Below are positions 1-59,815 of a stretch of DNA of 59,815 nucleotides, piece after piece. How positions within the stretch are numbered: position 1 is the first letter of the stretch; each line of letters opens with the position of its first letter. The translations under genes were made by a program, and so were the position numbers. The stretch spans positions 1 through 59,815 of the forward strand of contig CABHPB010000001.1 of NCBI GenBank assembly GCA_902168115.1. Direction: 5' to 3'. The notes under the pieces are model-generated. The model was given only the letters and a program-made list of their open reading frames with translations. It searched no databases and had not been told where the DNA came from. The DNA is from an uncultured Methylopila sp. Lineage in GTDB: Bacteria; Pseudomonadota; Alphaproteobacteria; Rhizobiales; Methylopilaceae.

Positions 1-2319
1 GGACTGGCCGCCGTTTCGCTGGACGAAGCCACGCTGATCGCGGACGGCGCCCGCTCAACCGGCCGCGTGGCGTGGCGCGCCGGCGAAGGCGACGCCCGCG
101 ACCGCGTCGAGGCCGCGCTCGTCTCCGAGGCGCTGGACCTCGACGCCCTCGGTGTTGATCGATTGCTGAAATCTGCCTTCGCAAGAAGCGGTTTCGACCT
201 TTTCCTCGCTCTCGACGCGAAGTCGCTCACCCTCTCGGGCCTTCGCATGAGCGGCGTCTCGATCGACGGCGCCTGGGACGCCGCCGGGCTCGACCTCAAG
301 CGGTTCGACGTTCGCGACGCGGCCGGCGCGGTGCTGTCCGGCGCCGGGAAGATCTCCGGCGGCCTCGATCGGCCGCGCGGCCATGTCAGCTTCGACTTTG
401 AGACCAAGGCGCCGGCCGCCCTTGCGACGCTTGCGCGGGCGGCGGGCGCTCCGCGCGGCCTGGTGGATGTGCTGGAGCTTCGGGCGGGCGCGCTCGCGCC
501 CGTCGACGTCAAGATCGATCTCGACGCCAGCGATGCGGGAGAGACCGTCAGCGTGAACGGAGAGGCTGCGGGCGGCCGCCTCGAGGCGCGCGTCGCGACT
601 GCCGAACTATCGGTCGACGCGCCGGCGACGATCGACGTCGCGCTGTCGTCGCCAGACGGCCAGAGGCTCGCGGCGCTGGCCGGCCTGCAGCTCAGTCCCG
701 CGGTCGCTGCGCCGGGCGGCGAGCTGCGGCTGAAGGCGAGCGGCGCGATCTCGAAGGGCATGACCGGCGAGGCGAGGCTCGCCGCGCTCGGGCTCGACCT
801 CCAGGGTGCAGGCGCGGTCGCGCTCGCGCCGGAAGTCGGACTGTCCTCGCAAGCGCGCTGGCGCCTCAAGTCGGCCGACCTGACGCAGTTCGGGGAAGCG
901 ATCGGCCGGCTGTCCCCGGGCGGCACCCCAAAGACGCCGGCGGACCTCGCCGCTAACGTCTCGATCGGCCCGGACGGGGCGCGGATCGAGGACCTGTCGG
1001 GCGAAGCCGGCGGCCTGCCGGTGAAGGGTGAACTGACCGTTCCGTTCGACGCCGCGCGTCCCTTCGCGGGACGGCTGGCGTTCGACCGGCTGCCGGCCGC
1101 AGCGCTTGTCTTGCTCGTCCTGCCGCGGCAGGAGGGGGTCGCGAGCGATCGCTCGATCTGGAACGCGGCGGCTTTCGGGCCGGCGGCGCTGCGCGGCCTT
1201 CAGGGGCGGGTCGAGATGCGCGTCGCGCAGCTCGCGCTCGCCGGCGAAACGGCCGCCGACGCCGATTTCGGTCTGGTCTTCCGCCCCTCAGGCGTCGCGA
1301 TCGAGAACTTTTCGGCCAAGCTCGACGGCGGGCGCGTGTCCGGCGCCGCCAGCGTGTCGCGCTCGGGCGACGACGCCACGGCGAGCTTCGCGCTCACCGT
1401 CGAGGGGCTGGCGCTGCAGCGCGTCGCGGGCCTTGCTGGGAACGACGCGCCGGTGGCCGGCGTCGCCGACCTCAAGCTCGACGCGCAGGGAACCGGCCGC
1501 TCTCCCTCCGCCCTGATCGGCGCGATGACTGGCGCCGGGACGCTCACCTTGCGCGAGGCGAAACTGCGGCGGCTCGATCCGGCGGCGATCGACCGGATCG
1601 AGCCGCTCGTCGAATCGGGCCTTGCGCTGGAGGCGCCGCGCGTCGCGGCGGCGCTGGAGAAGGAGTTCGGCTCGAGGGACCTCGAGTTCGGCGCCGTCGT
1701 CGCGCCGTTCACCGTGTCGGCCGGCGTCGCGCGCAGCGGGACGCTGTCGGCCGAGAACGCGGCGGCCCGCCTCGGAGGCGGGGCGTCGCTCGACCTGCGC
1801 AAGCTCGTGCTCGACGCCGACCTCACGCTCCAGCCGAATCGGCCGGATGCGCCGCAGGTGGGCGTGTCCTTCGAGGGGCCTCTCGCCTCGCCGCGGCGCC
1901 GGGTCGACGCCACCGCCTTCACAGGCTGGCTCTCCGTGCGCGCCGTCGAGCGCGAGACCAAGCGCATCGAGGCGATGGAGGCCGACATCAGGGAGCGGGC
2001 CCGCGTCGCGCGGCTGCGCGCGGAGGAGGAGCGGGCGAAGGCCGAGGAGGAGAAGCGCAGGCTGGACGAGGAACGCCGGAAGGCGGAGGTCGAGCGGAAG
2101 AAGCGCGAGGCTGAGATCCGGGCGCTGACCGACTCGCTTCCGAAGCCGGCCCAGTCGGCCGCGCCGATCCTTCCCTCGACGATCGACATATCCCCGTCCG
2201 CGCCGGAAGCGACGCCGCGCCCTGCGCCGCCGGGCGGCGTCTTCGCGCCGCGGACGCCGCGGGGCGAACTGCTCGGGCCGCCGCAGTCGATTCTGCCGCC
2301 CGCAGTCGGTCGTCAGTAG
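1..2319 (+). CDS. AsmA family protein, C-terminal part (5' end outside window)
   Basis: The reading frame is open from base 1, so the gene starts upstream; 772 residues are visible. The protein is made of repeating beta-rich stretches with alternating Gly, Ala, Leu and Asp, as in the AsmA/TamB-like families of envelope proteins that bridge inner and outer membranes and affect lipid transport and outer-membrane assembly. Around residues 650-710 there is a highly charged helix rich in Arg, Glu and Lys (REERAKAEEEKRRL-like heptads), probably a coiled coil. A Pro/Ala-rich tail ends in GPPQSILPP. The N-terminal membrane anchor expected for the family would lie outside the window. The AsmA assignment rests on overall composition and layout, because no short diagnostic motif exists. 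Confidence 0.75.
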   Translation, partial: GLAAVSLDEATLIADGARSTGRVAWRAGEGDARDRVEAALVSEALDLDALGVDRLLKSAFARSGFDLFLALDAKSLTLSGLRMSGVSIDGAWDAAGLDLKRFDVRDAAGAVLSGAGKISGGLDRPRGHVSFDFETKAPAALATLARAAGAPRGLVDVLELRAGALAPVDVKIDLDASDAGETVSVNGEAAGGRLEARVATAELSVDAPATIDVALSSPDGQRLAALAGLQLSPAVAAPGGELRLKASGAISKGMTGEARLAALGLDLQGAGAVALAPEVGLSSQARWRLKSADLTQFGEAIGRLSPGGTPKTPADLAANVSIGPDGARIEDLSGEAGGLPVKGELTVPFDAARPFAGRLAFDRLPAAALVLLVLPRQEGVASDRSIWNAAAFGPAALRGLQGRVEMRVAQLALAGETAADADFGLVFRPSGVAIENFSAKLDGGRVSGAASVSRSGDDATASFALTVEGLALQRVAGLAGNDAPVAGVADLKLDAQGTGRSPSALIGAMTGAGTLTLREAKLRRLDPAAIDRIEPLVESGLALEAPRVAAALEKEFGSRDLEFGAVVAPFTVSAGVARSGTLSAENAAARLGGGASLDLRKLVLDADLTLQPNRPDAPQVGVSFEGPLASPRRRVDATAFTGWLSVRAVERETKRIEAMEADIRERARVARLRAEEERAKAEEEKRRLDEERRKAEVERKKREAEIRALTDSLPKPAQSAAPILPSTIDISPSAPEATPRPAPPGGVFAPRTPRGELLGPPQSILPPAVGRQ

Positions 2320-2362
2320 GCTCTGGCTTCGCCGCGGCCCCGGATCGGGCAGGGCAGGCGAA

Positions 2363-2728
2363 TCAGCGCTGGGCCGTCGCGCTCAGCGCGCCGCAGCGGC
2401 GGCGGTAGTGGTCGAGCACGTGAAGCCGGACCGCTGACGACAGGTTGCCGCCCCGCCGGGTCGAGTCGATCTCGGCGACCAGGCTCCTGAGCGACATCTG
2501 GCGCTCGCGCGCGATGTCCTTCAGCGCGTGCCAGAACGCGTCCTCGAGGCTGACCGAGGTCTTGTGCCCCGCGACCACGACCGAACGCTTGACGATGTCC
2601 GGATTGTGGTCCGAAAGGCCCGCGTCCGCCTCGAGAACATCCTGAACCACGATGCCCTCCGACGCCTGCGTCAGGACCGGAATCGCGCTCGCCGGATCGC
2701 CGATCTCGATTGGTTTGGGTTCGCTCAT
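2363..2728 (-). CDS. Ribbon-helix-helix domain protein
   Basis: The product is 121 residues. The second half (from about residue 47, KRSVVVAGHKTSVSLEDAFW) matches the ribbon-helix-helix proteins found beside DUF4169 genes in alphaproteobacteria. A beta strand (SVVVAGHKTSVSL) is followed by two helices (EDAFWHALKDIARERQMSLRSLVAEID). The fold suggests a small DNA-binding regulator, but no target is known. Its ATG overlaps the stop of the upstream DUF4169 gene by 4 bases, so the two are translationally coupled. The first 45 residues are low-complexity and acidic and may not be conserved. Confidence 0.85.
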   Translation of the reverse strand: MSEPKPIEIGDPASAIPVLTQASEGIVVQDVLEADAGLSDHNPDIVKRSVVVAGHKTSVSLEDAFWHALKDIARERQMSLRSLVAEIDSTRRGGNLSSAVRLHVLDHYRRRCGALSATAQR

Positions 2729-2919
2729 GTCTCCGCGTCGCCCCCGTTTTCGCGACGATGAGCATCCAGACGGCGGCGATCCAGATTAAGGTTCGCCGCG
2801 TCGGACGCCTTGGCCGACTTCCCCCGACCGAAGGTCGCGCGGTTCTCCGCAGCCCGCTTCTGCGCGTCTTCACGCGCCTTGCGCTTACGCACGAGGCGAA
2901 GATTGACGACCTCGGTCAT
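2725..2919 (-). CDS. DUF4169 family protein
   Basis: This is a 64-residue, very basic, Arg- and Lys-rich protein that begins MTEVVNLRLVRKRKAR, the signature start of the DUF4169 family. The family has no assigned function. In Hyphomicrobiales it commonly sits between fumC and a ribbon-helix-helix gene, as here. It is coupled to the downstream ribbon-helix-helix gene by an ATGA overlap. The charge pattern suggests nucleic-acid or ribosome association, but that is inference. Confidence 0.85.
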   Translation of the reverse strand: MTEVVNLRLVRKRKAREDAQKRAAENRATFGRGKSAKASDAANLNLDRRRLDAHRRENGGDAET

Positions 2920-2990
2920 TCCCTAGGTTTACACGCGCTTATATCGGAAATCGAGCATCATTCCGAAGATACGTAGAATGACGTACCCCT

Positions 2991-4382
2991 TTAGTTGGGC
3001 CGGATCATGGCCTCGGGCCGGACGATCCGGTCGAACTCCTCGGCGCTGACGAAGCCGAGCGCGACCGCCTCCTCGCGCAGCGTCGTCCCGTTCCTGTGGG
3101 CCGTTTTCGCGACCTTGGTGGCGTTGTCGTAGCCGATGGTCGGCGCGAGCGCGGTGACGAGCATCAGCGAGCGGCTCATGAGGTCCGCGATGCGCGTCTC
3201 GTCGGCCTCGATGCCGGCCACGCAATTGTCTGCGAACGACACCGCGGCCTCGCCGAGGATCCTGATCGACTGCAGCATGTTGTAGGCGAGGACGGGCTTG
3301 TAGACGTTGAGCTCGAAATGGCCCTGGCTGCCCGCGAACGAGATCGTCGCGTTGTTGCCGAACACCTGAGCGCAGACCATCGTCAGCGCCTCGCACTGCG
3401 TCGGGTTGACCTTGCCCGGCATGATCGACGAGCCCGGCTCGTTCTCGGGCAGCTTGAGCTCTCCGAGACCCGACCGCGGGCCGGAGCCGAGCAGGCGGAT
3501 GTCGTTGGCGATCTTGAACAGACCCGAAGCGAGCGCGTTCAGCGCGCCATGCGCATAGACATAGGCGTCATGCGAGGCGAGCGCCTCGAACTTGTTCTCT
3601 GCGGTGACGAAGGGCAGGCCGGTGATCTCGGCGACCTTCTCGGCGAACTTCTCCGCAAAGCCGATCTTGGCGTTGATGCCGGTGCCGACCGCGGTGCCGC
3701 CCTGGGCGAGCGGATAGAGGTGCTTCAGCGTCTCGCGGATGCGCTCGGCGCCGAGCCGCAGCTGCGCGACGTAGCCGGAAAACTCCTGGCCGAGCGTGAG
3801 GGGCGTTGCGTCCTGCGTGTGGGTGCGGCCGATCTTGATGATGTGCTCGAAGGCCTTGGCCTTGGCGTCGAGCGCGTCCTCGAGATGCTTCAGCTGCGGC
3901 AGCAGGCGCTTCTCGATCTCCTCGGCCGCCGCGATGTGCATCGCGGTCGGGAAGGTGTCGTTCGACGACTGGCTCATGTTGACGTGGTCGTTCGGATGCA
4001 CCGGCTTCTTGGAGCCGAGCACGCCGCCCAGCATCTCGATCGCACGGTTCGAGACGACCTCGTTGGCGTTCATGTTCGACTGGGTGCCCGAACCGGTCTG
4101 CCAGACGACCAGCGGGAAGTTGTCGTCGAACTTGCCGTCGATCACCTCCTGCGCCGCCGCGGCGATGGCGTCGGCGAGGTCGGGCGCGAGCGAGCCCTGA
4201 TCCTTGTTGGCGAGCGCGGCCGAGCGCTTGATGATCCCGAGCGCGCGCACCAGCGGTTTCGGCATCGTCTCGTCGCCGATCTTGAAGTTCTGAAGAGACC
4301 GCTGGGTCTGTGCGCCCCAGTACTTGTCCGACGGAACCTCGAGCGGGCCGAAGCTGTCGGTCTCGGTGCGGGTCGCGGGCAT
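2991..4382 (-). CDS. fumC: Class II fumarate hydratase
   Basis: Fumarase C converts fumarate to (S)-malate in the cytosolic TCA cycle without an iron-sulfur cluster. The protein is 463 residues, the usual class II length. It carries the superfamily signature [11 protein letters not shown] (about residue 315), the active-site region [10 protein letters not shown], and [14 protein letters not shown] near residue 100. I place the start at the ATG encoding [12 protein letters not shown], because the frame upstream of it (to 4433) is not conserved-looking and family members begin with this segment. It is the last gene before the divergently spaced DUF4169 pair and is followed by nothing on its strand until the small regulators. 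Confidence 0.97.
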
Positions 4383-4475
4383 GGATAGGCTCTCCGGATC
4401 GGGCGATAGGACGCGCGGACCCGCCTCTAGCATGGCCCCCGAAGGCGCGTCACCCGTCGACGGAAAGCCTCGAGC

Positions 4476-5012
4476 CTACTTCTTCCGGAACTTGTCGAGG
4501 CTGACGACCTGAGCGCCGCCGGCCGGCGGCGTCTCGGGCTCCTCAAGCGCAGCCGGGGCGGGCGGGGACGCCTCCTCGACGGCGTCGGCGCCGGTCACGA
4601 CATCCTCCGGCAGGTCCTCCGGCGCATCCGGATTGTCGAACTTCAGCCCGAACTGGACGGAGGGGTCGAAGAAGCCGGTGACCGAGGCGAACGGCACATG
4701 CAGCTTTTCCGGCACGTTGCCGAAAGACAGGCCGACGTCGAACCCGACCTCGTCGACGTCGAGGTCCCAGAACTGGTGCTGGAGCACGATCGTCATCTCG
4801 CCCGGATAGCGCTCCTTCAGCCGCTGCGACAGGCGCACGGCGGGATCTGTCGTCCGGAAGGAGATGTAGAAGTGGTGCTCGCCCGGCACGCCCTCGCGCG
4901 AGACGCGCTGGAGCACGTCCCGGACCACGCCACGCAGCGCGGCCTGCGTCAGCAGGTCATACCGGATGAAGTCCTGGGCCGGGGGGCCGGGGGGCGGGGT
5001 CGTCTCGCTCAT
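4476..5012 (-). CDS. sspB: SspB family ClpXP adaptor protein
   Basis: SspB binds ssrA-tagged proteins and hands them to ClpXP for degradation. The substrate-binding domain covers about residues 10-135 (FIRYDLLTQAALRGVVRDVL, then FYISFRTTDP and MTIVLQHQFWDL). The C-terminal tail is long, acidic and Pro-rich and ends in VVSLDKFRKK, matching the XB peptide of alphaproteobacterial SspB that docks on the ClpX zinc-binding domain. The start is taken at MSETT (178 residues); an in-frame ATG 10 codons upstream is possible. The tmRNA gene that supplies the tag lies 3 kb away in the same window. Confidence 0.93.
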   Translation of the reverse strand: MSETTPPPGPPAQDFIRYDLLTQAALRGVVRDVLQRVSREGVPGEHHFYISFRTTDPAVRLSQRLKERYPGEMTIVLQHQFWDLDVDEVGFDVGLSFGNVPEKLHVPFASVTGFFDPSVQFGLKFDNPDAPEDLPEDVVTGADAVEEASPPAPAALEEPETPPAGGAQVVSLDKFRKK

Positions 5013-5078
5013 GTTCGCTACATAGGCGGATTCTTCGCGCATGGAACATCGCGACCGCTCGTCGCGCGCCCGGCTTTT

Positions 5079-5798
5079 TCAGAAAGCTGTGGTGAGCCTG
5101 TTCAGCCAGTCGGGCGAGGCCTCGACCAGCGCGGTCTCGAGAATCTTGTCGACCCCTGCGAGAACGGCGAGGCCGGTGACGACCAGCAAGAGGCCGAGCG
5201 CCATCCGGCCGGCCTGTCCGAACCGCGCCAACCCGCCGCGCCAGCGCATCAGCGCCGCGCGCGAGGCGAGCCCGATCGCGAGCAGCGGCAGCGCCGCCCC
5301 GAGGCCGAAGACGGCCATCGTCAGCGCGACCTGCGGAAGGTTCTCGCCGCGCGAAGCGAGGACGGAGGCGGCGCCGAGCGTCGGGCCGACGCAGGGGCTC
5401 CAGACCGCGCCGAGCAGCAGCCCGACGACGAGCTGGCCCGGCAGCCCGGCGCGGGAGACGAGATCGAGCCGGCCGGAGGCCCAGTCCGCCGCGGGCCCCG
5501 CGGCGGTGGCGAAGCGCGCCTGCGCCGCCGGCGCGAGCAGCAGGGCGCCGGCCGCGACCATCAACGCGCCGGCGCCGTAGCGGAACACGCGTTCGTCCAG
5601 CCCGAGCGCGAATCCGATCGTCGCCACGAACAGCCCGATGGCGACGAAGGACAGGGCGACGCCGCCCGCAAGCGCCAGCGGCCCGAGGCGATGCTCGTTC
5701 GCGGCGGCCGCGACCGCGAGCGGGGCGATCGGCAGGGTGCAGGGAGACAGAAGCGTCAGCAGGCCCGCGAGGAAGGCGAGGCCGAGCGTCGCGATCAT
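5079..5798 (-). CDS. CcdA/DsbD-type transmembrane thiol transporter
   Basis: This 239-residue polytopic membrane protein belongs to the CcdA family, which moves reducing equivalents from cytosolic thioredoxin across the inner membrane. It has six hydrophobic helices. The two family cysteines are present in their usual motifs, SPCTLP (about residue 19) in the first helix and WSPCVGPTLG (about residue 140) in the fourth. Its ATG overlaps the stop codon of the upstream thioredoxin-like gene by 4 bases, so the two probably form an electron relay to the periplasm. Whether it serves cytochrome c maturation or another reductant-requiring pathway cannot be told from sequence. Confidence 0.9.
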   Translation of the reverse strand: MIATLGLAFLAGLLTLLSPCTLPIAPLAVAAAANEHRLGPLALAGGVALSFVAIGLFVATIGFALGLDERVFRYGAGALMVAAGALLLAPAAQARFATAAGPAADWASGRLDLVSRAGLPGQLVVGLLLGAVWSPCVGPTLGAASVLASRGENLPQVALTMAVFGLGAALPLLAIGLASRAALMRWRGGLARFGQAGRMALGLLLVVTGLAVLAGVDKILETALVEASPDWLNRLTTAF

Positions 5799-6205
5799 TG
5801 CGACGGGGCCGGCGCCGGCAGCGCCTTTTCAAGCAGGTCCTCGATCCAGCCTTCCTCGCGGTCGCCGACCGTGTGCGCGATCTCGCGGCCGTCCCGATAG
5901 ACGATCAGCGTGCTCTGAAGACGGGCGCCGACGCGGCGCATGGACGCCTTGTCGGTGTCGAACTCGATCTGGAACAGCGCGAAGTCCCGGAATCGCGGCT
6001 GGTCGCGCAGCCTGTCGAGGATCGGCTTCTGCGCTCGGCAGATCGGGCACCACGGCGCGGAGACGTGCACGATGACGGGGCCGCCGGCCGCGAGCGCCGC
6101 GGCGAAGGCTTTTTCGTCGAACGGCTGCGCGGCGGGCGCCGCGAGCGCGCCGCGGCCGGAAAGCGCGATCGCGATCAGCGCAAGACAGGCGCGTCTGGCG
6201 ATCAT
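5795..6205 (-). CDS. Secreted thioredoxin-fold protein, partner of CcdA
   Basis: A signal peptide (MIARRACLALIAIALSGRGALA) precedes a thioredoxin fold with the active site APWCPICRAQ near residue 50. The cis-proline position is not conserved in the canonical way (QSTLIVYRDG), as in some periplasmic thioredoxin-like proteins. I chose the ATG at 6205 because GGAG lies seven bases upstream; a GTG at 6232 would add nine residues without a ribosome-binding site. The stop overlaps the ccdA-like ATG. Acting outside the cytoplasm, it would be reduced by the downstream membrane protein. Confidence 0.9.
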   Translation of the reverse strand: MIARRACLALIAIALSGRGALAAPAAQPFDEKAFAAALAAGGPVIVHVSAPWCPICRAQKPILDRLRDQPRFRDFALFQIEFDTDKASMRRVGARLQSTLIVYRDGREIAHTVGDREEGWIEDLLEKALPAPAPSQ

Positions 6206-6308
6206 CACAAGGCTCCGGAACGGCGGCCGCACGGGAGGCGCGGCCGCGACTGATCTGCAGCATACGCCGGAATCGCGTCCGGCGGATCGTCATGCAGGCC
6301 CGGCGGGA

Positions 6309-6938
6309 TCAGGCCTTGACCCAGGCCGGCGCTGCGCTCGTGCCCCAGCCGAGGAAGAAGCCGAACCAGATGTTGATCTCGCCGACCGGCTCGAGGAAGC
6401 GCGCATTCGTCAGCGGACCGGAGTCGACGGGCTGGAAGCCGCCCTTGGCGACCACGTCCGACACCGCCTTCTTCGCCGCATCGTCGTCGGCCGCGACGAA
6501 CACCTGGACTGGATCGCGTCCCTCACGCGCTTCCGCAGGCAGAAGCTCGGCGAAGATCGTGTTGAACGCCTTCACCACGGTCGCCCTGGGCGCCAGCGCC
6601 TGAAGCTCCTCGGCGGCGGAGGTCGTGTGGCCGATCCTCAGTCCCTTGAAGTCCTCCGTGATGGGGTTCGAGATGTCGACGAGGATCTTGCCCGTGAGGT
6701 CGCCGGCGGCTCGGACGGTCTCCTCCAACTGCTGATACCAGACCGCGAGGATCACCACGTCGGCGAGCTTCACCGCCGCCTCGATCCCCCCGCCCTGCGC
6801 GTCGCCGCCGATCTCGTCCGCGAGCTTCGACGCCTTGGCGGGATCGCGCGCGCCGATGACGACTTTCTCGCCCTTGCCCGCCAGAAGCCTGGCGATGCCC
6901 GAGCCCATCTTTCCGGTTCCGATGACCGCGATTGTCAT
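6309..6938 (-). CDS. NADPH-dependent F420 reductase-like oxidoreductase
   Basis: The 209-residue protein is a single Rossmann-fold enzyme of the F420-dependent NADP reductase family. The nucleotide-binding motif is at the N-terminus (IAVIGTGKMGSG), followed by VVIGARDP and VKAFNTIFAELL, all typical of the family. In bacteria without coenzyme F420 these proteins act as NADP-binding reductases of unknown substrate, and no F420 biosynthesis genes are visible here. The start is placed at MTIAVIG, since the ten codons upstream do not belong to the fold. It is divergent from a LysR gene, which probably controls it. Confidence 0.85.
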   Translation of the reverse strand: MTIAVIGTGKMGSGIARLLAGKGEKVVIGARDPAKASKLADEIGGDAQGGGIEAAVKLADVVILAVWYQQLEETVRAAGDLTGKILVDISNPITEDFKGLRIGHTTSAAEELQALAPRATVVKAFNTIFAELLPAEAREGRDPVQVFVAADDDAAKKAVSDVVAKGGFQPVDSGPLTNARFLEPVGEINIWFGFFLGWGTSAAPAWVKA

Positions 6939-7036
6939 GACGTCCTCCATTGGCTCCGCCGATCTCATCGGCGTCGGAGCTGATATGAGGCCGACACGTT
7001 TTGTGATAAATCGCGGTCGGGTCCCGAAACTATGAA

Positions 7037-7047
7037 CTGACAGTCAG
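7037..7047. promoter_or_regulatory. Palindrome in LysR/reductase divergent promoter
   Basis: CTGACAGTCAG is an 11-bp perfect palindrome lying seven bases before the LysR start codon. Its position over the ribosome-binding region would suit autorepression. The assignment is by position and symmetry only. Confidence 0.35.
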
Positions 7048-7053
7048 GAATAG

Positions 7054-7935
7054 ATGGATCGTCTCGCCGCCATGGAGGTGTTCGCCAAGGTCGCCGAGAC
7101 CGGCTCCTTCGTCGGCGCCGCGGACGCCGCCGGCATCTCCGCCGCGATGGTCGGAAAGCACATCCGCCAGCTCGAGGAGCACCTCGGGGTCAGGCTGATG
7201 AACCGCACGACGCGTCGACAGAGCCTCACCGACGCGGGACGGGATTTTCTCGAACGGACCCGCATCGTTCTGGCCGAGGTTGAGGCCGCGGAGGCGCTCG
7301 CGGCGGAGAGCCGCGCGCGGCCACGGGGAGAGCTGCGGATCAACGCGCCTTTCACGTTCGGGACGCATGGGCTTGCGCCGGTCCTTCCGGCCTACATGGC
7401 CGAAAATCCCGAGGTGGTCGTGAAGCTGACGCTCAGCGACCGCATCGTCGATCTCGTCGATGAAGGCTACGACTGCGTCTTCCGCGTCGGGCCGCTGTCT
7501 GACAGCACGTTGATCGCGCGCAAGCTCAGGCCGCTCCAGTTCACGGTCTGCGCGTCGCCGGCCTATCTGAAGGCGCGGGGCGAGCCGCGGCGGCCGGAAG
7601 ATCTCGCTGCGCATGACTGTCTCGGCTTCGCCGATTCGTCTCTGGAGAACGCGTGGCGGTTCGTCGGTGACGGCGAGGATGTCGTCGTTCCGATCAGGCC
7701 GCGCTTTTCGGTCAACAGCGGTCAGGCGCTCAGGCAGGCGGCGCTGTCGGATCTCGGAATCATCCTGCAGGCGGAAGAGCTCACGCGGCAGGATCTCGCG
7801 GAAGGCCGGCTCGTCAGGGCGCTGCCCGGATGGGAGCCGGCGACGCGGCCGATGCATCTGCTGTTCGCGCCCGACCGAAGGGTGACGCCGAAGCTGCGCT
7901 CGTTCATCGAATTCGCGGCGAAGCGATTCGGCTGA
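7054..7935 (+). CDS. LysR family transcriptional regulator
   Basis: This 293-residue regulator has the LysR winged helix at residues 1-60 (MDRLAAMEVFAKVAETGSF, then AAMVGKHIRQLEEHLGVRL) and a periplasmic-binding-type effector domain from about residue 90. It belongs to the broad group that controls adjacent oxidoreductases. It is transcribed away from the F420/NADP reductase-like gene with 115 bases between the two starts, the usual arrangement for a LysR regulator and its target. No effector can be named. Confidence 0.93.
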   Translation: MDRLAAMEVFAKVAETGSFVGAADAAGISAAMVGKHIRQLEEHLGVRLMNRTTRRQSLTDAGRDFLERTRIVLAEVEAAEALAAESRARPRGELRINAPFTFGTHGLAPVLPAYMAENPEVVVKLTLSDRIVDLVDEGYDCVFRVGPLSDSTLIARKLRPLQFTVCASPAYLKARGEPRRPEDLAAHDCLGFADSSLENAWRFVGDGEDVVVPIRPRFSVNSGQALRQAALSDLGIILQAEELTRQDLAEGRLVRALPGWEPATRPMHLLFAPDRRVTPKLRSFIEFAAKRFG

Positions 7936-7954
7936 GAGGTCGGTCCGAGCATCG

Positions 7955-8300
7955 GGGAAGAGGGAAAGTGGAGGTTTCTGTTGCCAGGCACCTCCGAGCC
8001 CCGCCTGACGAATGCTAACCCATCAGGACTTCAAGCGTGGTTTTTCAAACCGCTCACGCGGCCTGAGCAACCGGAGCATAGTTGTCGTTGGCAACTATAG
8101 AAAAGCCCGATAACGGCGGAACAATCCCGGGTAAAAGGTCGCCCTTTACGCCCCCGTCGATCCTGTTTCGCCCCCGCCGAAACCCGCGCAACGATCACGG
8201 ATTTTGGTGGAGGCGCCGGGTACTGCCCCCGGGTCCGAAGGGTTTATTACGGCGTCTGTTTATCACCATAGCCGGGTATCCCCGGCGACCGCAGATATAG
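7955..8300 (-). ncRNA. ssrA: Permuted two-piece tmRNA (alphaproteobacterial type)
   Basis: Read on the minus strand, the acceptor piece comes first (about 8298-8205). A 5-bp T stem CCGGG/CCCGG closes a 7-base loop, then CGCCTCC and a terminal ACCA ending at 8205. After about 30 bases of transcribed spacer the coding piece starts at 8175 with GGGGGCGAAACAGGATCGAC. GGGGGCG pairs with CGCCTCC to give a 7-bp acceptor stem with G-U at the third pair, the alanyl-tRNA synthetase identity element. The tag frame at 8092-8054 reads ANDNYAPVAQAA then TGA. Downstream hairpins (CCTGA/TCAGG, GGAGG/CCTCC) finish the coding piece. It rescues stalled ribosomes; the 3' limit is approximate. Confidence 0.95.
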
Positions 8301-8420
8301 GCGATCCCGCGCGCGATAAAAAGAGCGAGCTCTGGCACGCCAACGAGATGTTAGCGGTTGACCGTCAGGATTCGTCCGGCGGGGGCGCGCGTCGCGTCCA
8401 GTGATTCGGGCTTGGGCGAG

Positions 8421-10091
8421 ATGCGTATCAAAGGGAAGATTCTTTCGGTCGTGGCCGGCCTCGGGGCGGTGGCGCTGGCTTTGGCCGGCGTCGGGCTCTA
8501 CAGCCTGACGACCTTCAACGGGGCGTATCAGGCCTCCGAACAGGCCTTCATCCGCGCCGGATACAGCGAGCGGCTGAACAGGCTTGTGACCGCCGTCGTG
8601 ATGGACGCGCGCGGCATCTACGCCGCCGAAAAATCCGCCGACGCCAAGAAGTTCGGCGAGGGCGTGATGGCCTCGCTCGACCAGATCGACGATCTGCTCA
8701 AGACCTGGGACCCGATCGTCCCGGCCGACGACCGCGCGATGTTCGACGCCGTGAAGCGCGACGCGGGCACGTTCCGCACGTTCCGGAGCGAGACCGTGCG
8801 TCTCGCCGCCGAGGTGTCGCCGCAGGCGGCCAACGAGCAGGGCAACAACGAGCAGAACCGCTCGAACCGCAAGGCCTTCCAGACCAGCATCGACGCCCTG
8901 AAGGCGGCGGGCCTGGAGGACCAGCAGGAAGCGACCGCGCGCGCCAAGGCCGTCTATGACGAGGCCTTCATGCTGCTCGGCCTCGTGACGCTGATCGGCG
9001 TCGGCGGCGCGCTCGTCGCCGCCGCAATCTTCGCGCAGCGCAAGATCGCAAGCCCGCTCACCCAGGTCTCCGGCGCCATCGAGGCGCTCGCCCGCGGCGA
9101 GCGTGTCTCGATCCCGCAGACGGCCGCCCGCGACGAGATCGGCGAGATCTGGCGCGGCATGTCGGTGTTCGCGAAGGCGATGGAGGAGACCGAGCACATG
9201 CGCGCCGCCGAGGCCGACGCCGAGAAGTCGCGCGTCGCGGCGCGTCGCGCCGAGATGGCCCAGGTGGCGAGCCGGTTCGAGAACGCCGTCGGCGCGATGG
9301 TCACCGACCTCGCATCGTCGGCCCGGGGCATGGATTCGGCGGCCGGCGATCTCGCCGCTTCCGCCCAGCAGGCGCGGACGCAGTCCGAGTCGGTGGTGAA
9401 CGCCGCCGCCGAGACCGCGGCCAATGTGCAGGCCGTCGCGGCCGCCACGGAAGAGCTGTCCGCCACTGCGCGCGAGGTCGGCTCGCAGGCGATCGCCGCC
9501 ACCGACGTCGCGGCCGCCGCCGTCGAGAACGTTCGCAAGGCGCGCCAGCGCGTCGAGGAGCTCGACCGCGGCTCGCAGAAGATCGGCGAGTTCGTGCGCC
9601 TGATCCAGGAGATCGCCGGCCAGACCAACCTGCTCGCGCTCAACGCGACGATCGAGGCGGCCCGCGCCGGCGAGAGCGGCCGCGGCTTCGCGGTGGTCGC
9701 CTCCGAGGTCAAGAGCCTCGCCGACCAGACGGCGCGCGCGACCGAGGAGATCACCGCCCAGATGGGCGCGATCCAGTCGGCCTCGAGCGACACCGTCCAC
9801 GCGATCCAGGACATCGACCGGGTCATCGCCCGCGTGCACGAGATCGCGGTCAGCGTCTCGGCCGCGGTCGAGGAGCAGCACGCCGCGACCAGCGAGATCG
9901 CCCGCAACGTCAGCCAGGCCGCCCAAGGCACCCAGCGGGTGACCGACGAGATGGCCCAGATGCAGCAGGCGGCCAACGGCGCGGGCGCGGGCGCCGCCCA
10001 GATGCGGTCCTCGGCCGGCGAACTCGCCGACCGCGCGGGGATGCTCGGTCGTCAGGTCGACGGCTTCCTCAGGGACGTGCGCGCGTCCTGA
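8421..10091 (+). CDS. Methyl-accepting chemotaxis protein
   Basis: This 556-residue chemoreceptor has a first membrane helix at about residues 8-28 and a short all-helical periplasmic domain. A second membrane helix (about 183-204) follows, then a HAMP domain (about 205-258) and a long cytoplasmic signalling coiled coil. The kinase-binding hairpin tip is at about residues 398-425 ([20 protein letters not shown]). There is no CheR/CheB-binding pentapeptide at the C-terminus, which is [10 protein letters not shown]. The ligand is unknown. The start is the ATG before [10 protein letters not shown], since upstream codons would place charge before the membrane helix. Confidence 0.95.
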
Positions 10092-10094
10092 CGA

Positions 10095-11348
10095 TCAACG
10101 GGCTTGCGCTGGAGCGGCTTGCGCCCGCTCCAGCGCAAGCGAAACCAGCAGCACGGCGAGGCCGCCGAGCGCGAGGATCATCCCGACCCATCCGGGCGAG
10201 GTCCAGCCGTAGCCGGCCGCGATGGCGAGCCCGCCGAGCCACGCCCCGATCGCGTTCGCGACGTTGAAGGCGGAGTGGTTGAGCGCCGCCGCCAGCGTCT
10301 GGGCGTCGCCGGCGACGTCCATCAGCCGGGTCTGCAGCGCCGGCCCCATCGCGATGCAGCAGCCGATCAGGAACAGGTTGACGCCGGCCGTCCACGGATT
10401 GGCCGAGGCCAGCGTGAACAGGCCGAGCGCCGCCGCGCTCCAGACGAGGCAGCCGACCATCGTCGCCTTCAGCGCCCGGTCGGACAGCCAGCCGCCGGCG
10501 ATGTTGCCCGCGATCATGCCGAGACCGAGCACAGACAGCATGGCCGGGACCAGTCCGAGCGGCAGGCCCGACACCTCGGTCAGCGTCGGCGAGATGTACG
10601 AGTAGACGGCGAAGATGCCGCCGAAGCCGATGGCGGCGACGCCGAGCGTCAGCCAGACCTGGAGCTTGCCGAGGGCGCTGAGTTCGCGCAGCGGGCTCGC
10701 CTCGGCCGAGGGACGCACCTCCGGCGTCGTCAGCCGGATCAGCAGGGCGGTGAGGGCGGCGAGCGCGGAGACCGCGAAGAAGGTCGCCCGCCACCCGAAG
10801 GTCTGGCCGAGCCATGTCGCCGCCGGCACCCCGACCACGTTCGCGATGCTGAGGCCGAGCAGCACGTTGCCGACCGCCTGCGCGCGCTTGTTCGCGGGCA
10901 CCATGGAGGCCGCGAACAGCATGGCGACGCCGAAATAGGCCCCGTGCGGCAGCCCCGCGACGAAGCGGGCCGCCACCACCGAAAGATAATCCGGCGCGAG
11001 CGCGCTCAGCGCGTTGCCGGCGAGGTAGAACAGCATCAGCCCGATCAGCAGCGCGCGGCGCGGCGCGCGCGCCATGGCGACCGCAATCAGCGGCGCCCCG
11101 ACCGTCACGCCGACGGCGTAGGCCGAGATCATGTGCCCGGCGACCGGGATGCTCACGCGGACGCTTTCGGCGACCTGCGGCAGCACGCCCATCGAGGCGA
11201 ACTCGCCGGTCCCGATGGCCAGGCCCCCCATCCCGAGCGCCATCTGCGCGATCGCGGCGCCGTAGGGCGCGGTGACCGGGATGAGCGGGGAGGCGGGTTC
11301 GGGCGCGGCGAGATCGGCCGTCGCGCAGCAGTCGGATGCGCTCGTCAT
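10095..11348 (-). CDS. MFS exporter, DHA1 (AraJ/YdhP-like) family
   Basis: The 417-residue protein has twelve predicted membrane helices and belongs to the drug:H+ antiporter-1 group of the major facilitator superfamily. The N-terminal half shows GMGGLAIGTGEFASMGVLP and FVAGLPHGAYFGVA, both typical of the AraJ/YdhP-like exporters of sugars, purines or drugs. The substrate cannot be told from sequence. The gene converges on the chemoreceptor with three bases between stop codons, and a strong hairpin lies inside its last codons. Confidence 0.9.
   Translation of the reverse strand: MTSASDCCATADLAAPEPASPLIPVTAPYGAAIAQMALGMGGLAIGTGEFASMGVLPQVAESVRVSIPVAGHMISAYAVGVTVGAPLIAVAMARAPRRALLIGLMLFYLAGNALSALAPDYLSVVAARFVAGLPHGAYFGVAMLFAASMVPANKRAQAVGNVLLGLSIANVVGVPAATWLGQTFGWRATFFAVSALAALTALLIRLTTPEVRPSAEASPLRELSALGKLQVWLTLGVAAIGFGGIFAVYSYISPTLTEVSGLPLGLVPAMLSVLGLGMIAGNIAGGWLSDRALKATMVGCLVWSAAALGLFTLASANPWTAGVNLFLIGCCIAMGPALQTRLMDVAGDAQTLAAALNHSAFNVANAIGAWLGGLAIAAGYGWTSPGWVGMILALGGLAVLLVSLALERAQAAPAQAR
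10102..10140. terminator. Hairpin inside 3' end of MFS gene, probable bidirectional terminator
   Basis: Two perfect 16-base arms (10102-10117 and 10125-10140) flank a 7-base loop, forming a very stable stem. It lies within the last codons of the MFS gene (ALERAQAAPAQAR), just past the stop of the convergent chemoreceptor gene. No T-run follows on either strand, so it could terminate both transcripts only with help, or block read-through. Confidence 0.5.
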
Positions 11349-11529
11349 GAAATCTACGGATGCTTATCTGTGATCGAAGCGTCCAAGCTGGCCAGCACGG
11401 CGCTTCGCTGCAATGCAGCGAGGCGCATGCCGGCCATGCGGGAACGCAAATCTGTGGGTGGTTCGCGGGCGAAGGCGCCCGGCCGGCCGCAAACGGACTA
11501 TGGTGGCGCCACACCACCGCGGAACGACC

Positions 11530-12324
11530 ATGCAGGCCTATCTCGACCTTCTCCGCCGCATCCTCGACGAGGGCGCCGTCAAGGACGACCGCACCGGAAC
11601 CGGCACGCTGTCCGTGTTCGGCGCGCAGATGCGGTTCGACCTGACGCAGGGGTTTCCGCTCGTCACCACCAAGCGGCTGCACATCCGCTCGATCGTCCAC
11701 GAGCTGATCTGGTTCCTGCAGGGCGACACCAATGTGGGCTACCTCCAGGAAAACGGCGTCACGATCTGGGACGAGTGGGCCGACGCGGAGGGGAACCTCG
11801 GCCCGGTCTACGGAAAGCAGTGGCGGTCATGGGCGGCGCCGGACGGCCGCACGATCGACCAGTTCGGCGACGTGCTGGCCGAGCTGAAGCGCAATCCCTC
11901 CTCGCGCAGGCTCGTCGTCTCGGCGTGGAACCCCGCCGACCTGCCGGACATGGCGCTCGCGCCCTGCCACTGCCTGTTCCAGTTCTTCGTCTCGGAGGGG
12001 CGGCTGTCCTGCCAGCTCTACCAGCGGTCGGCGGACGTCTTCCTCGGCGTGCCGTTCAACATCGCGTCCTACGCGCTGCTCACCCATCTCGTGGCGCGCG
12101 ACGCCGGGCTTCAGGTCGGCGACTTCGTCCACACGCTCGGCGACGCCCACCTCTACCTCAACCATGTCGACCAGGCGCGCGAGCAGCTGACGCGTGAGCC
12201 GCGTCCGCTGCCGACGCTGCGGCTCAATCCGGCGGTCCGCTCGATCTTCGACGTCCGCTACGACGACATCGTGATCGAGGGCTACGACCCGCATCCCGCG
12301 ATCAAGGCGCCGATCGCGGTTTGA
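11530..12324 (+). CDS. thyA: Thymidylate synthase
   Basis: ThyA methylates dUMP to dTMP using 5,10-methylenetetrahydrofolate, which is oxidised to dihydrofolate and recycled by the folA product three genes downstream. The protein has 264 residues, identical to the E. coli enzyme in length. It shows [12 protein letters not shown], the folate/dUMP site VYGKQWRSW and the catalytic cysteine segment [12 protein letters not shown] (Cys about 146). [20 protein letters not shown] follows. The start is the ATG for MQAYLDLL, which matches family N-termini. Confidence 0.98.
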
Positions 12325-12848
12325 GCCTTCTCCTTCGTCCCGCCGCGCCGGGCGATGAGGCGCTCGTCCTGTCGCTAGTGCGCGAACTCGCCGACTACGA
12401 GGAGCTCGCCCATCAGGTCGAGGCGACCGAGGCCGGGCTCGCGGAGGCGCTGTTCGGTCCTGCGCCGCGCGTGTTCTGCGACATCGCGGAGCATGACGGC
12501 GCGCCGGCCGGCTTCGCGCTCTGGTTCTATACCTTCTCGACCTTCCGCGGCCGCCACGGGATCTGGCTCGAGGACGTCTTCGTCAAGCCGGCGTCCCGCG
12601 GCCGGGGCATCGGCGGTGCGCTGCTGGAGCGGCTGGCGGCGCGCTGCGTCGCCGAAGGGCTCGGCCGGTTCGAGTGGTCGGTGCTGAACTGGAATGCGCC
12701 GTCGATCGCTTTCTACAAGTCCCTTGGGGCCGTAGCGATGGACGGCTGGACGATGTATCGCATGGATGGGGACGCGCTCGCGCGACTCGGTACGGGTGCA
12801 GCATCGCGCGCTGGGCGGCGCGCCGGGGACGAGGACGGGACGACATGA
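12321..12848 (+). CDS. GNAT family N-acetyltransferase
   Basis: This is a 175-residue acetyltransferase of the spermidine/diamine acetyltransferase-like group. The N-terminus ([21 protein letters not shown]) and [18 protein letters not shown] are typical. The acetyl-CoA loop is [15 protein letters not shown], and the C-terminal strand includes [15 protein letters not shown]. It starts with TTG overlapping the thyA stop codon, so it is translationally coupled to thyA. The acyl acceptor is unknown, with polyamines or small amines the family precedent. Confidence 0.9.
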
Positions 12849-13225
12849 GTTTCAGGGCATTCGCTTTGGCGGGCGCCGCGGCGGCGCTCGGCGCGACGCT
12901 GCTGGCGGGCGAGGCCGCGGCGCAGAGCACGGGGCAGGTCTATGCGCAGACCGAGCAGGCGCTGCGCGCCAAGCTCAAGTCCGCCTTCGCCGGCCAGCCG
13001 GCCCGTTTCGGCTTCGAGAATTTCCGCCGCCGCACCGACGGCAAGCAGGAGGCCGTCTGCGGCCAGGCCACGATCTATATCGGCCGCGACAAGCCGAAGC
13101 TCGTGCGCTTCGTCTACCGCTACAACTCCAGCGACGCCGCGATCGAGACGCTGGCGCCGGACGAGACCCGGACCGTGCAGGCTCTGTGGAACTCGCTGTG
13201 CCTGCGGGGCCAGAAGATCGAGTGA
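12845..13225 (+). CDS. Small secreted protein between GNAT and folA
   Basis: I recognise no named family. The 126-residue product has an N-terminal signal peptide ([27 protein letters not shown]) and a basic mature domain. Two cysteines (Cys in AVCGQATIYIG and in NSLCLRGQKIE) could form a disulfide in the periplasm. Its ATG overlaps the GNAT stop and its stop overlaps the folA GTG, so it sits inside a tightly coupled operon. Its place among folate-cycle genes is likely positional rather than functional. Confidence 0.8.
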   Translation: MSFRAFALAGAAAALGATLLAGEAAAQSTGQVYAQTEQALRAKLKSAFAGQPARFGFENFRRRTDGKQEAVCGQATIYIGRDKPKLVRFVYRYNSSDAAIETLAPDETRTVQALWNSLCLRGQKIE

Positions 13226-13740
13226 CCGTCCCGATCGCCATCGTCGCGGCCGTCGCCCGGAATGGGGTCATCGGCCGCGACAACGGACTGCCCTGGCGGC
13301 TGTCCAGCGACCTCAAGCGCTTCAAGGAGGTGACGATCGGCAAGCCGCTGATCGTCGGTCGCCGCAATCACGAGGCGATCGGGCGCCCGCTGCCGGGACG
13401 CCAGACCATCGTCATGACGCGTGACCGCGCCTTCAAGGAGGCGGGGGTCCACGTCGCGCACGACCTCGACGACGCGATCGGCCTTGGCGAGGCGCTCGCG
13501 GAGGAGATGGGCGCGGACGAGGTGATCTGCGCCGGCGGCGGCGAGATCTACAAGCTGTTCCTGCCGAAGTCGGCGCGGCTGCGCCTCACCGTGGTCGACG
13601 CCGAGGTCGACGGCGACGTCTATTTTCCGGACTATGACGATGCCAACTGGCGGGAAGTCTTCAGCGAGGATCATCCGAAGGGGCCTCGCGACGACCACGC
13701 CTTCACATACCGGGATCTCGTGCGCGTCCGCAGCGGTTGA
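13222..13740 (+). CDS. folA: Dihydrofolate reductase
   Basis: FolA reduces dihydrofolate to tetrahydrofolate with NADPH. The 172-residue protein shows the family motifs in order: IAIVAAVARNGVIGRDNGLPW (only the family core quoted in part), LKRFKEVTIGKPLIVGRR, and the NADPH-binding segment VICAGGGEIYKLFLP. The catalytic acidic residue is the Asp in the SSDLKRFKE stretch. Translation starts at a GTG that overlaps the previous stop. With thyA at the head of the same operon, it closes the dTMP-synthesis folate cycle. A trimethoprim-resistance reading is not warranted. Confidence 0.97.
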   Translation: MTVPIAIVAAVARNGVIGRDNGLPWRLSSDLKRFKEVTIGKPLIVGRRNHEAIGRPLPGRQTIVMTRDRAFKEAGVHVAHDLDDAIGLGEALAEEMGADEVICAGGGEIYKLFLPKSARLRLTVVDAEVDGDVYFPDYDDANWREVFSEDHPKGPRDDHAFTYRDLVRVRSG

Positions 13741-13912
13741 GCGTCATGTGATCGGGCCGTCATACGTTTGCGGTTGACGCCCCGCCGCGCGGCGCCGCAG
13801 TTGCGATGCGACGGCTGTCGGCCTTGCGTTGCGCGGGGTTCGCCCGGCTCATATATGCGGTCGCCGCCAAATGGCGCGACGGCCGCGTTCAGCGGGACCT
13901 TGAGGAGTTTAG

Positions 13913-15178
13913 ATGCCCTGGAGCAACCAGAGCGGCGGCGGCGGCGGAGGCGGCGGCGGTCCATGGCGCAACAATCCGGGCGGCCCCTGGGGCCAGGGCC
14001 CACAGCGGCCGAACAACGGCGGCGGCCCGCAGCCGCCTGACCTCGACGAGATGCTCCGCCGCGCGCAGGAGCGGTTCAAGGGCGTCCTGCCGGGCGGCAG
14101 CGGCGGCGGCAAGGGCGCGCTGGCGCTCGCGGCGGTCGCGCTGATCGCCTGGGGGCTCTCCGGCTTCTACCGCGTCGAGTTCGACGAGGAGGGCATCGTC
14201 CTGCGCTTCGGCGAATACGTTCGCACGACGCAGTCGGGCCTCAACTATCATCTGCCCTATCCGATCGAGACCGTGCTCACCCCGAAGGTGACGACGCCGA
14301 ACTCGATCGATGTCGGCATGCGGTCCTCGGCCGGGGCCGCCGGCACGCGCGCCGGCCCGAACCGCGAGGTGCCGCAGGAGAGCCTGATGCTCACCGGCGA
14401 CGGCAACATCGTCGACGTCAACTTCTCGGTCGTGTGGGTGATCAAGCCGCCGAACGCCGCCAGCGGCGAGCCGAGCGGCGCTGCGAACTACCTGTTCAAG
14501 CTGCAGAACCCCGAAGGCACGGTGAAGGCGGTCGCCGAGAGCGCGATGCGCGAGGTCGTCGGCCGCTCGCGGCTCCAGCAGATCCTCACCGAAGGCACGC
14601 CCGAGACCGACGCCCCGGCGCAGCCGGCGGCGCCCGGCGCCGCCGCGCCCGAGCCGGTGAAGCCCGTCGAGGGCAAGCTCTCGGCCGAGGCGACGGCGGC
14701 CGCGGTGCGCGAGGTGATGCAGAAGACGCTCGACAGCTACGAGTCCGGCATCCTGATCCGATCGGTGCAGCTGCAGAAGATCGCGCCTCCGGGCGAGGTC
14801 ATCGGCGCCTTCCGCGAGGTCCAGGCCGCGCAGTCCGACCGCCAGACGGCGATCAACAAGGCGCAGGGCTACGCCAACAGCGTCGTTCCGGGCGCCCGAG
14901 GCAAGGCCGTGCAGACGGTGCAGGCGGCCGAAGGCTTCAAGGCCTCCGCGATCGCCGAGGCGCAGGGCCAGGCCTCGCGCTTCAGCCAGGTCGTGACCGA
15001 GTACAAGAAGGCCCCGGAAGTCACCCGCGAACGGATCTTCCTCGAGACCATGGAGCGCGTCTACGGAAGCGTCGACAAGGTCATCATCGACCAGAAGGCG
15101 TCGGGCCAGGGCGTCGTGCCCTACCTGCCGCTCGAACAGCAGCCTGCGCGCCCCGCGCAGCGCAGCGTCGCGCCGTAA
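13913..15178 (+). CDS. hflK: FtsH protease modulator HflK
   Basis: HflK and HflC form a membrane complex of SPFH proteins that surrounds the FtsH protease and limits its access to substrates. This 421-residue protein has a Gly- and Pro-rich cytosolic N-terminus (residues 3-60). One membrane helix follows at about residues 66-84, then a periplasmic SPFH domain (VEFDEEGIVLRFGEYVRT), a Glu/Ala-rich coiled coil and a Pro/Ala tail. An unusual Ala/Pro-rich insert (APAQPAAPGAAAPEP) interrupts the SPFH domain near residue 240. GAGGAG-type spacing precedes the ATG. hflC starts 13 bases downstream. Confidence 0.96.
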   Translation: MPWSNQSGGGGGGGGGPWRNNPGGPWGQGPQRPNNGGGPQPPDLDEMLRRAQERFKGVLPGGSGGGKGALALAAVALIAWGLSGFYRVEFDEEGIVLRFGEYVRTTQSGLNYHLPYPIETVLTPKVTTPNSIDVGMRSSAGAAGTRAGPNREVPQESLMLTGDGNIVDVNFSVVWVIKPPNAASGEPSGAANYLFKLQNPEGTVKAVAESAMREVVGRSRLQQILTEGTPETDAPAQPAAPGAAAPEPVKPVEGKLSAEATAAAVREVMQKTLDSYESGILIRSVQLQKIAPPGEVIGAFREVQAAQSDRQTAINKAQGYANSVVPGARGKAVQTVQAAEGFKASAIAEAQGQASRFSQVVTEYKKAPEVTRERIFLETMERVYGSVDKVIIDQKASGQGVVPYLPLEQQPARPAQRSVAP

Positions 15179-15190
15179 GGGGAGGGCTCC

Positions 15191-16087
15191 ATGAACAGCA
15201 ATATCCTCGGCGGCTTCCTCGGCGTGGTCGCCCTTGCGGCCGCGGTCGTGGCCTACAGCGCCTTCTACCAGGTCAACCAGAACGAGAACGCCATCGTGCT
15301 GCGCTTCGGCCAGCCGGTCGCGACCGTGACCACCCCGGGCCTCCACGTGAAGGCGCCCTTCATCGAGAGCGTGAACCGCATCGACAAGCGGATCCTCGAC
15401 CTCGACATCCCCGAGCGCGAGGCGACGGCGAGCGACCAGCAGCGCCTCGTGGTCGACGCCTTCGCTCGCTACAAGATCACCGACCCGCTGAAGTTCCAGC
15501 TGTCGGCGGTCACCGTCGACCGCGCCAACGTGTTCCTGAGCCAGATGCTGCAGGACGCGTTGCTCGAGGCGATCCGTTCCTCCACCTTCCAGCAGGTGGT
15601 GCGCGAGCGCCGCGACCAGATCATGGCCCGCATCCGGGACCAGGCGAACAAGCAGGCCGGCGGCTTCGGCATCCAGATCGTCGACGTGCGGATCCGCCGG
15701 GCGGACCTGCCGGAGCAGAACTCCAAGGCGGTGTTCGCCCGCATGGAGTCCGAGCGCGGACAGGAGGCGGCCCAGATCCGCGCCCGCGGCGCCGAGGAGG
15801 CGCAGGGCATCACCGCGCGCGCCGACCGCGACGTGCAGGTCCTCCTCGCCAACGCCGAGAGGGATGCGCAGGTGCTGCGCGGCCAGGGCGAGGCCGAGAA
15901 GACCCGCATCCTCGCCGAGGCCTTCGGCGGCGATGCGGAGTTCTTCGCCTTCTACCGCTCGATGCAGGCCTATGAGCAGTCGATGAAGACCGGCACGCGC
16001 TTCGTGCTCGCGCCCGACTCGCCGTTCTTCAGGTTCTTCGAGCAGCCGAACGGCTCTTCCGCGCAGGCGCCCGCGCCCGCCAGATGA
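15191..16087 (+). CDS. hflC: FtsH protease modulator HflC
   Basis: This 298-residue SPFH protein is the partner of HflK. One membrane helix at about residues 7-25 precedes the periplasmic SPFH domain (VNQNENAIVLRFGQPVATVT). RILDLDIPEREATASDQQRL and DVRIRRADLPEQNSKAVFARM are family hallmarks. The Ala-Glu-Arg coiled coil is followed by FFAFYRSMQAYEQSM and a short Ser/Ala/Pro tail. A strong GGAGGG precedes its ATG. Its stop overlaps the downstream DUF2065 start. Confidence 0.97.
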   Translation: MNSNILGGFLGVVALAAAVVAYSAFYQVNQNENAIVLRFGQPVATVTTPGLHVKAPFIESVNRIDKRILDLDIPEREATASDQQRLVVDAFARYKITDPLKFQLSAVTVDRANVFLSQMLQDALLEAIRSSTFQQVVRERRDQIMARIRDQANKQAGGFGIQIVDVRIRRADLPEQNSKAVFARMESERGQEAAQIRARGAEEAQGITARADRDVQVLLANAERDAQVLRGQGEAEKTRILAEAFGGDAEFFAFYRSMQAYEQSMKTGTRFVLAPDSPFFRFFEQPNGSSAQAPAPAR

Positions 16088-16269
16088 GCGACCTTGTCGC
16101 CGCGCTCGGGCTCGTGCTCGCGATCGAGGGTCTCCTCTTCGCGGGCTTCCCCGGCGCGGCGAGACGAGCCGGAGAGAACCTCCTCTCGACGCCGGAGCCG
16201 ACGCTGCGCGTCATCGGAGTCGTCTCCGCCGTAATCGGCGTCGGGATCGTCTGGCTGGTCAGAGGGTAG
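16084..16269 (+). CDS. DUF2065 small membrane protein
   Basis: This 61-residue protein has two membrane helices, LVLAIEGLLFAGFPG and VIGVVSAVIGVGIVWLV. It matches the DUF2065 family, which recurrently follows hflC in proteobacteria and has no assigned function. Its ATG overlaps the hflC stop by four bases. The constant linkage suggests it belongs to the HflKC-FtsH complex, which is inference. Confidence 0.88.
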   Translation: MSDLVAALGLVLAIEGLLFAGFPGAARRAGENLLSTPEPTLRVIGVVSAVIGVGIVWLVRG

Positions 16270-16273
16270 GCGT

Positions 16274-16403
16274 CTCTTGTCCCGGCCGAAGAGCCGGGAC
16301 CCAGAGCCGCTGCGATTGCCAAGACGGGCGACGATCGTCTGGTCGAATTCTTCTCTGGAATCCGCCGCGCGTCTGGGTCCCGGCTCTTCGGCCGGGACAA
16401 GAG
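16274..16403. repeat. Perfect 32-bp inverted repeat (nested palindromes)
   Basis: The arms at 16274-16305 and 16372-16403 are perfect reverse complements, separated by 66 bases. Each arm is itself a hairpin with stem GTCCCGGC/GCCGGGAC around CGAAGA. A related element with the same core lies at 26233-26325. This is an intergenic palindromic repeat placed between DUF2065 and gabD; it may act as a transcription barrier. Confidence 0.85.
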
Positions 16404-16510
16404 GGGAAGGCCGGGACGAGGGGGGCGGCTCGCCCTATCTGCCCCCTCTGGCTTGCGACGGCGGGGCCGTGCTAAACCGCCGCCTCCCTCAAGACGGAGC
16501 CGGTCTCCCG

Positions 16511-17965
16511 ATGGACGGACTCGTACACCCAGACCTTCTGGTCGAGCGCTCTTACGTCGACGGCGCCTTCACCGGCGCGCCCGAGATCGACGTCACCGAC
16601 CCCGCCACCGGCGAGGTGGTCGGCCGTGTGCCCAATCTCGGCCGCGACGCCGCCGTCCAGGCGATCGAGGCGGCGCAGGCCGCGTTCAAGCCGTGGGCCG
16701 CGAAGCTGCCGAAGGAGCGCTCGGCGATCCTGCGGCGCTGGTTCGAGCTGATCATCGCCAACAAGGACGACCTCGCGCTCATCATGACGCGCGAACAGGG
16801 CAAGCCGCTCGCCGAGGCCAAGGGCGAGATCGACTACGCCGCCTCCTTCGTCGAATTCTACGCCGAGGAGGCCAAGCGCGTCTCCGGCGACACGCTGCCG
16901 ACCCACCGCGCCGACGCGCGCATCCTCGTGCTGCGCCAGCCGGCAGGCGTCGTCACGGCGATCACGCCGTGGAACTTCCCGGCGGCCATGATCACCCGCA
17001 AATGCGCGCCGGCGCTCGCGGTGGGCTGCACCTTCGTGGTCAAGCCCGCGATCGAGACGCCGCTGACAGCGCTGGCGCTCGCCAAGCTCGCGGACGAGGC
17101 GGGCGTGCCCAAGGGCGTGCTCTCGGTCATCACCGGGCAGGACGCCAAGGCTATCGGCGAGGTCTTCACGAGTCACCCGGCCGTGCGGGTCGTCTCCTTC
17201 ACCGGCTCTACCGAGGTCGGCAAGATCCTGATGCGGCAGGCCGCCTCGGGCGTGAAGCGCGTCGCGCTGGAGCTCGGCGGCAACGCGCCCTTCATCGTGT
17301 TCGACGACGCCGACCTCGACGCGGCCGTCGAGGGCGCGATGGTCTCCAAGTATCGCAACATGGGCCAGACCTGCGTCTGCGCGAACCGCATCTACGTCCA
17401 GTCCAAGGTCTACGACGCCTTCGTCGAGAAGCTCGTGACGGCGGTCGGCCGGCTGAAGGTCGGAAAGGGCGTCGACGAGGGCGTGACGCAGGGTCCGCTG
17501 ATCACGCCCGACGCTATCGAGAAGGTCGAGCGGCATCTGAAGGACGCGACCGACAAGGGCGCGCGGGTGCTGGTCGGCGGGAAGCGCCATTCGCTCGGCG
17601 GCACCTTCTTCGAGCCGACGGTCGTCGCCGACGTCACGCAAGACATGGCGGTCGCCCGCGAGGAGACTTTCGGGCCGGTCGCGCCGATCTTCCGCTTCGA
17701 GAGTGAAGACGACGTCATCGGATACGCCAACGACACCGAGTTTGGTCTTGCCGCCTACTTCTATGCGCGGGACGTGGGGCGGGTCTTCCGCGTCGCGGAG
17801 GCTCTTGAATACGGCATGGTCGGCATCAACTCAGGCATCATCTCGACCGAGCTGGCGCCCTTCGGCGGCGTCAAGGAGAGCGGTCACGGCCGCGAGGGCT
17901 CGCAGCGCGGCGTCGACGAGTTCGTCGACATCAAATATCTGCTCGTCGCCGGACTCGGCGGCTGA
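16511..17965 (+). CDS. gabD: NAD(P)-dependent succinate-semialdehyde dehydrogenase
   Basis: The enzyme oxidises succinate semialdehyde to succinate. It has 484 residues, the normal length. It shows the aldehyde dehydrogenase fold with TPWNFPAAMITRKCAPALA and the Glu active-site region ELGGNAPFIVFDDADLD. The catalytic cysteine segment is NMGQTCVCANRIYVQ, which with its paired cysteine is characteristic of GabD rather than of other aldehyde dehydrogenases. The end PFGGVKESGHGREGS is also typical. The frame extends upstream through the inverted repeat, but the ATG at 16511 begins the conserved protein. Confidence 0.93.
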   Translation: MDGLVHPDLLVERSYVDGAFTGAPEIDVTDPATGEVVGRVPNLGRDAAVQAIEAAQAAFKPWAAKLPKERSAILRRWFELIIANKDDLALIMTREQGKPLAEAKGEIDYAASFVEFYAEEAKRVSGDTLPTHRADARILVLRQPAGVVTAITPWNFPAAMITRKCAPALAVGCTFVVKPAIETPLTALALAKLADEAGVPKGVLSVITGQDAKAIGEVFTSHPAVRVVSFTGSTEVGKILMRQAASGVKRVALELGGNAPFIVFDDADLDAAVEGAMVSKYRNMGQTCVCANRIYVQSKVYDAFVEKLVTAVGRLKVGKGVDEGVTQGPLITPDAIEKVERHLKDATDKGARVLVGGKRHSLGGTFFEPTVVADVTQDMAVAREETFGPVAPIFRFESEDDVIGYANDTEFGLAAYFYARDVGRVFRVAEALEYGMVGINSGIISTELAPFGGVKESGHGREGSQRGVDEFVDIKYLLVAGLGG

Positions 17966-17980
17966 AAGGAACGGGACGCC

Positions 17981-18709
17981 TTGACCACGGAAGATTTCAA
18001 ACGCGCCGCCGCGGAGGCGGCGCTCGCTTATGTCGAGTCCGGCATGAAGCTCGGCCTCGGCACAGGGACGACCGCCGCGCATTTCGTCGAGCTGCTCGGC
18101 GAGAAGGTGGCTGACGGCTTCGACATCGTCGGCGTGCCGACCTCCGAGGCGACGCGCGAGCTGGCGGAGCGCCACGGCGTGCCGCTGACGACGCTGAAGG
18201 ACACGCCGGAGCTCGACCTCACGGTCGACGGCGCCGACGAGATCGATCCGCAGCTTCGCCTCATCAAGGGCGGCGGCGCCGCGCTGCTGCGCGAGAAGAT
18301 CGTCGCATTCGCCTCCAGGCGCATGATCGTCATCGCGGACGCCACCAAGCGCGTCGAACATCTCGGCGCCTTCCCGCTGCCGATCGAGGTCGTGCCGTTC
18401 GGCAAGGAGACGACGCGCCGGGCCATCGCCAAGCTCGCCAAGGAGCTCGGCGGCTCCGGCGAGGTCGACATCCGGCGCGCCGAGGACGAGTGCCCGGTCG
18501 TCACAGACAGCGGCCACATCATCGTCGACGCCCATTTCGGCCGAATCGACGATCCCCAGAAGGTCGCCGACGCGCTGAACCGCATCCCGGGCGTGGTCGA
18601 GCACGGCCTGTTCATCGGGTTCGCCGAGCGGGCGATCCTGGCCGGCCCCGACGGCGTGTTCGAACTCGAGCCGCTGGACCTGTCGGCTCCTCAAAGGAAG
18701 ATCGCATGA
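17981..18709 (+). CDS. rpiA: Ribose-5-phosphate isomerase A
   Basis: RpiA interconverts ribose 5-phosphate and ribulose 5-phosphate in the pentose phosphate pathway. The 242-residue protein has the phosphate-binding [16 protein letters not shown] near residue 25, the catalytic [20 protein letters not shown] (Asp and Glu near residues 85-90), and [11 protein letters not shown]. Translation begins at TTG with AAAGGA upstream. Its stop codon overlaps the next ATG. Confidence 0.96.
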
Positions 18710-19215
18710 CGTCGCTTCTCGCTCGCCGCGCCCGCGCCGGATTTCTGACGGCCTCGCTCCTGATCGCGGCCGCGGCGCCCGCCGCCGCCCAGTCCGCGCA
18801 GCCCGACCAGCTCCAGGCGGCGCGCGAGGTGATCGAGCTGTCGGGGGCCGCCTCGAGCCTTCGCGACATCGTGCCGGTGTTCTTCGACGAGGCGCGCCAG
18901 ACCTTCACCCGCACGCGCCCCGAGATCGCCAAGGATCTCGACGAGGCCATCAAGGTGGTTACGCCGGAGTTCGAGAAGCGCCGCGACCAGCTGATGACCG
19001 ACATCGCGATCGTCTACGCCCAGCGCTTCACCGCGCAGGAGCTCGGCGAGATCAAGGCGTTCTACCTGACCCCGACGGGCAAGAAGCTGGTCGGCAGCAT
19101 GCCGGGCATCCTGCAGGAGAGCTACCAGAAGACCCAGATCTGGAGCGCCCGGATGAGCCAGGAGATCGTCTCGCGCCTGCGCGCCGAGATGAAGAAGCGC
19201 GGCGTCGACATCTGA
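18706..19215 (+). CDS. Secreted DUF2059 domain protein
   Basis: The 169-residue protein has a signal peptide ([20 protein letters not shown], then AAAAPAAAQ) and a DUF2059 domain from about residue 95. The motif [20 protein letters not shown] followed by [15 protein letters not shown] marks the family. DUF2059 proteins are periplasmic and have no firm function. It is coupled to rpiA by an ATGA overlap. Confidence 0.9.
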
Positions 19216-19343
19216 CCCGCCGCCGCGCGGCGACGATCGGGCCTTAGGGCCCGCGCGCCGTAGCGTTCGAACTGTCTCGCGCCCGACCGGGCGCGCCGCG
19301 CGGGGGATGTCCATCCTCCGCGTTTTCTTCGAAGGGCTGTCCG

Positions 19344-20705
19344 ATGAGCGAGCGCGACGTCGACCTTTTCGTCATCGGCGCGGGTTCCGGCGGCGTGCGG
19401 GCCGCGCGCATCGCGGCGACCCACGGCGCGCGCGTCGCGATCGCGGAGGAGCACCGCATCGGCGGCACCTGCGTGATCCGCGGCTGCGTGCCGAAGAAGC
19501 TGCTCGTCTACGCCAGCCGGTTTCCGGACGCCTTCGAGGACAGCGCCGGCTTCGGCTGGACGCTGCCGGAGGAGCCGACCTTCTCCTGGCCCGCGCTGAT
19601 CGCGGCCAAGGACAAGGAGATCGCGCGGCTTTCAGCGATCTACGAGCAGAACCTCGGCAAGGCCAACGTCGCCATCCATCGCCAGCGCGCCGTGATCGCC
19701 GGGCCGAACGCGGTGAAGCTCGCGGACGGAACGCAGATCACCGCCGGGCGCATTCTCGTCGCGACCGGCGGCAAGCCCGTCGCGCCGGACTTTGCGGGCG
19801 CCGAGCACGCGATCTCCTCGAACGAGGCGTTCGACCTGAAGGCGCTGCCCGAGCGGATCGCGATTAGCGGCGGCGGCTACATCGCGATCGAGTTCGCCGG
19901 CATCTTCGCCGGCCTCGGCTCGAAGGTCACGCTGATCCATCGCGGCGCGAAGCTGCTGCGCGGTTTCGACGAGGACGTCCGGGACGAGGTGATGGCGGGC
20001 CTCGAGCGTCGCGGCGTCGAGCTCGTTCTGTCCGACCATGTCGAGCGCATCGACCGCGACGGCGACCTCAGGATCGTCCGGACCTGCGCCGGCCGCACGC
20101 TCGAAGTCGAGCAGGCGATGCTGGCGATCGGCCGCCGGCCGCTCGTCTCGGGGCTCGGCCTCGAGAGCGTCGGCGTCGCCTTCGACCACAAGGGCGCGAT
20201 CCAGGTCGACGCGTCCTCGCAGACCACGGTCCCGTCGATCTACGCCATCGGCGACGTCACCGACCGGCTGAACCTGACGCCGGTCGCGATCCGCGAGGGC
20301 CACGCCTTCGCCGACACGGTCTACGGGAGCAGGCCGGTGACGGTCGATCACTCCAACGTACCGACCGCCGTGTTCGCGACCCCCGAGGTCGGAACCGTCG
20401 GCCTCACCGAGGAGGAGGCCCGCGGGCGCGGCGAGGTCGACATCTACAAGGCGCGCTTCCGGCCGATGAAGTCGACGCTCTCCGGTCGGGACGACAAGGT
20501 GCTGATGAAGCTCGTGGTCGACGCCGCGACCGACCGGATGCTCGGCGTCCACATCGTCGGAGAGGACGCCGCCGAGATGGTCCAGATCGCCGCCATCGCG
20601 GTGAAGATGGGCGCGACCAAGGCGGACTTCGACGCGACCATGGCGCTGCATCCGAGCGCCGCCGAGGAGCTCGTGACGCTGAGGACCAAGTGGACGGCCG
20701 GGTGA
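19344..20705 (+). CDS. gor: Glutathione-disulfide reductase
   Basis: This flavoenzyme reduces glutathione disulfide with NADPH. The 453-residue protein begins with an FAD motif (LFVIGAGSGGVRAARIAA) and carries the redox-active disulfide in GGTCVIRGCVPKKLL. A second nucleotide fold follows (IAISGGGYIAIEFAGIFAGLG), with the YAIGDVTDRLNLTPVA strand. The C-terminal dimer interface has the catalytic His in ALHPSAAEELVTLR. The latter matches glutathione reductases, not mercuric or lipoamide dehydrogenases. Confidence 0.95.
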   Translation: MSERDVDLFVIGAGSGGVRAARIAATHGARVAIAEEHRIGGTCVIRGCVPKKLLVYASRFPDAFEDSAGFGWTLPEEPTFSWPALIAAKDKEIARLSAIYEQNLGKANVAIHRQRAVIAGPNAVKLADGTQITAGRILVATGGKPVAPDFAGAEHAISSNEAFDLKALPERIAISGGGYIAIEFAGIFAGLGSKVTLIHRGAKLLRGFDEDVRDEVMAGLERRGVELVLSDHVERIDRDGDLRIVRTCAGRTLEVEQAMLAIGRRPLVSGLGLESVGVAFDHKGAIQVDASSQTTVPSIYAIGDVTDRLNLTPVAIREGHAFADTVYGSRPVTVDHSNVPTAVFATPEVGTVGLTEEEARGRGEVDIYKARFRPMKSTLSGRDDKVLMKLVVDAATDRMLGVHIVGEDAAEMVQIAAIAVKMGATKADFDATMALHPSAAEELVTLRTKWTAG

Positions 20706-22156
20706 GCGCCGCCGAAGGCGCCGCCGCGCCGCTCGACGATGCGCGCAAGCGCCAGATCGTCGTCGGCGTGCTGACGGCGATGTTCCTCGCCGCGCTCGAC
20801 CAGACGATCGTCGCGCCGGCCATGACCACGATCGGCCAGTCGCTCGGCCATGTGCAGTATCTGCCCTGGGTGATCTCGGCCTACCTGATCACCGGCACCG
20901 CGGTGACGCCGCTCTACGGCAAGCTGGCGGACATCCACGGCCGCCGCCCGATCCTGTTCCTCGCCGTCTCGATCTTCATGGTCGGCTCGATCGTCTGCGC
21001 GATCGCGCCGACCCTCGCCGTGCTGATCGGGGGCAGGGCGATCCAGGGGCTCGGCGGCGGGGGGCTGATCGCGCTCGCCCAGACCGTGCTCGGCGATCTG
21101 GTGCCGCCCAAGCAGCGCGCCAAGTTCGCGGCGCAGATCTCCGCGGTCTGGGCGACGGCGAGCCTCGCCGGCCCGATCGTCGGCGGCGTGTTCGCGCAGC
21201 ACCTGCACTGGTCGCTGGTGTTCTGGATCAACCTGCCGATCGGCCTCGTCGCCTTCGCGATGATGAGCGGGCCGCTGAAGCACCTGCCGTTCCGCCCCCG
21301 GCCACATCGTCTCGACGTGCCGGGCGCCGCGCTCGTCGTCGCGGGGACATCGTCCGCGATGCTCGCGCTGTCGCTCGGGCGCATGAGCGGGGAATGGGGC
21401 TCTCCCTCCGTGCTCGGACTCGCGGGCGCAGCCGTCCTCGCGGCGGGCCTGTTCGCCTGGCGCGTGCTGAGCTTCGAGGAGCCGCTGATCCCGGTCTCCG
21501 TCCTCAAGGACCGCGTCGTGGCGTTCGGCACGAGCGCGGTCGCGCTCGGCATGGCCGCCTTCGTCGGGCTGACCACCATCGTCCCGGCCTTCTTCGAGAC
21601 ACAGGACAAGGTGAGCCCGGACATCGCCGCCATGGGGCTGATCTCGATGGGGGCGGGCGCCGTCATCGGCGCCGCGATCACCGGGCGGATGATGCCGCGC
21701 ATGCGGCGCTACCGCATGCCGGGGATCCTTGGCCACGTGCTGTCGGTGGCCTCGCTCGCCGCGTTGGCGGCGACGGCTCCGTCGGGCTCGTTCTTCCTGT
21801 CGGAAGCGCTGCTGTTCTTCTACGGTCTCGGGCTCGGCCCGATCTTCCCGATCGCGACGGTGAGCGTGCAGAACGCCGTCGCGCAGCACGATCTCGGCGC
21901 GGCGACGGGCCTGCTCGCGTTCCTGCGCTCGATGGGGGCTGCCTTCGGCGTCGCGATCCTGGGCGCGATCGTCCTTGGCGCGGGCGCGCACGGGGAAGGC
22001 GGGTCGGCGGCCGCCATGGCGATCGACCCGGAGAGCTTCCGCTGGGCGTTCCTCGTCGCCACGGCCTCGACCGCCGCGGCGCTGTGCTGCCTGATCGCGA
22101 TGCCGGAGCGGGCGTTGCGCGACACGATGGAGCCGTCCGCCCCGCCGGCGGAGTGA
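20702..22156 (+). CDS. EmrB/QacA-type MFS multidrug exporter (DHA2)
   Basis: This is a 484-residue transporter with fourteen predicted membrane helices, as in the DHA2 drug:H+ antiporters. Early motifs are LTAMFLAALDQTIVAPAMTTI and the loop GKLADIHGRRPILF; IQGLGGGGLIALAQ follows. The GTG at 20702 overlaps the gor stop (GTGA), so the exporter is coupled to glutathione reductase; a GTG at 20690 is an alternative. Linkage to gor hints at export of oxidative or electrophilic compounds, but the substrate is unknown. Confidence 0.9.
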   Translation: MSAAEGAAAPLDDARKRQIVVGVLTAMFLAALDQTIVAPAMTTIGQSLGHVQYLPWVISAYLITGTAVTPLYGKLADIHGRRPILFLAVSIFMVGSIVCAIAPTLAVLIGGRAIQGLGGGGLIALAQTVLGDLVPPKQRAKFAAQISAVWATASLAGPIVGGVFAQHLHWSLVFWINLPIGLVAFAMMSGPLKHLPFRPRPHRLDVPGAALVVAGTSSAMLALSLGRMSGEWGSPSVLGLAGAAVLAAGLFAWRVLSFEEPLIPVSVLKDRVVAFGTSAVALGMAAFVGLTTIVPAFFETQDKVSPDIAAMGLISMGAGAVIGAAITGRMMPRMRRYRMPGILGHVLSVASLAALAATAPSGSFFLSEALLFFYGLGLGPIFPIATVSVQNAVAQHDLGAATGLLAFLRSMGAAFGVAILGAIVLGAGAHGEGGSAAAMAIDPESFRWAFLVATASTAAALCCLIAMPERALRDTMEPSAPPAE

Positions 22157-22186
22157 TCCGCCGAAGGAGCGGAGCCTGCGAGCCTG

Positions 22187-23086
22187 TCAGGCCAGCAGGA
22201 AGTGGCCGTCGTCCAGCAGCGACGCGTTCTTGGAGTTGATCGTGAAGTCGGCGGCGCCGTCGCCGTCGATGTCGCCCATGATCTTCGAGCCCTGCACGCG
22301 CAGTTCGCCGGCGACGCCGTTGAACGCGTCGCCGTGGATGAACGTGAAGGACTGATGTCCCGCCGTGCCGACGTCGGCGTCGAAGCCCCGGAAGTCGAGC
22401 ACGTCGCCGCCGGGATTGCGGTTGAAGTCGACGATCTTGTCGCCGTTCGCCTGCTTTGCGGAGGTGAACAGGAAGGTGTCGGACCCTGAGCCGCCGTCGA
22501 GCTCGTCCTTGCCGAAGCCGCCGTCGAGAGAGTCGTTGCCCTGGGCGCCGCTCAGCTTGTCCTTGCCGGCTCCCCCGAGCAGCACGTCGTCGCCCTCCGA
22601 GCCGCCGACATCGTCATTGCCGCCGCCGCCCGTGAGGAGGTCGTTCCCTGTGCCGCCAGTGAGTTGGTCGTCGCCCGCCGCGCCGTTGAGGGAATCGTCG
22701 CCCTTGAGGCCGAACAGCCTGTCGTCGCCCGAGCCGGAGACGAAGACGTCGTCGCCCGTGCTGCCCTTCAGGGTGACGGGCTTGGACAGGATGTCGTCGA
22801 AGTCTCCGGTCTGGACCGCCTCGAGAACATCTTCGACGCTCAGTCCGATCTGTTTGATCGTCAGGAGCCCCGTGCCGTCGTCGGTTTCGAATTTCAGCTG
22901 ATCGACCGTTCCCGAAACCGGAACTCCGTTGTTGTATTCGAAATCGCTGCCGCTGAAGGTAAGGACATGATCGTCGCTCGCGAGCTCGAAACGCTTCGCG
23001 CCGCGGTTCTGGATGTCGATGTCTTCTGAACTGAACGCCAGAAGATCTTCGAATGCGTCGGGATCTTTCAGGGTGATGCTCGGCAT
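22187..23086 (-). CDS. RTX-repeat calcium-binding protein, probable type I secretion substrate
   Basis: The 299-residue protein has an N-terminal domain of about 105 residues, then about ten GGxGxDxLx nonapeptides from residue 108 to 210 (for example GGTGNDLLTGGGGNDDVGGS). These bind calcium and fold as a beta roll outside the cell. There is no N-terminal signal peptide. The C-terminus ends in hydrophobic LLDDGHFLLA, as in type I secretion signals. An EF-hand-like DIDGDGAADFTIN lies near residue 275. No ABC exporter is adjacent. The function is unknown; it is too short to carry a large enzymatic domain. Confidence 0.88.
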   Translation of the reverse strand: MPSITLKDPDAFEDLLAFSSEDIDIQNRGAKRFELASDDHVLTFSGSDFEYNNGVPVSGTVDQLKFETDDGTGLLTIKQIGLSVEDVLEAVQTGDFDDILSKPVTLKGSTGDDVFVSGSGDDRLFGLKGDDSLNGAAGDDQLTGGTGNDLLTGGGGNDDVGGSEGDDVLLGGAGKDKLSGAQGNDSLDGGFGKDELDGGSGSDTFLFTSAKQANGDKIVDFNRNPGGDVLDFRGFDADVGTAGHQSFTFIHGDAFNGVAGELRVQGSKIMGDIDGDGAADFTINSKNASLLDDGHFLLA

Positions 23087-23412
23087 TGTCTTTGTCCTTG
23101 TGAATTACGAGCAATCGATCCAAGGTCATTTGAAGAAAATGCGCCGCTTGGTTGCACCATAGGCGCGCGTTCGCGGGTAAAGCCAAAAATAGTCCAAAGT
23201 CTGCGATCACGTTGTCGTGATCGTTTTGATGGAGCGCGAGGCCCCATATGTGCGAGGGGGCGGCTGCCGGTCGGCCGACGGCGACGGACGTCCCGGTAGC
23301 CCTCGCCGTTCTCTGGTGATAGAGACCGCCCGAACGAGCGGCCGCATGCGGCCGGGCGACGCATCTCCGTTACCCGAGACGGCGCGTCGCCGAACACTGG
23401 AGCTGGAAAGTC
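23087..23412. other. Structured intergenic region between RTX gene and DAHP synthase
   Basis: This 326-base divergent region holds three inverted repeats in the orientation of the DAHP synthase transcript. CGATCACG/CGTGATCG with a TTGT loop and TTTT (23204-23227) looks like a terminator. CGGCCGCATGCGGCCG (23339-23354) is a perfect palindrome. GGCGACGC/GCGTCGCC (23355-23362 and 23384-23391) lies just before the start codon. No gene is visible in it. Confidence 0.5.
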
Positions 23413-24798
23413 ATGTCGGAGCGTTGGTCGCCCGCGAGCTGGCGGAAACTGCCGATCGAGCAGGCGCCGGTCTATCCTGATCTTTCCGCGCTCACCGTGG
23501 CCGAGACCCAGCTCTCGACCTTTCCGCCGCTCGTATTCGCGGGTGAGGCGCGCAAGCTGAAGCGCCAGCTCGCCAAGGTCGCGAACGGCGACGCCTTCCT
23601 GCTGCAGGGCGGCGACTGCGCCGAGGCCTTCGCCGAGCATTCGGCCGACAACATCCGCGACTTCTTCCGCGTGCTGCTGCAGATGGCGGTGGTGATGACC
23701 TACGCCGCCGCCTCGCCGGTGGTGAAGGTCGGCCGCATCGCGGGCCAGTTCGCCAAGCCCCGGTCGAGCCCGACTGAGGTCGTCGACGGCGTCGAGCTGC
23801 CGATCTACCGCGGCGACATCGTCAACGGCACGGAAGCGACGCCCGAGGCGCGCATCCCGGATCCGCGCCGCCAGCTCGAGGCCTACCGGCAGTCGGCGGC
23901 GACGCTGAACCTGCTGCGCGCCTTCGCGTCCGGCGGCTACGCCAATCTCGACTTCGTGCATCAGTGGATGCTCGGCTTCGTGAAGGAGAGCCCGCAGTCC
24001 GGCCGCTACCAGGAGGTCGCCGACCGGATCGCGGAGGCGCTCGACTTCATGCGCGCCTGCGGCATCGATCCGGAGTCCCATCCGGAGCTGAGGACGACCG
24101 ACTTCTTCACCAGCCACGAGGCGTTGCTGCTCGGCTACGAGCAGGCGCTGACGCGCGTCGACTCCACGACCGGCGACTGGTACGCGACCTCGGGCCACAT
24201 GCTCTGGATAGGCGACCGCACCCGCCAGACGGACCACGCCCATATCGAGTTCTGCCGCGGGGTGAAGAACCCGATCGGCCTGAAGTGCGGCCCGAGCCTC
24301 AAGCCCGACGAGCTGATGAAGCTCATCGACATGCTCGACCCTGACAACGAGGCGGGACGGCTGACGCTGATCATGCGCTTCGGCGCCGACAAGGTGTTCG
24401 ACCACCTGCCGGGCCTCGTGCGCGCGGTGAAGACCGGCGGCCGCAAGGTCGTGATCTCGTGCGATCCGATGCACGGCAACACGATCAAGTCGGCCTCCGG
24501 CTACAAGACGCGGCCGTTCGAGCGCATCCTGCAGGAGGTCGAGGCCTTCTTCGAGGTGTGCCGGACCGAGGGCGTCCACGCCGGCGGCGTGCATGTCGAG
24601 ATGACCGGCAAGAACGTCACCGAGTGCACCGGCGGCGCGCGCGCCATTTCGGACGCGGACTTGCGTGACCGCTACCACACGCATTGCGACCCGCGCCTCA
24701 ACGCCGAGCAGGCGATCGAGCTCGCCTTCCTCGTGGCGGAAGAGCTCAAGAAGGAGCGCGTCGCGCGCGGCCGCAGGCACGTGGTCGCGGCGGAGTAA
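23413..24798 (+). CDS. aroG: Class II 3-deoxy-7-phosphoheptulonate synthase
   Basis: This enzyme condenses phosphoenolpyruvate and erythrose 4-phosphate, the first step of the shikimate pathway. The 461-residue length and sequence are of the class II (plant/Mycobacterium) type. The N-terminal part has [15 protein letters not shown]. The metal and substrate residues lie in [14 protein letters not shown] (Cys about 65), the phosphate site [14 protein letters not shown], and [17 protein letters not shown] near the C-terminus. The gene stands alone behind a structured leader. The aroQ gene for a later pathway step is at 38.2 kb. Confidence 0.96.
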
Positions 24799-24804
24799 GA
24801 TCCG

Positions 24805-25212
24805 TCAGGCCGCCTCGGCGCTCCGGTCGAACCGGGCGCGGGCGGCCTCGATCTCCGGATGGCGGCGCTCGGCCCACTGGACGAGCGCGGCCATCGGCTC
24901 CAGCGCCGAGCGGCCGAGCGCGGTCAGGCTGTATTCTACGCTTGGCGGCTTGGTCGGAAACACTCGCCGCGTCAGCAGTCCGTCGCGTTCGAGCTCCCTC
25001 AGCGTCTGCGTCAGCATGCGCTTGGAGATGTCCGGCACCGCGCGCCCGATCGCGCTGAAGCGTTTTGGTCCGGCGGCGAGCACGATCAGGATCAGCGTCG
25101 ACCATTTGTCGCCGATCCGGTCCAGCACGTTGCGGACCGGGCAGCGCTCGGCGTCGAGGCCCATCGCGCTCCAGGCGGCCAGTCTCTCGGACAGCAATTC
25201 GTCCGCGGACAT
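24805..25212 (-). CDS. HxlR-type winged-helix regulator
   Basis: The 135-residue protein is a single winged-helix domain of the HxlR/YtfH family. It carries the family core [20 protein letters not shown] (residues 24-43), then [31 protein letters not shown] and the wing [15 protein letters not shown] cysteine at residue 24 corresponds to the redox- or quinone-sensing cysteine of QorR-type members. It is divergent from the qorB-like reductase, with an inverted repeat between them that is a likely operator. Confidence 0.93.
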
Positions 25213-25283
25213 CGGGAGGTTCCCTCCGGGTAACCAGGGGCGTGGAAACTGCCTCCTTACGCAGAGATAGTGCAGTCTCTAAC

Positions 25284-25315
25284 TGAGACCAATCCTCGAT
25301 ATGAGATTGGACTCA
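25284..25315. promoter_or_regulatory. Candidate HxlR operator
   Basis: TGAGACCAATC (25284-25294) and GATTGGACTCA (25305-25315) form an inverted repeat matching at 10 of 11 positions with 10 bases between. It sits 4 bases upstream of the reductase ATG in the divergent promoter, where a bound dimer would block it. Confidence 0.6.
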
Positions 25316-25319
25316 GACC

Positions 25320-26195
25320 ATGGCTTCCGAAAATCTCCGTATCCTCGTCACCGGTGCCACAGGCGAACTCGGCCGACTCGTCGTCGCACGCCTCGCCGAG
25401 GCGCACGATCCGGCGCGCATCGTCGCAGTGGTGCGCGATCCGTCGAAAGCGAAAGGCCTCGCCGCCCTCGGGGTCGAGGTCCGCGTCGCGAACTATGACG
25501 ACCCGGCTGCGCTTAAGGCCGCTTTCGCGGGCGTCGACCGCGCGCTGCTGATCTCGTCGAGCGAGGTCGGGCGGCGGGTCGAGCAGCACCGCAACGTCAT
25601 CGGCGCCGCGAAGGCGGCAAATGTCGGCCTCCTCGCCTACACCAGCCTGCTGGGCGCCGACACGTCGCAGCTCGCTCTCGCCGCCGAACATCTGGCGACC
25701 GAGCAGGCGATCGCGGCGTCCCGCCTGCCTTATGCGGTCCTGCGCAACGGCTGGTACACCGAGAACAACGTCGCCGCCGCGCCGGCTGCGATCGAGCATG
25801 GCGCGCTGCTCGGAAGCGCGGGCGAGGGGCGGTTCTCGACCGCCGCGCGACAGGACTACGCCGAGGCGGCGGTCGCCGTGCTGCTCGCCGACGAGACGCC
25901 GGCGGGACAGACCTTCGAGCTCGCCGGCGACGAGGCGTTCACGCTGCCGGAATTCGCCGCCGAGATTGGACGGCTGTCCGGCAAGCCCGTCGCCTATCGC
26001 GACCTGCCGGAGGCCGACTTCCGGGCGGCGCTCGAAGCCGCGGGGCTGCCGGCGCCCTTCGCCGCGCTGCTGGCGGATTCGGACGCCGGCGCGTCGAAGG
26101 GCGGGCTCTACAGCGACCGGACCGACCTGTCGCGCCTCATCGGCCGGCCGACGACGCCGTGGCGGCGGACGCTGGCGCAAGCGCTCACGGGCTGA
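25320..26195 (+). CDS. qorB: SDR/NmrA-type NAD(P)H:quinone oxidoreductase
   Basis: This 291-residue atypical short-chain reductase resembles E. coli QorB (YtfG). The NADP-binding motif is ILVTGATGELGRLVVARLAE near residue 8. Other marks are RVANYDDPAALKAAFAGVD, LLISSSEVGRRVEQHRNVI, YTSLLGADTS and the NGWYTENN segment, all of the QorB/NmrA-like group. It lacks the canonical catalytic Tyr-x-x-x-Lys of classical SDRs. Divergent HxlR linkage is the standard setting. Its role is probably quinone reduction or quinone sensing. Confidence 0.9.
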   Translation: MASENLRILVTGATGELGRLVVARLAEAHDPARIVAVVRDPSKAKGLAALGVEVRVANYDDPAALKAAFAGVDRALLISSSEVGRRVEQHRNVIGAAKAANVGLLAYTSLLGADTSQLALAAEHLATEQAIAASRLPYAVLRNGWYTENNVAAAPAAIEHGALLGSAGEGRFSTAARQDYAEAAVAVLLADETPAGQTFELAGDEAFTLPEFAAEIGRLSGKPVAYRDLPEADFRAALEAAGLPAPFAALLADSDAGASKGGLYSDRTDLSRLIGRPTTPWRRTLAQALTG

Positions 26196-26232
26196 GCTCC
26201 CAGAATTCCCCTCGGCGACGAAACGCCGCCGT

Positions 26233-26325
26233 CGTCCCGGCCGAAGCGCCGGGACCCATTGCCGCGAGGACTCAGGACAATCCGACGCCGCGGCGATAAT
26301 GGACCCCGGGACTGCGCCCGGGGTG
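26233..26325. repeat. Imperfect palindromic intergenic repeat
   Basis: The left part has GTCCCGGCCGAAGCGCCGGG, almost the same core as the arms at 16274 and 16372. The right part (CGCGGCGATAATGGACCCCG) is its degenerate reverse complement. The element lies in the gap between the convergent qorB and cupin genes and belongs to the same repeat family. Confidence 0.65.
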
Positions 26326-26356
26326 ACGGCGCGGGCGGCCCTGCCGAACCATGGTC

Positions 26357-26764
26357 TCAGCGGCGATACTCGTCGTCGCCGACCTGCTCCAGCCAGTCTA
26401 CGGCCTTGCCGTCGAGCTTCTCCTGGATCGCGATGTGGGTCATCGCGGTCGTGGCCGTCGCGCCGTGCCAGTGCCTTTCCCCCGGCGCGAACCAGACGAC
26501 GTCGCCGGGCCGGATCTCCTCGACCGGGCCGCCTTCGCGCTGCGCCCAGCCGAGGCCGGAGGTCACGACGAGGGTCTGGCCGAGCGGATGGGTGTGCCAC
26601 GCCGTCCGCGCGCCGGGCTCGAAGGTGACGTGCGCGCCGGCGACGCGGGCCGGGTCGCCCCGGTCGAACAGCGGATCGATGCGCACCTGCCCGGAGAACC
26701 AGTCCGAAGGGCCTTGCTGGGAGGGCCGGGAGCCGCTGCGGTCGATGTCCATGGAAGTCGCCAT
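26357..26764 (-). CDS. Cupin domain protein
   Basis: The 135-residue protein is a single cupin barrel. The metal-binding motif is [17 protein letters not shown] (two histidines, with the Gln replacing the usual Glu of motif 1 or lying nearby), and motif 2 is [18 protein letters not shown]. This resembles the small mandelonitrile-lyase/decarboxylase-like cupins, but the reaction is unknown. The frame stays open far upstream to 27523, overlapping gltX; the coding part is the conserved cupin. ATG codons at 26764 and 26752 are both possible starts. Confidence 0.85.
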
Positions 26765-26914
26765 CTCGGTCTGGGTGGAAGCGCGGGGAAGCCCGGCGTC
26801 TGGCGCCTCCATATAGACGCGGACCCCGCGCGCTCCAGTCGGACCTGCGTTGCGGCCGGACCTTTCGCGGGCTATGCGGGCCGACGCCCAATCGCCGGAA
26901 CGATACCCAGCACG

Positions 26915-28249
26915 ATGCAGGTCCTGCGCTTCGCCCCGTCCCCGACCGGCTTCCTGCATCTCGGCAATGCGCGGACACTGCTGCTCAACGCGCTGGTCGC
27001 GCGGCGCTCCGGCGGGCGCTTCGTCCTGCGGATCGACGACACCGACCGGGAGCGGGTGCGGGAGGAGTTCGTCGAGGCGATCCGCGAGGATCTCGGCTGG
27101 CTCGGTCTCGCCTCGGACATCGAGGTTCGCCAGTCGGAGCGGACGGCGCTCTATGACGCGGCCTTTGCCTCGCTGGGCGATCGCCTCTACCCGGCCTACG
27201 AGACCGAAGAGGAGCTCGCCCGCGCCCGCGGGCTCGCGCGCGCCTCCGGCCGCCCGCCGGTCTACGACCGCGCGGCGCTTCGCCTGACGCCGGAAAAGCG
27301 CGCGGCCTTCGAGGCCGAGGGCCGCCGCCCGCACTGGCGGTTCCGCCTTTCGGGCGGCCGTATCGGCTGGGAGGACGGGGTTCGCGGGCGGCAGGAGATC
27401 GACCTCGACAGCCTGTCCGATCCGGTCGTGCGGCGCGAGGACGGGACCTATCTCTACGTCTTCACCAGCGTCGTCGACGACGCCGATCTCGGCGTTACTG
27501 ACATCGTTCGCGGCGAGGACCACGTTGCGAACTCCGCGGTCCAGCTCGACATGTTCGCCGCGCTAGGCGCCGCCGCGCCCGCGCTCGCCCACCACAACCT
27601 GCTGACCTCGGCCGACGGGGAGGGCCTGTCGAAGCGGCAGGGCAGCCTGTCGCTCCGGACGCTGCGCGAGCAGGGCGTCGAGGCGCTCGCCGTAGCCGCC
27701 TACGCCACGATGATCGGATCGGCCGAGGCGGTGCGCCCGGTCCATGATCTCGACGAGCTCGCGGCGCTGATCGACCTGAAGCGCCTGTCCCGCGCGCCGG
27801 CGCGGATCGACATGGACGAGCTCGCCGCGCTGTCGGCGAAGACCGTCCACGAACTCGGCTACGACGCCGTCGCGTCCCGGCTTTCCGCGCTCGGCGTCGG
27901 GGGCGGCGCCGACTTCTGGGAGACGGTGCGCGGCAACCTGCGCAAGGTCGATGAGGCCGCCGACTGGTGGCGGATCGCGCGCACCGACGACCTCGGCGCG
28001 GCGGTGTCGGCGGAAGACGCCCCGATGCTGGCCGAGGCGGCGCGGCTGCTTCCGCAGGAGCCGTGGGACGGATCGACATGGCGCGACTGGACGGGAGCCG
28101 TCTCGGCCGCGACCGGCCGGAAGGGCAGGGCGCTGTTCGCGCCGCTGAGACTCGCGCTCACCGGCGAGCCGGGGGGACCGGAGCTCGCGCGGCTGCTGCC
28201 GTTCATCGGCCGCGCGCGCGCCCTTCGACGCCTGCAAGCCGGCGCTTGA
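26915..28249 (+). CDS. gltX: Glutamyl-tRNA synthetase, short second type
   Basis: The enzyme charges glutamate onto tRNA. It has the class I HIGH-like motif in [16 protein letters not shown] (residue 13) and the KMSKS-equivalent LSKRQGS at about residue 234. At 444 residues it is shorter than the housekeeping GltX of about 475. Many alphaproteobacteria carry two gltX genes, one of which misacylates tRNA-Gln for amidation; this one has the look of the second type. It starts at ATG ([12 protein letters not shown]) 150 bases from the divergent cupin. Confidence 0.93.
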
Positions 28250-28259
28250 GGCCGGCGCC

Positions 28260-28580
28260 GTGACCCTTCGCCCGCCGCGCACCTTCGACCGACTGCCCGC
28301 GATCATCACGGGCGAGGCGTCGCTGCAGGCGGAGATTATGTCCGAGAAGGCGGCGGCGCTCGGCCGCACCGGCGAGGCCGTCGCGAAGGCGCTCGACGCA
28401 TGGCGCAATGCGCCGGAAGCGCAAAAACCTGCGCTCGCCTACGCCGCAGCCGAGGCGGTGCAGAGCCTGTTCATCCAGCGGGAGCTGATGGGGTTGCGCG
28501 CGCATGGCGACGTCGTCGCTCAGCTGGGCGTCCCGCGGGAGGTGCTGTCCAAGATCGGCGCGCGCCCCTCGGCGAGCTGA
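28260..28580 (+). CDS. Small alpha-helical conserved protein downstream of gltX
   Basis: This 106-residue protein has no transmembrane or catalytic motif. It is mostly helical and starts MTLRPPRTFDRLPAIITGEA. It resembles a family of uncharacterised alphaproteobacterial proteins (I believe DUF6665, not verifiable here). It begins with GTG 11 bases after gltX. Its last 61 bases overlap, in opposite orientation, the 3' end of the flavoprotein gene, an unusual tail-to-tail overlap. Confidence 0.8.
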   Translation: MTLRPPRTFDRLPAIITGEASLQAEIMSEKAAALGRTGEAVAKALDAWRNAPEAQKPALAYAAAEAVQSLFIQRELMGLRAHGDVVAQLGVPREVLSKIGARPSAS

Positions 28581-29791
28581 GCCAGTCGCCTGGCCGCGGC
28601 CTCGCCTGCGAAACGGCCGGTCGCGAGGCAGGCGTGCAGCAGGTAGCCGCCGGTCGGCGCCTCCCAGTCCAGCATTTCGCCGACGACATAGGTTCCGGGC
28701 CTGTGCGCCAGCATGAAGTCGCCGTCGACCTCGTCGAGGCGCACGCCGCCGGCGGTCGAGATCGCCCGGTCCAGCCCGAAGACGGCCGTCAGCCGCAGCG
28801 GAAGCGCCTTGATCCTGCCGGCGAGTTCGCGGGGGTCCGCCGGGAGTTCCCCGGCCTCGCGCAGCAGCGCGATCGCCGCGGGCGGCAGCGAGGCGGTCTT
28901 GGCGAGATGCGTCGAGAACGAGCGCTTGCCGCGCGGCGCCGCGAGCCGCTCGGCCAGCGCGTCGACGGCGAGGTCCGGCCTCAGGTCGAGCGTGGGCCGC
29001 GCTTCGCCTTGCCGTTCGATCGCCTGCCGCAGCGCGCTGGAGAAGAGGTAGATCAGGCCGCCTTCGATGCCGCCGGCGGTGACCATGGCCTCGCCGCGCG
29101 CGGTCCGGCCCTCGAAGGTCAGCGCGACGCGCTTGAGCGGGCTCCCGGCGAAGCGCTCCCTGAAGATCGGCGACCACTCGATCGCAAATCCGCTGTTGGC
29201 CGGCGCGAGCGGCTCGACCCCGACGCCGGCCTCAGTGAGGGGGACGGTCCAGCCGCCGTCCGCCCCGAGCCGCGGCCAGCTGGCGCCGCCGAGCGCAAGG
29301 ACAGAGACCGCCGGCGTGATCGTCTCGGCGCCGTTCGGTCCGTCGAAGACCATCCCCGACGGTCCGGAAAAGCCGCGCCACGTCAGGCGCGGCCGGATCG
29401 TGACGCTGAGCGAGGCCAGCCGGCGCAGCCAGGCGCGCAGCAGGGGGCTGGCCTTCATCTCTTTCGGAAACACCCGACCGCTCGACCCCACGAAGGTCTC
29501 GACGCCGAGGCCCCCGCACCAGTCGATCAGCGCATCGGACGGGAATGCCCGGACCGCTGGTTCGAGTCGGGCCGCGGCGGGTCCGTACCGCTCGAGCAGG
29601 CGGTCGATCGGCTCCGAATGCGTGAGGTTGAGGCCGCCGCGCCCGGCCATCAGGAGCTTCCGCGCGGGCGAGGCCATGCGCTCGCAGACGACGACGCGAA
29701 AGCCGGCGGAGGCGAGCCGCTCCGCGGCCATGAGGCCCGCAGGCCCGGCGCCGACGACCACGGCGTCCAGGGACGGCCCGGTTCCGCTCAT
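28520..29791 (-). CDS. HI0933-like flavoprotein (TIGR03862 type)
   Basis: The 423-residue FAD-binding oxidoreductase starts MSGTGPSLDAVVVGAGPAGL with the dinucleotide motif at residue 12. The conserved AGRGGLNLTHSEP and WCGGLGVETFVGSSGRVFP segments mark the family, as do AGGIEGGLIYLFSSALR and GEMLDWEAPTGGYLLHACLATG. These resemble the BaiN-like/HI0933 flavoproteins, whose substrate is unknown. I place the start at this ATG; codons upstream, to 30052, are not family-like. Its 3' end overlaps the preceding convergent gene. Confidence 0.9.
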   Translation of the reverse strand: MSGTGPSLDAVVVGAGPAGLMAAERLASAGFRVVVCERMASPARKLLMAGRGGLNLTHSEPIDRLLERYGPAAARLEPAVRAFPSDALIDWCGGLGVETFVGSSGRVFPKEMKASPLLRAWLRRLASLSVTIRPRLTWRGFSGPSGMVFDGPNGAETITPAVSVLALGGASWPRLGADGGWTVPLTEAGVGVEPLAPANSGFAIEWSPIFRERFAGSPLKRVALTFEGRTARGEAMVTAGGIEGGLIYLFSSALRQAIERQGEARPTLDLRPDLAVDALAERLAAPRGKRSFSTHLAKTASLPPAAIALLREAGELPADPRELAGRIKALPLRLTAVFGLDRAISTAGGVRLDEVDGDFMLAHRPGTYVVGEMLDWEAPTGGYLLHACLATGRFAGEAAARRLAQLAEGRAPILDSTSRGTPS

Positions 29792-29991
29792 GTCCCGCGA
29801 CCGCGCCGCATCGATGGATTCGCTGACATGCCGCGCGCCGTCGGTCCTTGGGCCTTGCTGGATCGGTCGGGAGGTCACGCGGCGCGCCGCGCCTGCCGCT
29901 CCGGCTTCATGTCCGCTCCGGGCGGCAGGAGCAAGGCCGAAAGTCGTTTCCGCGGCCTCTTCGGCCGCGGCCGCCGCCGAAGAGGCGTGGG

Positions 29992-30264
29992 TCAGTTGAC
30001 GCCGCCGTCGACGTTCTGGCGAAGGCCGGCGGCCTTCACCCACCTCAGCCACTGCAACGAAAGCGCCGCGAAGGCGCTCTCCACATCCGGCTCAACGCCG
30101 CCGAAATCGACGTCGGGCCGATCCTCGTCCAGCCCCGTGTCGGCCACGCCGAAAAGAGCCCAGTACCATCGGCCGTCGGTCGCGCTCGCGAGCCCTCCGA
30201 TGGCGACCGCCGCGGAGTAGATCGTGATGGTGGCTCCGTCGCGGCTGTGGACTTTCCTGAGCAT
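29992..30264 (-). CDS. Hypothetical 90-residue protein
   Basis: The product (MLRKVHSRDGATITIYSAAV at the start) has no family I recognise. It is acidic, with aromatic residues in DGRWYWALFGVADTGLDED and a helical C-terminus, SLQWLRWVKAAGL. A good ribosome-binding sequence (GGGGGAAG) precedes the ATG, which supports translation. It stands alone between two divergent or unlinked genes. Confidence 0.6.
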   Translation of the reverse strand: MLRKVHSRDGATITIYSAAVAIGGLASATDGRWYWALFGVADTGLDEDRPDVDFGGVEPDVESAFAALSLQWLRWVKAAGLRQNVDGGVN

Positions 30265-30592
30265 CCAATCTCTTCCCCCGAGCCAGTAGAGCCCACGCGC
30301 GCGGATCAGAAAATACGTCTCTAGCGATTACGCGCGCCGGCGTGCGGCCCTGGCGTCCGCGTGCCGGAGCCGCTCGCAGGACGATCATCCCGGCGCTGCG
30401 CGGGGCCGCAGAGCATCCGGGATTTGCGCATCTTCTAACGCCGCCGATATTCATAAGTCGACAACTTCCGCGCCGACCCCGCGGCGGCGCGGACCGGATC
30501 GCCGCGCGAAAAAGCGAGGCGACAAGCTCCGGGGATCGGACTAAAGCAAGGGCGCAGGGCCCTTTGCGGGCCGTTTCGGAGGATCTGTCGGA
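30265..30592. other. Intergenic region before PhyH gene
   Basis: The 328 bases between a minus-strand small gene and the PhyH gene hold a GGAGG ribosome-binding site at about 30577, close to the PhyH start. I see no RNA gene, repeat or convincing small gene. Confidence 0.5.
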
Positions 30593-31639
30593 ATGCCGAA
30601 CGCGCTGCGATGGCTGTTGGCGCCGATCTGGGCCGCCCAGATTTTCACGGGAGCCAAGTCGTTCTGCGACAACCGCATTCTGGGCGACGAACGGCTCAAT
30701 CGCCGCGGGCTGCACGTCTGGCGCATCCGGCTCGCCAACCGCATGGCCGACATGAGGCGCGCAAGGCTGGCCGAGCGGCTTGATTCCGCCGACCGCGACG
30801 AGTTCGCGCGCAACGGCTTCATCATGAAGCGCAACTTCCTGCCGGACGATCAGTTCAGGGCGCTGGTCGCCGAGATCGAGAGCACGAAGGCGCCGGTGCG
30901 GGAGATGAAGCAGGGCGACGCCATCACGCGGCGGATCGCCCTCGAGCCTGATCTTCTCAAGAAGATGCCGGCCACCGAGAAGACGGTGAACGGCGAGGCC
31001 TTCCAGAACCTCGTGCGCTACGTCGCGACCTACGACGCCGAACCGATCATGTACATCCAGACGGTGTTCGCGCAGGTCGACAAGTCGGCGATCGATCCGC
31101 AGACCTCGGTGCACGCCGACACCTTCCATCCGACGATGAAGGCGTGGCTGTTCCTGCACGACGTCGAGGAGGACCTTGGCCCGTTCGTCTACGTGCCCGG
31201 CTCGCACCGCCCCACCAAGCGCAGGCTGGCCTGGGAGCGGCGGATGAGCGTGAAGGCGTCCAAGCTCGATCGCCTGTCGGCGCGCGGCTCGTTCCGCGTC
31301 AGCGCGCAGGATCTGAAGCAGATGCACCTGCCGCCGCCGCAGAAGTTCGCGGTGCCGGCCAACACGCTCGTCGTCGCCGACACCTCCGGCTTCCACGCCC
31401 GCGGCGCGAGCCTGCGGCCCTCGACCCGCGTCGAGATCTGGGCCTACGCCCGCCGCAACCCGTATCTGCCTTTCGCCGGCCTCGACCCCTGGGCGCTGAA
31501 GCCGCTGAAGAACCGGCAGGCGCCGCTGTTCTGGGCCGCGCTCGACCGGCTGGAGAAGGTCGGACTCGGCAAAAGCCCGTGGCGCGCGCGCGGCATCATG
31601 ACGGCGGCGACCCCGCCGAGCGCCGCCGCCAAGGGCTGA
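30593..31639 (+). CDS. Phytanoyl-CoA dioxygenase (PhyH) family protein
   Basis: The 348-residue protein belongs to the Fe(II)/2-oxoglutarate-dependent PhyH family. The core begins about residue 70 (FIMKRNFLPDDQFRALVAEI). The iron-binding His-x-Asp is in SVHADTFHPTMKAW (about residue 168), the distal His in DTSGFHARGASL and the Arg for 2-oxoglutarate in RPSTRVEIWAY. The N-terminal 30 residues are hydrophobic and may contact the membrane. The substrate is unknown, and no linked biosynthetic genes suggest one. Starts after GGAGG. Confidence 0.88.
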   Translation: MPNALRWLLAPIWAAQIFTGAKSFCDNRILGDERLNRRGLHVWRIRLANRMADMRRARLAERLDSADRDEFARNGFIMKRNFLPDDQFRALVAEIESTKAPVREMKQGDAITRRIALEPDLLKKMPATEKTVNGEAFQNLVRYVATYDAEPIMYIQTVFAQVDKSAIDPQTSVHADTFHPTMKAWLFLHDVEEDLGPFVYVPGSHRPTKRRLAWERRMSVKASKLDRLSARGSFRVSAQDLKQMHLPPPQKFAVPANTLVVADTSGFHARGASLRPSTRVEIWAYARRNPYLPFAGLDPWALKPLKNRQAPLFWAALDRLEKVGLGKSPWRARGIMTAATPPSAAAKG

Positions 31640-31655
31640 TCGCGGCGCCGGCCGC

Positions 31656-32189
31656 ATGACCGCCTATGTCGTGCTGTTCCGCGGCGTCGGCGGCGCGACG
31701 CAGCTGCCGACCGTGCGGCTGAGAGCGGCGCTGACCGAGGCGGGCTTCGAGGGCGTCGCCACCTACATCAACAGCGGCAACGCCGTGCTGCGCAGCGCGC
31801 GTCCGCATCGCGAGACGGTCGACCAGATCGCGAGGATCTGCGCCGACCGCTTCGGCTTCGCCAAGGCCATCTACGCGGTCTCGCGTGACGACTGGGTGCG
31901 GCTAATCCGGAACAATCCGTTCGGGGTCGCGCCCGGCTGCGGCAAGTTCCTGCACGCCGCCTGGCTCGCTGCGACGCCGCAGAAGCAGGCGGTCGAGGCG
32001 CTGGAAGCCCTCGCGGTCAACGGCGATGCCTTCGCCGTGGTCGGCGACGTCGCCTATCTCTCGACGCCGCTGGGCTTTTCCAGCTCGAAGCTCGCGGAGC
32101 GGTTCGACCGGCTCATCGGCGTGCCGAACACCGCGCGGAACTGGAACACCGTCCTCAAGCTGATGGAGCTTGCGGACAGGCTCGATTGA
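31656..32189 (+). CDS. DUF1697 protein
   Basis: The 177-residue protein fits the DUF1697 family. It starts MTAYVVLFRGVGGATQLPTV and contains the characteristic AGFEGVATYINSGNAVLRS, with a C-terminal FSSSKLAERFDRLIGVPNTA then RNWNTVLKLMELA. Typical family members begin with MTRYVALLRGINVGG, so the GVGGATQLP stretch is a divergent form. The family has no established function. It lies 16 bases downstream of the PhyH gene. Confidence 0.9.
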   Translation: MTAYVVLFRGVGGATQLPTVRLRAALTEAGFEGVATYINSGNAVLRSARPHRETVDQIARICADRFGFAKAIYAVSRDDWVRLIRNNPFGVAPGCGKFLHAAWLAATPQKQAVEALEALAVNGDAFAVVGDVAYLSTPLGFSSSKLAERFDRLIGVPNTARNWNTVLKLMELADRLD

Positions 32190-32197
32190 GCGCCGGT

Positions 32198-33166
32198 TCA
32201 GGCGCTCTTGAGCTCGAGATAGCGGAGCCGCTTGGCCTCGCGCCGGCCGTCCGCCACCGCCTCGACGATCAGGCCGCAGACGAAGCTCAGCACCGACAAC
32301 TGGACGATGCTGGCGGCCAGCACGGCGGTTGGCAGGCGGGGGACCAGCCCGGTCTCGATGAACTCCGCCACCACCGGCAGGCCGAGTCCGACCCCGAGAA
32401 CCGCCAGCGCCGCCGCGATGGCGCCGTAGAATTTGAACGGCTTCAGCGCGCGATACATCATCGCGATCATCCAGAGGATCCGGAAGCCGTCGCGGAAGGT
32501 CGAGAGCTTGCTCGACGAGTTCTCCGGACGGTTGCCGTAGCGCACCGCCATCTCGTCGACGGCAAGGCGCAGGTCGAGCGCGTGGACGGAGAGCTCCGTC
32601 TCGATCTCGAAGCCGCGCGAGGCGGACGGGAAGGACTTTGCGAAGCGCCGGGACATCACGCGGTAGCCGGACAGGATGTCGGTGAAGCCGACGCCGAACA
32701 GCATGTCGATCATGCGGTTGAACAGGCGGTTGCCGGCGGCGTGGCCGCGGCGCGCCATCATGCCTTCGCCTTCGCGGGTCGCGACGACCATGTCGAACTG
32801 GCCCGAGACGAGCCGGTCGATCAGCACTGGGGCAGCCAGCGGATCGTAGGTCAGGTCGCCGTCGGCCATCAGATAGACGTCGGCCTCGACGTCGGCGAGC
32901 ATCCGGCGCACGACGTTGCCTTTGCCCTGGCGCCGCTCGCGCCGGACGATCGCGCCGGCCTCGATCGCGCGCTCGACTGTGCGGTCCTTCGAGTTGTTGT
33001 CGTAGACGTAGATGTCCGCGCCCGGCAGCGCCGCGCGGAAGCCGGCGACGACCTCGCCGATCGCGGCCTCCTCATTGTAGCAGGGCAGCAGGACCGCGAC
33101 CTTGAGCGGGAGCGCCTCGGGCTCGATCGCGACGCCGTCGCGAAGGCGTTCAACGATGTGCTGCAT
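32198..33166 (-). CDS. Family 2 glycosyltransferase with C-terminal membrane helices
   Basis: The 322-residue protein has a GT-A glycosyltransferase domain (residues 20-235) starting VAVLLPCYNEEAAIGEVVAGF, with the metal-binding DGDLTYDP. C-terminal membrane helices follow (FYGAIAAALAVLGVGLGLPV, then VLAASIVQLSVLSFVCGLI). The architecture is like dolichol- or undecaprenyl-phosphate sugar transferases such as ArnC/GtrB. It overlaps the upstream glycosyltransferase-87 gene by 17 bases, and the two probably build and use a lipid-linked sugar. The sugar is unknown. Confidence 0.9.
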   Translation of the reverse strand: MQHIVERLRDGVAIEPEALPLKVAVLLPCYNEEAAIGEVVAGFRAALPGADIYVYDNNSKDRTVERAIEAGAIVRRERRQGKGNVVRRMLADVEADVYLMADGDLTYDPLAAPVLIDRLVSGQFDMVVATREGEGMMARRGHAAGNRLFNRMIDMLFGVGFTDILSGYRVMSRRFAKSFPSASRGFEIETELSVHALDLRLAVDEMAVRYGNRPENSSSKLSTFRDGFRILWMIAMMYRALKPFKFYGAIAAALAVLGVGLGLPVVAEFIETGLVPRLPTAVLAASIVQLSVLSFVCGLIVEAVADGRREAKRLRYLELKSA

Positions 33167-34412
33167 GGGCGAGGGTCCGGACGGGTGCGGCGTGAGGGCG
33201 GGCGCGCGCGAGCGCGCAGGCGAACAGCGCGAGCGTCGCGATGAGCCCGAGTGGGATCATGGTCGCTTCGGCGAGAGGGCGGGCGACGAGCGGCGCTAGG
33301 AAGATCGCGGTCAGCGCGACGGGCTCGTGGCGGCGCCATCCGTCCCTCAGCGCGTCATGCGCGAGGAAGGCCACGGCGGGCGCGAACAGCATCAGGTCGT
33401 AGTCGAGCAGGTAGGGGGTCATCAGGAGCGACCCCGAGAGCAGGGTCGCCGCCTTGGCGCCGAAGGCGGCCTCGCTGCGCCAAACGCGCAACGTGGCGAC
33501 CAGCGTCATGAGCGCGACCGCGGCATGGATCGCGTAGGCCGTCGCGACCCCTGCGCCGAGCGCGCGGGCTGCGGAGAAGGCGCTCATGATCTTGTGCCAG
33601 CCGGTGTCGCCCTGCTCGAGCACGACGGCGCGGGTGAAGGCGGCGCTCGCCCGGAAAGCCTCCCAGGTCTCGGCGCCGAAGGCTGCGCACGAGGCCGCAG
33701 CGATCGAGACGACCGTCAGCGCGGCGGCGCCCGCCGTGCGCCAGCGGCCGGTCGCGATCAGCACGAGCGGCAGCAGCAGGCCGAACTGCGGCTTGTAGGC
33801 GAGCAGCCCGAGCAGCACGCCCGCCAGCAGCGGCCGGCGGTCGAGCAGCAGCAGCCCGAAGCCGAAGAGGGCGGCGGTCAGGAAGCCGTTGTGGCCATGG
33901 GTCAGGTTCACGAAGACGGCGGGGAAGGCGAGGCCGAGGAGCAGCGTCTCGCGCTGATGCGCACCGACGATCCGGACAAGGCTCCAGAGATAGAGCGGCA
34001 GCGTCGCCGCCTGCCAGACGCAGAGCGCCCCGACATAAGGCAGTGTCGCAAGAAGCGCCGCCAACCCCAGGAACATAGGCGGATAATGCCAGCCGTAGAA
34101 CGGCACGGCCTCGCCGAATTCGCGCTGCTGCTCCGCATGGTGACGGACGACGTCATAGGCCGCCTGCGGCGCGCCCTCGAGCACGAGGCGGCCTGCCGAC
34201 CAGACGTTCGAGAAGTCGGTTCCGAGCGGCCGGCCGGCGGAGTCCAGCCCGCCGGAGGAGGTCGCGGCCATGAACGCCAGCGCGATCGCGTAGGCGGCGA
34301 TCAGCGCGAGCGAGACCGGCGCGATGCGCGCCGTGATCGCGGCCGCCATCCGTTCCGCCGTCCCGCCATTGGAAGGCGTCATGCCGCCTTCGCTCCCAGT
34401 TCGTGAGGTCAT
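33150..34412 (-). CDS. Glycosyltransferase 87-like (DUF2029) membrane protein
   Basis: The 420-residue integral membrane protein has about ten membrane helices and the layout of DUF2029/GT-87 mannosyltransferase-like GT-C enzymes. The acidic motif near the N-terminus (GTDFSNVWSAGRLVLEG, about residue 65) and GWHYPPMFLGLAALLATLP are typical. These use polyprenyl-phosphate sugars in the periplasm. It is the first gene of a pair with the downstream GT2, which could make its lipid-linked donor. Confidence 0.88.
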   Translation of the reverse strand: MTSRTGSEGGMTPSNGGTAERMAAAITARIAPVSLALIAAYAIALAFMAATSSGGLDSAGRPLGTDFSNVWSAGRLVLEGAPQAAYDVVRHHAEQQREFGEAVPFYGWHYPPMFLGLAALLATLPYVGALCVWQAATLPLYLWSLVRIVGAHQRETLLLGLAFPAVFVNLTHGHNGFLTAALFGFGLLLLDRRPLLAGVLLGLLAYKPQFGLLLPLVLIATGRWRTAGAAALTVVSIAAASCAAFGAETWEAFRASAAFTRAVVLEQGDTGWHKIMSAFSAARALGAGVATAYAIHAAVALMTLVATLRVWRSEAAFGAKAATLLSGSLLMTPYLLDYDLMLFAPAVAFLAHDALRDGWRRHEPVALTAIFLAPLVARPLAEATMIPLGLIATLALFACALARARPHAAPVRTLAHAAHR

Positions 34413-34440
34413 GCGCCGGCGACGAGCGCCGGCCGCCGGT

Positions 34441-35433
34441 TCAGAGCTGCTCGCGCTCCATCACGACGCCGCGGTCGGTCACGACGACCCACTGGCCGTC
34501 GCGGCGCTCGATCGAGCGGACGCGGCCCATGCCGGGGGCGCGGGCGCCGCGCGTGACCTCGATCAGGCCTTCGCGGCCTTCCAGCAGAGCGACGCCGTGC
34601 TGCACGTCGCGAACCACCCAGTTCCGGACAACCTTCGGCGCTTCGTCGCGCGAGGCCTGGCGCTGCTCGTCCAGAGTCTGCTCGCGGCGGTCGTCGCGGA
34701 CCGGCTCCGGTTGGGCGGCCTGCTGGTCGTCGCGACGGGCGTCGCGGTCCACGCTGCCGGTGGTCTCGACGTCGACGCGCTTCGGCGCCGGGGTCTTGTC
34801 GGTCTGGGCGAACTTCTCGAAGCGCTCGAGGCGATCCTTGAGCTGGGCGAGCTGGGTCGCGTCCTGCTTGGACTGCTCCAGCCGCGCGTTCAGGCCCTCG
34901 ATCTTGGTCGCCGCGTCGCCCTTGGTGGCGTCGAGCGTCTTCTGGAGGTTGGCGATCTCGCCCTTGAGCGACTTGACCTCTTCCGCGTTCGCGGCGGCCT
35001 GGCCGGTCGCGCTCTTGGAGGCGGCGGCCTGGTTGGCGCGGGACTGGTCGAGCGCGCGCTGGAGGCGCGTGATCTCGGTCTTCATTGCGCCGACGTCGCG
35101 CGACAGGGAGGCCGCCTTCTTCTGCTGGCCGGCCGGATCGAGGTTCTGGGCGAAGCCCTGCGCGCGGGCGTCGATCGCGGCGACCGTGTCCAGCGAGTCG
35201 GTGAGCTGCGGGGCGGTGGCGAGCGAGGCCGCGGTGGCGCCGGCGCCGAGCGCGAGCGCGAAGGCGACGCCGTAGGTGGCGTAGGAGCGCCAGGAGCGCT
35301 TTGACTCGAGCTCGCCGAGGTCGCGGGACTCGGCTTCGAGCTCGGGGGCCTCGGCGCGGGTTTCGGCGCGCCAGGCGGCGATGGCCTGTCCGAACGAGCG
35401 ATCGGAGGAGGGCTTCGGAAGGTAGCGGGTCAT
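34441..35433 (-). CDS. Membrane-anchored coiled-coil protein with C-terminal beta domain
   Basis: The 330-residue protein has one membrane helix at about residues 51-72 (YATYGVAFALALGAGATAAS), a coiled coil rich in Ala, Gln, Lys and Glu (about 105-205), a charged linker and a C-terminal domain. The end (NWVVRDVQHGVALLEGREGL, then RSIERRDGQWVVVTDRGVV) is shared with uncharacterised proteins in Hyphomicrobiales. The function is unknown. The topology suggests a periplasmic structural or tethering role. Confidence 0.8.
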   Translation of the reverse strand: MTRYLPKPSSDRSFGQAIAAWRAETRAEAPELEAESRDLGELESKRSWRSYATYGVAFALALGAGATAASLATAPQLTDSLDTVAAIDARAQGFAQNLDPAGQQKKAASLSRDVGAMKTEITRLQRALDQSRANQAAASKSATGQAAANAEEVKSLKGEIANLQKTLDATKGDAATKIEGLNARLEQSKQDATQLAQLKDRLERFEKFAQTDKTPAPKRVDVETTGSVDRDARRDDQQAAQPEPVRDDRREQTLDEQRQASRDEAPKVVRNWVVRDVQHGVALLEGREGLIEVTRGARAPGMGRVRSIERRDGQWVVVTDRGVVMEREQL

Positions 35434-35494
35434 GGGACGATGCCCTCGGAGGGGGTGCTACCTTTCAGTAACCATCATCCTGCTTACCGAAGCG

Positions 35495-36172
35495 TTACCG
35501 GTCCCTCGAAAGCGCCTCCAGAACCTCGGCGCCGGAGATGATCTGTCCGGCCGGCCAGGCGAAGAAGTCGGGCTTGGTCAGGAGCGCCTGCTCAAGCATG
35601 CGGTGATAGTCGCGCCGGGGCGTCTCGACCGCCCCGAACTGCCTCAGATGCTCGGTGACGAACTGCGTGTCGAGCAGGTCGAAGCCGCCGTGCTTCAGCC
35701 GCGCGACGAGATGGACCAGCGCGACCTTCGAGGCGTCGCGCTCGCGGTGGAACATGCTCTCGCCGAAGAAGGCGCCGCCGAGCCTGACCCCGTAAAGGCC
35801 GCCGACGAGCCGGCCGTCCCGCCATGTCTCGACGCTGTGGCACCGCCCGATGCGATGGAGCTCGCCGTAGAGGTTGCGGATCCGCTCGTTGATCCAGGTC
35901 TTCGGACGCCCCGGCGCGGGCGCGGCGCAGGCGTCCATGACGGCGTCGAAGGCCGAGTCGACGCGGACCTCGAAGAGGTCCGAGCGGATGGTGCGCGCGA
36001 GCCGGCTCGACAGATGGAAGTCCTCGAGCGGCAGCACGCCGCGCAGCTCCGGCTCGATCCAGTAGAGCCCCGGATCGGTCGCGCTCTCGGCCATCGGAAA
36101 GATCCCGCAGGCGTAGGCCTTGAGCAGGACCTCCGGCGTGATCTCGACGAGGACGTCGTTGATGCGGGTCAT
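35495..36172 (-). CDS. aat: Leucyl/phenylalanyl-tRNA-protein transferase
   Basis: Aat attaches Leu or Phe to N-terminal Arg or Lys of proteins, marking them for the ClpS/ClpAP N-end rule pathway. The 225-residue protein has [20 protein letters not shown] (residue 9), [19 protein letters not shown] and [40 protein letters not shown] follows near the C-terminus. Length and motifs are full. It closes the accB-accC-aat block typical of alphaproteobacteria. Confidence 0.96.
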
Positions 36173-36200
36173 GACGGCGCGCTTACTGGCTGCGGAACCG

Positions 36201-36325
36201 GACTGCGTGCTTTGAGACGCCGTCCTGCGGACGGCTCCTCAGCATGAGGATGGCCCCAAGTCCGGCATACGCCAAGGCTCCTCATGCTGAGGAGCGCCAA
36301 AGCCGCGTCTCGAAGCACGCAGTCG
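36201..36325. repeat. Long palindromic intergenic element (Hyphomicrobiales type), copy 1
   Basis: The left half starts GACTGCGTGCTTTGAGACGC and ends CTCCTCAGCATGAGGA; the right half mirrors it with TCCTCATGCTGAGGAG and ends in CGAAGCACGCAGTC. About 125 bases in all lie between aat and accC. The same element occurs at 43288-43408, and elements of this sequence are widespread in the order. Confidence 0.85.
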
Positions 36326-36338
36326 CCCGAACCGAAGG

Positions 36339-37697
36339 TCACGCCTCGACCGAACTCTCCGCCAGCATCTTCTCGAGCCAGTGGATGTCGTACTCGCCGT
36401 CCTGGATCGACTGGTTCCGCACCAGATGGCGGAACAGCGGAAGCGTCGTATCGACGCCGTCGACGACGAACTCGTCGAGCGCGCGGCGAAGGCGCATCAG
36501 GCATTCGGTGCGGTTGCGGCCGTGGACGATCAGCTTGCCGATCAGGCTGTCGTAGTTCGGCGGGATCCGGTAGCCCTGATAGGCGGCGCTGTCGACGCGC
36601 ACGCCGAGGCCGCCCGGCACGTGGTAGTACTCGATGCGGCCGGGTGAGGGGCGGAAGGTCTCGGGATGCTCGGCGTTCACGCGGCACTCGATCGCGTGGC
36701 CGCGGAAGATCACCTCGTCCTGGGAGATGCCGAGCCGGGCGCCGCCCGCGATGCGGATCTGCTCGTTCACGAGATCGATGCCGGTGACCATCTCGGTGAC
36801 CGGGTGCTCGACCTGGATGCGGGTGTTCATCTCGATGAAGTAGAACCGCCCGTCCTCGTAGAGGAACTCGATCGTGCCGGCGCCGCGATACTTCAGTTCG
36901 CGCATCGCCGCGGCGCAGGTCTCGCCGATCTCGACGCGCTCGGAGGCGTTGAGCGCGGGGGAGGGGCATTCCTCCCAGACCTTCTGGTGCCGGCGCTGGA
37001 GCGAGCAGTCGCGCTCGCCGAGATGGATCGCTCCGCCCTCGCCGTCGCCCAGCACCTGCACCTCGATGTGGCGCGGCTTGCCGAGATATTTTTCGAGATA
37101 GACGGCGTCGTCGCCGAAGGCGGCCTTGGCCTCGGAGCGCGCGGTCTGCAGCGCCTCGACGAGATCGTCCTCGGTGCGCGCGACCTTCATGCCGCGTCCG
37201 CCGCCGCCGGCGGCGGCCTTCACCAGCACGGGGAAGCCGATGCCCTTCGCGACGGTCATCGCCTCGTCGTCGTCCGTGATCCCGCCTTCCGAGCCGGGCA
37301 CGACCGGGATGCCGAGGCGCTTGGCCGTCTGCTTGGCGGCGATCTTGTCGCCCATGATGCGGATGTGCTCGGCCTTCGGGCCGATGAAGACGATCTCGTG
37401 CTCTTCGAGGATCTCCGCGAAGCGCGCGTTCTCGGACAGGAAGCCGTAGCCCGGATGGATCGCGTCGGCGCCGGTGATCTCGCAGGCGGCCAGCAGGGCG
37501 GGGATGTTCAGGTAGCTCTCGCGGGCCGCGGGCGGGCCGATGCAGACGCTTTCGTCGGCGAGGCGCACATGCATGGCGTCGGCGTCGGCCGTCGAATGGA
37601 CCGCGACCGTCGGGATGCCGAGCTCCTTGCAGGCGCGCAGGATGCGGAGCGCGATCTCGCCGCGGTTGGCGATCAGAACCTTCTCGAAGCTGGCCAT
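36339..37697 (-). CDS. accC: Acetyl-CoA carboxylase, biotin carboxylase subunit
   Basis: AccC carboxylates the biotin on AccB with ATP and bicarbonate, the first step of fatty-acid synthesis. The 452-residue protein starts [20 protein letters not shown]. The ATP-grasp signature is [20 protein letters not shown], and the catalytic [18 protein letters not shown] carries the Glu and Arg of the active site. [20 protein letters not shown] is also diagnostic. It follows accB by 11 bases. Confidence 0.98.
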
Positions 37698-37708
37698 CAG
37701 GTCTGCAC

Positions 37709-38167
37709 TCAGTCGATGATCAGCAGCGGCTCGCCGAACTCGACGGGCTGGCCGTCGGCGACCAGAATCTCGCGGACGGTGCCGGCGCGCGGCGCGGGGA
37801 TCGCGTTCATGGTCTTCATGGCCTCGACGATCAGCACCGTCTGGCCCTGACGCACAGTCGCGCCGACCTCGACGAAGGCGCGGGCGCCCGGCTCCGGCGC
37901 GAGATAGGCGGTGCCGACCATCGGCGAGGTCAGGACGCCGGGATGGTCCGCCGGGTCGGCCGAGGCGGGGGCGGCGGAGACGGCCGCAGGCGCGCCCGGC
38001 GCGACCGAGACGGCCGGCGCGGCCGCGACCGACAGCTGGCGCGCGACGCGCACCCGGAAGTCGCCGCGCTCGATCTCGATCTCGGAGAGGCCCTTCTCCT
38101 CGAGCAGTTCCGATAGATCGCGCACCAGCGAAAGGTCGTCGTTGGCTCTGACGGGCGGGTTGCTCAT
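37709..38167 (-). CDS. accB: Acetyl-CoA carboxylase, biotin carboxyl carrier protein
   Basis: AccB carries biotin between AccC and the carboxyltransferase. The 152-residue protein has a mobile Ala/Pro-rich linker (about residues 50-80) and a C-terminal biotinyl domain. The biotinylated lysine is in [16 protein letters not shown], where Thr replaces the usual Met after Lys. The thumb segment lies in [20 protein letters not shown]. The start is at [10 protein letters not shown]; 14 codons upstream are in frame but not family-like. It is the middle gene of aroQ-accB-accC. Confidence 0.96.
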
Positions 38168-38213
38168 GGAGGACTCTGGCTTTGATGGCTCTGGTGATGC
38201 GCGTCGCATGTCG

Positions 38214-38693
38214 TCAGACGGAGAAGACTTCCGGCTCTTTCGGCGCGACCCGGCGCGCGAGCGCCTGGAGGGCGAATTCGTAGCCGTCGATCCCGAGACC
38301 GACGATCACCCCCGCCGCCGCCGCGGAGACGTAGGAGTGATGCCGGTAGCTTTCACGCGCATGGATATTGGACAGATGGACCTCGATCACCGGGATGTCC
38401 GCTGCGCGCAGCGCATCCTGGACCGCGACCGAGGTGTGGGAGAAACCGGCGGCGTTGAGGACGATGCCCTGCGCCGCGGTCCGCGCCTCCTGGATCCAGT
38501 CGATCAACACGCCTTCGTGGTTGGTCTGGCGGAAGTCGATCTCGAGCCCGAGCCCCGCGCCGACGGTCCGCGAACGCGTCTCGACGTCGCCGAGCGTCGC
38601 CGTGCCGTAGACCGCGGGCTCTCGCAGGCCAAGCAGGTTCAGGTTCGGGCCGTTCAGGACGAAGACGACGGGTTTCAGCGGGCCGCTCGCGAT
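38214..38693 (-). CDS. aroQ: Type II 3-dehydroquinate dehydratase with non-canonical start
   Basis: AroQ dehydrates 3-dehydroquinate in the shikimate pathway. The frame encodes the full family: [21 protein letters not shown] with the catalytic Tyr, then [36 protein letters not shown] and the catalytic His in [20 protein letters not shown]. The length is about 159 residues, as expected. There is no ATG, GTG or TTG between the in-frame TAA upstream (about 38744-38742) and the core. The natural N-terminus would be ATC GCG AGC GGC at 38693, reading as MASGPLKP if ATC initiates. CTG at 38678 is the other candidate. Confidence 0.85.
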
Positions 38694-38814
38694 GGATTTG
38701 GGTGGACCTGCGGCCGGAGGGCCGCGCGAAACGCGCCGCCCTTATAGGCAAGACCAAGGGAGAACCCAAGCGATTCCGGATCGCGGGCGCCGAAGGCGGG
38801 CCGTCCGTCGCGCG

Positions 38815-38982
38815 CTACCGGCGGAACAGCTTCGACACGATGGCGCGGATCACGCCATGCGCGACGCGGCCCTGCGCTTCCCCGACGGAGGTCGGCGGCA
38901 GGCGTCCGGGACCGCGGCCGGTCTCCATCCGGCGACGGCGCAGATACTCGTTGGCGGCGGTCTTCATCAGGCGTCCCAGCAT
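38815..38982 (-). CDS. Small basic protein of unknown function
   Basis: I recognise no family. The 55-residue product begins MLGRLMKTAANEYLRRRRME and ends AHGVIRAIVSKLFRR, an amphipathic, basic helical layout. An acceptable GAGG precedes the ATG. The frame upstream is open and rich in Ser and Pro but lies inside the neighbouring DsbA gene region. It could be real, since small basic helical proteins of this type occur in Hyphomicrobiales. Confidence 0.5.
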   Translation of the reverse strand: MLGRLMKTAANEYLRRRRMETGRGPGRLPPTSVGEAQGRVAHGVIRAIVSKLFRR

Positions 38983-39037
38983 CACGGCCTCGTCGTCGAC
39001 ATGACGGGGACGAACGACGCTGGGCGGGGAGGGTTCC

Positions 39038-39793
39038 TCAGCAGACGGCCTTGCCGCATTCACGAATGGCGGCGGCGCGGCCCTTGAGGTCGTCGACCAC
39101 CGACGAGGTGTTCGGCACGACGGACTCGCCGATGACATAGGTCGGCGTGGCTTCCACGCCGAGGTCGTCGGCCATCTGCTTGGAGGCGAGCAGCGTGCGC
39201 TCGACCTCCGGCGAGGACGCTTCCTTCTGGAGCTTGGCCTCGTCGAGGCCGATCTCCTTGGCGACCGAGAGCGCCTTGGCCTTGGTGACCAGCGATTGGC
39301 CTCCCAGCAGCTTGTCGTGGAAATCCTTGAAGCGGTCGGGCGCGATGCGGCTCACTGCGATCGAGACCTGCGCGGCGCCAAGCGACTCCTCGCGGATCAC
39401 CGGCAGCTCGATCAGCACGACGCGCAGCTTCGGGTCGTCCTTGATCAGCTGGTCGATGTCCTTGATGGCCCGCCGGCAGTAGGGGCAGTTGTAGTCGAAG
39501 AACTCGACCAGCGTGACGTCGCCCTTGGGGTTGCCGAGCACGGTGTGGAGCTTCTGCTCGTCGATCTTGGTCAGGTAGGTCTTGAGCGCGACGTCGCGCT
39601 TCTCGGCGACCTTGGCCTCCTGCCGCTTGTTCCACTCCTGCTGCGCCTCGTAGAGCACGTCCGGGTTCTGGATCAGGTACTCGCGGACGATCTTGCCGAT
39701 CTCCTCCTTCTCCTTCTGGTCGAAGGCGAGGGCGGGCGCGGCGGCCGAGGCGAGCAGCGCGGCGGCGAGCCCGAGGCGGGCGAGGGTGGTCAT
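39038..39793 (-). CDS. Secreted DsbA family thiol oxidoreductase
   Basis: The 251-residue protein has a signal peptide (LGLAAALLASAAAPALAF) and a thioredoxin fold interrupted by a helical insert, the DsbA/DsbG architecture. The active site is FDYNCPYCRRAIKDIDQL. An N-terminal region (EIGKIVREYLIQNPDVLYEA) is found in the ScsC/BdbD-like DsbA group. The cis-Pro segment is VEATPTYVIGESVV. It is exported and probably introduces or repairs disulfide bonds. The gene stands alone. Confidence 0.94.
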   Translation of the reverse strand: MTTLARLGLAAALLASAAAPALAFDQKEKEEIGKIVREYLIQNPDVLYEAQQEWNKRQEAKVAEKRDVALKTYLTKIDEQKLHTVLGNPKGDVTLVEFFDYNCPYCRRAIKDIDQLIKDDPKLRVVLIELPVIREESLGAAQVSIAVSRIAPDRFKDFHDKLLGGQSLVTKAKALSVAKEIGLDEAKLQKEASSPEVERTLLASKQMADDLGVEATPTYVIGESVVPNTSSVVDDLKGRAAAIRECGKAVC

Positions 39794-39873
39794 CGTTGCG
39801 TCTCCGTCAGCGGGCGCAGGCGCGCTTCGACGCGCTTGTCGCGGGCGCGGGTGTCGAAATCACGGCGGCCGGC

Positions 39874-41286
39874 TCAGTTGTCCTTGGGCGGCGTGTAGCT
39901 TGCGATGTCGTCGGCCTTCAGCCAGTTGGGCGTGCCCTGCTTCAGGCCCTTCTTTGCGCGGTTGGCGATCTGGCGGGCGGTGCCGTAGTCGCCGTCGGCG
40001 AAGGCGGCCTGCGCCGAGGCGAGGTCGGCCTCGGGGATCCGGTTCTTCTGCGCATAGGCGATGGCGAGCTTGCGGAAGCCGTCGGCGTTCTTCGAGTCGC
40101 GAGCGGTCGCGCGGGTCAGCTCCGAGATCGCGTCGCCGCCTGCGGCCTTGCCGCCGGAGGCCGTCAGCGCCTCGCCGAGCATGGTGCGGATCAGCTGCGC
40201 GTTGGGCGCGAGCGAGACGGCCTTGCGAAGCTCCGGCACGGCCTGCGCCGGCTTGCCGTTCTCCAGATAGGCCTGGCCCTTCAGCTCGTGGAAATAGGCG
40301 TTATTCGGCTGGCTCGCGATCAGCCCGTCGATCTGTTCGACCGCGCCGGCGAGCGGGGCGGAGCGATAGGAGGCGATGGCGCGGGCGTAGCGGGCCGGCA
40401 GGCTCATGTCGCTCGGCGGGTAGCGCCGGCCCACCCCCTGCGGGGTGTCGACGAAGCCGAACAGCTTGGCGCGCATCAGGTCGTGCCGGGCCTGCAAGGC
40501 GGGCGGGTCGAGCTTGTCGAAGTTGGGGCTCTTGCGCGCCAGCTCCTCGAGGCTCGCGATGCGGTCGGCCGGCATCGGATGGCTCTGCGCGTACGGGTCG
40601 ATGAACTGCTTGGAGAAGGCGATCTGGCTGTCGAACCGCTTGAAGGTGGTCAGCATGCCCTTGGCCGACTGGCCGGACTTGGCGAGGAAGCTCACCGCCG
40701 CGCGGTCCGCCGCCGCTTCCTCGCCGCGCTGATAGGACAGCAGCGAGCGGCGGATCGCCTCCTGCGGCGCCATGATCGCGCCGGCGGCCGCGCCGCCGTT
40801 CGAGTTCTTTGAGGCCATCGCCGCGGCCGCGCCGCCGATGCCGAGCAGCATCGCCACGATGGACAGGGTCTGCGCCTGGTCGAGTCGCTGGCGAAGCCGG
40901 GCGAGATGGCCGCCGGTGATGTGGCCGGTCTCGTGCGCGAGGACGCCGATGATCTCGTTCGGCGTCTTGGAATCCATCAGCGCGCCGACGTTGACGAAGA
41001 TGCGCCGCCCGTCTGCGACGAAGGCGTTGAAGTCGCGGCTGTTGATCAGCGTGATCTCGACCACGCCCTCGTTGATGCCGGCCGCCTGGAAGATCGGCCG
41101 CATGTAGTCGCGCAGCAGCGTCTCGATCTCCGCGTCGCGGATGATCGGCAGGCCCTTCGGCGCTTGGGCCGCGGCGGGAGACGGAAGCGATACGCCGGTC
41201 GCGGCGAGCGCCATGGCGGTCGCGAGAATCGTCGCGCGCTTCAGCGCGCGCGCCGCGAGACTAGATGCTTTGACGCCAAAGGCCAT
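39874..41286 (-). CDS. Secreted M48 metalloprotease with TPR repeats (BepA-like)
   Basis: The 470-residue protein has a signal peptide (MAFGVKASSLAARALKRATI then LATAMALAATGVSLPSPAAA). The zinc-protease motif HETGHITGGHLA lies at about residue 118, with the third ligand in RGEEAAADRAAVSFL. TPR helices follow from about residue 300 (PNNAYFHELKGQAYLENGKP). The layout matches periplasmic BepA-like proteases that monitor outer-membrane protein assembly. The ATG at 41286 begins a clean signal peptide; the frame upstream is not family-like. Confidence 0.94.
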   Translation of the reverse strand: MAFGVKASSLAARALKRATILATAMALAATGVSLPSPAAAQAPKGLPIIRDAEIETLLRDYMRPIFQAAGINEGVVEITLINSRDFNAFVADGRRIFVNVGALMDSKTPNEIIGVLAHETGHITGGHLARLRQRLDQAQTLSIVAMLLGIGGAAAAMASKNSNGGAAAGAIMAPQEAIRRSLLSYQRGEEAAADRAAVSFLAKSGQSAKGMLTTFKRFDSQIAFSKQFIDPYAQSHPMPADRIASLEELARKSPNFDKLDPPALQARHDLMRAKLFGFVDTPQGVGRRYPPSDMSLPARYARAIASYRSAPLAGAVEQIDGLIASQPNNAYFHELKGQAYLENGKPAQAVPELRKAVSLAPNAQLIRTMLGEALTASGGKAAGGDAISELTRATARDSKNADGFRKLAIAYAQKNRIPEADLASAQAAFADGDYGTARQIANRAKKGLKQGTPNWLKADDIASYTPPKDN

Positions 41287-43257
<1,971 letters not shown>

Positions 43258-43287
43258 GCAGGGCGTTGGTGAAAAGCTGCATTGGCC

Positions 43288-43408
43288 GACTGCGTGCTTC
43301 GAGACGCGCCTTCGGCGCTCCTCAGCATGAGGACTGTCTGAGCTACTGCCTCCACCACGGTCCTCATGCTGAGGAGCCCGCGGATGCGGGCGTCTCGAAG
43401 CACGCAGT
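43288..43408. repeat. Long palindromic intergenic element, copy 2
   Basis: The left half is GACTGCGTGCTTCGAGACGC through CTCCTCAGCATGAGGA, and the right half TCCTCATGCTGAGGAG through CGAAGCACGCAG. It is the same element as at 36201-36325. The inner loop differs, which fits a repeat that is mobile or conserved in its arms. It occupies the gap between pyrG and the VOC gene. Confidence 0.85.
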
Positions 43409-43414
43409 TCGTTC

Positions 43415-44275
43415 GTGAGCGCAGCGATGCAGCGCGGCCTCGACCATCTGATCCATCTCGTCGAAAACCTCGACGCAGCGGCCGCGGCCTACGAGGCGCT
43501 CGGCTTCAAGGTCGGAGCCGAGAACCGGCATCCGTTCGGCACGAAGAACCGCATCGTCCAGTTCCCCGGCGTCTTCATCGAGATCCTGGCGATCGGCGAC
43601 CATGCGCCGATCCCCGAGCCCGGCCCGAAGGAGGTCTCCTTCGCCGCCTTCCATCGCGACCGGCTGGCGCGGGCGGGCGAGGGCGGATCGGCGCTCGTGC
43701 TCGAAAGCCGCGACGCCATGGCGGACGCGAAATCCTTCGCCGGGTCCGGGATCGGCGATTTCGAGCCGTTCTTCTTCGAGCGGCGGGGGCGTCGTCCGGA
43801 CGGGTCGGAGACGCATGTCGCCTTCGAGCTCGCCTTCGCGCAGGATGCGGCCTCGCCCGATACGAGCTTCTTCGCCTGTGAGCACAAGCATCCCGAAAAC
43901 TTCTGGTCGGAGGCCGCGCAGGCGCATCCGAACGGCGCGACCGAAATCCTCGGCGCGGTGCTGACGGCGGAAAACCCGTCCGACCATCATGTCTTCCTGA
44001 AAGAATTTTCGGGCGTGCGCGATTTCCGCGCCTCCTCGCTCGGCCTCCACATCGAGACGCCGCGCGGCCGGATCGAGGTGCTGACGCCGGCGGCCTTCCT
44101 GCTGCGGACGGGCGCGCCGGCGCCCGAAGGCGAGGGCATGCGGCTCGCGGCGATCCGAATCGCGTCTCCGAACCTCAAGGCGGTCGCGACGCCCGAGCGG
44201 CCGCGCGGCGACCAGGTGATCGGTCCCGATCAGCTCTTCGGCCTCACGCTGCTGCTGGAGCCGGCGTCGGCTTAA
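43415..44275 (+). CDS. VOC/glyoxalase-like domain protein
   Basis: The 286-residue protein has the Glyoxalase-like (PF13468-type) N-terminal domain: GLDHLIHLVENLDAAAAAYE and LGFKVGAENRHPFGTKNRIV. A second domain half includes TEILGAVLTAENPSDHHVFL. The metal site and reaction are unknown. Such genes recurrently follow pyrG in Hyphomicrobiales. The start is GTG at 43415 or ATG at 43427; the former fits the family length better. Confidence 0.85.
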   Translation: MSAAMQRGLDHLIHLVENLDAAAAAYEALGFKVGAENRHPFGTKNRIVQFPGVFIEILAIGDHAPIPEPGPKEVSFAAFHRDRLARAGEGGSALVLESRDAMADAKSFAGSGIGDFEPFFFERRGRRPDGSETHVAFELAFAQDAASPDTSFFACEHKHPENFWSEAAQAHPNGATEILGAVLTAENPSDHHVFLKEFSGVRDFRASSLGLHIETPRGRIEVLTPAAFLLRTGAPAPEGEGMRLAAIRIASPNLKAVATPERPRGDQVIGPDQLFGLTLLLEPASA

Positions 44276-44387
44276 ACATCCGGCAAATTTCCCACGTCGG
44301 CGCTGGTGAATGTCTTGACCTCACGGGGTCGGGAGCCGCAGAAGTGCGCCGCCGCGCCGGGGGGCGTGGTTTTTCGGGGAAATTCGC

Positions 44388-44720
44388 ATGCTTAAGTCCG
44401 TCATCGTCGCCGGCGCGCTCGCGCTCGCGACCGTCTCGTTCTGCGCGCCCGCCGGCGCGGCCGACCGCAAGGTCAACATCATCAACAAGACAAAGCACAC
44501 GATGAGCGAGTTCTACGCCTCCGTCGTCGGCGCCGACGACTGGGAGGAGGACATTCTCGGCTCGGACGAGCTCGCGCCAGGCGAGAGCGTCGAGGTCGAC
44601 ATCGACGACGGCTCGGGCAAGTGCAAGTTCGACTTCATGGGCGTGTTCGACGACGGCGAGAAGGTCGTGAAGAAGAACATCAACGTGTGCACCACGGGCC
44701 AGTTCAGCTTCACCGAGTGA
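44388..44720 (+). CDS. Small secreted protein of unknown function
   Basis: The 110-residue product has a signal peptide ([20 protein letters not shown], then PAGAA) and an acidic mature part with two cysteines (in GKCKFDFMG and INVCTTGQF). [20 protein letters not shown] and the segment [13 protein letters not shown] resemble a family of uncharacterised alphaproteobacterial secreted proteins. It sits between the VOC gene and kdsA and has its own terminator-like hairpin downstream. Confidence 0.75.
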
Positions 44721-44766
44721 CGTCGGCGCGCGCTGGCAGGGCCGGCGCAAGCCTGATAAGTCCGAG

Positions 44767-44806
44767 CCGCCCGGCCGCCCGAACGGAGCCGCCGGGCGGT
44801 TTCGTT
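44767..44806 (+). terminator. Terminator-like hairpin after the secreted protein gene
   Basis: The stem CCGCCCGG/CCGGGCGG with a loop of about 17 bases is followed by TTTCGTTT. It lies 47 bases past the stop and 18 before the kdsA start. The loop is long, so intrinsic termination is uncertain. Confidence 0.5.
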
Positions 44807-44823
44807 TCACGAGGCATGTCGCG

Positions 44824-45687
44824 ATGAACGCCCCAGTCCAGAACCGCCCCGACGCGATCGTCGAGATCGGCGAGGCAGCGGGCGCCGTCCGTTTCGGCAA
44901 CGACCTCCCGCTCGCCCTCATCGCCGGCCCCTGCCAGATGGAGAGCCGCGCCCATGCGCTCGAGGTCGCCTCGGCGCTGAAGGAGATGGCGGGGCGGCTG
45001 AAGATCGGCCTCGTCTTCAAGACGTCCTTCGACAAGGCCAACCGCACCAGCGCCAGCGCCGCCCGCGGCATGGGGCTGGACGCGGCGCTGCCGGTCTTCG
45101 CGGAGATCAGGGAGGCGCTTGGTCTTCCGACGCTAACCGACGTCCATGACGCAGCGCAGTGCGCGCCGGTGGGAGAGGTCGTCGACGTTCTGCAGATTCC
45201 TGCGTTTCTATGCCGTCAGACCGACCTGCTGCTCGCCGCCGCCGCGACGGGGCGTGTGGTCAACGTCAAGAAGGGCCAGTTCCTCGCGCCCTGGGACATG
45301 AAGAACGTCGTCCAGAAGCTGACCGGGGCCGGCAACCCGCATGTGCTGCTGACCGAGCGCGGCGCCTCCTTCGGCTACAACACGCTGGTCTCGGACATGC
45401 GCGCGCTGCCCGAGATGGCCAAGACCGGCGCGCCGGTGATCTTCGATGCGACACATTCCGTGCAGCAGCCGGGCGGGCAGGGCACGTCGTCCGGGGGCCA
45501 GCGCGAATACGTCGCCGTGCTGGCGCGGGCGGCGGTCGCGGTCGGCGTCGCGGGCGTCTTCATCGAGACCCATCCCGATCCCGACAAGGCGCCGTCGGAC
45601 GGCCCGAACATGGTGCCGCTAAAGGAGCTGCCGGACCTGGTCGAACGGCTGCAGGCGATCGACTGGCTGATCAAGCCGGCGGTCTGA
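44824..45687 (+). CDS. kdsA: 3-deoxy-8-phosphooctulonate synthase
   Basis: KdsA makes Kdo-8-phosphate from arabinose 5-phosphate and phosphoenolpyruvate for lipopolysaccharide inner core. The 287-residue protein shows [20 protein letters not shown], the catalytic [17 protein letters not shown] and [20 protein letters not shown]. The substrate site is [39 protein letters not shown] and the Cys in [10 protein letters not shown] mark the metal-dependent KdsA class. It implies the cell has lipopolysaccharide. Confidence 0.97.
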
Positions 45688-45693
45688 GGGCCC

Positions 45694-46710
45694 TCAGGAC
45701 TGCGCCACCAGGCGCCCCTCCGTCCGGTCGTAGCGGACGAAGGCGGCGGGCGAGACATGGGCGCCGCCGACCCAGTGCTCCACCGTGTTGACCACGCGAT
45801 GGTCGAGGCGTCCGGCCAGCACCTCGCGGCCGGCCCTCGTCAGCCTCAGCCGGGCGCGGGCGAACTCGGCGTAGCCGCGGTCGGCGGGGCGACCGACATA
45901 GCTCCTCGACGTCGCCGGCAGGCCTTCGATCAGCGGGCGCTCGGCGAAGGCGAGCCCGTCGAGCCGGCGGAAGAAGCTCGCGTCGCCGAGGAACCGGGCA
46001 TCGTCCTCCTCCGTCACGCGTCGGAACAGCTCGCCGGAGGAGACCTCCTCGCGGCCGAGATGCGCGAGCGCGCGCTCTTCCGTCAGCGTGAGGCCCCTGA
46101 GCGGGTCCGGAAGCTCCGCGAGCAGTCGCTTCAGGGCGCCGCAGAGATGGGGCAGGGCGCTGGTGTCCGCGTCGGCGAGCTCCACGAGGGCGTGGGGCGA
46201 GGGCGCGGTGAACGCGGCCCATGCGGCGCTCGCGAGGGTCTGCTGCTCCTTCGTCACCGGCCGCGCGTCGCCGGCGAGGCGGCGCATGCGCCGCGGATCC
46301 TGCCGGCCGAGATAGTCGTCGGCCTGGACGAGATAGAGCCCGTCGAGCCGGTTCTCGGAGCGAAAAAAGTCAAGGATCTGAAGCAGCTGAAGCTGGTCGT
46401 AGAGGTCGTGCTCCAGCCAGATCTCGATGCGCTCGTAGTCCGCGTGCCGGCGCACTGCGGCGTCGCGGTCGTGGAACTCGGCCGCGACCTCGTCCGCCCC
46501 GAGGCCGAAGTCGGCGGCGATGAACGCCGCGCGGATCGCCGACAGCCGCTCCAACCCGCCGGCGTCCGGAACCGGCCCGTCATGCAGGACGTCGCGCCAC
46601 GCCAGCACGGACCCGGCGATCCCGGCCGCCTGCAGCCGCGTGACGGCGCTGTCGCCGTTGGTGATGACCAGACGCTCGGCCGGCGCGGACTCCGTCGTGT
46701 CAGTCGTCAT
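45694..46710 (-). CDS. DUF1835 domain protein
   Basis: The 338-residue protein begins with the DUF1835 pattern LVITNGDSAVTRLQAAGI and SVLAWRDVLHDGPVPDAGGL, followed by FHDRDAAVRRHADYERIEIW. The C-terminal half is helical with LTEERALAHLGREEVSSGEL. No activity is known for the family. It is on the minus strand, converging on kdsA with six bases between stops. It lies 179 bases downstream of the formyltransferase-like gene. Confidence 0.88.
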   Translation of the reverse strand: MTTDTTESAPAERLVITNGDSAVTRLQAAGIAGSVLAWRDVLHDGPVPDAGGLERLSAIRAAFIAADFGLGADEVAAEFHDRDAAVRRHADYERIEIWLEHDLYDQLQLLQILDFFRSENRLDGLYLVQADDYLGRQDPRRMRRLAGDARPVTKEQQTLASAAWAAFTAPSPHALVELADADTSALPHLCGALKRLLAELPDPLRGLTLTEERALAHLGREEVSSGELFRRVTEEDDARFLGDASFFRRLDGLAFAERPLIEGLPATSRSYVGRPADRGYAEFARARLRLTRAGREVLAGRLDHRVVNTVEHWVGGAHVSPAAFVRYDRTEGRLVAQS

Positions 46711-46888
46711 CGCCGAACCGGTGCCTCGCTGCGTCGATCATGCGCGAGAGACTCGGCGATGCGTTGGGCGTTTCCGGGGCGGACGCGGCGACGGAGTCCC
46801 AGCGCGAGCGCTTCTTGGAAAGGCGCCTTCCGGGGCTCGACGGCCGGCGGTCGGGGCCGCCGCAAAGGCGCCACAGGCGCCACAGTCC

Positions 46889-47818
46889 TCAGCCGAGAAT
46901 GGCGCCCGTCTCGAGCCCCGCGGCTCGCGCGAAGTCCCCGGCCGGCGCCTTGCCCTCGCCGTCCAGCTGGACGCGCGTGACCTTCATGCGCCCGTCGGCG
47001 CAGACCACCTGGAACCCGTCCTCCTCGATCTCGACGATCTGGCCGAGCTTGCCGCCGATCTCCTTCGGGGTCTTCGCCGGCATCGGCGTCGCGTCGAGGA
47101 TCTTGAGCGTCTTGTCGCCGAGCGTCGTCCAGGCGCCGGGAGCGGGATTGCAGCCGCGTATCAGCCGGTCGATCTGTGACCAGGGTTTGCCCCAGTCGAT
47201 CCGCGCGTTCCCCTTGCGGCAGAGGCCCTCATAGGTCGCGAGGCTCTCGTCCTGCCTGATGCGGGGCGCCTTGCCCTCGCGCACGAGATCGACGGCCTCG
47301 AGCATGGCTTCGACGCCCATCGGGAACAGGCGATCAAAATAGACCGAGCCCAGCGTGTCCTTCGGGCCGATCGGGGTCGTCTTCTGCAGGAGCACGTCGC
47401 CCGTATCGAGCCCGTCGTCCGGCCAGAAGATCGAAAGGCCCGTTTCCTTCTCGCCCTTGATGATCGGCCAGTTGATCGCCGAGGCGCCGCGATAGGCCGG
47501 CAGCAGGGACGGATGGTACTGGATCGACCCGAGCGCCGGGATGTTCAGGAAGGTCGAGGGCACGAACAGTGTCACGAAGGCCATCACCTGAAGGTCCGGC
47601 TTCAGCGCCCTGAACTCGTCATGGACGGCATCGTCCTTGTAGGAGGCCGGCTGGCGCACCTCGAGGCCGGCGGCGAGCGCCGCCTCCTTCAGCGGATCGG
47701 CCTTCTGGCCCTCCTTCTCGGGGGCGACGTAGACGGCGACGACGTTCTCGCCGCGCGCGAGCAGCGCGTCCAGCACCGCCTTGCCGAAGGCCTGCTGGCC
47801 GTGGACCACGATCCGCAT
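46889..47818 (-). CDS. Formyltransferase-like protein, FDH hydrolase-domain type (putative formyl-CoA/tetrahydrofolate enzyme)
   Basis: The 309-residue protein has a formyltransferase N-terminal domain and Fmt-type C-terminal domain. The sequence follows the hydrolase domain of 10-formyltetrahydrofolate dehydrogenase (ALDH1L1) more than methionyl-tRNA formyltransferase. SIQYHPSLLPAYRGASAINW and SIFWPDDGLDTGDVLLQ align with it, as do ATYEGLCRKGNARIDWGKP and IRGCNPAPGAWTTL. Catalytic His102 and Asp138 are spaced as in that domain; Gln100 replaces the Fmt Asn. In the dehydrogenase the domain passes formyl to a phosphopantetheine arm, the same chemical group as in CoA. Next to frc and oxc it could move formyl between CoA and tetrahydrofolate. 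Reaction inferred. Confidence 0.75.
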   Translation of the reverse strand: MRIVVHGQQAFGKAVLDALLARGENVVAVYVAPEKEGQKADPLKEAALAAGLEVRQPASYKDDAVHDEFRALKPDLQVMAFVTLFVPSTFLNIPALGSIQYHPSLLPAYRGASAINWPIIKGEKETGLSIFWPDDGLDTGDVLLQKTTPIGPKDTLGSVYFDRLFPMGVEAMLEAVDLVREGKAPRIRQDESLATYEGLCRKGNARIDWGKPWSQIDRLIRGCNPAPGAWTTLGDKTLKILDATPMPAKTPKEIGGKLGQIVEIEEDGFQVVCADGRMKVTRVQLDGEGKAPAGDFARAAGLETGAILG

Positions 47819-47989
47819 GGGGTTTCTCCCTCTTGCATGTTTCGTCGGTCGAGGCGGGCTGCGCGCCTCGCGCTGCGCCTGCGGCGCCGCTGATCAGGAT
47901 GGGACGTTCCTCGTCCCGATAGCACAAGCCTCCGTCCGGCGGGGCGACTGGCAGGGCCCCGAATTCCGCAACCGTAGTCAGCGCAAAAA

Positions 47990-48030
47990 CAGAAACGCCG
48001 CCGCGCTGGAAAAGCGCGGCGGCGTCTTTT
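47990..48030 (-). terminator. Strong terminator after frc
   Basis: On the minus strand, arms of 12 bases (CGCCGCCGCGCT and its complement) with a five-base loop are followed by a T-rich run (TTTCTGTTTTT). It lies 16-56 bases past the frc stop and before the formyltransferase-like gene, so that gene needs its own promoter or read-through. On the plus strand it is followed by TCTTTT, so it may work both ways. Confidence 0.85.
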
Positions 48031-48045
48031 CAGATCAGACTTTAA

Positions 48046-49323
48046 TCACTCGGCCGCGAGCTTGGTCACCTGGCCGACGGCGCCGGCGTTCTCGATTTCG
48101 GCGATCTCGTTGTCGTTGTAGCCGAGGACGTCCTTGAGGATCTCGCCCGTATGCTCGCCGAGCAGCGGGGCGCGGAGAACTTCCGTCTTCGAGTTGGACA
48201 GCTTGATCGGGTTGCCGACGGTGAGGTGCTTGCCGCGGGTCGGATGGTCGACCTCGACGATCGTGCCGGTCGCGCGCAGCGCCTCGTCCTCGGCGATCTC
48301 CTTCATGGACAGGATCGGACCGCAGGGGATGTCGAACTCGTTGAGGATGTCCATCGCCTCGAACTTGTCCTTCTTCATGGTCCAAGCTTCGATGCGCGTG
48401 AAGATCTCGTTGAGGTGCGGCAGGCGCGCCTTCGGCGTCGCGTAGTCCGGATCGGTCTTCCAGCCCGGCTCGCCGATGATGTCGCAGATCGGCTCCCAGA
48501 CCGCCGCTTGGGTGATGAAGTAGATGTAGGCGTTGGGGTCGTGCTCCCAGCCCTTGCACTTCAGGATCCGACCCGGCTGGCCGCCGCCCGAATCGTTGCC
48601 GGCGCGCGGGGTCGCGTCACCGAACGGCACGCCCTCGCCGAACTGGCTGTATTCCTTGAGCGGGCCGTGGGGCAGGCGCTGCTGGTCGCGCAGCTTCACG
48701 CGGCAGAGGTTCAGCACGCCGTCCTGCATCGCACAGTCGACCTTCTGGCCGACGCCGGAGTGGGTCCGGTGGTAGAGCGCGGTCACAATGCCGAGAGCCA
48801 GATGCAGCCCCGTGCCCGAATCGCCGATCTGGGCGCCGGTGACGAGCGGCACGCCGTCGCGGAAACCGGTGGTCGAGGCCGAGCCTCCGGCGCACTGCGC
48901 GACGTTCTCATAGACCTTGCAGTCCTGGTAGCGGCCCGGGCCGAAGCCCTTCACGGAGGCGACGATCAGCTTCGGATTCGCGGCCTGCAGCTTCTCCCAG
49001 GAGAAGCCCATGCGGTCGAGCGCGCCGGGCGCGAAGTTCTCGACGAGCACGTCGCACTCCTTCACCAGCCGCCAGAGGACTTCCTTGCCCTTGGGGTTCT
49101 TGGTATCGATCGTGATCGAGCGCTTGTTGTGGTTCAGCATCGTGAAATAGAGGCTGTCCACGTCCGGGATGTCCTGCAGCTGCTGGCGCGTGGCGTCGCC
49201 CGCGCCCGGCCGCTCGACCTTGATGACGTCGGCGCCGAACCAGGCGAGCAGCTGTGTGCAGGTCGGACCCGACTGCACATGCGTGAAGTCCAGGATGCGG
49301 ACGCCCTGGAGAGCCTTTTCCAT
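48046..49323 (-). CDS. frc: Formyl-CoA:oxalate CoA-transferase
   Basis: Frc transfers CoA from formyl-CoA to oxalate, giving oxalyl-CoA and formate. The 425-residue class III CoA-transferase starts [20 protein letters not shown]. It has the catalytic aspartate in [18 protein letters not shown] (Asp168, equivalent to Asp169 of Oxalobacter). The glycine loop is present as [20 protein letters not shown], with Ser in place of one glycine. The C-terminus has [19 protein letters not shown], as in Frc. It lies 161 bases downstream of oxc on the same strand. A good GGGAAG precedes the ATG. Confidence 0.95.
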
Positions 49324-49419
49324 CGTGATTCTTCCCTGTCGGTCGCGCGCCGCTCAGGCCTCGCGGGGCCATTCTTTGAAAGTAATGACGGCGCAAAAGG
49401 CGCGCCGTCAATTCGTCTC

Positions 49420-49436
49420 TGGCATGAAGAATACCA
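49420..49436. promoter_or_regulatory. Candidate operator upstream of frc
   Basis: TGGCAT-GAAGA-ATACCA is an inverted repeat with one mismatch and 5-base spacer, about 100 bases before the frc ATG. The same layout recurs at 52117-52131 (GGCAT-N5-ATGCC). The assignment is by similarity among the sites only. Confidence 0.35.
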
Positions 49437-49483
49437 CCGGACCCTCGGCGCCTGCCCCGGCGCCGTGGGTCCGGCGCGCCGGC

Positions 49484-51229
49484 TCAGGCGGACTTCTTCT
49501 TCACGACGCTCTGCGGGTTGAGGCTGCCGATGTTGCCGCTCTCCGAGCCCGCTTCGGGGTCGATCGCCGCGTTGATCAGCGTGGGACGGCCCGAGTCCAT
49601 CGCCTCGTTGACGGCGCGGGACAGCTCGTCCGGCGTCTCGACATGGACGCCGACGCCGCCAAAGGCCTCCATCATCTTGTCGTAGCGCGAGTCCTTGACG
49701 AAGACGGTGGTGCCGGGGTCGCGACCGGTCGGGTCGGTGTCGGTGCCGCGATAGATGCCGTTGTTGTTGAACACGACGATGCAGACCGGCAGGTTGTACC
49801 GGCAGATGGTCTCGACCTCCATGCCGGAGAAGCCGAAGGCGCTGTCGCCCTCGACCGCGAGCACCGGCTTGCCGGTCTCAATCGCGGCGGCGACCGCGAA
49901 GCCCATGCCGATGCCCATGATGCCCCAGGTGCCCACGTCGAGGCGCTTGCGCGGTTCGTACATGTTGATGACGCCGCGGGCGAGGTCGAGCGTGTTGGCG
50001 CCCTCGTTGACGAGGATCGCGTCAGGACGCTGCTCGATGATCGTGCGCAGCGCGCCGAGCGCGGAGTGGAAGTCCATCGGAATGGAGTTCTTGCCGAGCT
50101 TGGTCGCCATCTTGGCGATGTTGGCGTTGCGCTTCTCGGCGATCGCGCTGGTCCACTCGGCCGGCGGCGGCGGGCAGTCGGCGTTGATGTGGCCGAGCAG
50201 CGCGTTGACGCAGGAGCCGATGTCGCCGACGAGCGGCGCGACGATCTCGACGTTGGAGTCCATCTCCTTCGGCTCGATGTCGATCTGAATGAACTTCTTG
50301 GAGCCCGGAGCGCCCCAGGTCTTGCCCTTGCCGTGGCTGAGCAGCCAGTTCAGGCGCGCGCCGACCAGCAGCACGACGTCCGAGTCCTTGAGCGCGGTCG
50401 AGCGCGCGGCGCCGGCCGAAAGCGGGTGAGTGTCGGGCAGCAGGCCCTTGGCCATGCTCATCGGCACGAACGGGATGCCGCTCTTCTCGACGAGCTGGCG
50501 AATGGCGTCGTCGCACTGGGCGTAGGCCGCGCCCTTGCCGAGCACGATGATCGGCTTCTTCGCGGTCTTCAGGACGTCGATGGCGCGCTGGACCGCCTCG
50601 GGTGCGGGGATCTGGGCCGGGGCCGGATCGATCACCTTGATGAGCGACTTGGCGCCCTTCTCGGCCCCGAGGGTCTGCGACAGAAGCTTGGCCGGCAGGT
50701 CGAGATAGACGCCGCCCGGACGGCCGGAGACCGCCGCGCGGATCGCGCGGGCGACGCCGATGCCGATGTCCTCGGCGTGCAGCACGCGGAACGCCGCCTT
50801 GCAGAGGGGCTTGGCGATGTTGAGCTGGTCCATCTCCTCGTAGTCGCCCTGCTGCAGGTCGACGATCTCACGCTCGGACGAGCCCGAGATCAGGATCATC
50901 GGGAAGCAGTTGGTGGTGGCATTGGCCAGCGCCGTGAGGCCGTTCAGGAAGCCCGGCGCGGACACCGTCAGGCAAATGCCCGGCTTCTTGGTGAGGAAGC
51001 CGGCGATCGCCGCGGCGTTGCCGGCGTGCTGCTCGTGGCGGAAGGAGACGACGCGGATGCCGGCCGCCTGGGCCATGCGGCCGAGGTCGGTGATCGGAAT
51101 GCCCGGCACGCCGTAGATGGTCTCGATGCCGTTGAGCTTCAGGGCGTCGATGACGAGGTTGAACCCGTCGGTGAGCTCCTGATGCACAGACGCGTCATTT
51201 GTGGATTCGGGCCTGACCGCGACGTTCAT
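49484..51229 (-). CDS. oxc: Oxalyl-CoA decarboxylase
   Basis: Oxc uses thiamine diphosphate to decarboxylate oxalyl-CoA to formyl-CoA. The 581-residue protein follows the family: the N-terminal Glu region [19 protein letters not shown] (Glu at about residue 61), [20 protein letters not shown] and [20 protein letters not shown]. The diphosphate-binding segment is [20 protein letters not shown], followed by FNNNGIYRG (about residue 458-495). The C-terminal [14 protein letters not shown] is typical. GGAGGAAA precedes the ATG. With frc it regenerates formyl-CoA from oxalate. Confidence 0.96.
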
Positions 51230-51272
51230 GGCGATTTCCTCCAGATAGCTTTCTTGTTGGCGCCGACTGTTT

Positions 51273-51959
51273 TCAGTCGAGCGTGACGAATTCTTCGACG
51301 TGATCGCGAAGCTTCAGCGTGTGCTCGCGCACCAGCCTCTCCGCCCGCTCTCCGTTGCGGGCCTCGATCGCTTCGACGATGTCCTTGTGGTCGACGATCG
51401 AACGACGCGCCCTGTCGCGCTCGTAGATCGTGCGACGGCGAATCGCGCGGACATGGGTGAACAGCCCGTTCGCGAGGTCCGCGATCATCCGGCACCCCGA
51501 CGCGGCGATGATCGCCTGGTGGAAGCGGATGTTCGCGTCGGAATACTCGTACATGTGCTGGCCGACGTCCTCGCCGTGGAAGCCGTCGACGAGGGCGTGG
51601 AGCGCGGCGACCTGCTCGGGCGTCGCCTCGTCCGCCGCCAGACGGGCCGCCATGCTCTCGAGCGCGGCCCAAACCGTGATCATTTCGAGGATTTCGCCCT
51701 TAGTCTTTCGGGCGATATAGATGCCGCGGCGCGGCACGATCCGGACGATGCCTTCGAGCTCCAGCTGCGCGAGCGCCTCGCGCAGCGGCGTGCGGCTGAC
51801 TCCGAAGCGCAGAGACAGCGCGCGCTCGTCGAGCCTCAGCTGAGCCTCGTCGTCATAGATATCCATCTGCGCGATCGCGCTCTTCAGCGCGTCGTAAGCC
51901 CGCCATTTCAGGCTGGGCGTGTCGTCGATCGGCTGGATGTCGAGGTCTGCGTTCGCCAT
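51273..51959 (-). CDS. GntR family regulator, FCD type (minus-strand copy)
   Basis: The 228-residue protein has a winged helix (residues 15-80: [26 protein letters not shown] and a [11 protein letters not shown] wing). An FCD effector domain follows ([20 protein letters not shown]), with metal-binding histidines such as [18 protein letters not shown]. It is directly upstream of oxc on the same strand, 43 bases apart, and divergent from the transporter operon. It is closely related to the second GntR at 55.7 kb. The effector is probably an oxalate-derived acid or thioester. Confidence 0.92.
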
Positions 51960-52035
51960 GGACGACCAGATCGGGGATTGCGCTGACGGGTCAACGATCG
52001 ACGCGCCCTATCGGCCGACGGCGATCCGTGGTTTC

Positions 52036-52045
52036 TGGCATACCA
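52036..52045. promoter_or_regulatory. Candidate GntR operator between regulator and transporter
   Basis: TGGCATACCA matches nine of ten positions of the perfect palindrome TGGTATACCA found at 56499 upstream of the ligase. It lies 77 bases before the GntR start and 180 before tctA. A second site, GGCAT-CTTGC-ATGCC (52117-52131), lies between it and tctA. GntR proteins of the FCD group commonly bind TGGT/ACCA-type palindromes. Confidence 0.45.
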
Positions 52046-52226
52046 TACACCTGATGCGGTTCCGCATGCAACTGCTGTTTTCCACCGCCAAGTAATGCTG
52101 CGGCGCAACATGAAAAGGCATCTTGCATGCCAGTTCAGCGCAGCTTAGCCTTCTCGTCAAAGCTGTCGGAACGGGCTTATACCGGCCTGTCGAAAGAACA
52201 GCGTCGCTCGGGTGGAAGGAATTCGC

Positions 52227-53738
52227 GTGGAGGAAATCGGCTCCCTGCTTGGCGGCTTCGCCGTCGCCATTTCCCCGTACAACATCGCCTTGATGGTGGT
52301 GGGCATCGTCCTCGGCGTGGTGATCGGCGTGCTGCCGGGCCTCGGCGGCGCCAACGGCGTCGCGATTCTGCTGCCGCTGACCTTCGGCATGGATCCGACC
52401 TCCGCGATCATCATGCTGACCTCGATCTACTGGGGCGCGCTGTTCGGAGGCGCGATCACGGCGGTCTTGTTCAACATACCGGGCGAACCATGGTCGGTGG
52501 CGACCACGTTCGACGGCCACCCGATGGCGCAGAAGGGCAAGGCCGACGAGGCGCTCGTCGGCGCCTTCACCTCCTCCTTCGTCGGCGCGATCTTCGCGGT
52601 GATCCTCATCACCTTCCTCGCGCCGGTCATCGCCAAGTTCGCGCTGCGCTTCGGCCCGGCGGAGTTCTTCGCGGTCCAGTTCCTGACATTCGCGAGCTTC
52701 CTCGGCATGGGCCGCGGCTCGCCGATGAAGACGCTGGCCTCGATGTGCCTGGGCTTCGCACTTGCGTCGGTTGGGCTTGACGGCGTCACCGGAACGCTGC
52801 GCCTGACCTTCGGACACGATGAGTTGATGAACGGGTTCAAGTTCCTGGTCGCGGTCATCGGTCTGTTCGGCATCGGCGAAATCCTGTCCTCGATGGAGGA
52901 GGGGCTCGCTTTCCGCGGCGCCGCGGCGAAGCTGAAAATGGACGCCGTCATCCGCACCTGGAAGCAGCTGCCCTCGATGGCGGTGACCTTCCTTAGGAGC
53001 TGCATCGTCGGCTGCTGGATGGGCATCACCCCCGGCGGCGCGACGCCGGCCTCCTTCATGGGCTACGGCCTCGCCAAGCGGTTCTCGAAGCGCGGCCGGT
53101 TCTTCGGCAAGGGCGAGCTCGAGGGCGTCGTGGCGCCGGAGACCGCCGCGCATGCCGCCGGCACCGCGGCCATGCTGCCGATGCTCACCCTCGGCATTCC
53201 CGGCTCGCCGACCGCCGCGGTGCTGCTGGGCGGCCTGCTGATCTGGGGCCTGCAGCCCGGCCCGCTGCTCTTCGTCGAGCAGAAGGAGTTCGTCTGGGGC
53301 CTGATCGCCTCGATGTACATGGGCAACGTCGTCGGCCTGGTCATCGTGCTGACATGCGTGCCGCTGTTCGCCGCGATCCTGCGCGTGCCGTTCTCGATCA
53401 TCGCCCCGGCGATCGTCGTGGTCTGCGCGATCGGCGCCTACACCGTGAACAACGCCATGTTCGACGTGTGGATGATGCTGGTGTTCGGCGTCCTCGGATA
53501 CCTGTTCACCAAGCTCGGCTATCCGCTGCCGCCGCTGGTCCTCGCGCTGGTCCTCGGCGATCAGGCGGAGAGCTCGTTCCGGCAGGCGATGCTGACCTCG
53601 CAGGGCGATGTCACCGTCTTCTGGCACAACTGGCTGTCGGGCGGGATCATGACCCTCGGCGTCGCGCTCGCGCTCTGGCCGCTGGTCTCGATGCTCTTCG
53701 GCAAGAAGGACGACGACGCCGTCGCCAACCCCGCCTGA
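52227..53738 (+). CDS. tctA: Tripartite tricarboxylate transporter, large membrane subunit
   Basis: TctA is the main membrane subunit of a TTT-family transporter. The 503-residue protein has about twelve membrane helices and the family signatures LGGANGVAILLPLTFGMDPTS, SIYWGALFGGAITAVLFNIPG, TPGGATPASFMGYGLAKRFS and LTLGIPGSPTAAVLLGGLL. I place the start at GTG (VEEIGSLLGG), because AAGGA lies seven bases upstream; a GTG at 52212 is possible. The next gene is the binding protein. Its location beside oxc/frc suggests oxalate as the substrate, an inference. Confidence 0.93.
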   Translation: MEEIGSLLGGFAVAISPYNIALMVVGIVLGVVIGVLPGLGGANGVAILLPLTFGMDPTSAIIMLTSIYWGALFGGAITAVLFNIPGEPWSVATTFDGHPMAQKGKADEALVGAFTSSFVGAIFAVILITFLAPVIAKFALRFGPAEFFAVQFLTFASFLGMGRGSPMKTLASMCLGFALASVGLDGVTGTLRLTFGHDELMNGFKFLVAVIGLFGIGEILSSMEEGLAFRGAAAKLKMDAVIRTWKQLPSMAVTFLRSCIVGCWMGITPGGATPASFMGYGLAKRFSKRGRFFGKGELEGVVAPETAAHAAGTAAMLPMLTLGIPGSPTAAVLLGGLLIWGLQPGPLLFVEQKEFVWGLIASMYMGNVVGLVIVLTCVPLFAAILRVPFSIIAPAIVVVCAIGAYTVNNAMFDVWMMLVFGVLGYLFTKLGYPLPPLVLALVLGDQAESSFRQAMLTSQGDVTVFWHNWLSGGIMTLGVALALWPLVSMLFGKKDDDAVANPA

Positions 53739-53816
53739 AGGCTAGCTGGCGCGCCGTCCCGAACGTCCGCATAACAAAAAAAGCCGTGCTGTAACGGCGA
53801 CTTGGGAGGACTGAGC

Positions 53817-54842
53817 ATGATTGGTAAGTCGCTGAGGAAGACCGCGATCGCTCTCGCCGCAGGCGCGGCGATGCTCACGGCCTTCGCGCCGGGCGCCGCG
53901 CGCGCCGAATGGGCGCCGACCAAGGCGGTGACGTTCATCATTCCCGCCGGCACGGGCGGCGGCGCGGACCAGATGGCGCGCTTCATCCAGGGCGTCATCC
54001 AGAAGAACAACCTGCTCGACAAGCCGGTGGTCGTCATCAACAAGGGCGGCGGCGCCGGCGCCGAGGGCTTCATCGAGATGAAGGGCTCGGCGAAGGACCC
54101 GCACAAGATCATCATCACCCTGTCCAACCTGTTCACGACGCCGCTGGGCACCGGCGCGCCGTTCTCGTGGAAGGACATGAAGCCGGTCGCGATGCTCGCG
54201 CTCGACCAGTTCATCCTGTGGACCAACGCCGAGAAGAACTACGCCGACGCCAAGGCCTACATCGACGCGGTGAAGGCGGGAACGGACCGGCAGTTCAAGA
54301 TGGGCGGCACCGGCTCCAAGCAGGAAGACCAGATCATAACCGCCGCGATCGAGAAGCAGACCGACGGTAAGAAGTTCACCTACGTGCCCTACGACGGCGG
54401 CGGCAAGGTCGCTGTCCAGCTCGTCGGCGGCCACATCGACTCGTCAGTCAACAACCCGATCGAGGCCGTCGCCCAGTGGCGCGGCAAGCAGCTGAAGCCG
54501 CTCTGCATCTTCGACTCGAAGCGGTCGACCTACACCGAGAAGGTCACTGACGACATGGCCTGGAGCGACATCCCGACCTGCACCGAGGCGGGCCTCCCGG
54601 TCGAGTACCAGATGCTGCGCGGCATCTTCACGACCGCCGGCGCGACCGACGAGCAGGTCGCCTTCTACGTCGACCTCTTCAAGAAGGTGCTCGCGACCGA
54701 GGACTGGAAGGAGTTCATGAAGAAGGGCGCCTTCAACCAGACCTTCATGTCGGGCGCGGAGTTCGACAAGTGGCTGACCGACACTGAAGCCAAGCACAAG
54801 GAGCTGATGCAGGGCGCCGGCTTCCTGGCGGCGGCTCAGTAA
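53817..54842 (+). CDS. tctC: TTT substrate-binding protein (TctC/Bug family)
   Basis: The 341-residue periplasmic binding protein has a signal peptide (KTAIALAAGAAMLTAFAPGAARA). Family motifs are PTKAVTFIIPAGTGGGADQM, the ligand loop VIQKNNLLDKPVVVINKGGG and YVPYDGGGKVAVQLVGGHID. GGGAGGA precedes the ATG. The Bug family binds dicarboxylates and other small carboxylates. It lies between the tctA and tctB homologues, an unusual gene order (A-C-B rather than C-B-A). Confidence 0.92.
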   Translation: MIGKSLRKTAIALAAGAAMLTAFAPGAARAEWAPTKAVTFIIPAGTGGGADQMARFIQGVIQKNNLLDKPVVVINKGGGAGAEGFIEMKGSAKDPHKIIITLSNLFTTPLGTGAPFSWKDMKPVAMLALDQFILWTNAEKNYADAKAYIDAVKAGTDRQFKMGGTGSKQEDQIITAAIEKQTDGKKFTYVPYDGGGKVAVQLVGGHIDSSVNNPIEAVAQWRGKQLKPLCIFDSKRSTYTEKVTDDMAWSDIPTCTEAGLPVEYQMLRGIFTTAGATDEQVAFYVDLFKKVLATEDWKEFMKKGAFNQTFMSGAEFDKWLTDTEAKHKELMQGAGFLAAAQ

Positions 54843-54885
54843 CCGACGAAGATCACGCGAATTCGCCGGGGCGAAGGAACGACAG

Positions 54886-55416
54886 ATGACCGACATCACT
54901 GAGCCGCAGCCTGGGGAAAGCCACGAACCGGCGCTCATCACCCTGCGGATGGCCGACATCGTGGTCGCCTGCCTGTTCCTGATCGTCTCGGCGATCGTGA
55001 TCTCCGACAGCGTCCGGCTCGGATTCCATTGGCAGGACAGCGTCGGCCCGGCGCCGGGATACTTCCCGTTCTACGTCGCGGTCGTGATGGCGATCGCGAG
55101 CGCCTACAACCTTGGCCGCGCGATCCTTTCGCGCGGTCCCGACGAGCAGGAGGCCATGACGACGAAGACCGGCGTGCTTCGCATGTCGGCGATCTTCCTG
55201 CCCGCGGTGATCTACGTCTTCGCCACGAGCTACATCGGGATCTACGTCGCGTCCGCGATCTATATCGCCGCCTTCATGATCTTCTTCGGCAAGTTCGCCA
55301 TCTGGAAGGCGCTGGCGGTGGCGCTGTCGATCTCGATCGTCAGCTTCATGATGTTCGAGGTCTGGTTCCTCGTACCGTTGCCCAAGGGACCGCTGGAGGC
55401 CGCGTTCGGATACTGA
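54886..55416 (+). CDS. tctB: TTT small membrane subunit
   Basis: The 176-residue protein has four membrane helices (IVVACLFLIVSAIVISDSVR, then YFPFYVAVVMAIASAYNLGR, and two more). It corresponds to TctB, the small subunit that completes the TTT complex. GGCGAAGGAA precedes the ATG. It is followed by a strong terminator, closing the transporter operon. Confidence 0.9.
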   Translation: MTDITEPQPGESHEPALITLRMADIVVACLFLIVSAIVISDSVRLGFHWQDSVGPAPGYFPFYVAVVMAIASAYNLGRAILSRGPDEQEAMTTKTGVLRMSAIFLPAVIYVFATSYIGIYVASAIYIAAFMIFFGKFAIWKALAVALSISIVSFMMFEVWFLVPLPKGPLEAAFGY

Positions 55417-55717
55417 ACGCCCCCAGGACGCAACGACTTTCGTGTCCGGAAGTCCCGCAAACCACTTCCGAACGCGAACGGCGCCCCGGTCCTCTCCGCC
55501 GGGGCGCTTTTTTTCGCGCCGTGCCCGACCGTTTTCGCTCTGCGGCAAACTGCCGGAGCGTCAGCAGAAATGCCTATAGAGCGGGCGCCGCCTGCAGACT
55601 ATTCTTTGGTATGCGGTACCCCTCATACGGAGCCGCAGGGGCGGATCGGTCGGATGCGCTTTCGCTTCGGCCGGAATTCGGCTCGCCTCGCGAGCCGCCA
55701 CCAGGAGCCATATACCC
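55417..55717. other. Intergenic region between tctB and second GntR
   Basis: This 301-base stretch contains the terminator (55480-55514) and TTTGGTATGCGGTACC at 55605, in which TGGTAT is a half-site of the candidate GntR palindrome. No gene is visible. Confidence 0.5.
55480..55514 (+). terminator. Rho-independent terminator after tctB
   Basis: GCGCCCCGG and CCGGGGCGC pair around a nine-base loop, and seven T residues follow. This is a textbook intrinsic terminator for the tctACB operon, 65 bases past the stop. Confidence 0.93.
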
Positions 55718-56443
55718 GTGAGAACCTCCCAGCGCTCGTCCAGCGAGAGCGCCGTGAACGGATCGCTGACGCTGGAACGCTTCGCGCCGGAACAGACTTA
55801 CAAGACCAAGGTCTACGCCGCGCTTAAGCAGGCCATCGTGGCTATGGACATCTACTCGTCCCCGGATCCGTCCTGGCTCGACGAGCGACAGCTTTCCGAA
55901 AAGCTCGGGGTCAGCCGCACGCCCGTGCGCGAGGCTGTCGCGATGCTCGAGCAGGAAGGCTTCGTAAAGTCGATGCCCCGGCGCGGCATCATGGTCCTCA
56001 AGAAGACCCGCCGCGAGGTCATCGAGATGATCCAGGCCTGGGCCGCGCTCGAGAGCATGGCCTCGCGCCTCGCCGCGGAGCGCGCCTCCTCGGAAGACAT
56101 CGCCGAGCTACGCCGCCTGTTCGACAGGTTCAACGAGGGCCACAAGCCGGCGGATTTCCTCAACGAGTATTCGGCGGCGAACATCGAGTTCCACCAGACG
56201 CTGGTGAAGCTCTCAGGGTCCGACACGCTGGTGGACATCACCTCGAACATCCTGATGCACGTCCGCGGCATCCGGCAGATCACGATCGGGCGCGACGATA
56301 GAGCGACGCAATCGATCGGTGACCATCTTGCGATCATCGAAGCGCTCGAAAGCCGGAACGTCGACGCTGCCGAGCGGCTTTCGCGGGAGCATACGCTCGG
56401 ACTGGCGAAGTATGTCGAAGACCATGGAGACATCTTCGACTAA
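55718..56443 (+). CDS. GntR family regulator, FCD type (plus-strand copy)
   Basis: The 241-residue regulator is a close paralogue of the GntR at 51.3-51.9 kb: both share MDIY, LDER-LS, GVSRTP-REA, PRRGI and [12 protein letters not shown]. The winged helix covers residues 40-95 and the FCD domain follows (SAANIEFHQTLVKLSG). It starts with GTG after AGGAG. It precedes the acid-CoA ligase genes, and the palindrome at 56499 lies between. It probably controls the ligase operon, and possibly the transporter too. Confidence 0.92.
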   Translation: MRTSQRSSSESAVNGSLTLERFAPEQTYKTKVYAALKQAIVAMDIYSSPDPSWLDERQLSEKLGVSRTPVREAVAMLEQEGFVKSMPRRGIMVLKKTRREVIEMIQAWAALESMASRLAAERASSEDIAELRRLFDRFNEGHKPADFLNEYSAANIEFHQTLVKLSGSDTLVDITSNILMHVRGIRQITIGRDDRATQSIGDHLAIIEALESRNVDAAERLSREHTLGLAKYVEDHGDIFD

Positions 56444-56498
56444 ATTCGCGGACCGACGGCAGCCGGAGCCGCTTGCCACGCTGGCGGCCGGCTGTCAT

Positions 56499-56508
56499 TG
56501 GTATACCA
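56499..56508. promoter_or_regulatory. Perfect palindrome TGGTATACCA, candidate GntR operator
   Basis: The palindrome lies 47 bases upstream of the ligase ATG and 55 past the GntR stop. Its sequence is that of typical FCD-GntR half-sites (TGGT/ACCA). It matches the site at 52036 with one mismatch. Confidence 0.6.
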
Positions 56509-56554
56509 GATCAACGGCGCCGTCAGAGCGCCTGACTGGGAGGAGGCGCGACCG

Positions 56555-57730
56555 ATGCGGCTGCACGAATTCCAGGCGAAGCGGCTGCTCGGCGACTACG
56601 GCCTGCCGATCCCGCGCGGCGCCGTCGCGCTGACCCCCGACGAGGCCGAGGCCGTCGCCCGCGACCTCGGCGCGAACCGGATCGCCGTCAAGGCCCAGAT
56701 CCAGGCCGGCGAGCGGCTCGGCGCCGGCGGGATCAAGATCGTCAGCGGCCCGGCGATGGCGAAAAACGCTGCGCAGGAGATGTTCGGCCGGCGCATCGTC
56801 ACCGCGCAGACCGAGGAGGACGGCGAGACAGTCCGGCGCGTCTACGTGGAGGAGGGGATTTCGATCGCCCGCTCGCTGCACCTCGCGCTGCTCGTCGACT
56901 GGTCCGTCGGCGGACTGGTCGCCGTGGCGAGCCCGGACGGCGGCGAGGGCATCGAGGAACGCGCCCGCCGCGGCGACTTCCGCCAGGAGCGCGTCGCGCT
57001 GCCGCTGGCGGGTCCCGCGGACAAAGCGGAGGTCGCGGCGTTCTTTGGACGGGTCGGCCTCGAGGGGCCGATCGTCGAGGCCGCCTGCGACATCGTCGAG
57101 GGCCTTCGCAAGGCGTTCGTCGAACTCGACGCCACGCTGATCGAGATCAACCCGCTCGCCGTGACGACGCAGGGCGAACTCGTCGCGCTCGACGTGAAGA
57201 TGACGCTCGATGACAACGCGCTGTTCCGCCACCCGGACCTTGCGAGCCTGCGCGACGAGGCGGAGGCGGACCGCATCAAGCTCTCGGCGCATCGCGACCA
57301 GCTGAACTTCGTCCAGCTCGACGGCGACATCGGGCTCGTCTCGAACGGGGCGGGCCTTGGTCTCGCGACGCTCGACATGGTCAAGGCCGCGGGCGGAAAG
57401 CCCGCGAACTTCATGGACATCCGCACCACAGCGCGCAGTCTCGACATCGCGCACGGCTTCGCGCTGCTGCTCGACAACCCGAAGATCCGCACGCTGCTCA
57501 TCAACGTCCATGGCGGCGGCATGCAGTCCTGCGACACGATCGCGGAAGGGCTCGGCGTCGCACTGCGCCGCTCGGGCCGCAAGCTGCCGATCGTGATCCG
57601 GCTCGCCGGCCAGAACGCAGAGTTCGCCCGCAACCGGCTCGCGAATTTCGGCTGCGCCGTGATCGAGGCGGCCGACATGGGCGCGGCGGCCGAGCGCGCC
57701 GTGCAGGTCGCGGCGACGGGGAGGGCTTGA
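56555..57730 (+). CDS. Acid-CoA ligase (ADP-forming) beta subunit, SucC/MtkA-like
   Basis: The 391-residue ATP-grasp protein starts MRLHEFQAKRLLGDYGLPIP and carries IAVKAQIQAGERLGAGGIKI, VELDATLIEINPLAVTTQGE and ALFRHPDLASLRDEAEADR, as in succinyl-CoA and malate-CoA ligase beta chains. It departs at two substrate-side loops: NFLDVGGGA of SucC is NFMDIRTTA here (about residues 285-293), and the NIFGGI loop is NVHGGGMQSCD (about 316). The start is at ATG after GGAGGCG. Context points to an oxalate- or similar small dicarboxylate-CoA ligase; family is sure, substrate is not. Confidence 0.85.
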   Translation: MRLHEFQAKRLLGDYGLPIPRGAVALTPDEAEAVARDLGANRIAVKAQIQAGERLGAGGIKIVSGPAMAKNAAQEMFGRRIVTAQTEEDGETVRRVYVEEGISIARSLHLALLVDWSVGGLVAVASPDGGEGIEERARRGDFRQERVALPLAGPADKAEVAAFFGRVGLEGPIVEAACDIVEGLRKAFVELDATLIEINPLAVTTQGELVALDVKMTLDDNALFRHPDLASLRDEAEADRIKLSAHRDQLNFVQLDGDIGLVSNGAGLGLATLDMVKAAGGKPANFMDIRTTARSLDIAHGFALLLDNPKIRTLLINVHGGGMQSCDTIAEGLGVALRRSGRKLPIVIRLAGQNAEFARNRLANFGCAVIEAADMGAAAERAVQVAATGRA

Positions 57731-57731
57731 G

Positions 57732-58613
57732 ATGGCGATCCTGCTCGATCGGGACACCCGCGTCGCCGTCCAGGGCATGACCGGCTGGGCCGGCACGCAC
57801 CACACCACGCAGATGATGGAGTACGGCACCAACGTCGTCGGCGGCGTGAGGCCCGGCAAGGGCGGACGCTCGCACCTCAACCTGCCGGTCTATGACAATG
57901 TCGCCGCGATCCGCGCGGAGACCGGCGCCAACGCCTCGATCGTGTTCGTGCCGCCGTCGACCGCCGCCTCCGCCATGATCGAGGCGATCGAGGCCGAGAT
58001 GCCGCTGGTCGTCACCGTGACCGAGCGCGTGCCGACGCTCGACATGGTCCGCGTCAAGGACGCGCTGAAGGGATCGAAGACCCGCCTCGTCGGCGCCAAC
58101 AGCCAGGGCGTGCTCGCGCCGGGCGTCTGCAAGCTCGGCGTGATGGCGACCGGTTCGGAGCGGGCGGGCTCGATCGGAATCGTCTCGCGCTCCGCCTCGC
58201 TGACGAGCGAGGTGGTCGCGCAGGTGAGCGCTGTCGGACTCGGGCAGTCGACCACCGTCGGCGTCGGCGGCGACGCGATCCACGGCATGTCGATGCGCGA
58301 CTGCGTCGAGCTGTTTCTCGCCGACCCCGACACCAAGGGCGTCGTGCTGATCGGCGAGATCGGCGGCAGCCAAGAGCAGGAGGTCGCCGAGCTGCTCGAG
58401 GAGACGCGGACGACCAAGCCGGTCGTCGCGCTGGTCGTCGGCACGCACGCCCCGCGCGAGCGGCGTATGGGCCATGCCGGCGCGCTGACTTTCGGCTTCA
58501 AGGGCGACGCCGCCTCGAAGATCGCGGCGTTCGAGAAGGCGGGCGTGCGCGTCGCGCCGAGCGCGCATCTCGTCGGCCGCACGATCGCAGAGGCGATGGC
58601 CCGCGCGAACTGA
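57732..58613 (+). CDS. Acid-CoA ligase (ADP-forming) alpha subunit, SucD/MtkB-like
   Basis: The 293-residue subunit binds CoA and carries the phosphorylated histidine in RRMGHAGAL (His248, equivalent to His246 of E. coli SucD). The N-terminus is MAILLDRDTRVAVQGMTGWA, with VGGVRPGKGGRSHL and IGEIGGSQEQEVAELLEE. Departures from SucD are GANSQGVLAP for the usual GPNCPGVITP (about residues 121-128) and RSASLTSE for RSGTLTYE. These positions face the CoA/substrate side in the family, which suggests an altered acid specificity. It starts one base after the beta-subunit stop. Confidence 0.85.
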   Translation: MAILLDRDTRVAVQGMTGWAGTHHTTQMMEYGTNVVGGVRPGKGGRSHLNLPVYDNVAAIRAETGANASIVFVPPSTAASAMIEAIEAEMPLVVTVTERVPTLDMVRVKDALKGSKTRLVGANSQGVLAPGVCKLGVMATGSERAGSIGIVSRSASLTSEVVAQVSAVGLGQSTTVGVGGDAIHGMSMRDCVELFLADPDTKGVVLIGEIGGSQEQEVAELLEETRTTKPVVALVVGTHAPRERRMGHAGALTFGFKGDAASKIAAFEKAGVRVAPSAHLVGRTIAEAMARAN

Positions 58614-58683
58614 CGCTTTTCCCGTTCGAAAATTCCTTGGCTGACGCGCGTCGGGCGCGCCGGCCCACGAGGGGGGTACGCCT

Positions 58684-59700
58684 GTGAAAGTCTGCATCTT
58701 CGGCGCGGGCGCGATCGGCGGATACATGGCCGTGCTGATGAAGCAGGCCGGGATCGACGTCTCGCTCGTCGCGCGAGGCCCTCATCTGGCGGCGATCCGC
58801 GAGAACGGGCTGAAGCTCCTGATCGACGGTGAGGAAAAGGTCGCGCGGATGCCGGCGACCAAGATTCCCGCCGAGCTTGGCCCGCAGGACTTTGTGGTCG
58901 TCGGGCTGAAGTCGCACCAGGCCTGGGAGTCGGCGGAGGAGATGGCCCCGTTGCTCGGTCCGGACACGGCGGTCGTCACCGCACAGAACGGCGTTCCGTG
59001 GTGGTACTTCCACAGCCTCGAGGGTCCGTTCAGGGATCTGCGCCTGAAGAGCGTCGATCCCGGAAACCGCCAATGGAACGCAATCGGCCCGCAGCGGATC
59101 ATCGGCGCGACGGTCTATCCGGCGACCGAGATCGTCGAGCCAGGCGTCATCAAGCACACCTATGGCGACGCCTTCGGCCTCGGCGAGCCCGACCGGACGA
59201 AGACGACGCGCCTGAAAGCCTTCGGCGACGCGCTCGACGCCAGCGGGCTCAGGGCGCGCTATTACGACGACATCCGCGACGACATCTGGCTGAAGCTCTG
59301 GGGGAACCTCTGCTTCAATCCGATCTCCGCGCTGACCCGCGCGACGCTCGACGTGGTCGCAACCGATCCCGGCACGCGGGCGCTCGCGAAGAACATGATG
59401 CTGGAGGCGCAGGCGATCGGCGAGACGCTGGGCGCGAAGTTCAAGGTCGGAGTGGAGCGCCGTATCGACGGCGCGGCCAAGGTCGGCGCGCACCGCACCT
59501 CGATGCTGCAGGACCTCGAGGCCGGCAAGCCGCTGGAGCTCGACGCGCTGCTCTCGGCGGTTCAGGAAATGGGCCAGCTGGTGGCGGTCCCGACCCCTTT
59601 TATCGATGCCGTGCTCGCGCTCGCAAAGCAGATGGGCCGCTCGTTCGAGGTCTATCCGACGTTCCCGGAAGAGCGGCCGCAGGCCGAGGCGGCGGAGTAG
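58684..59700 (+). CDS. Putative oxalyl-CoA reductase, PanE2-like (ketopantoate reductase family)
   Basis: The 338-residue protein belongs to the ketopantoate reductase family, with the NADP motif CIFGAGAIGGYMAVLMKQAG. Later motifs are VLMKQAG-type, TAQNGVPWWYFHSLEGPFRD, KLWGNLCFNPISALTRATLD and DLEAGKPLELDALLSAVQEM. It is longer than PanE of about 300 residues. In Methylobacterium extorquens a PanE-family protein, PanE2, reduces oxalyl-CoA to glyoxylate for oxalate assimilation. The gene starts with GTG after GAGGGGGG. Context with oxc, frc and the ligase supports this over pantoate synthesis. Confidence 0.8.
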   Translation: MKVCIFGAGAIGGYMAVLMKQAGIDVSLVARGPHLAAIRENGLKLLIDGEEKVARMPATKIPAELGPQDFVVVGLKSHQAWESAEEMAPLLGPDTAVVTAQNGVPWWYFHSLEGPFRDLRLKSVDPGNRQWNAIGPQRIIGATVYPATEIVEPGVIKHTYGDAFGLGEPDRTKTTRLKAFGDALDASGLRARYYDDIRDDIWLKLWGNLCFNPISALTRATLDVVATDPGTRALAKNMMLEAQAIGETLGAKFKVGVERRIDGAAKVGAHRTSMLQDLEAGKPLELDALLSAVQEMGQLVAVPTPFIDAVLALAKQMGRSFEVYPTFPEERPQAEAAE

Positions 59701-59735
59701 TTCCGGATCCCTCGCGCTCGGACCTCTCCGGATCC

Positions 59736-59756
59736 CTCCCCTCGTCGAGGGGAGGG
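59736..59756. repeat. Short palindromic repeat CCTCCCCTCG-T-CGAGGGGAGG
   Basis: A 21-base near-perfect palindrome is followed by GTGGGGTGGGG, a form of the short intergenic repeats common in alphaproteobacteria. It lies 36 bases past the last gene and may terminate transcription, but no T-run follows. The rest of the window after it holds no recognisable gene. Confidence 0.6.
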
Positions 59757-59815
59757 TGGGGTGGGGAGCGCAGGGCGTGGAGCTCTATGCCCGAAGATCG
59801 TGCTCGATCCTGAAC

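Follow-up and report, generated by a model that had tools for sequence, protein, structure and literature searches.

The gene at positions 46889..47818 probably encodes a soluble, stand-alone 10-formyltetrahydrofolate:coenzyme A formyltransferase that would act reversibly (formyl-CoA + THF <=> 10-formyl-THF + CoA). It lies on the minus strand of the window (the whole stretch of DNA that was analysed, 59,815 nucleotides) and is called fdhH here, a working name coined in the present analysis. The analysis shows the predicted fold, the residues, the clade, the gene order and the co-occurrence of genes; the reaction, its reversibility and its net direction are inferred. An exchange of formyl between CoA and THF is suggested because a folate site with the thiol chemistry of 10-formyltetrahydrofolate dehydrogenase (FDH) is placed, in close relatives, between frc and fhs.

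46889..47818, minus strand: fdhH, stand-alone protein of 309 aa similar to the FDH hydrolase domain, proposed 10-formyl-THF:CoA formyltransferase; triad His102, Ser104 and Asp138, with Gln100 replacing Asn

The ORF list and the translation gave an intact reading frame of 309 aa starting from ATG on the minus strand, which the original prediction had left unstated. On the plus strand, a stop codon interrupts frame 1 across the same positions, and the overlapping ORFs are all shorter except for a mechanical one of 407 aa that overlaps only the end of fdhH. Pfam showed Formyl_trans_N (PF00551) and Formyl_trans_C (PF02911) and nothing else, and the Formyl_trans_N match starts at residue 1, so there is no extra N-terminal domain. 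The Pfam search revealed neither a carrier domain nor an ALDH domain; hence fdhH is not a full FDH (ALDH1L1) and is indeed stand-alone, as originally predicted. The C-terminal enoyl-CoA hydratase-like domain of the HypX type is also absent by Pfam.

The prediction that the protein follows the FDH hydrolase domain is also borne out by the sequences of solved structures (PDB), in which the best matches of fdhH are FDH hydrolase domains (2bw0 with 211 bits and 4qpd with 209 bits), ahead of Fmt (175 bits), ArnA (89 bits) and HypX (45 bits). The AlphaFold2 model of fdhH is confident (mean pLDDT 95.0, pTM 0.89). When it was compared by Foldseek, the FDH hydrolase domain was first by E-value, and the TM-scores were 0.91 for Fmt, 0.88 for ArnA, 0.86 for FDH and 0.66 for HypX. 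This comparison of a predicted fold gives no weight for function, Fmt and FDH scoring alike.

For the analysis of the active site, 130 sequences were collected; the PurN locus L155 was dropped because it had no alignable match, and G259 was not included. In the alignment, the family accounts for 109 rows (107 distinct sequences), next to 15 Fmt-type rows, single sequences of E. coli Fmt, ArnA, PurU and Cupriavidus HypX, and those of two FDHs. L009 and L123 probably belong to one genome. His102 and Asp138 of fdhH align with His106 and Asp142 of FDH with a spacing of 36 in both, that is, the spacing of the FDH catalytic pair that had been predicted, and Ser104 aligns with Ser108. The His/Ser/Asp triad is invariant in 81/81 close rows and 28/28 distant rows, and the equivalents of FDH His106, Ser108, Asp142, Arg114 and Tyr200 are found in 109/109 family rows. 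The equivalent of FDH Phe89, which stacks on the THF pterin according to passages of PMC4388273, is Phe in all 81 close rows and in 22/28 distant rows.

The most informative column is that of FDH position 104, two residues before the catalytic His. Asn is present in 18/18 comparators (the 15 Fmt-type rows, E. coli Fmt, ArnA and PurU), and in the family this position is Gln in 105/109 rows (Gln100 in fdhH), Cys in 4/109 and Asn in 0/109; FDH has Ile and HypX, which is one distant sequence, has Val. Passages of PMC4388273 describe this Asn as crucial for Fmt, ArnA and GART, give an activity below 10% for FDH I104N, and state that the NADP-independent hydrolysis by FDH in vitro requires millimolar mercaptoethanol. 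Because the Asn is absent in the family, as in the thiol-acceptor enzymes FDH and HypX, and FDH hydrolysis is thiol-dependent, the family looks like the thiol-acceptor type from its residues, by a correlation that spans few acceptor classes. Gln at position 100, which is neither the Ile of FDH nor the Val of HypX, might act like Asn.

These residues also bear on the idea that fdhH could be a 10-formyl-THF hydrolase, like PurU or a lone FDH hydrolase domain, which would balance the folate pools by releasing formate and THF. The name "hydrolase" is suggested by homology, the FDH hydrolase domain cleaves 10-formyl-THF in vitro (passages of PMC4388273), and the other two PF00551 matches of the window genome score as Fmt and PurN, none being a PurU over its cut-off. 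Nevertheless, PurU carries the Asn that the fdhH family lacks, and the need of FDH hydrolysis for an added thiol, in the same passages, points to a thiol acceptor.

To place the family, trees were built with 67 and 48 of the 130 collected sequences. The 48-row tree unites 30 bacterial family members with two hydrolase domains of animal FDH in one clade (support 100/100), separated from 16 Fmt-type proteins, of which E. coli Fmt and the Fmt of the window genome were verified and the other 14 are lower-scoring matches from a survey of Alphaproteobacteria (the class survey, described below). The first tree (67 rows, long rows kept) had FDH inside the bacterial family, but this was not upheld once the long rows were removed, as FDH nested in the bacterial family versus sister to it gave a p-AU of 0.455 in the 48-row tree. 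The scores in the class survey separate the family (at least 291 bits) from the other matches (184 bits at most), with one exception in G178, where a fragment at a contig end (84% identity) has only 166 bits but belongs to the family. With the cut at 1e-60 used for the phylum survey, the lowest score among the matches kept was 274 bits.

The window genome contains three PF00551 matches, namely fdhH, one that scores as Fmt and one that scores as PurN, and no PurU over its cut-off is found among them. The second is a bona fide Fmt encoded elsewhere in the genome (263.7 bits for TIGR00460, cut-off 201.5). fdhH itself reaches none of the NCBIfam cut-offs, its best match being the fmt model TIGR00460 with 158.7 bits versus 201.5. 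That best match, together with the name "fmt_2" given to a homologue in the record CP031587.1, would speak for a second methionyl-tRNA formyltransferase or another amine formyltransferase. This is barely conceivable, and fdhH as a second Fmt was rejected, since the score is below the cut-off, the Asn is missing in 109/109 rows, the clade is separate (100/100) and another gene of this genome encodes the Fmt. On its sequence, fdhH is a relative of the FDH hydrolase domain and not an Fmt.

The order of the genes on the minus strand of the window is gntR, oxc, frc and fdhH, and the features of this region are the following:

47993..48027, minus strand: strong terminator-like hairpin between frc and fdhH (15 pairs, T-rich tail)
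48046..49323, minus strand: frc, formyl-CoA:oxalate CoA-transferase (TIGR03253, 719 bits, cut-off 504)
49484..51229, minus strand: oxc, oxalyl-CoA decarboxylase (TIGR03254, 1005 bits, cut-off 739)
51273..51959, minus strand: GntR-type regulator, first gene of the cluster (family-model match)
52212-53738, plus strand: presumably TctA of a tripartite tricarboxylate transporter (named by position)
53802-54842, plus strand: presumably TctC of a tripartite tricarboxylate transporter (named by position)
54886-55416, plus strand: TctB (PF07331 match)
56498..58613, plus strand: pair of SucC-like and SucD-like proteins, ATP-dependent acyl-CoA ligase (family-model match)
58684..59700, plus strand: ketopantoate-reductase-like protein (family-model match)

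The products of oxc and frc are both above the equivalog cut-offs, which confirms the presence of Oxc next to fdhH that had been proposed, and the active-site residues that are named for MeOXC (Tyr-Glu, Tyr and Ser) are retained in the Oxc of the window (by motif, mapped by eye). The tripartite tricarboxylate transporter genes together span 52212..55416 on the plus strand; the first and the second, for which no NCBIfam match was found, are those that we take to be TctA and TctC. The SucCD-like pair is a possible source of CoA thioesters, and the ketopantoate-reductase-like protein is a candidate oxalyl-CoA reductase or CoA-acylating glyoxylate dehydrogenase of the PanE2/ApbA2 type, an enzyme type described in passages of PMC7486775. 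The fhs gene (formate-THF ligase) is not beside fdhH in the window, and the same genome carries it on another contig.

Concerning the close relatives, 231 were found in genome contigs and the best 80 of them were analysed, which are the closest and largely reflect shared ancestry. The frc gene is located just upstream of fdhH in 78/80, and the other two loci are at contig ends; the gap between both genes is within 280 bp in 75 of the 78, the largest being 1032 bp. A long open frame of 730 aa in G044 was considered as a frc-fdhH fusion and rejected, as it is an out-of-frame read over frc. A terminator-like hairpin between both genes was detected by a simple test in 12/78 relatives. Because of this hairpin, found also in the window, co-transcription of fdhH and frc is not assured, and fdhH may be transcribed separately from frc in the window.

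Further upstream, canonical oxc is found in 64 of the 80 loci and another ThDP enzyme in 3, and the contig ends too soon in 11; the remaining 2 have no oxc despite the available room, and both genomes carry Oxc elsewhere. GntR matches appear in 58/80 loci, mostly directly before oxc, and TctA-like and TctC-like matches in 44/80 and 43/80, respectively. Downstream, 68/80 loci carry fhs in the same orientation, no more than about 275 bp away; among the loci whose contigs extend for 700 bp or more on this side, the number is 64/74. The 10 exceptions among these 74 are L018 and nine loci from the group to which the window belongs (Chelatococcus, Hansschlegelia and Methylopila). The fhs products of L105, L110 and L032, the last of which is among the 80, exceed the NCBIfam cut-off.

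A single annotated example, the plasmid CP031587.1 (the first of 40 listed among 329 plasmid-search matches), displays the order gntR-oxc-frc-"fmt_2"-fhs, where "fmt_2" is the fdhH homologue. Beyond fhs, its further genes include those of TctB, TctA and a ketopantoate reductase, as well as glyA, with ppc and sucCD on the opposite strand, a setting that is serine-cycle-like.

The gene order allows two rival activities to be weighed. A 10-formyl-THF hydrolase working next to Fhs, as it would in 68/80 of the closest relatives, would create an ATP-wasting futile cycle, and it would not explain why fdhH is tied to frc and to either Oxc or the alternative ThDP enzyme; with the residues already mentioned, this makes such a hydrolase improbable. 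The other possibility is a formyl-CoA hydrolase or discharging enzyme (EC 3.1.2.10 of the "Type III" oxalate pathway), with water as formyl acceptor. It would fit the linkage to frc and oxc, and the activity is described without an associated gene in passages of PMC10192776. However, the clade and the folate-contact residues of fdhH belong to folate enzymes and the linkage to fhs points to folate, so that the chance of a formyl-CoA hydrolase is very slim.

The co-occurrence of these genes was studied in two surveys with genomes drawn evenly, one of 398 Pseudomonadota (phylum) and one of 289 Alphaproteobacteria (class). Oxc and the ThDP enzyme were searched in the genomes with E <= 1e-150, and only the first few candidates per genome were scored. 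In the phylum survey, Oxc was found in 30 genomes, fdhH in 10 and both in 9 (Fisher 2e-10, a p value that ignores relatedness). Per genus (n=212), the numbers were 13 for Oxc, 6 for fdhH and 5 for both (p 2e-6, also ignoring relatedness). As 21/30 genomes with Oxc have no fdhH, oxalotrophy in general does not require this gene.

In the class survey, fdhH was present in 21 genomes, Oxc in 12 and an alternative ThDP enzyme in 13. Among the 21 genomes with fdhH, 9 carry Oxc and 10 the alternative ThDP enzyme, so that 19/21 have either of them versus 1.8 expected. Both enzymes never overlap in these 21 genomes (expected 4.3, p 2e-4); their lack of overlap across all 289 genomes is uninformative alone (expected 0.5). 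When both surveys are joined, the 29 fdhH genomes include 17 with Oxc, 10 with the alternative ThDP enzyme and 2 with neither, namely G281 and G288, which do not have a close Frc either. In the same 29 genomes, frc is adjacent to fdhH in 18 and apart in 11, and fhs is adjacent in 7 and apart in 22. The tie of fdhH to the formyl-CoA enzymes is thus broad, and a tight one to fhs is seen only among the closer relatives. Regarding the linkage to oxc and frc on which the original prediction depended, frc in 78/80 and oxc in 64/80 of the closest relatives, together with the adjacent frc in 18/29 survey genomes, speak clearly against a random one.

The alternative ThDP enzyme occupies the oxc slot in L005, L018, L032 and six class-survey genomes; in five of these six it is directly before frc, and in L109 it is about 5 kb upstream. 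It shows 25-26% identity to Oxc where aligned (five of the nine were aligned), and canonical Oxc was not found at 1e-150 in the genomes of L005, L018 and L032 or in the six class-survey genomes. The positions of the MeOXC Tyr-Glu, Tyr and Ser residues, discussed in passages of PMC8411744, are missing from it by motif, and it was rejected as an Oxc orthologue. The L005 and L018 copies reach no cut-off among the 25 best NCBIfam models, and the best solved relatives of the L032 copy are 2-hydroxyacyl-CoA lyases (263 bits). The 2-hydroxyacyl-CoA lyases release formyl-CoA. In two operons with the alternative enzyme, Frc is still above the oxalate Frc cut-off. If the alternative ThDP enzyme makes formyl-CoA like its relatives, fdhH would track formyl-CoA and not oxalate.

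Regarding the mechanism, folate would occupy the Rossmann-type N-terminal subdomain, and His102, Ser104 and Asp138 would orient and polarise the formyl group. The thiol of CoA, at a putative CoA-binding site, would stand in for the phosphopantetheine thiol of the FDH carrier domain; passages of PMC8748788 describe that FDH passes formyl from 10-formyl-THF to this thiol, and CoA ends in the same group. In the cell, Oxc (or the alternative ThDP enzyme) would supply formyl-CoA, Frc would spend it activating oxalate with release of formate, and Fhs would turn this formate into 10-formyl-THF. fdhH could then be a valve between both pools. With an excess of formyl-CoA, CoA would be freed and the formyl group would go to C1 metabolism, and with scarce formyl-CoA the enzyme would run in reverse and, with Fhs, prime the Frc/Oxc cycle. 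We lean towards this near-equilibrium valve, keeping both directions.

The pairing of formyl-CoA with 10-formyl-THF in the original prediction is supported by gene order, co-occurrence and residues, but not the direction that it gave, as the reverse is equally compatible with the genomics. Formyl-CoA is a stronger formyl donor than 10-formyl-THF, and by the free energies the step from formyl-CoA to 10-formyl-THF should be downhill. On the other hand, the Frc/Oxc cycle is closed in CoA: one oxalyl-CoA gives one formyl-CoA, which activates the next oxalate. The claim that the formyl group is saved instead of being lost to Frc therefore does not hold as it was put, since Frc keeps the thioester and the CoA goes to the next oxalate. 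Because Frc hands on the CoA in this way, a drain of formyl-CoA needs a new thioester. This could be repaid by a CoA ligase such as the SucCD-like pair, by succinyl-CoA, which may replace formyl-CoA as stated in passages of PMC12188714, or by oxidation of glyoxylate by a PanE2/ApbA2-type enzyme. The gain of ATP that had been proposed holds only if oxalyl-CoA arises otherwise, for example from glyoxylate oxidation, and fails as a general energy argument. Without a separate source of oxalyl-CoA or thioester, fdhH would make more sense as a primer, from 10-formyl-THF to formyl-CoA.

Priming could even be the only direction. In this case, fdhH and Fhs would be a two-step formyl-CoA synthetase (formate + ATP + THF -> 10-formyl-THF; 10-formyl-THF + CoA -> formyl-CoA) that starts or tops up the Frc/Oxc cycle after a loss of formyl-CoA or when oxalyl-CoA is drained to glyoxylate. 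This is the same enzyme with the opposite net flux, so its likelihood is a share of that of the same activity, and as the sole direction it seems rather unlikely. The Frc/Oxc pair only recycles CoA, and a drain of oxalyl-CoA, for example by a PanE2-type reductase, demands a new thioester; candidates for this reductase are found in the window and near the CP031587.1 genes. The position of fhs directly after fdhH in 68/80 of the closest relatives and the direction in which HypX works (10-formyl-THF to CoA, in the passages cited below) also fit. Nevertheless, the reverse step is uphill unless pulled, judging by the free energies, and the serine-cycle-type genes of the CP031587.1 cluster suggest that formyl is wanted on folate. 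Moreover, fhs is adjacent in only 7/29 survey genomes, and succinyl-CoA may substitute for formyl-CoA (passages of PMC12188714). A reversible formyltransferase is preferred over a primer alone.

On a broader view, with the case for and against about evenly balanced, a stand-alone formyl-CoA:THF formyltransferase would join the CoA-bound and folate-bound C1 pools in part of the Alphaproteobacteria (21/289) and a few other Pseudomonadota. It would be part of a gntR-(oxc or alternative ThDP lyase)-frc-fdhH-fhs module routing C2 acids to C1-folate or, reversed with Fhs, working as a formyl-CoA synthetase. The animal FDH hydrolase domain is in the same clade, and its thiol chemistry may share descent with that of the bacterial CoA enzyme. 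If this is true, oxalate, and perhaps glyoxylate, would gain a direct route into C1 metabolism, and the family, a member of which is called methionyl-tRNA formyltransferase in the annotated record CP031587.1, would have to be renamed. It would also be a component that synthetic formyl-CoA pathways (HACL/OXC carboligases) could use, and bear on the origin of the thiol-dependent hydrolase domain of FDH.

Among the known systems, the FDH hydrolase domain (ALDH1L1; 2bw0, 4qpd, 1s3i and 7rlu) has 37-38% identity to fdhH in the structure match. Both have the His-Ser-Asp triad, the equivalents of Arg114, Phe89 and Tyr200, and no Asn at position 104. In contrast to FDH, fdhH is bacterial, stands alone beside oxalate genes, has Gln for Ile104 and would use free CoA as acceptor or donor. 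Fmt shares the two-domain fold and the HxSLLPxxxG motif, with 35% identity between fdhH and the genome's own Fmt, but it has Asn at the 104 position, falls in another clade and has its gene at a different place in the window genome. PurU has an N-terminal ACT-type regulatory domain and an Asn-His-Asp site. Its Formyl_trans_N-type domain and His/Asp pair are shared with fdhH, which, unlike PurU, lacks the Asn at the 104 position and the extra N-terminal domain and has Formyl_trans_C.

The described Oxc-Frc clusters (with PanE2/ApbA2 in Methylobacterium and Cupriavidus) share the gntR-oxc-frc core and a nearby oxalyl-CoA reductase candidate with the window, whereas the extra fdhH, plus fhs in close relatives, gives the tie to folate. 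In passages of the oxalate papers, this extra gene is absent, the fate of formyl-CoA is only Frc or a hydrolase without an assigned gene, and the words tetrahydrofolate, THF and formyltransferase are absent from the main text of the oxalotrophy papers PMC12927642 and PMC10192776.

The N-terminal domain of HypX/HoxX, from [NiFe]-hydrogenase maturation (6j0p and 6j1f), shares with fdhH the fold group and the missing Asn, with 19-20% identity in the structure match, and the triad Ser is not conserved in it. The transfer of formyl from 10-formyl-THF to CoA that is proposed for fdhH is reported for this domain: passages of PMC6802093 proposed it, direct evidence being lacking at that time, and according to passages of the 2025 review PMC12134894 it was shown by Schulz et al. 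In the same passages, the domain is part of a fusion with an enoyl-CoA-hydratase-like decarbonylase, the bound CoA serves as a prosthetic group and formyl-CoA does not leave the protein, whereas fdhH is not fused and would act on free CoA. The original statement that no enzyme of this kind has been characterised thus needs to be narrowed, as HypX is reported to perform the half-reaction; it stands for a stand-alone enzyme, of which, as of the fdhH-fhs pair, no description was found in the literature searched (most subscription papers being outside its scope). Given the precedent of HypX for the half-reaction, the novelty would lie in a free-standing enzyme for formyl-CoA in its diffusible form and in the catabolic role of this enzyme.

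At some loci of relatives of fdhH, the gene of the stand-alone FDH-hydrolase-like protein, the slot of oxc (oxalyl-CoA decarboxylase) upstream of frc (formyl-CoA:oxalate CoA-transferase) and fdhH is taken by a gene for a predicted 2-hydroxyacyl-CoA-lyase-like ThDP enzyme. Three of the close loci present it:

L005, 6775-8520
L018, 6476-8290
L032, 6383-8140

The same substitution upstream of frc/fdhH was found in the class-survey loci L108, L109, L110, L113, L120 and L121. Over the aligned copies, the identity of this enzyme to Oxc is 25-26%, and the motif comparison showed that the Oxc active-site residues are absent from it. Moreover, the genome search (1e-150) detected canonical Oxc in none of the nine genomes carrying the enzyme at these loci.

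Family members were also observed at L111 and L119, in survey genomes G288 and G281, where genome searches revealed no Oxc, alternative ThDP enzyme or close Frc at the thresholds applied; the neighbour genes of both loci were assessed only by eye. Furthermore, the loci L135, L136 and L137, from 1.7-2.1 Mb genomes of a different class in the same phylum as the window, show the gene order oxc-frc-frc-fdhH, with frc copies that differ from each other and the second adjoining fdhH.

Regarding the window itself, these additional features were located:

45694-46710, minus strand, DUF1835-like protein downstream of fdhH (Pfam score slightly under the cut-off)
47993-48027, minus strand, terminator-like hairpin of 15 pairs, 3' of frc, within the cluster
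49386-49410, minus strand, terminator-like hairpin of 10 pairs, 3' of oxc, within the cluster
56498-59700, SucCD-like ligase pair and, after it, a PanE-like reductase, close to the oxalate genes

Of the 80 close loci (the best 80 of 231 relatives), only the Chelatococcus locus L004 showed a DUF1835-like match. The two hairpins may uncouple or attenuate the transcription of frc and fdhH. The beta subunit of the SucCD-like pair scores below the cut-off for malate-CoA ligase; together with the PanE-like reductase, the pair could possibly constitute a branch for oxalyl-CoA supply and reduction.
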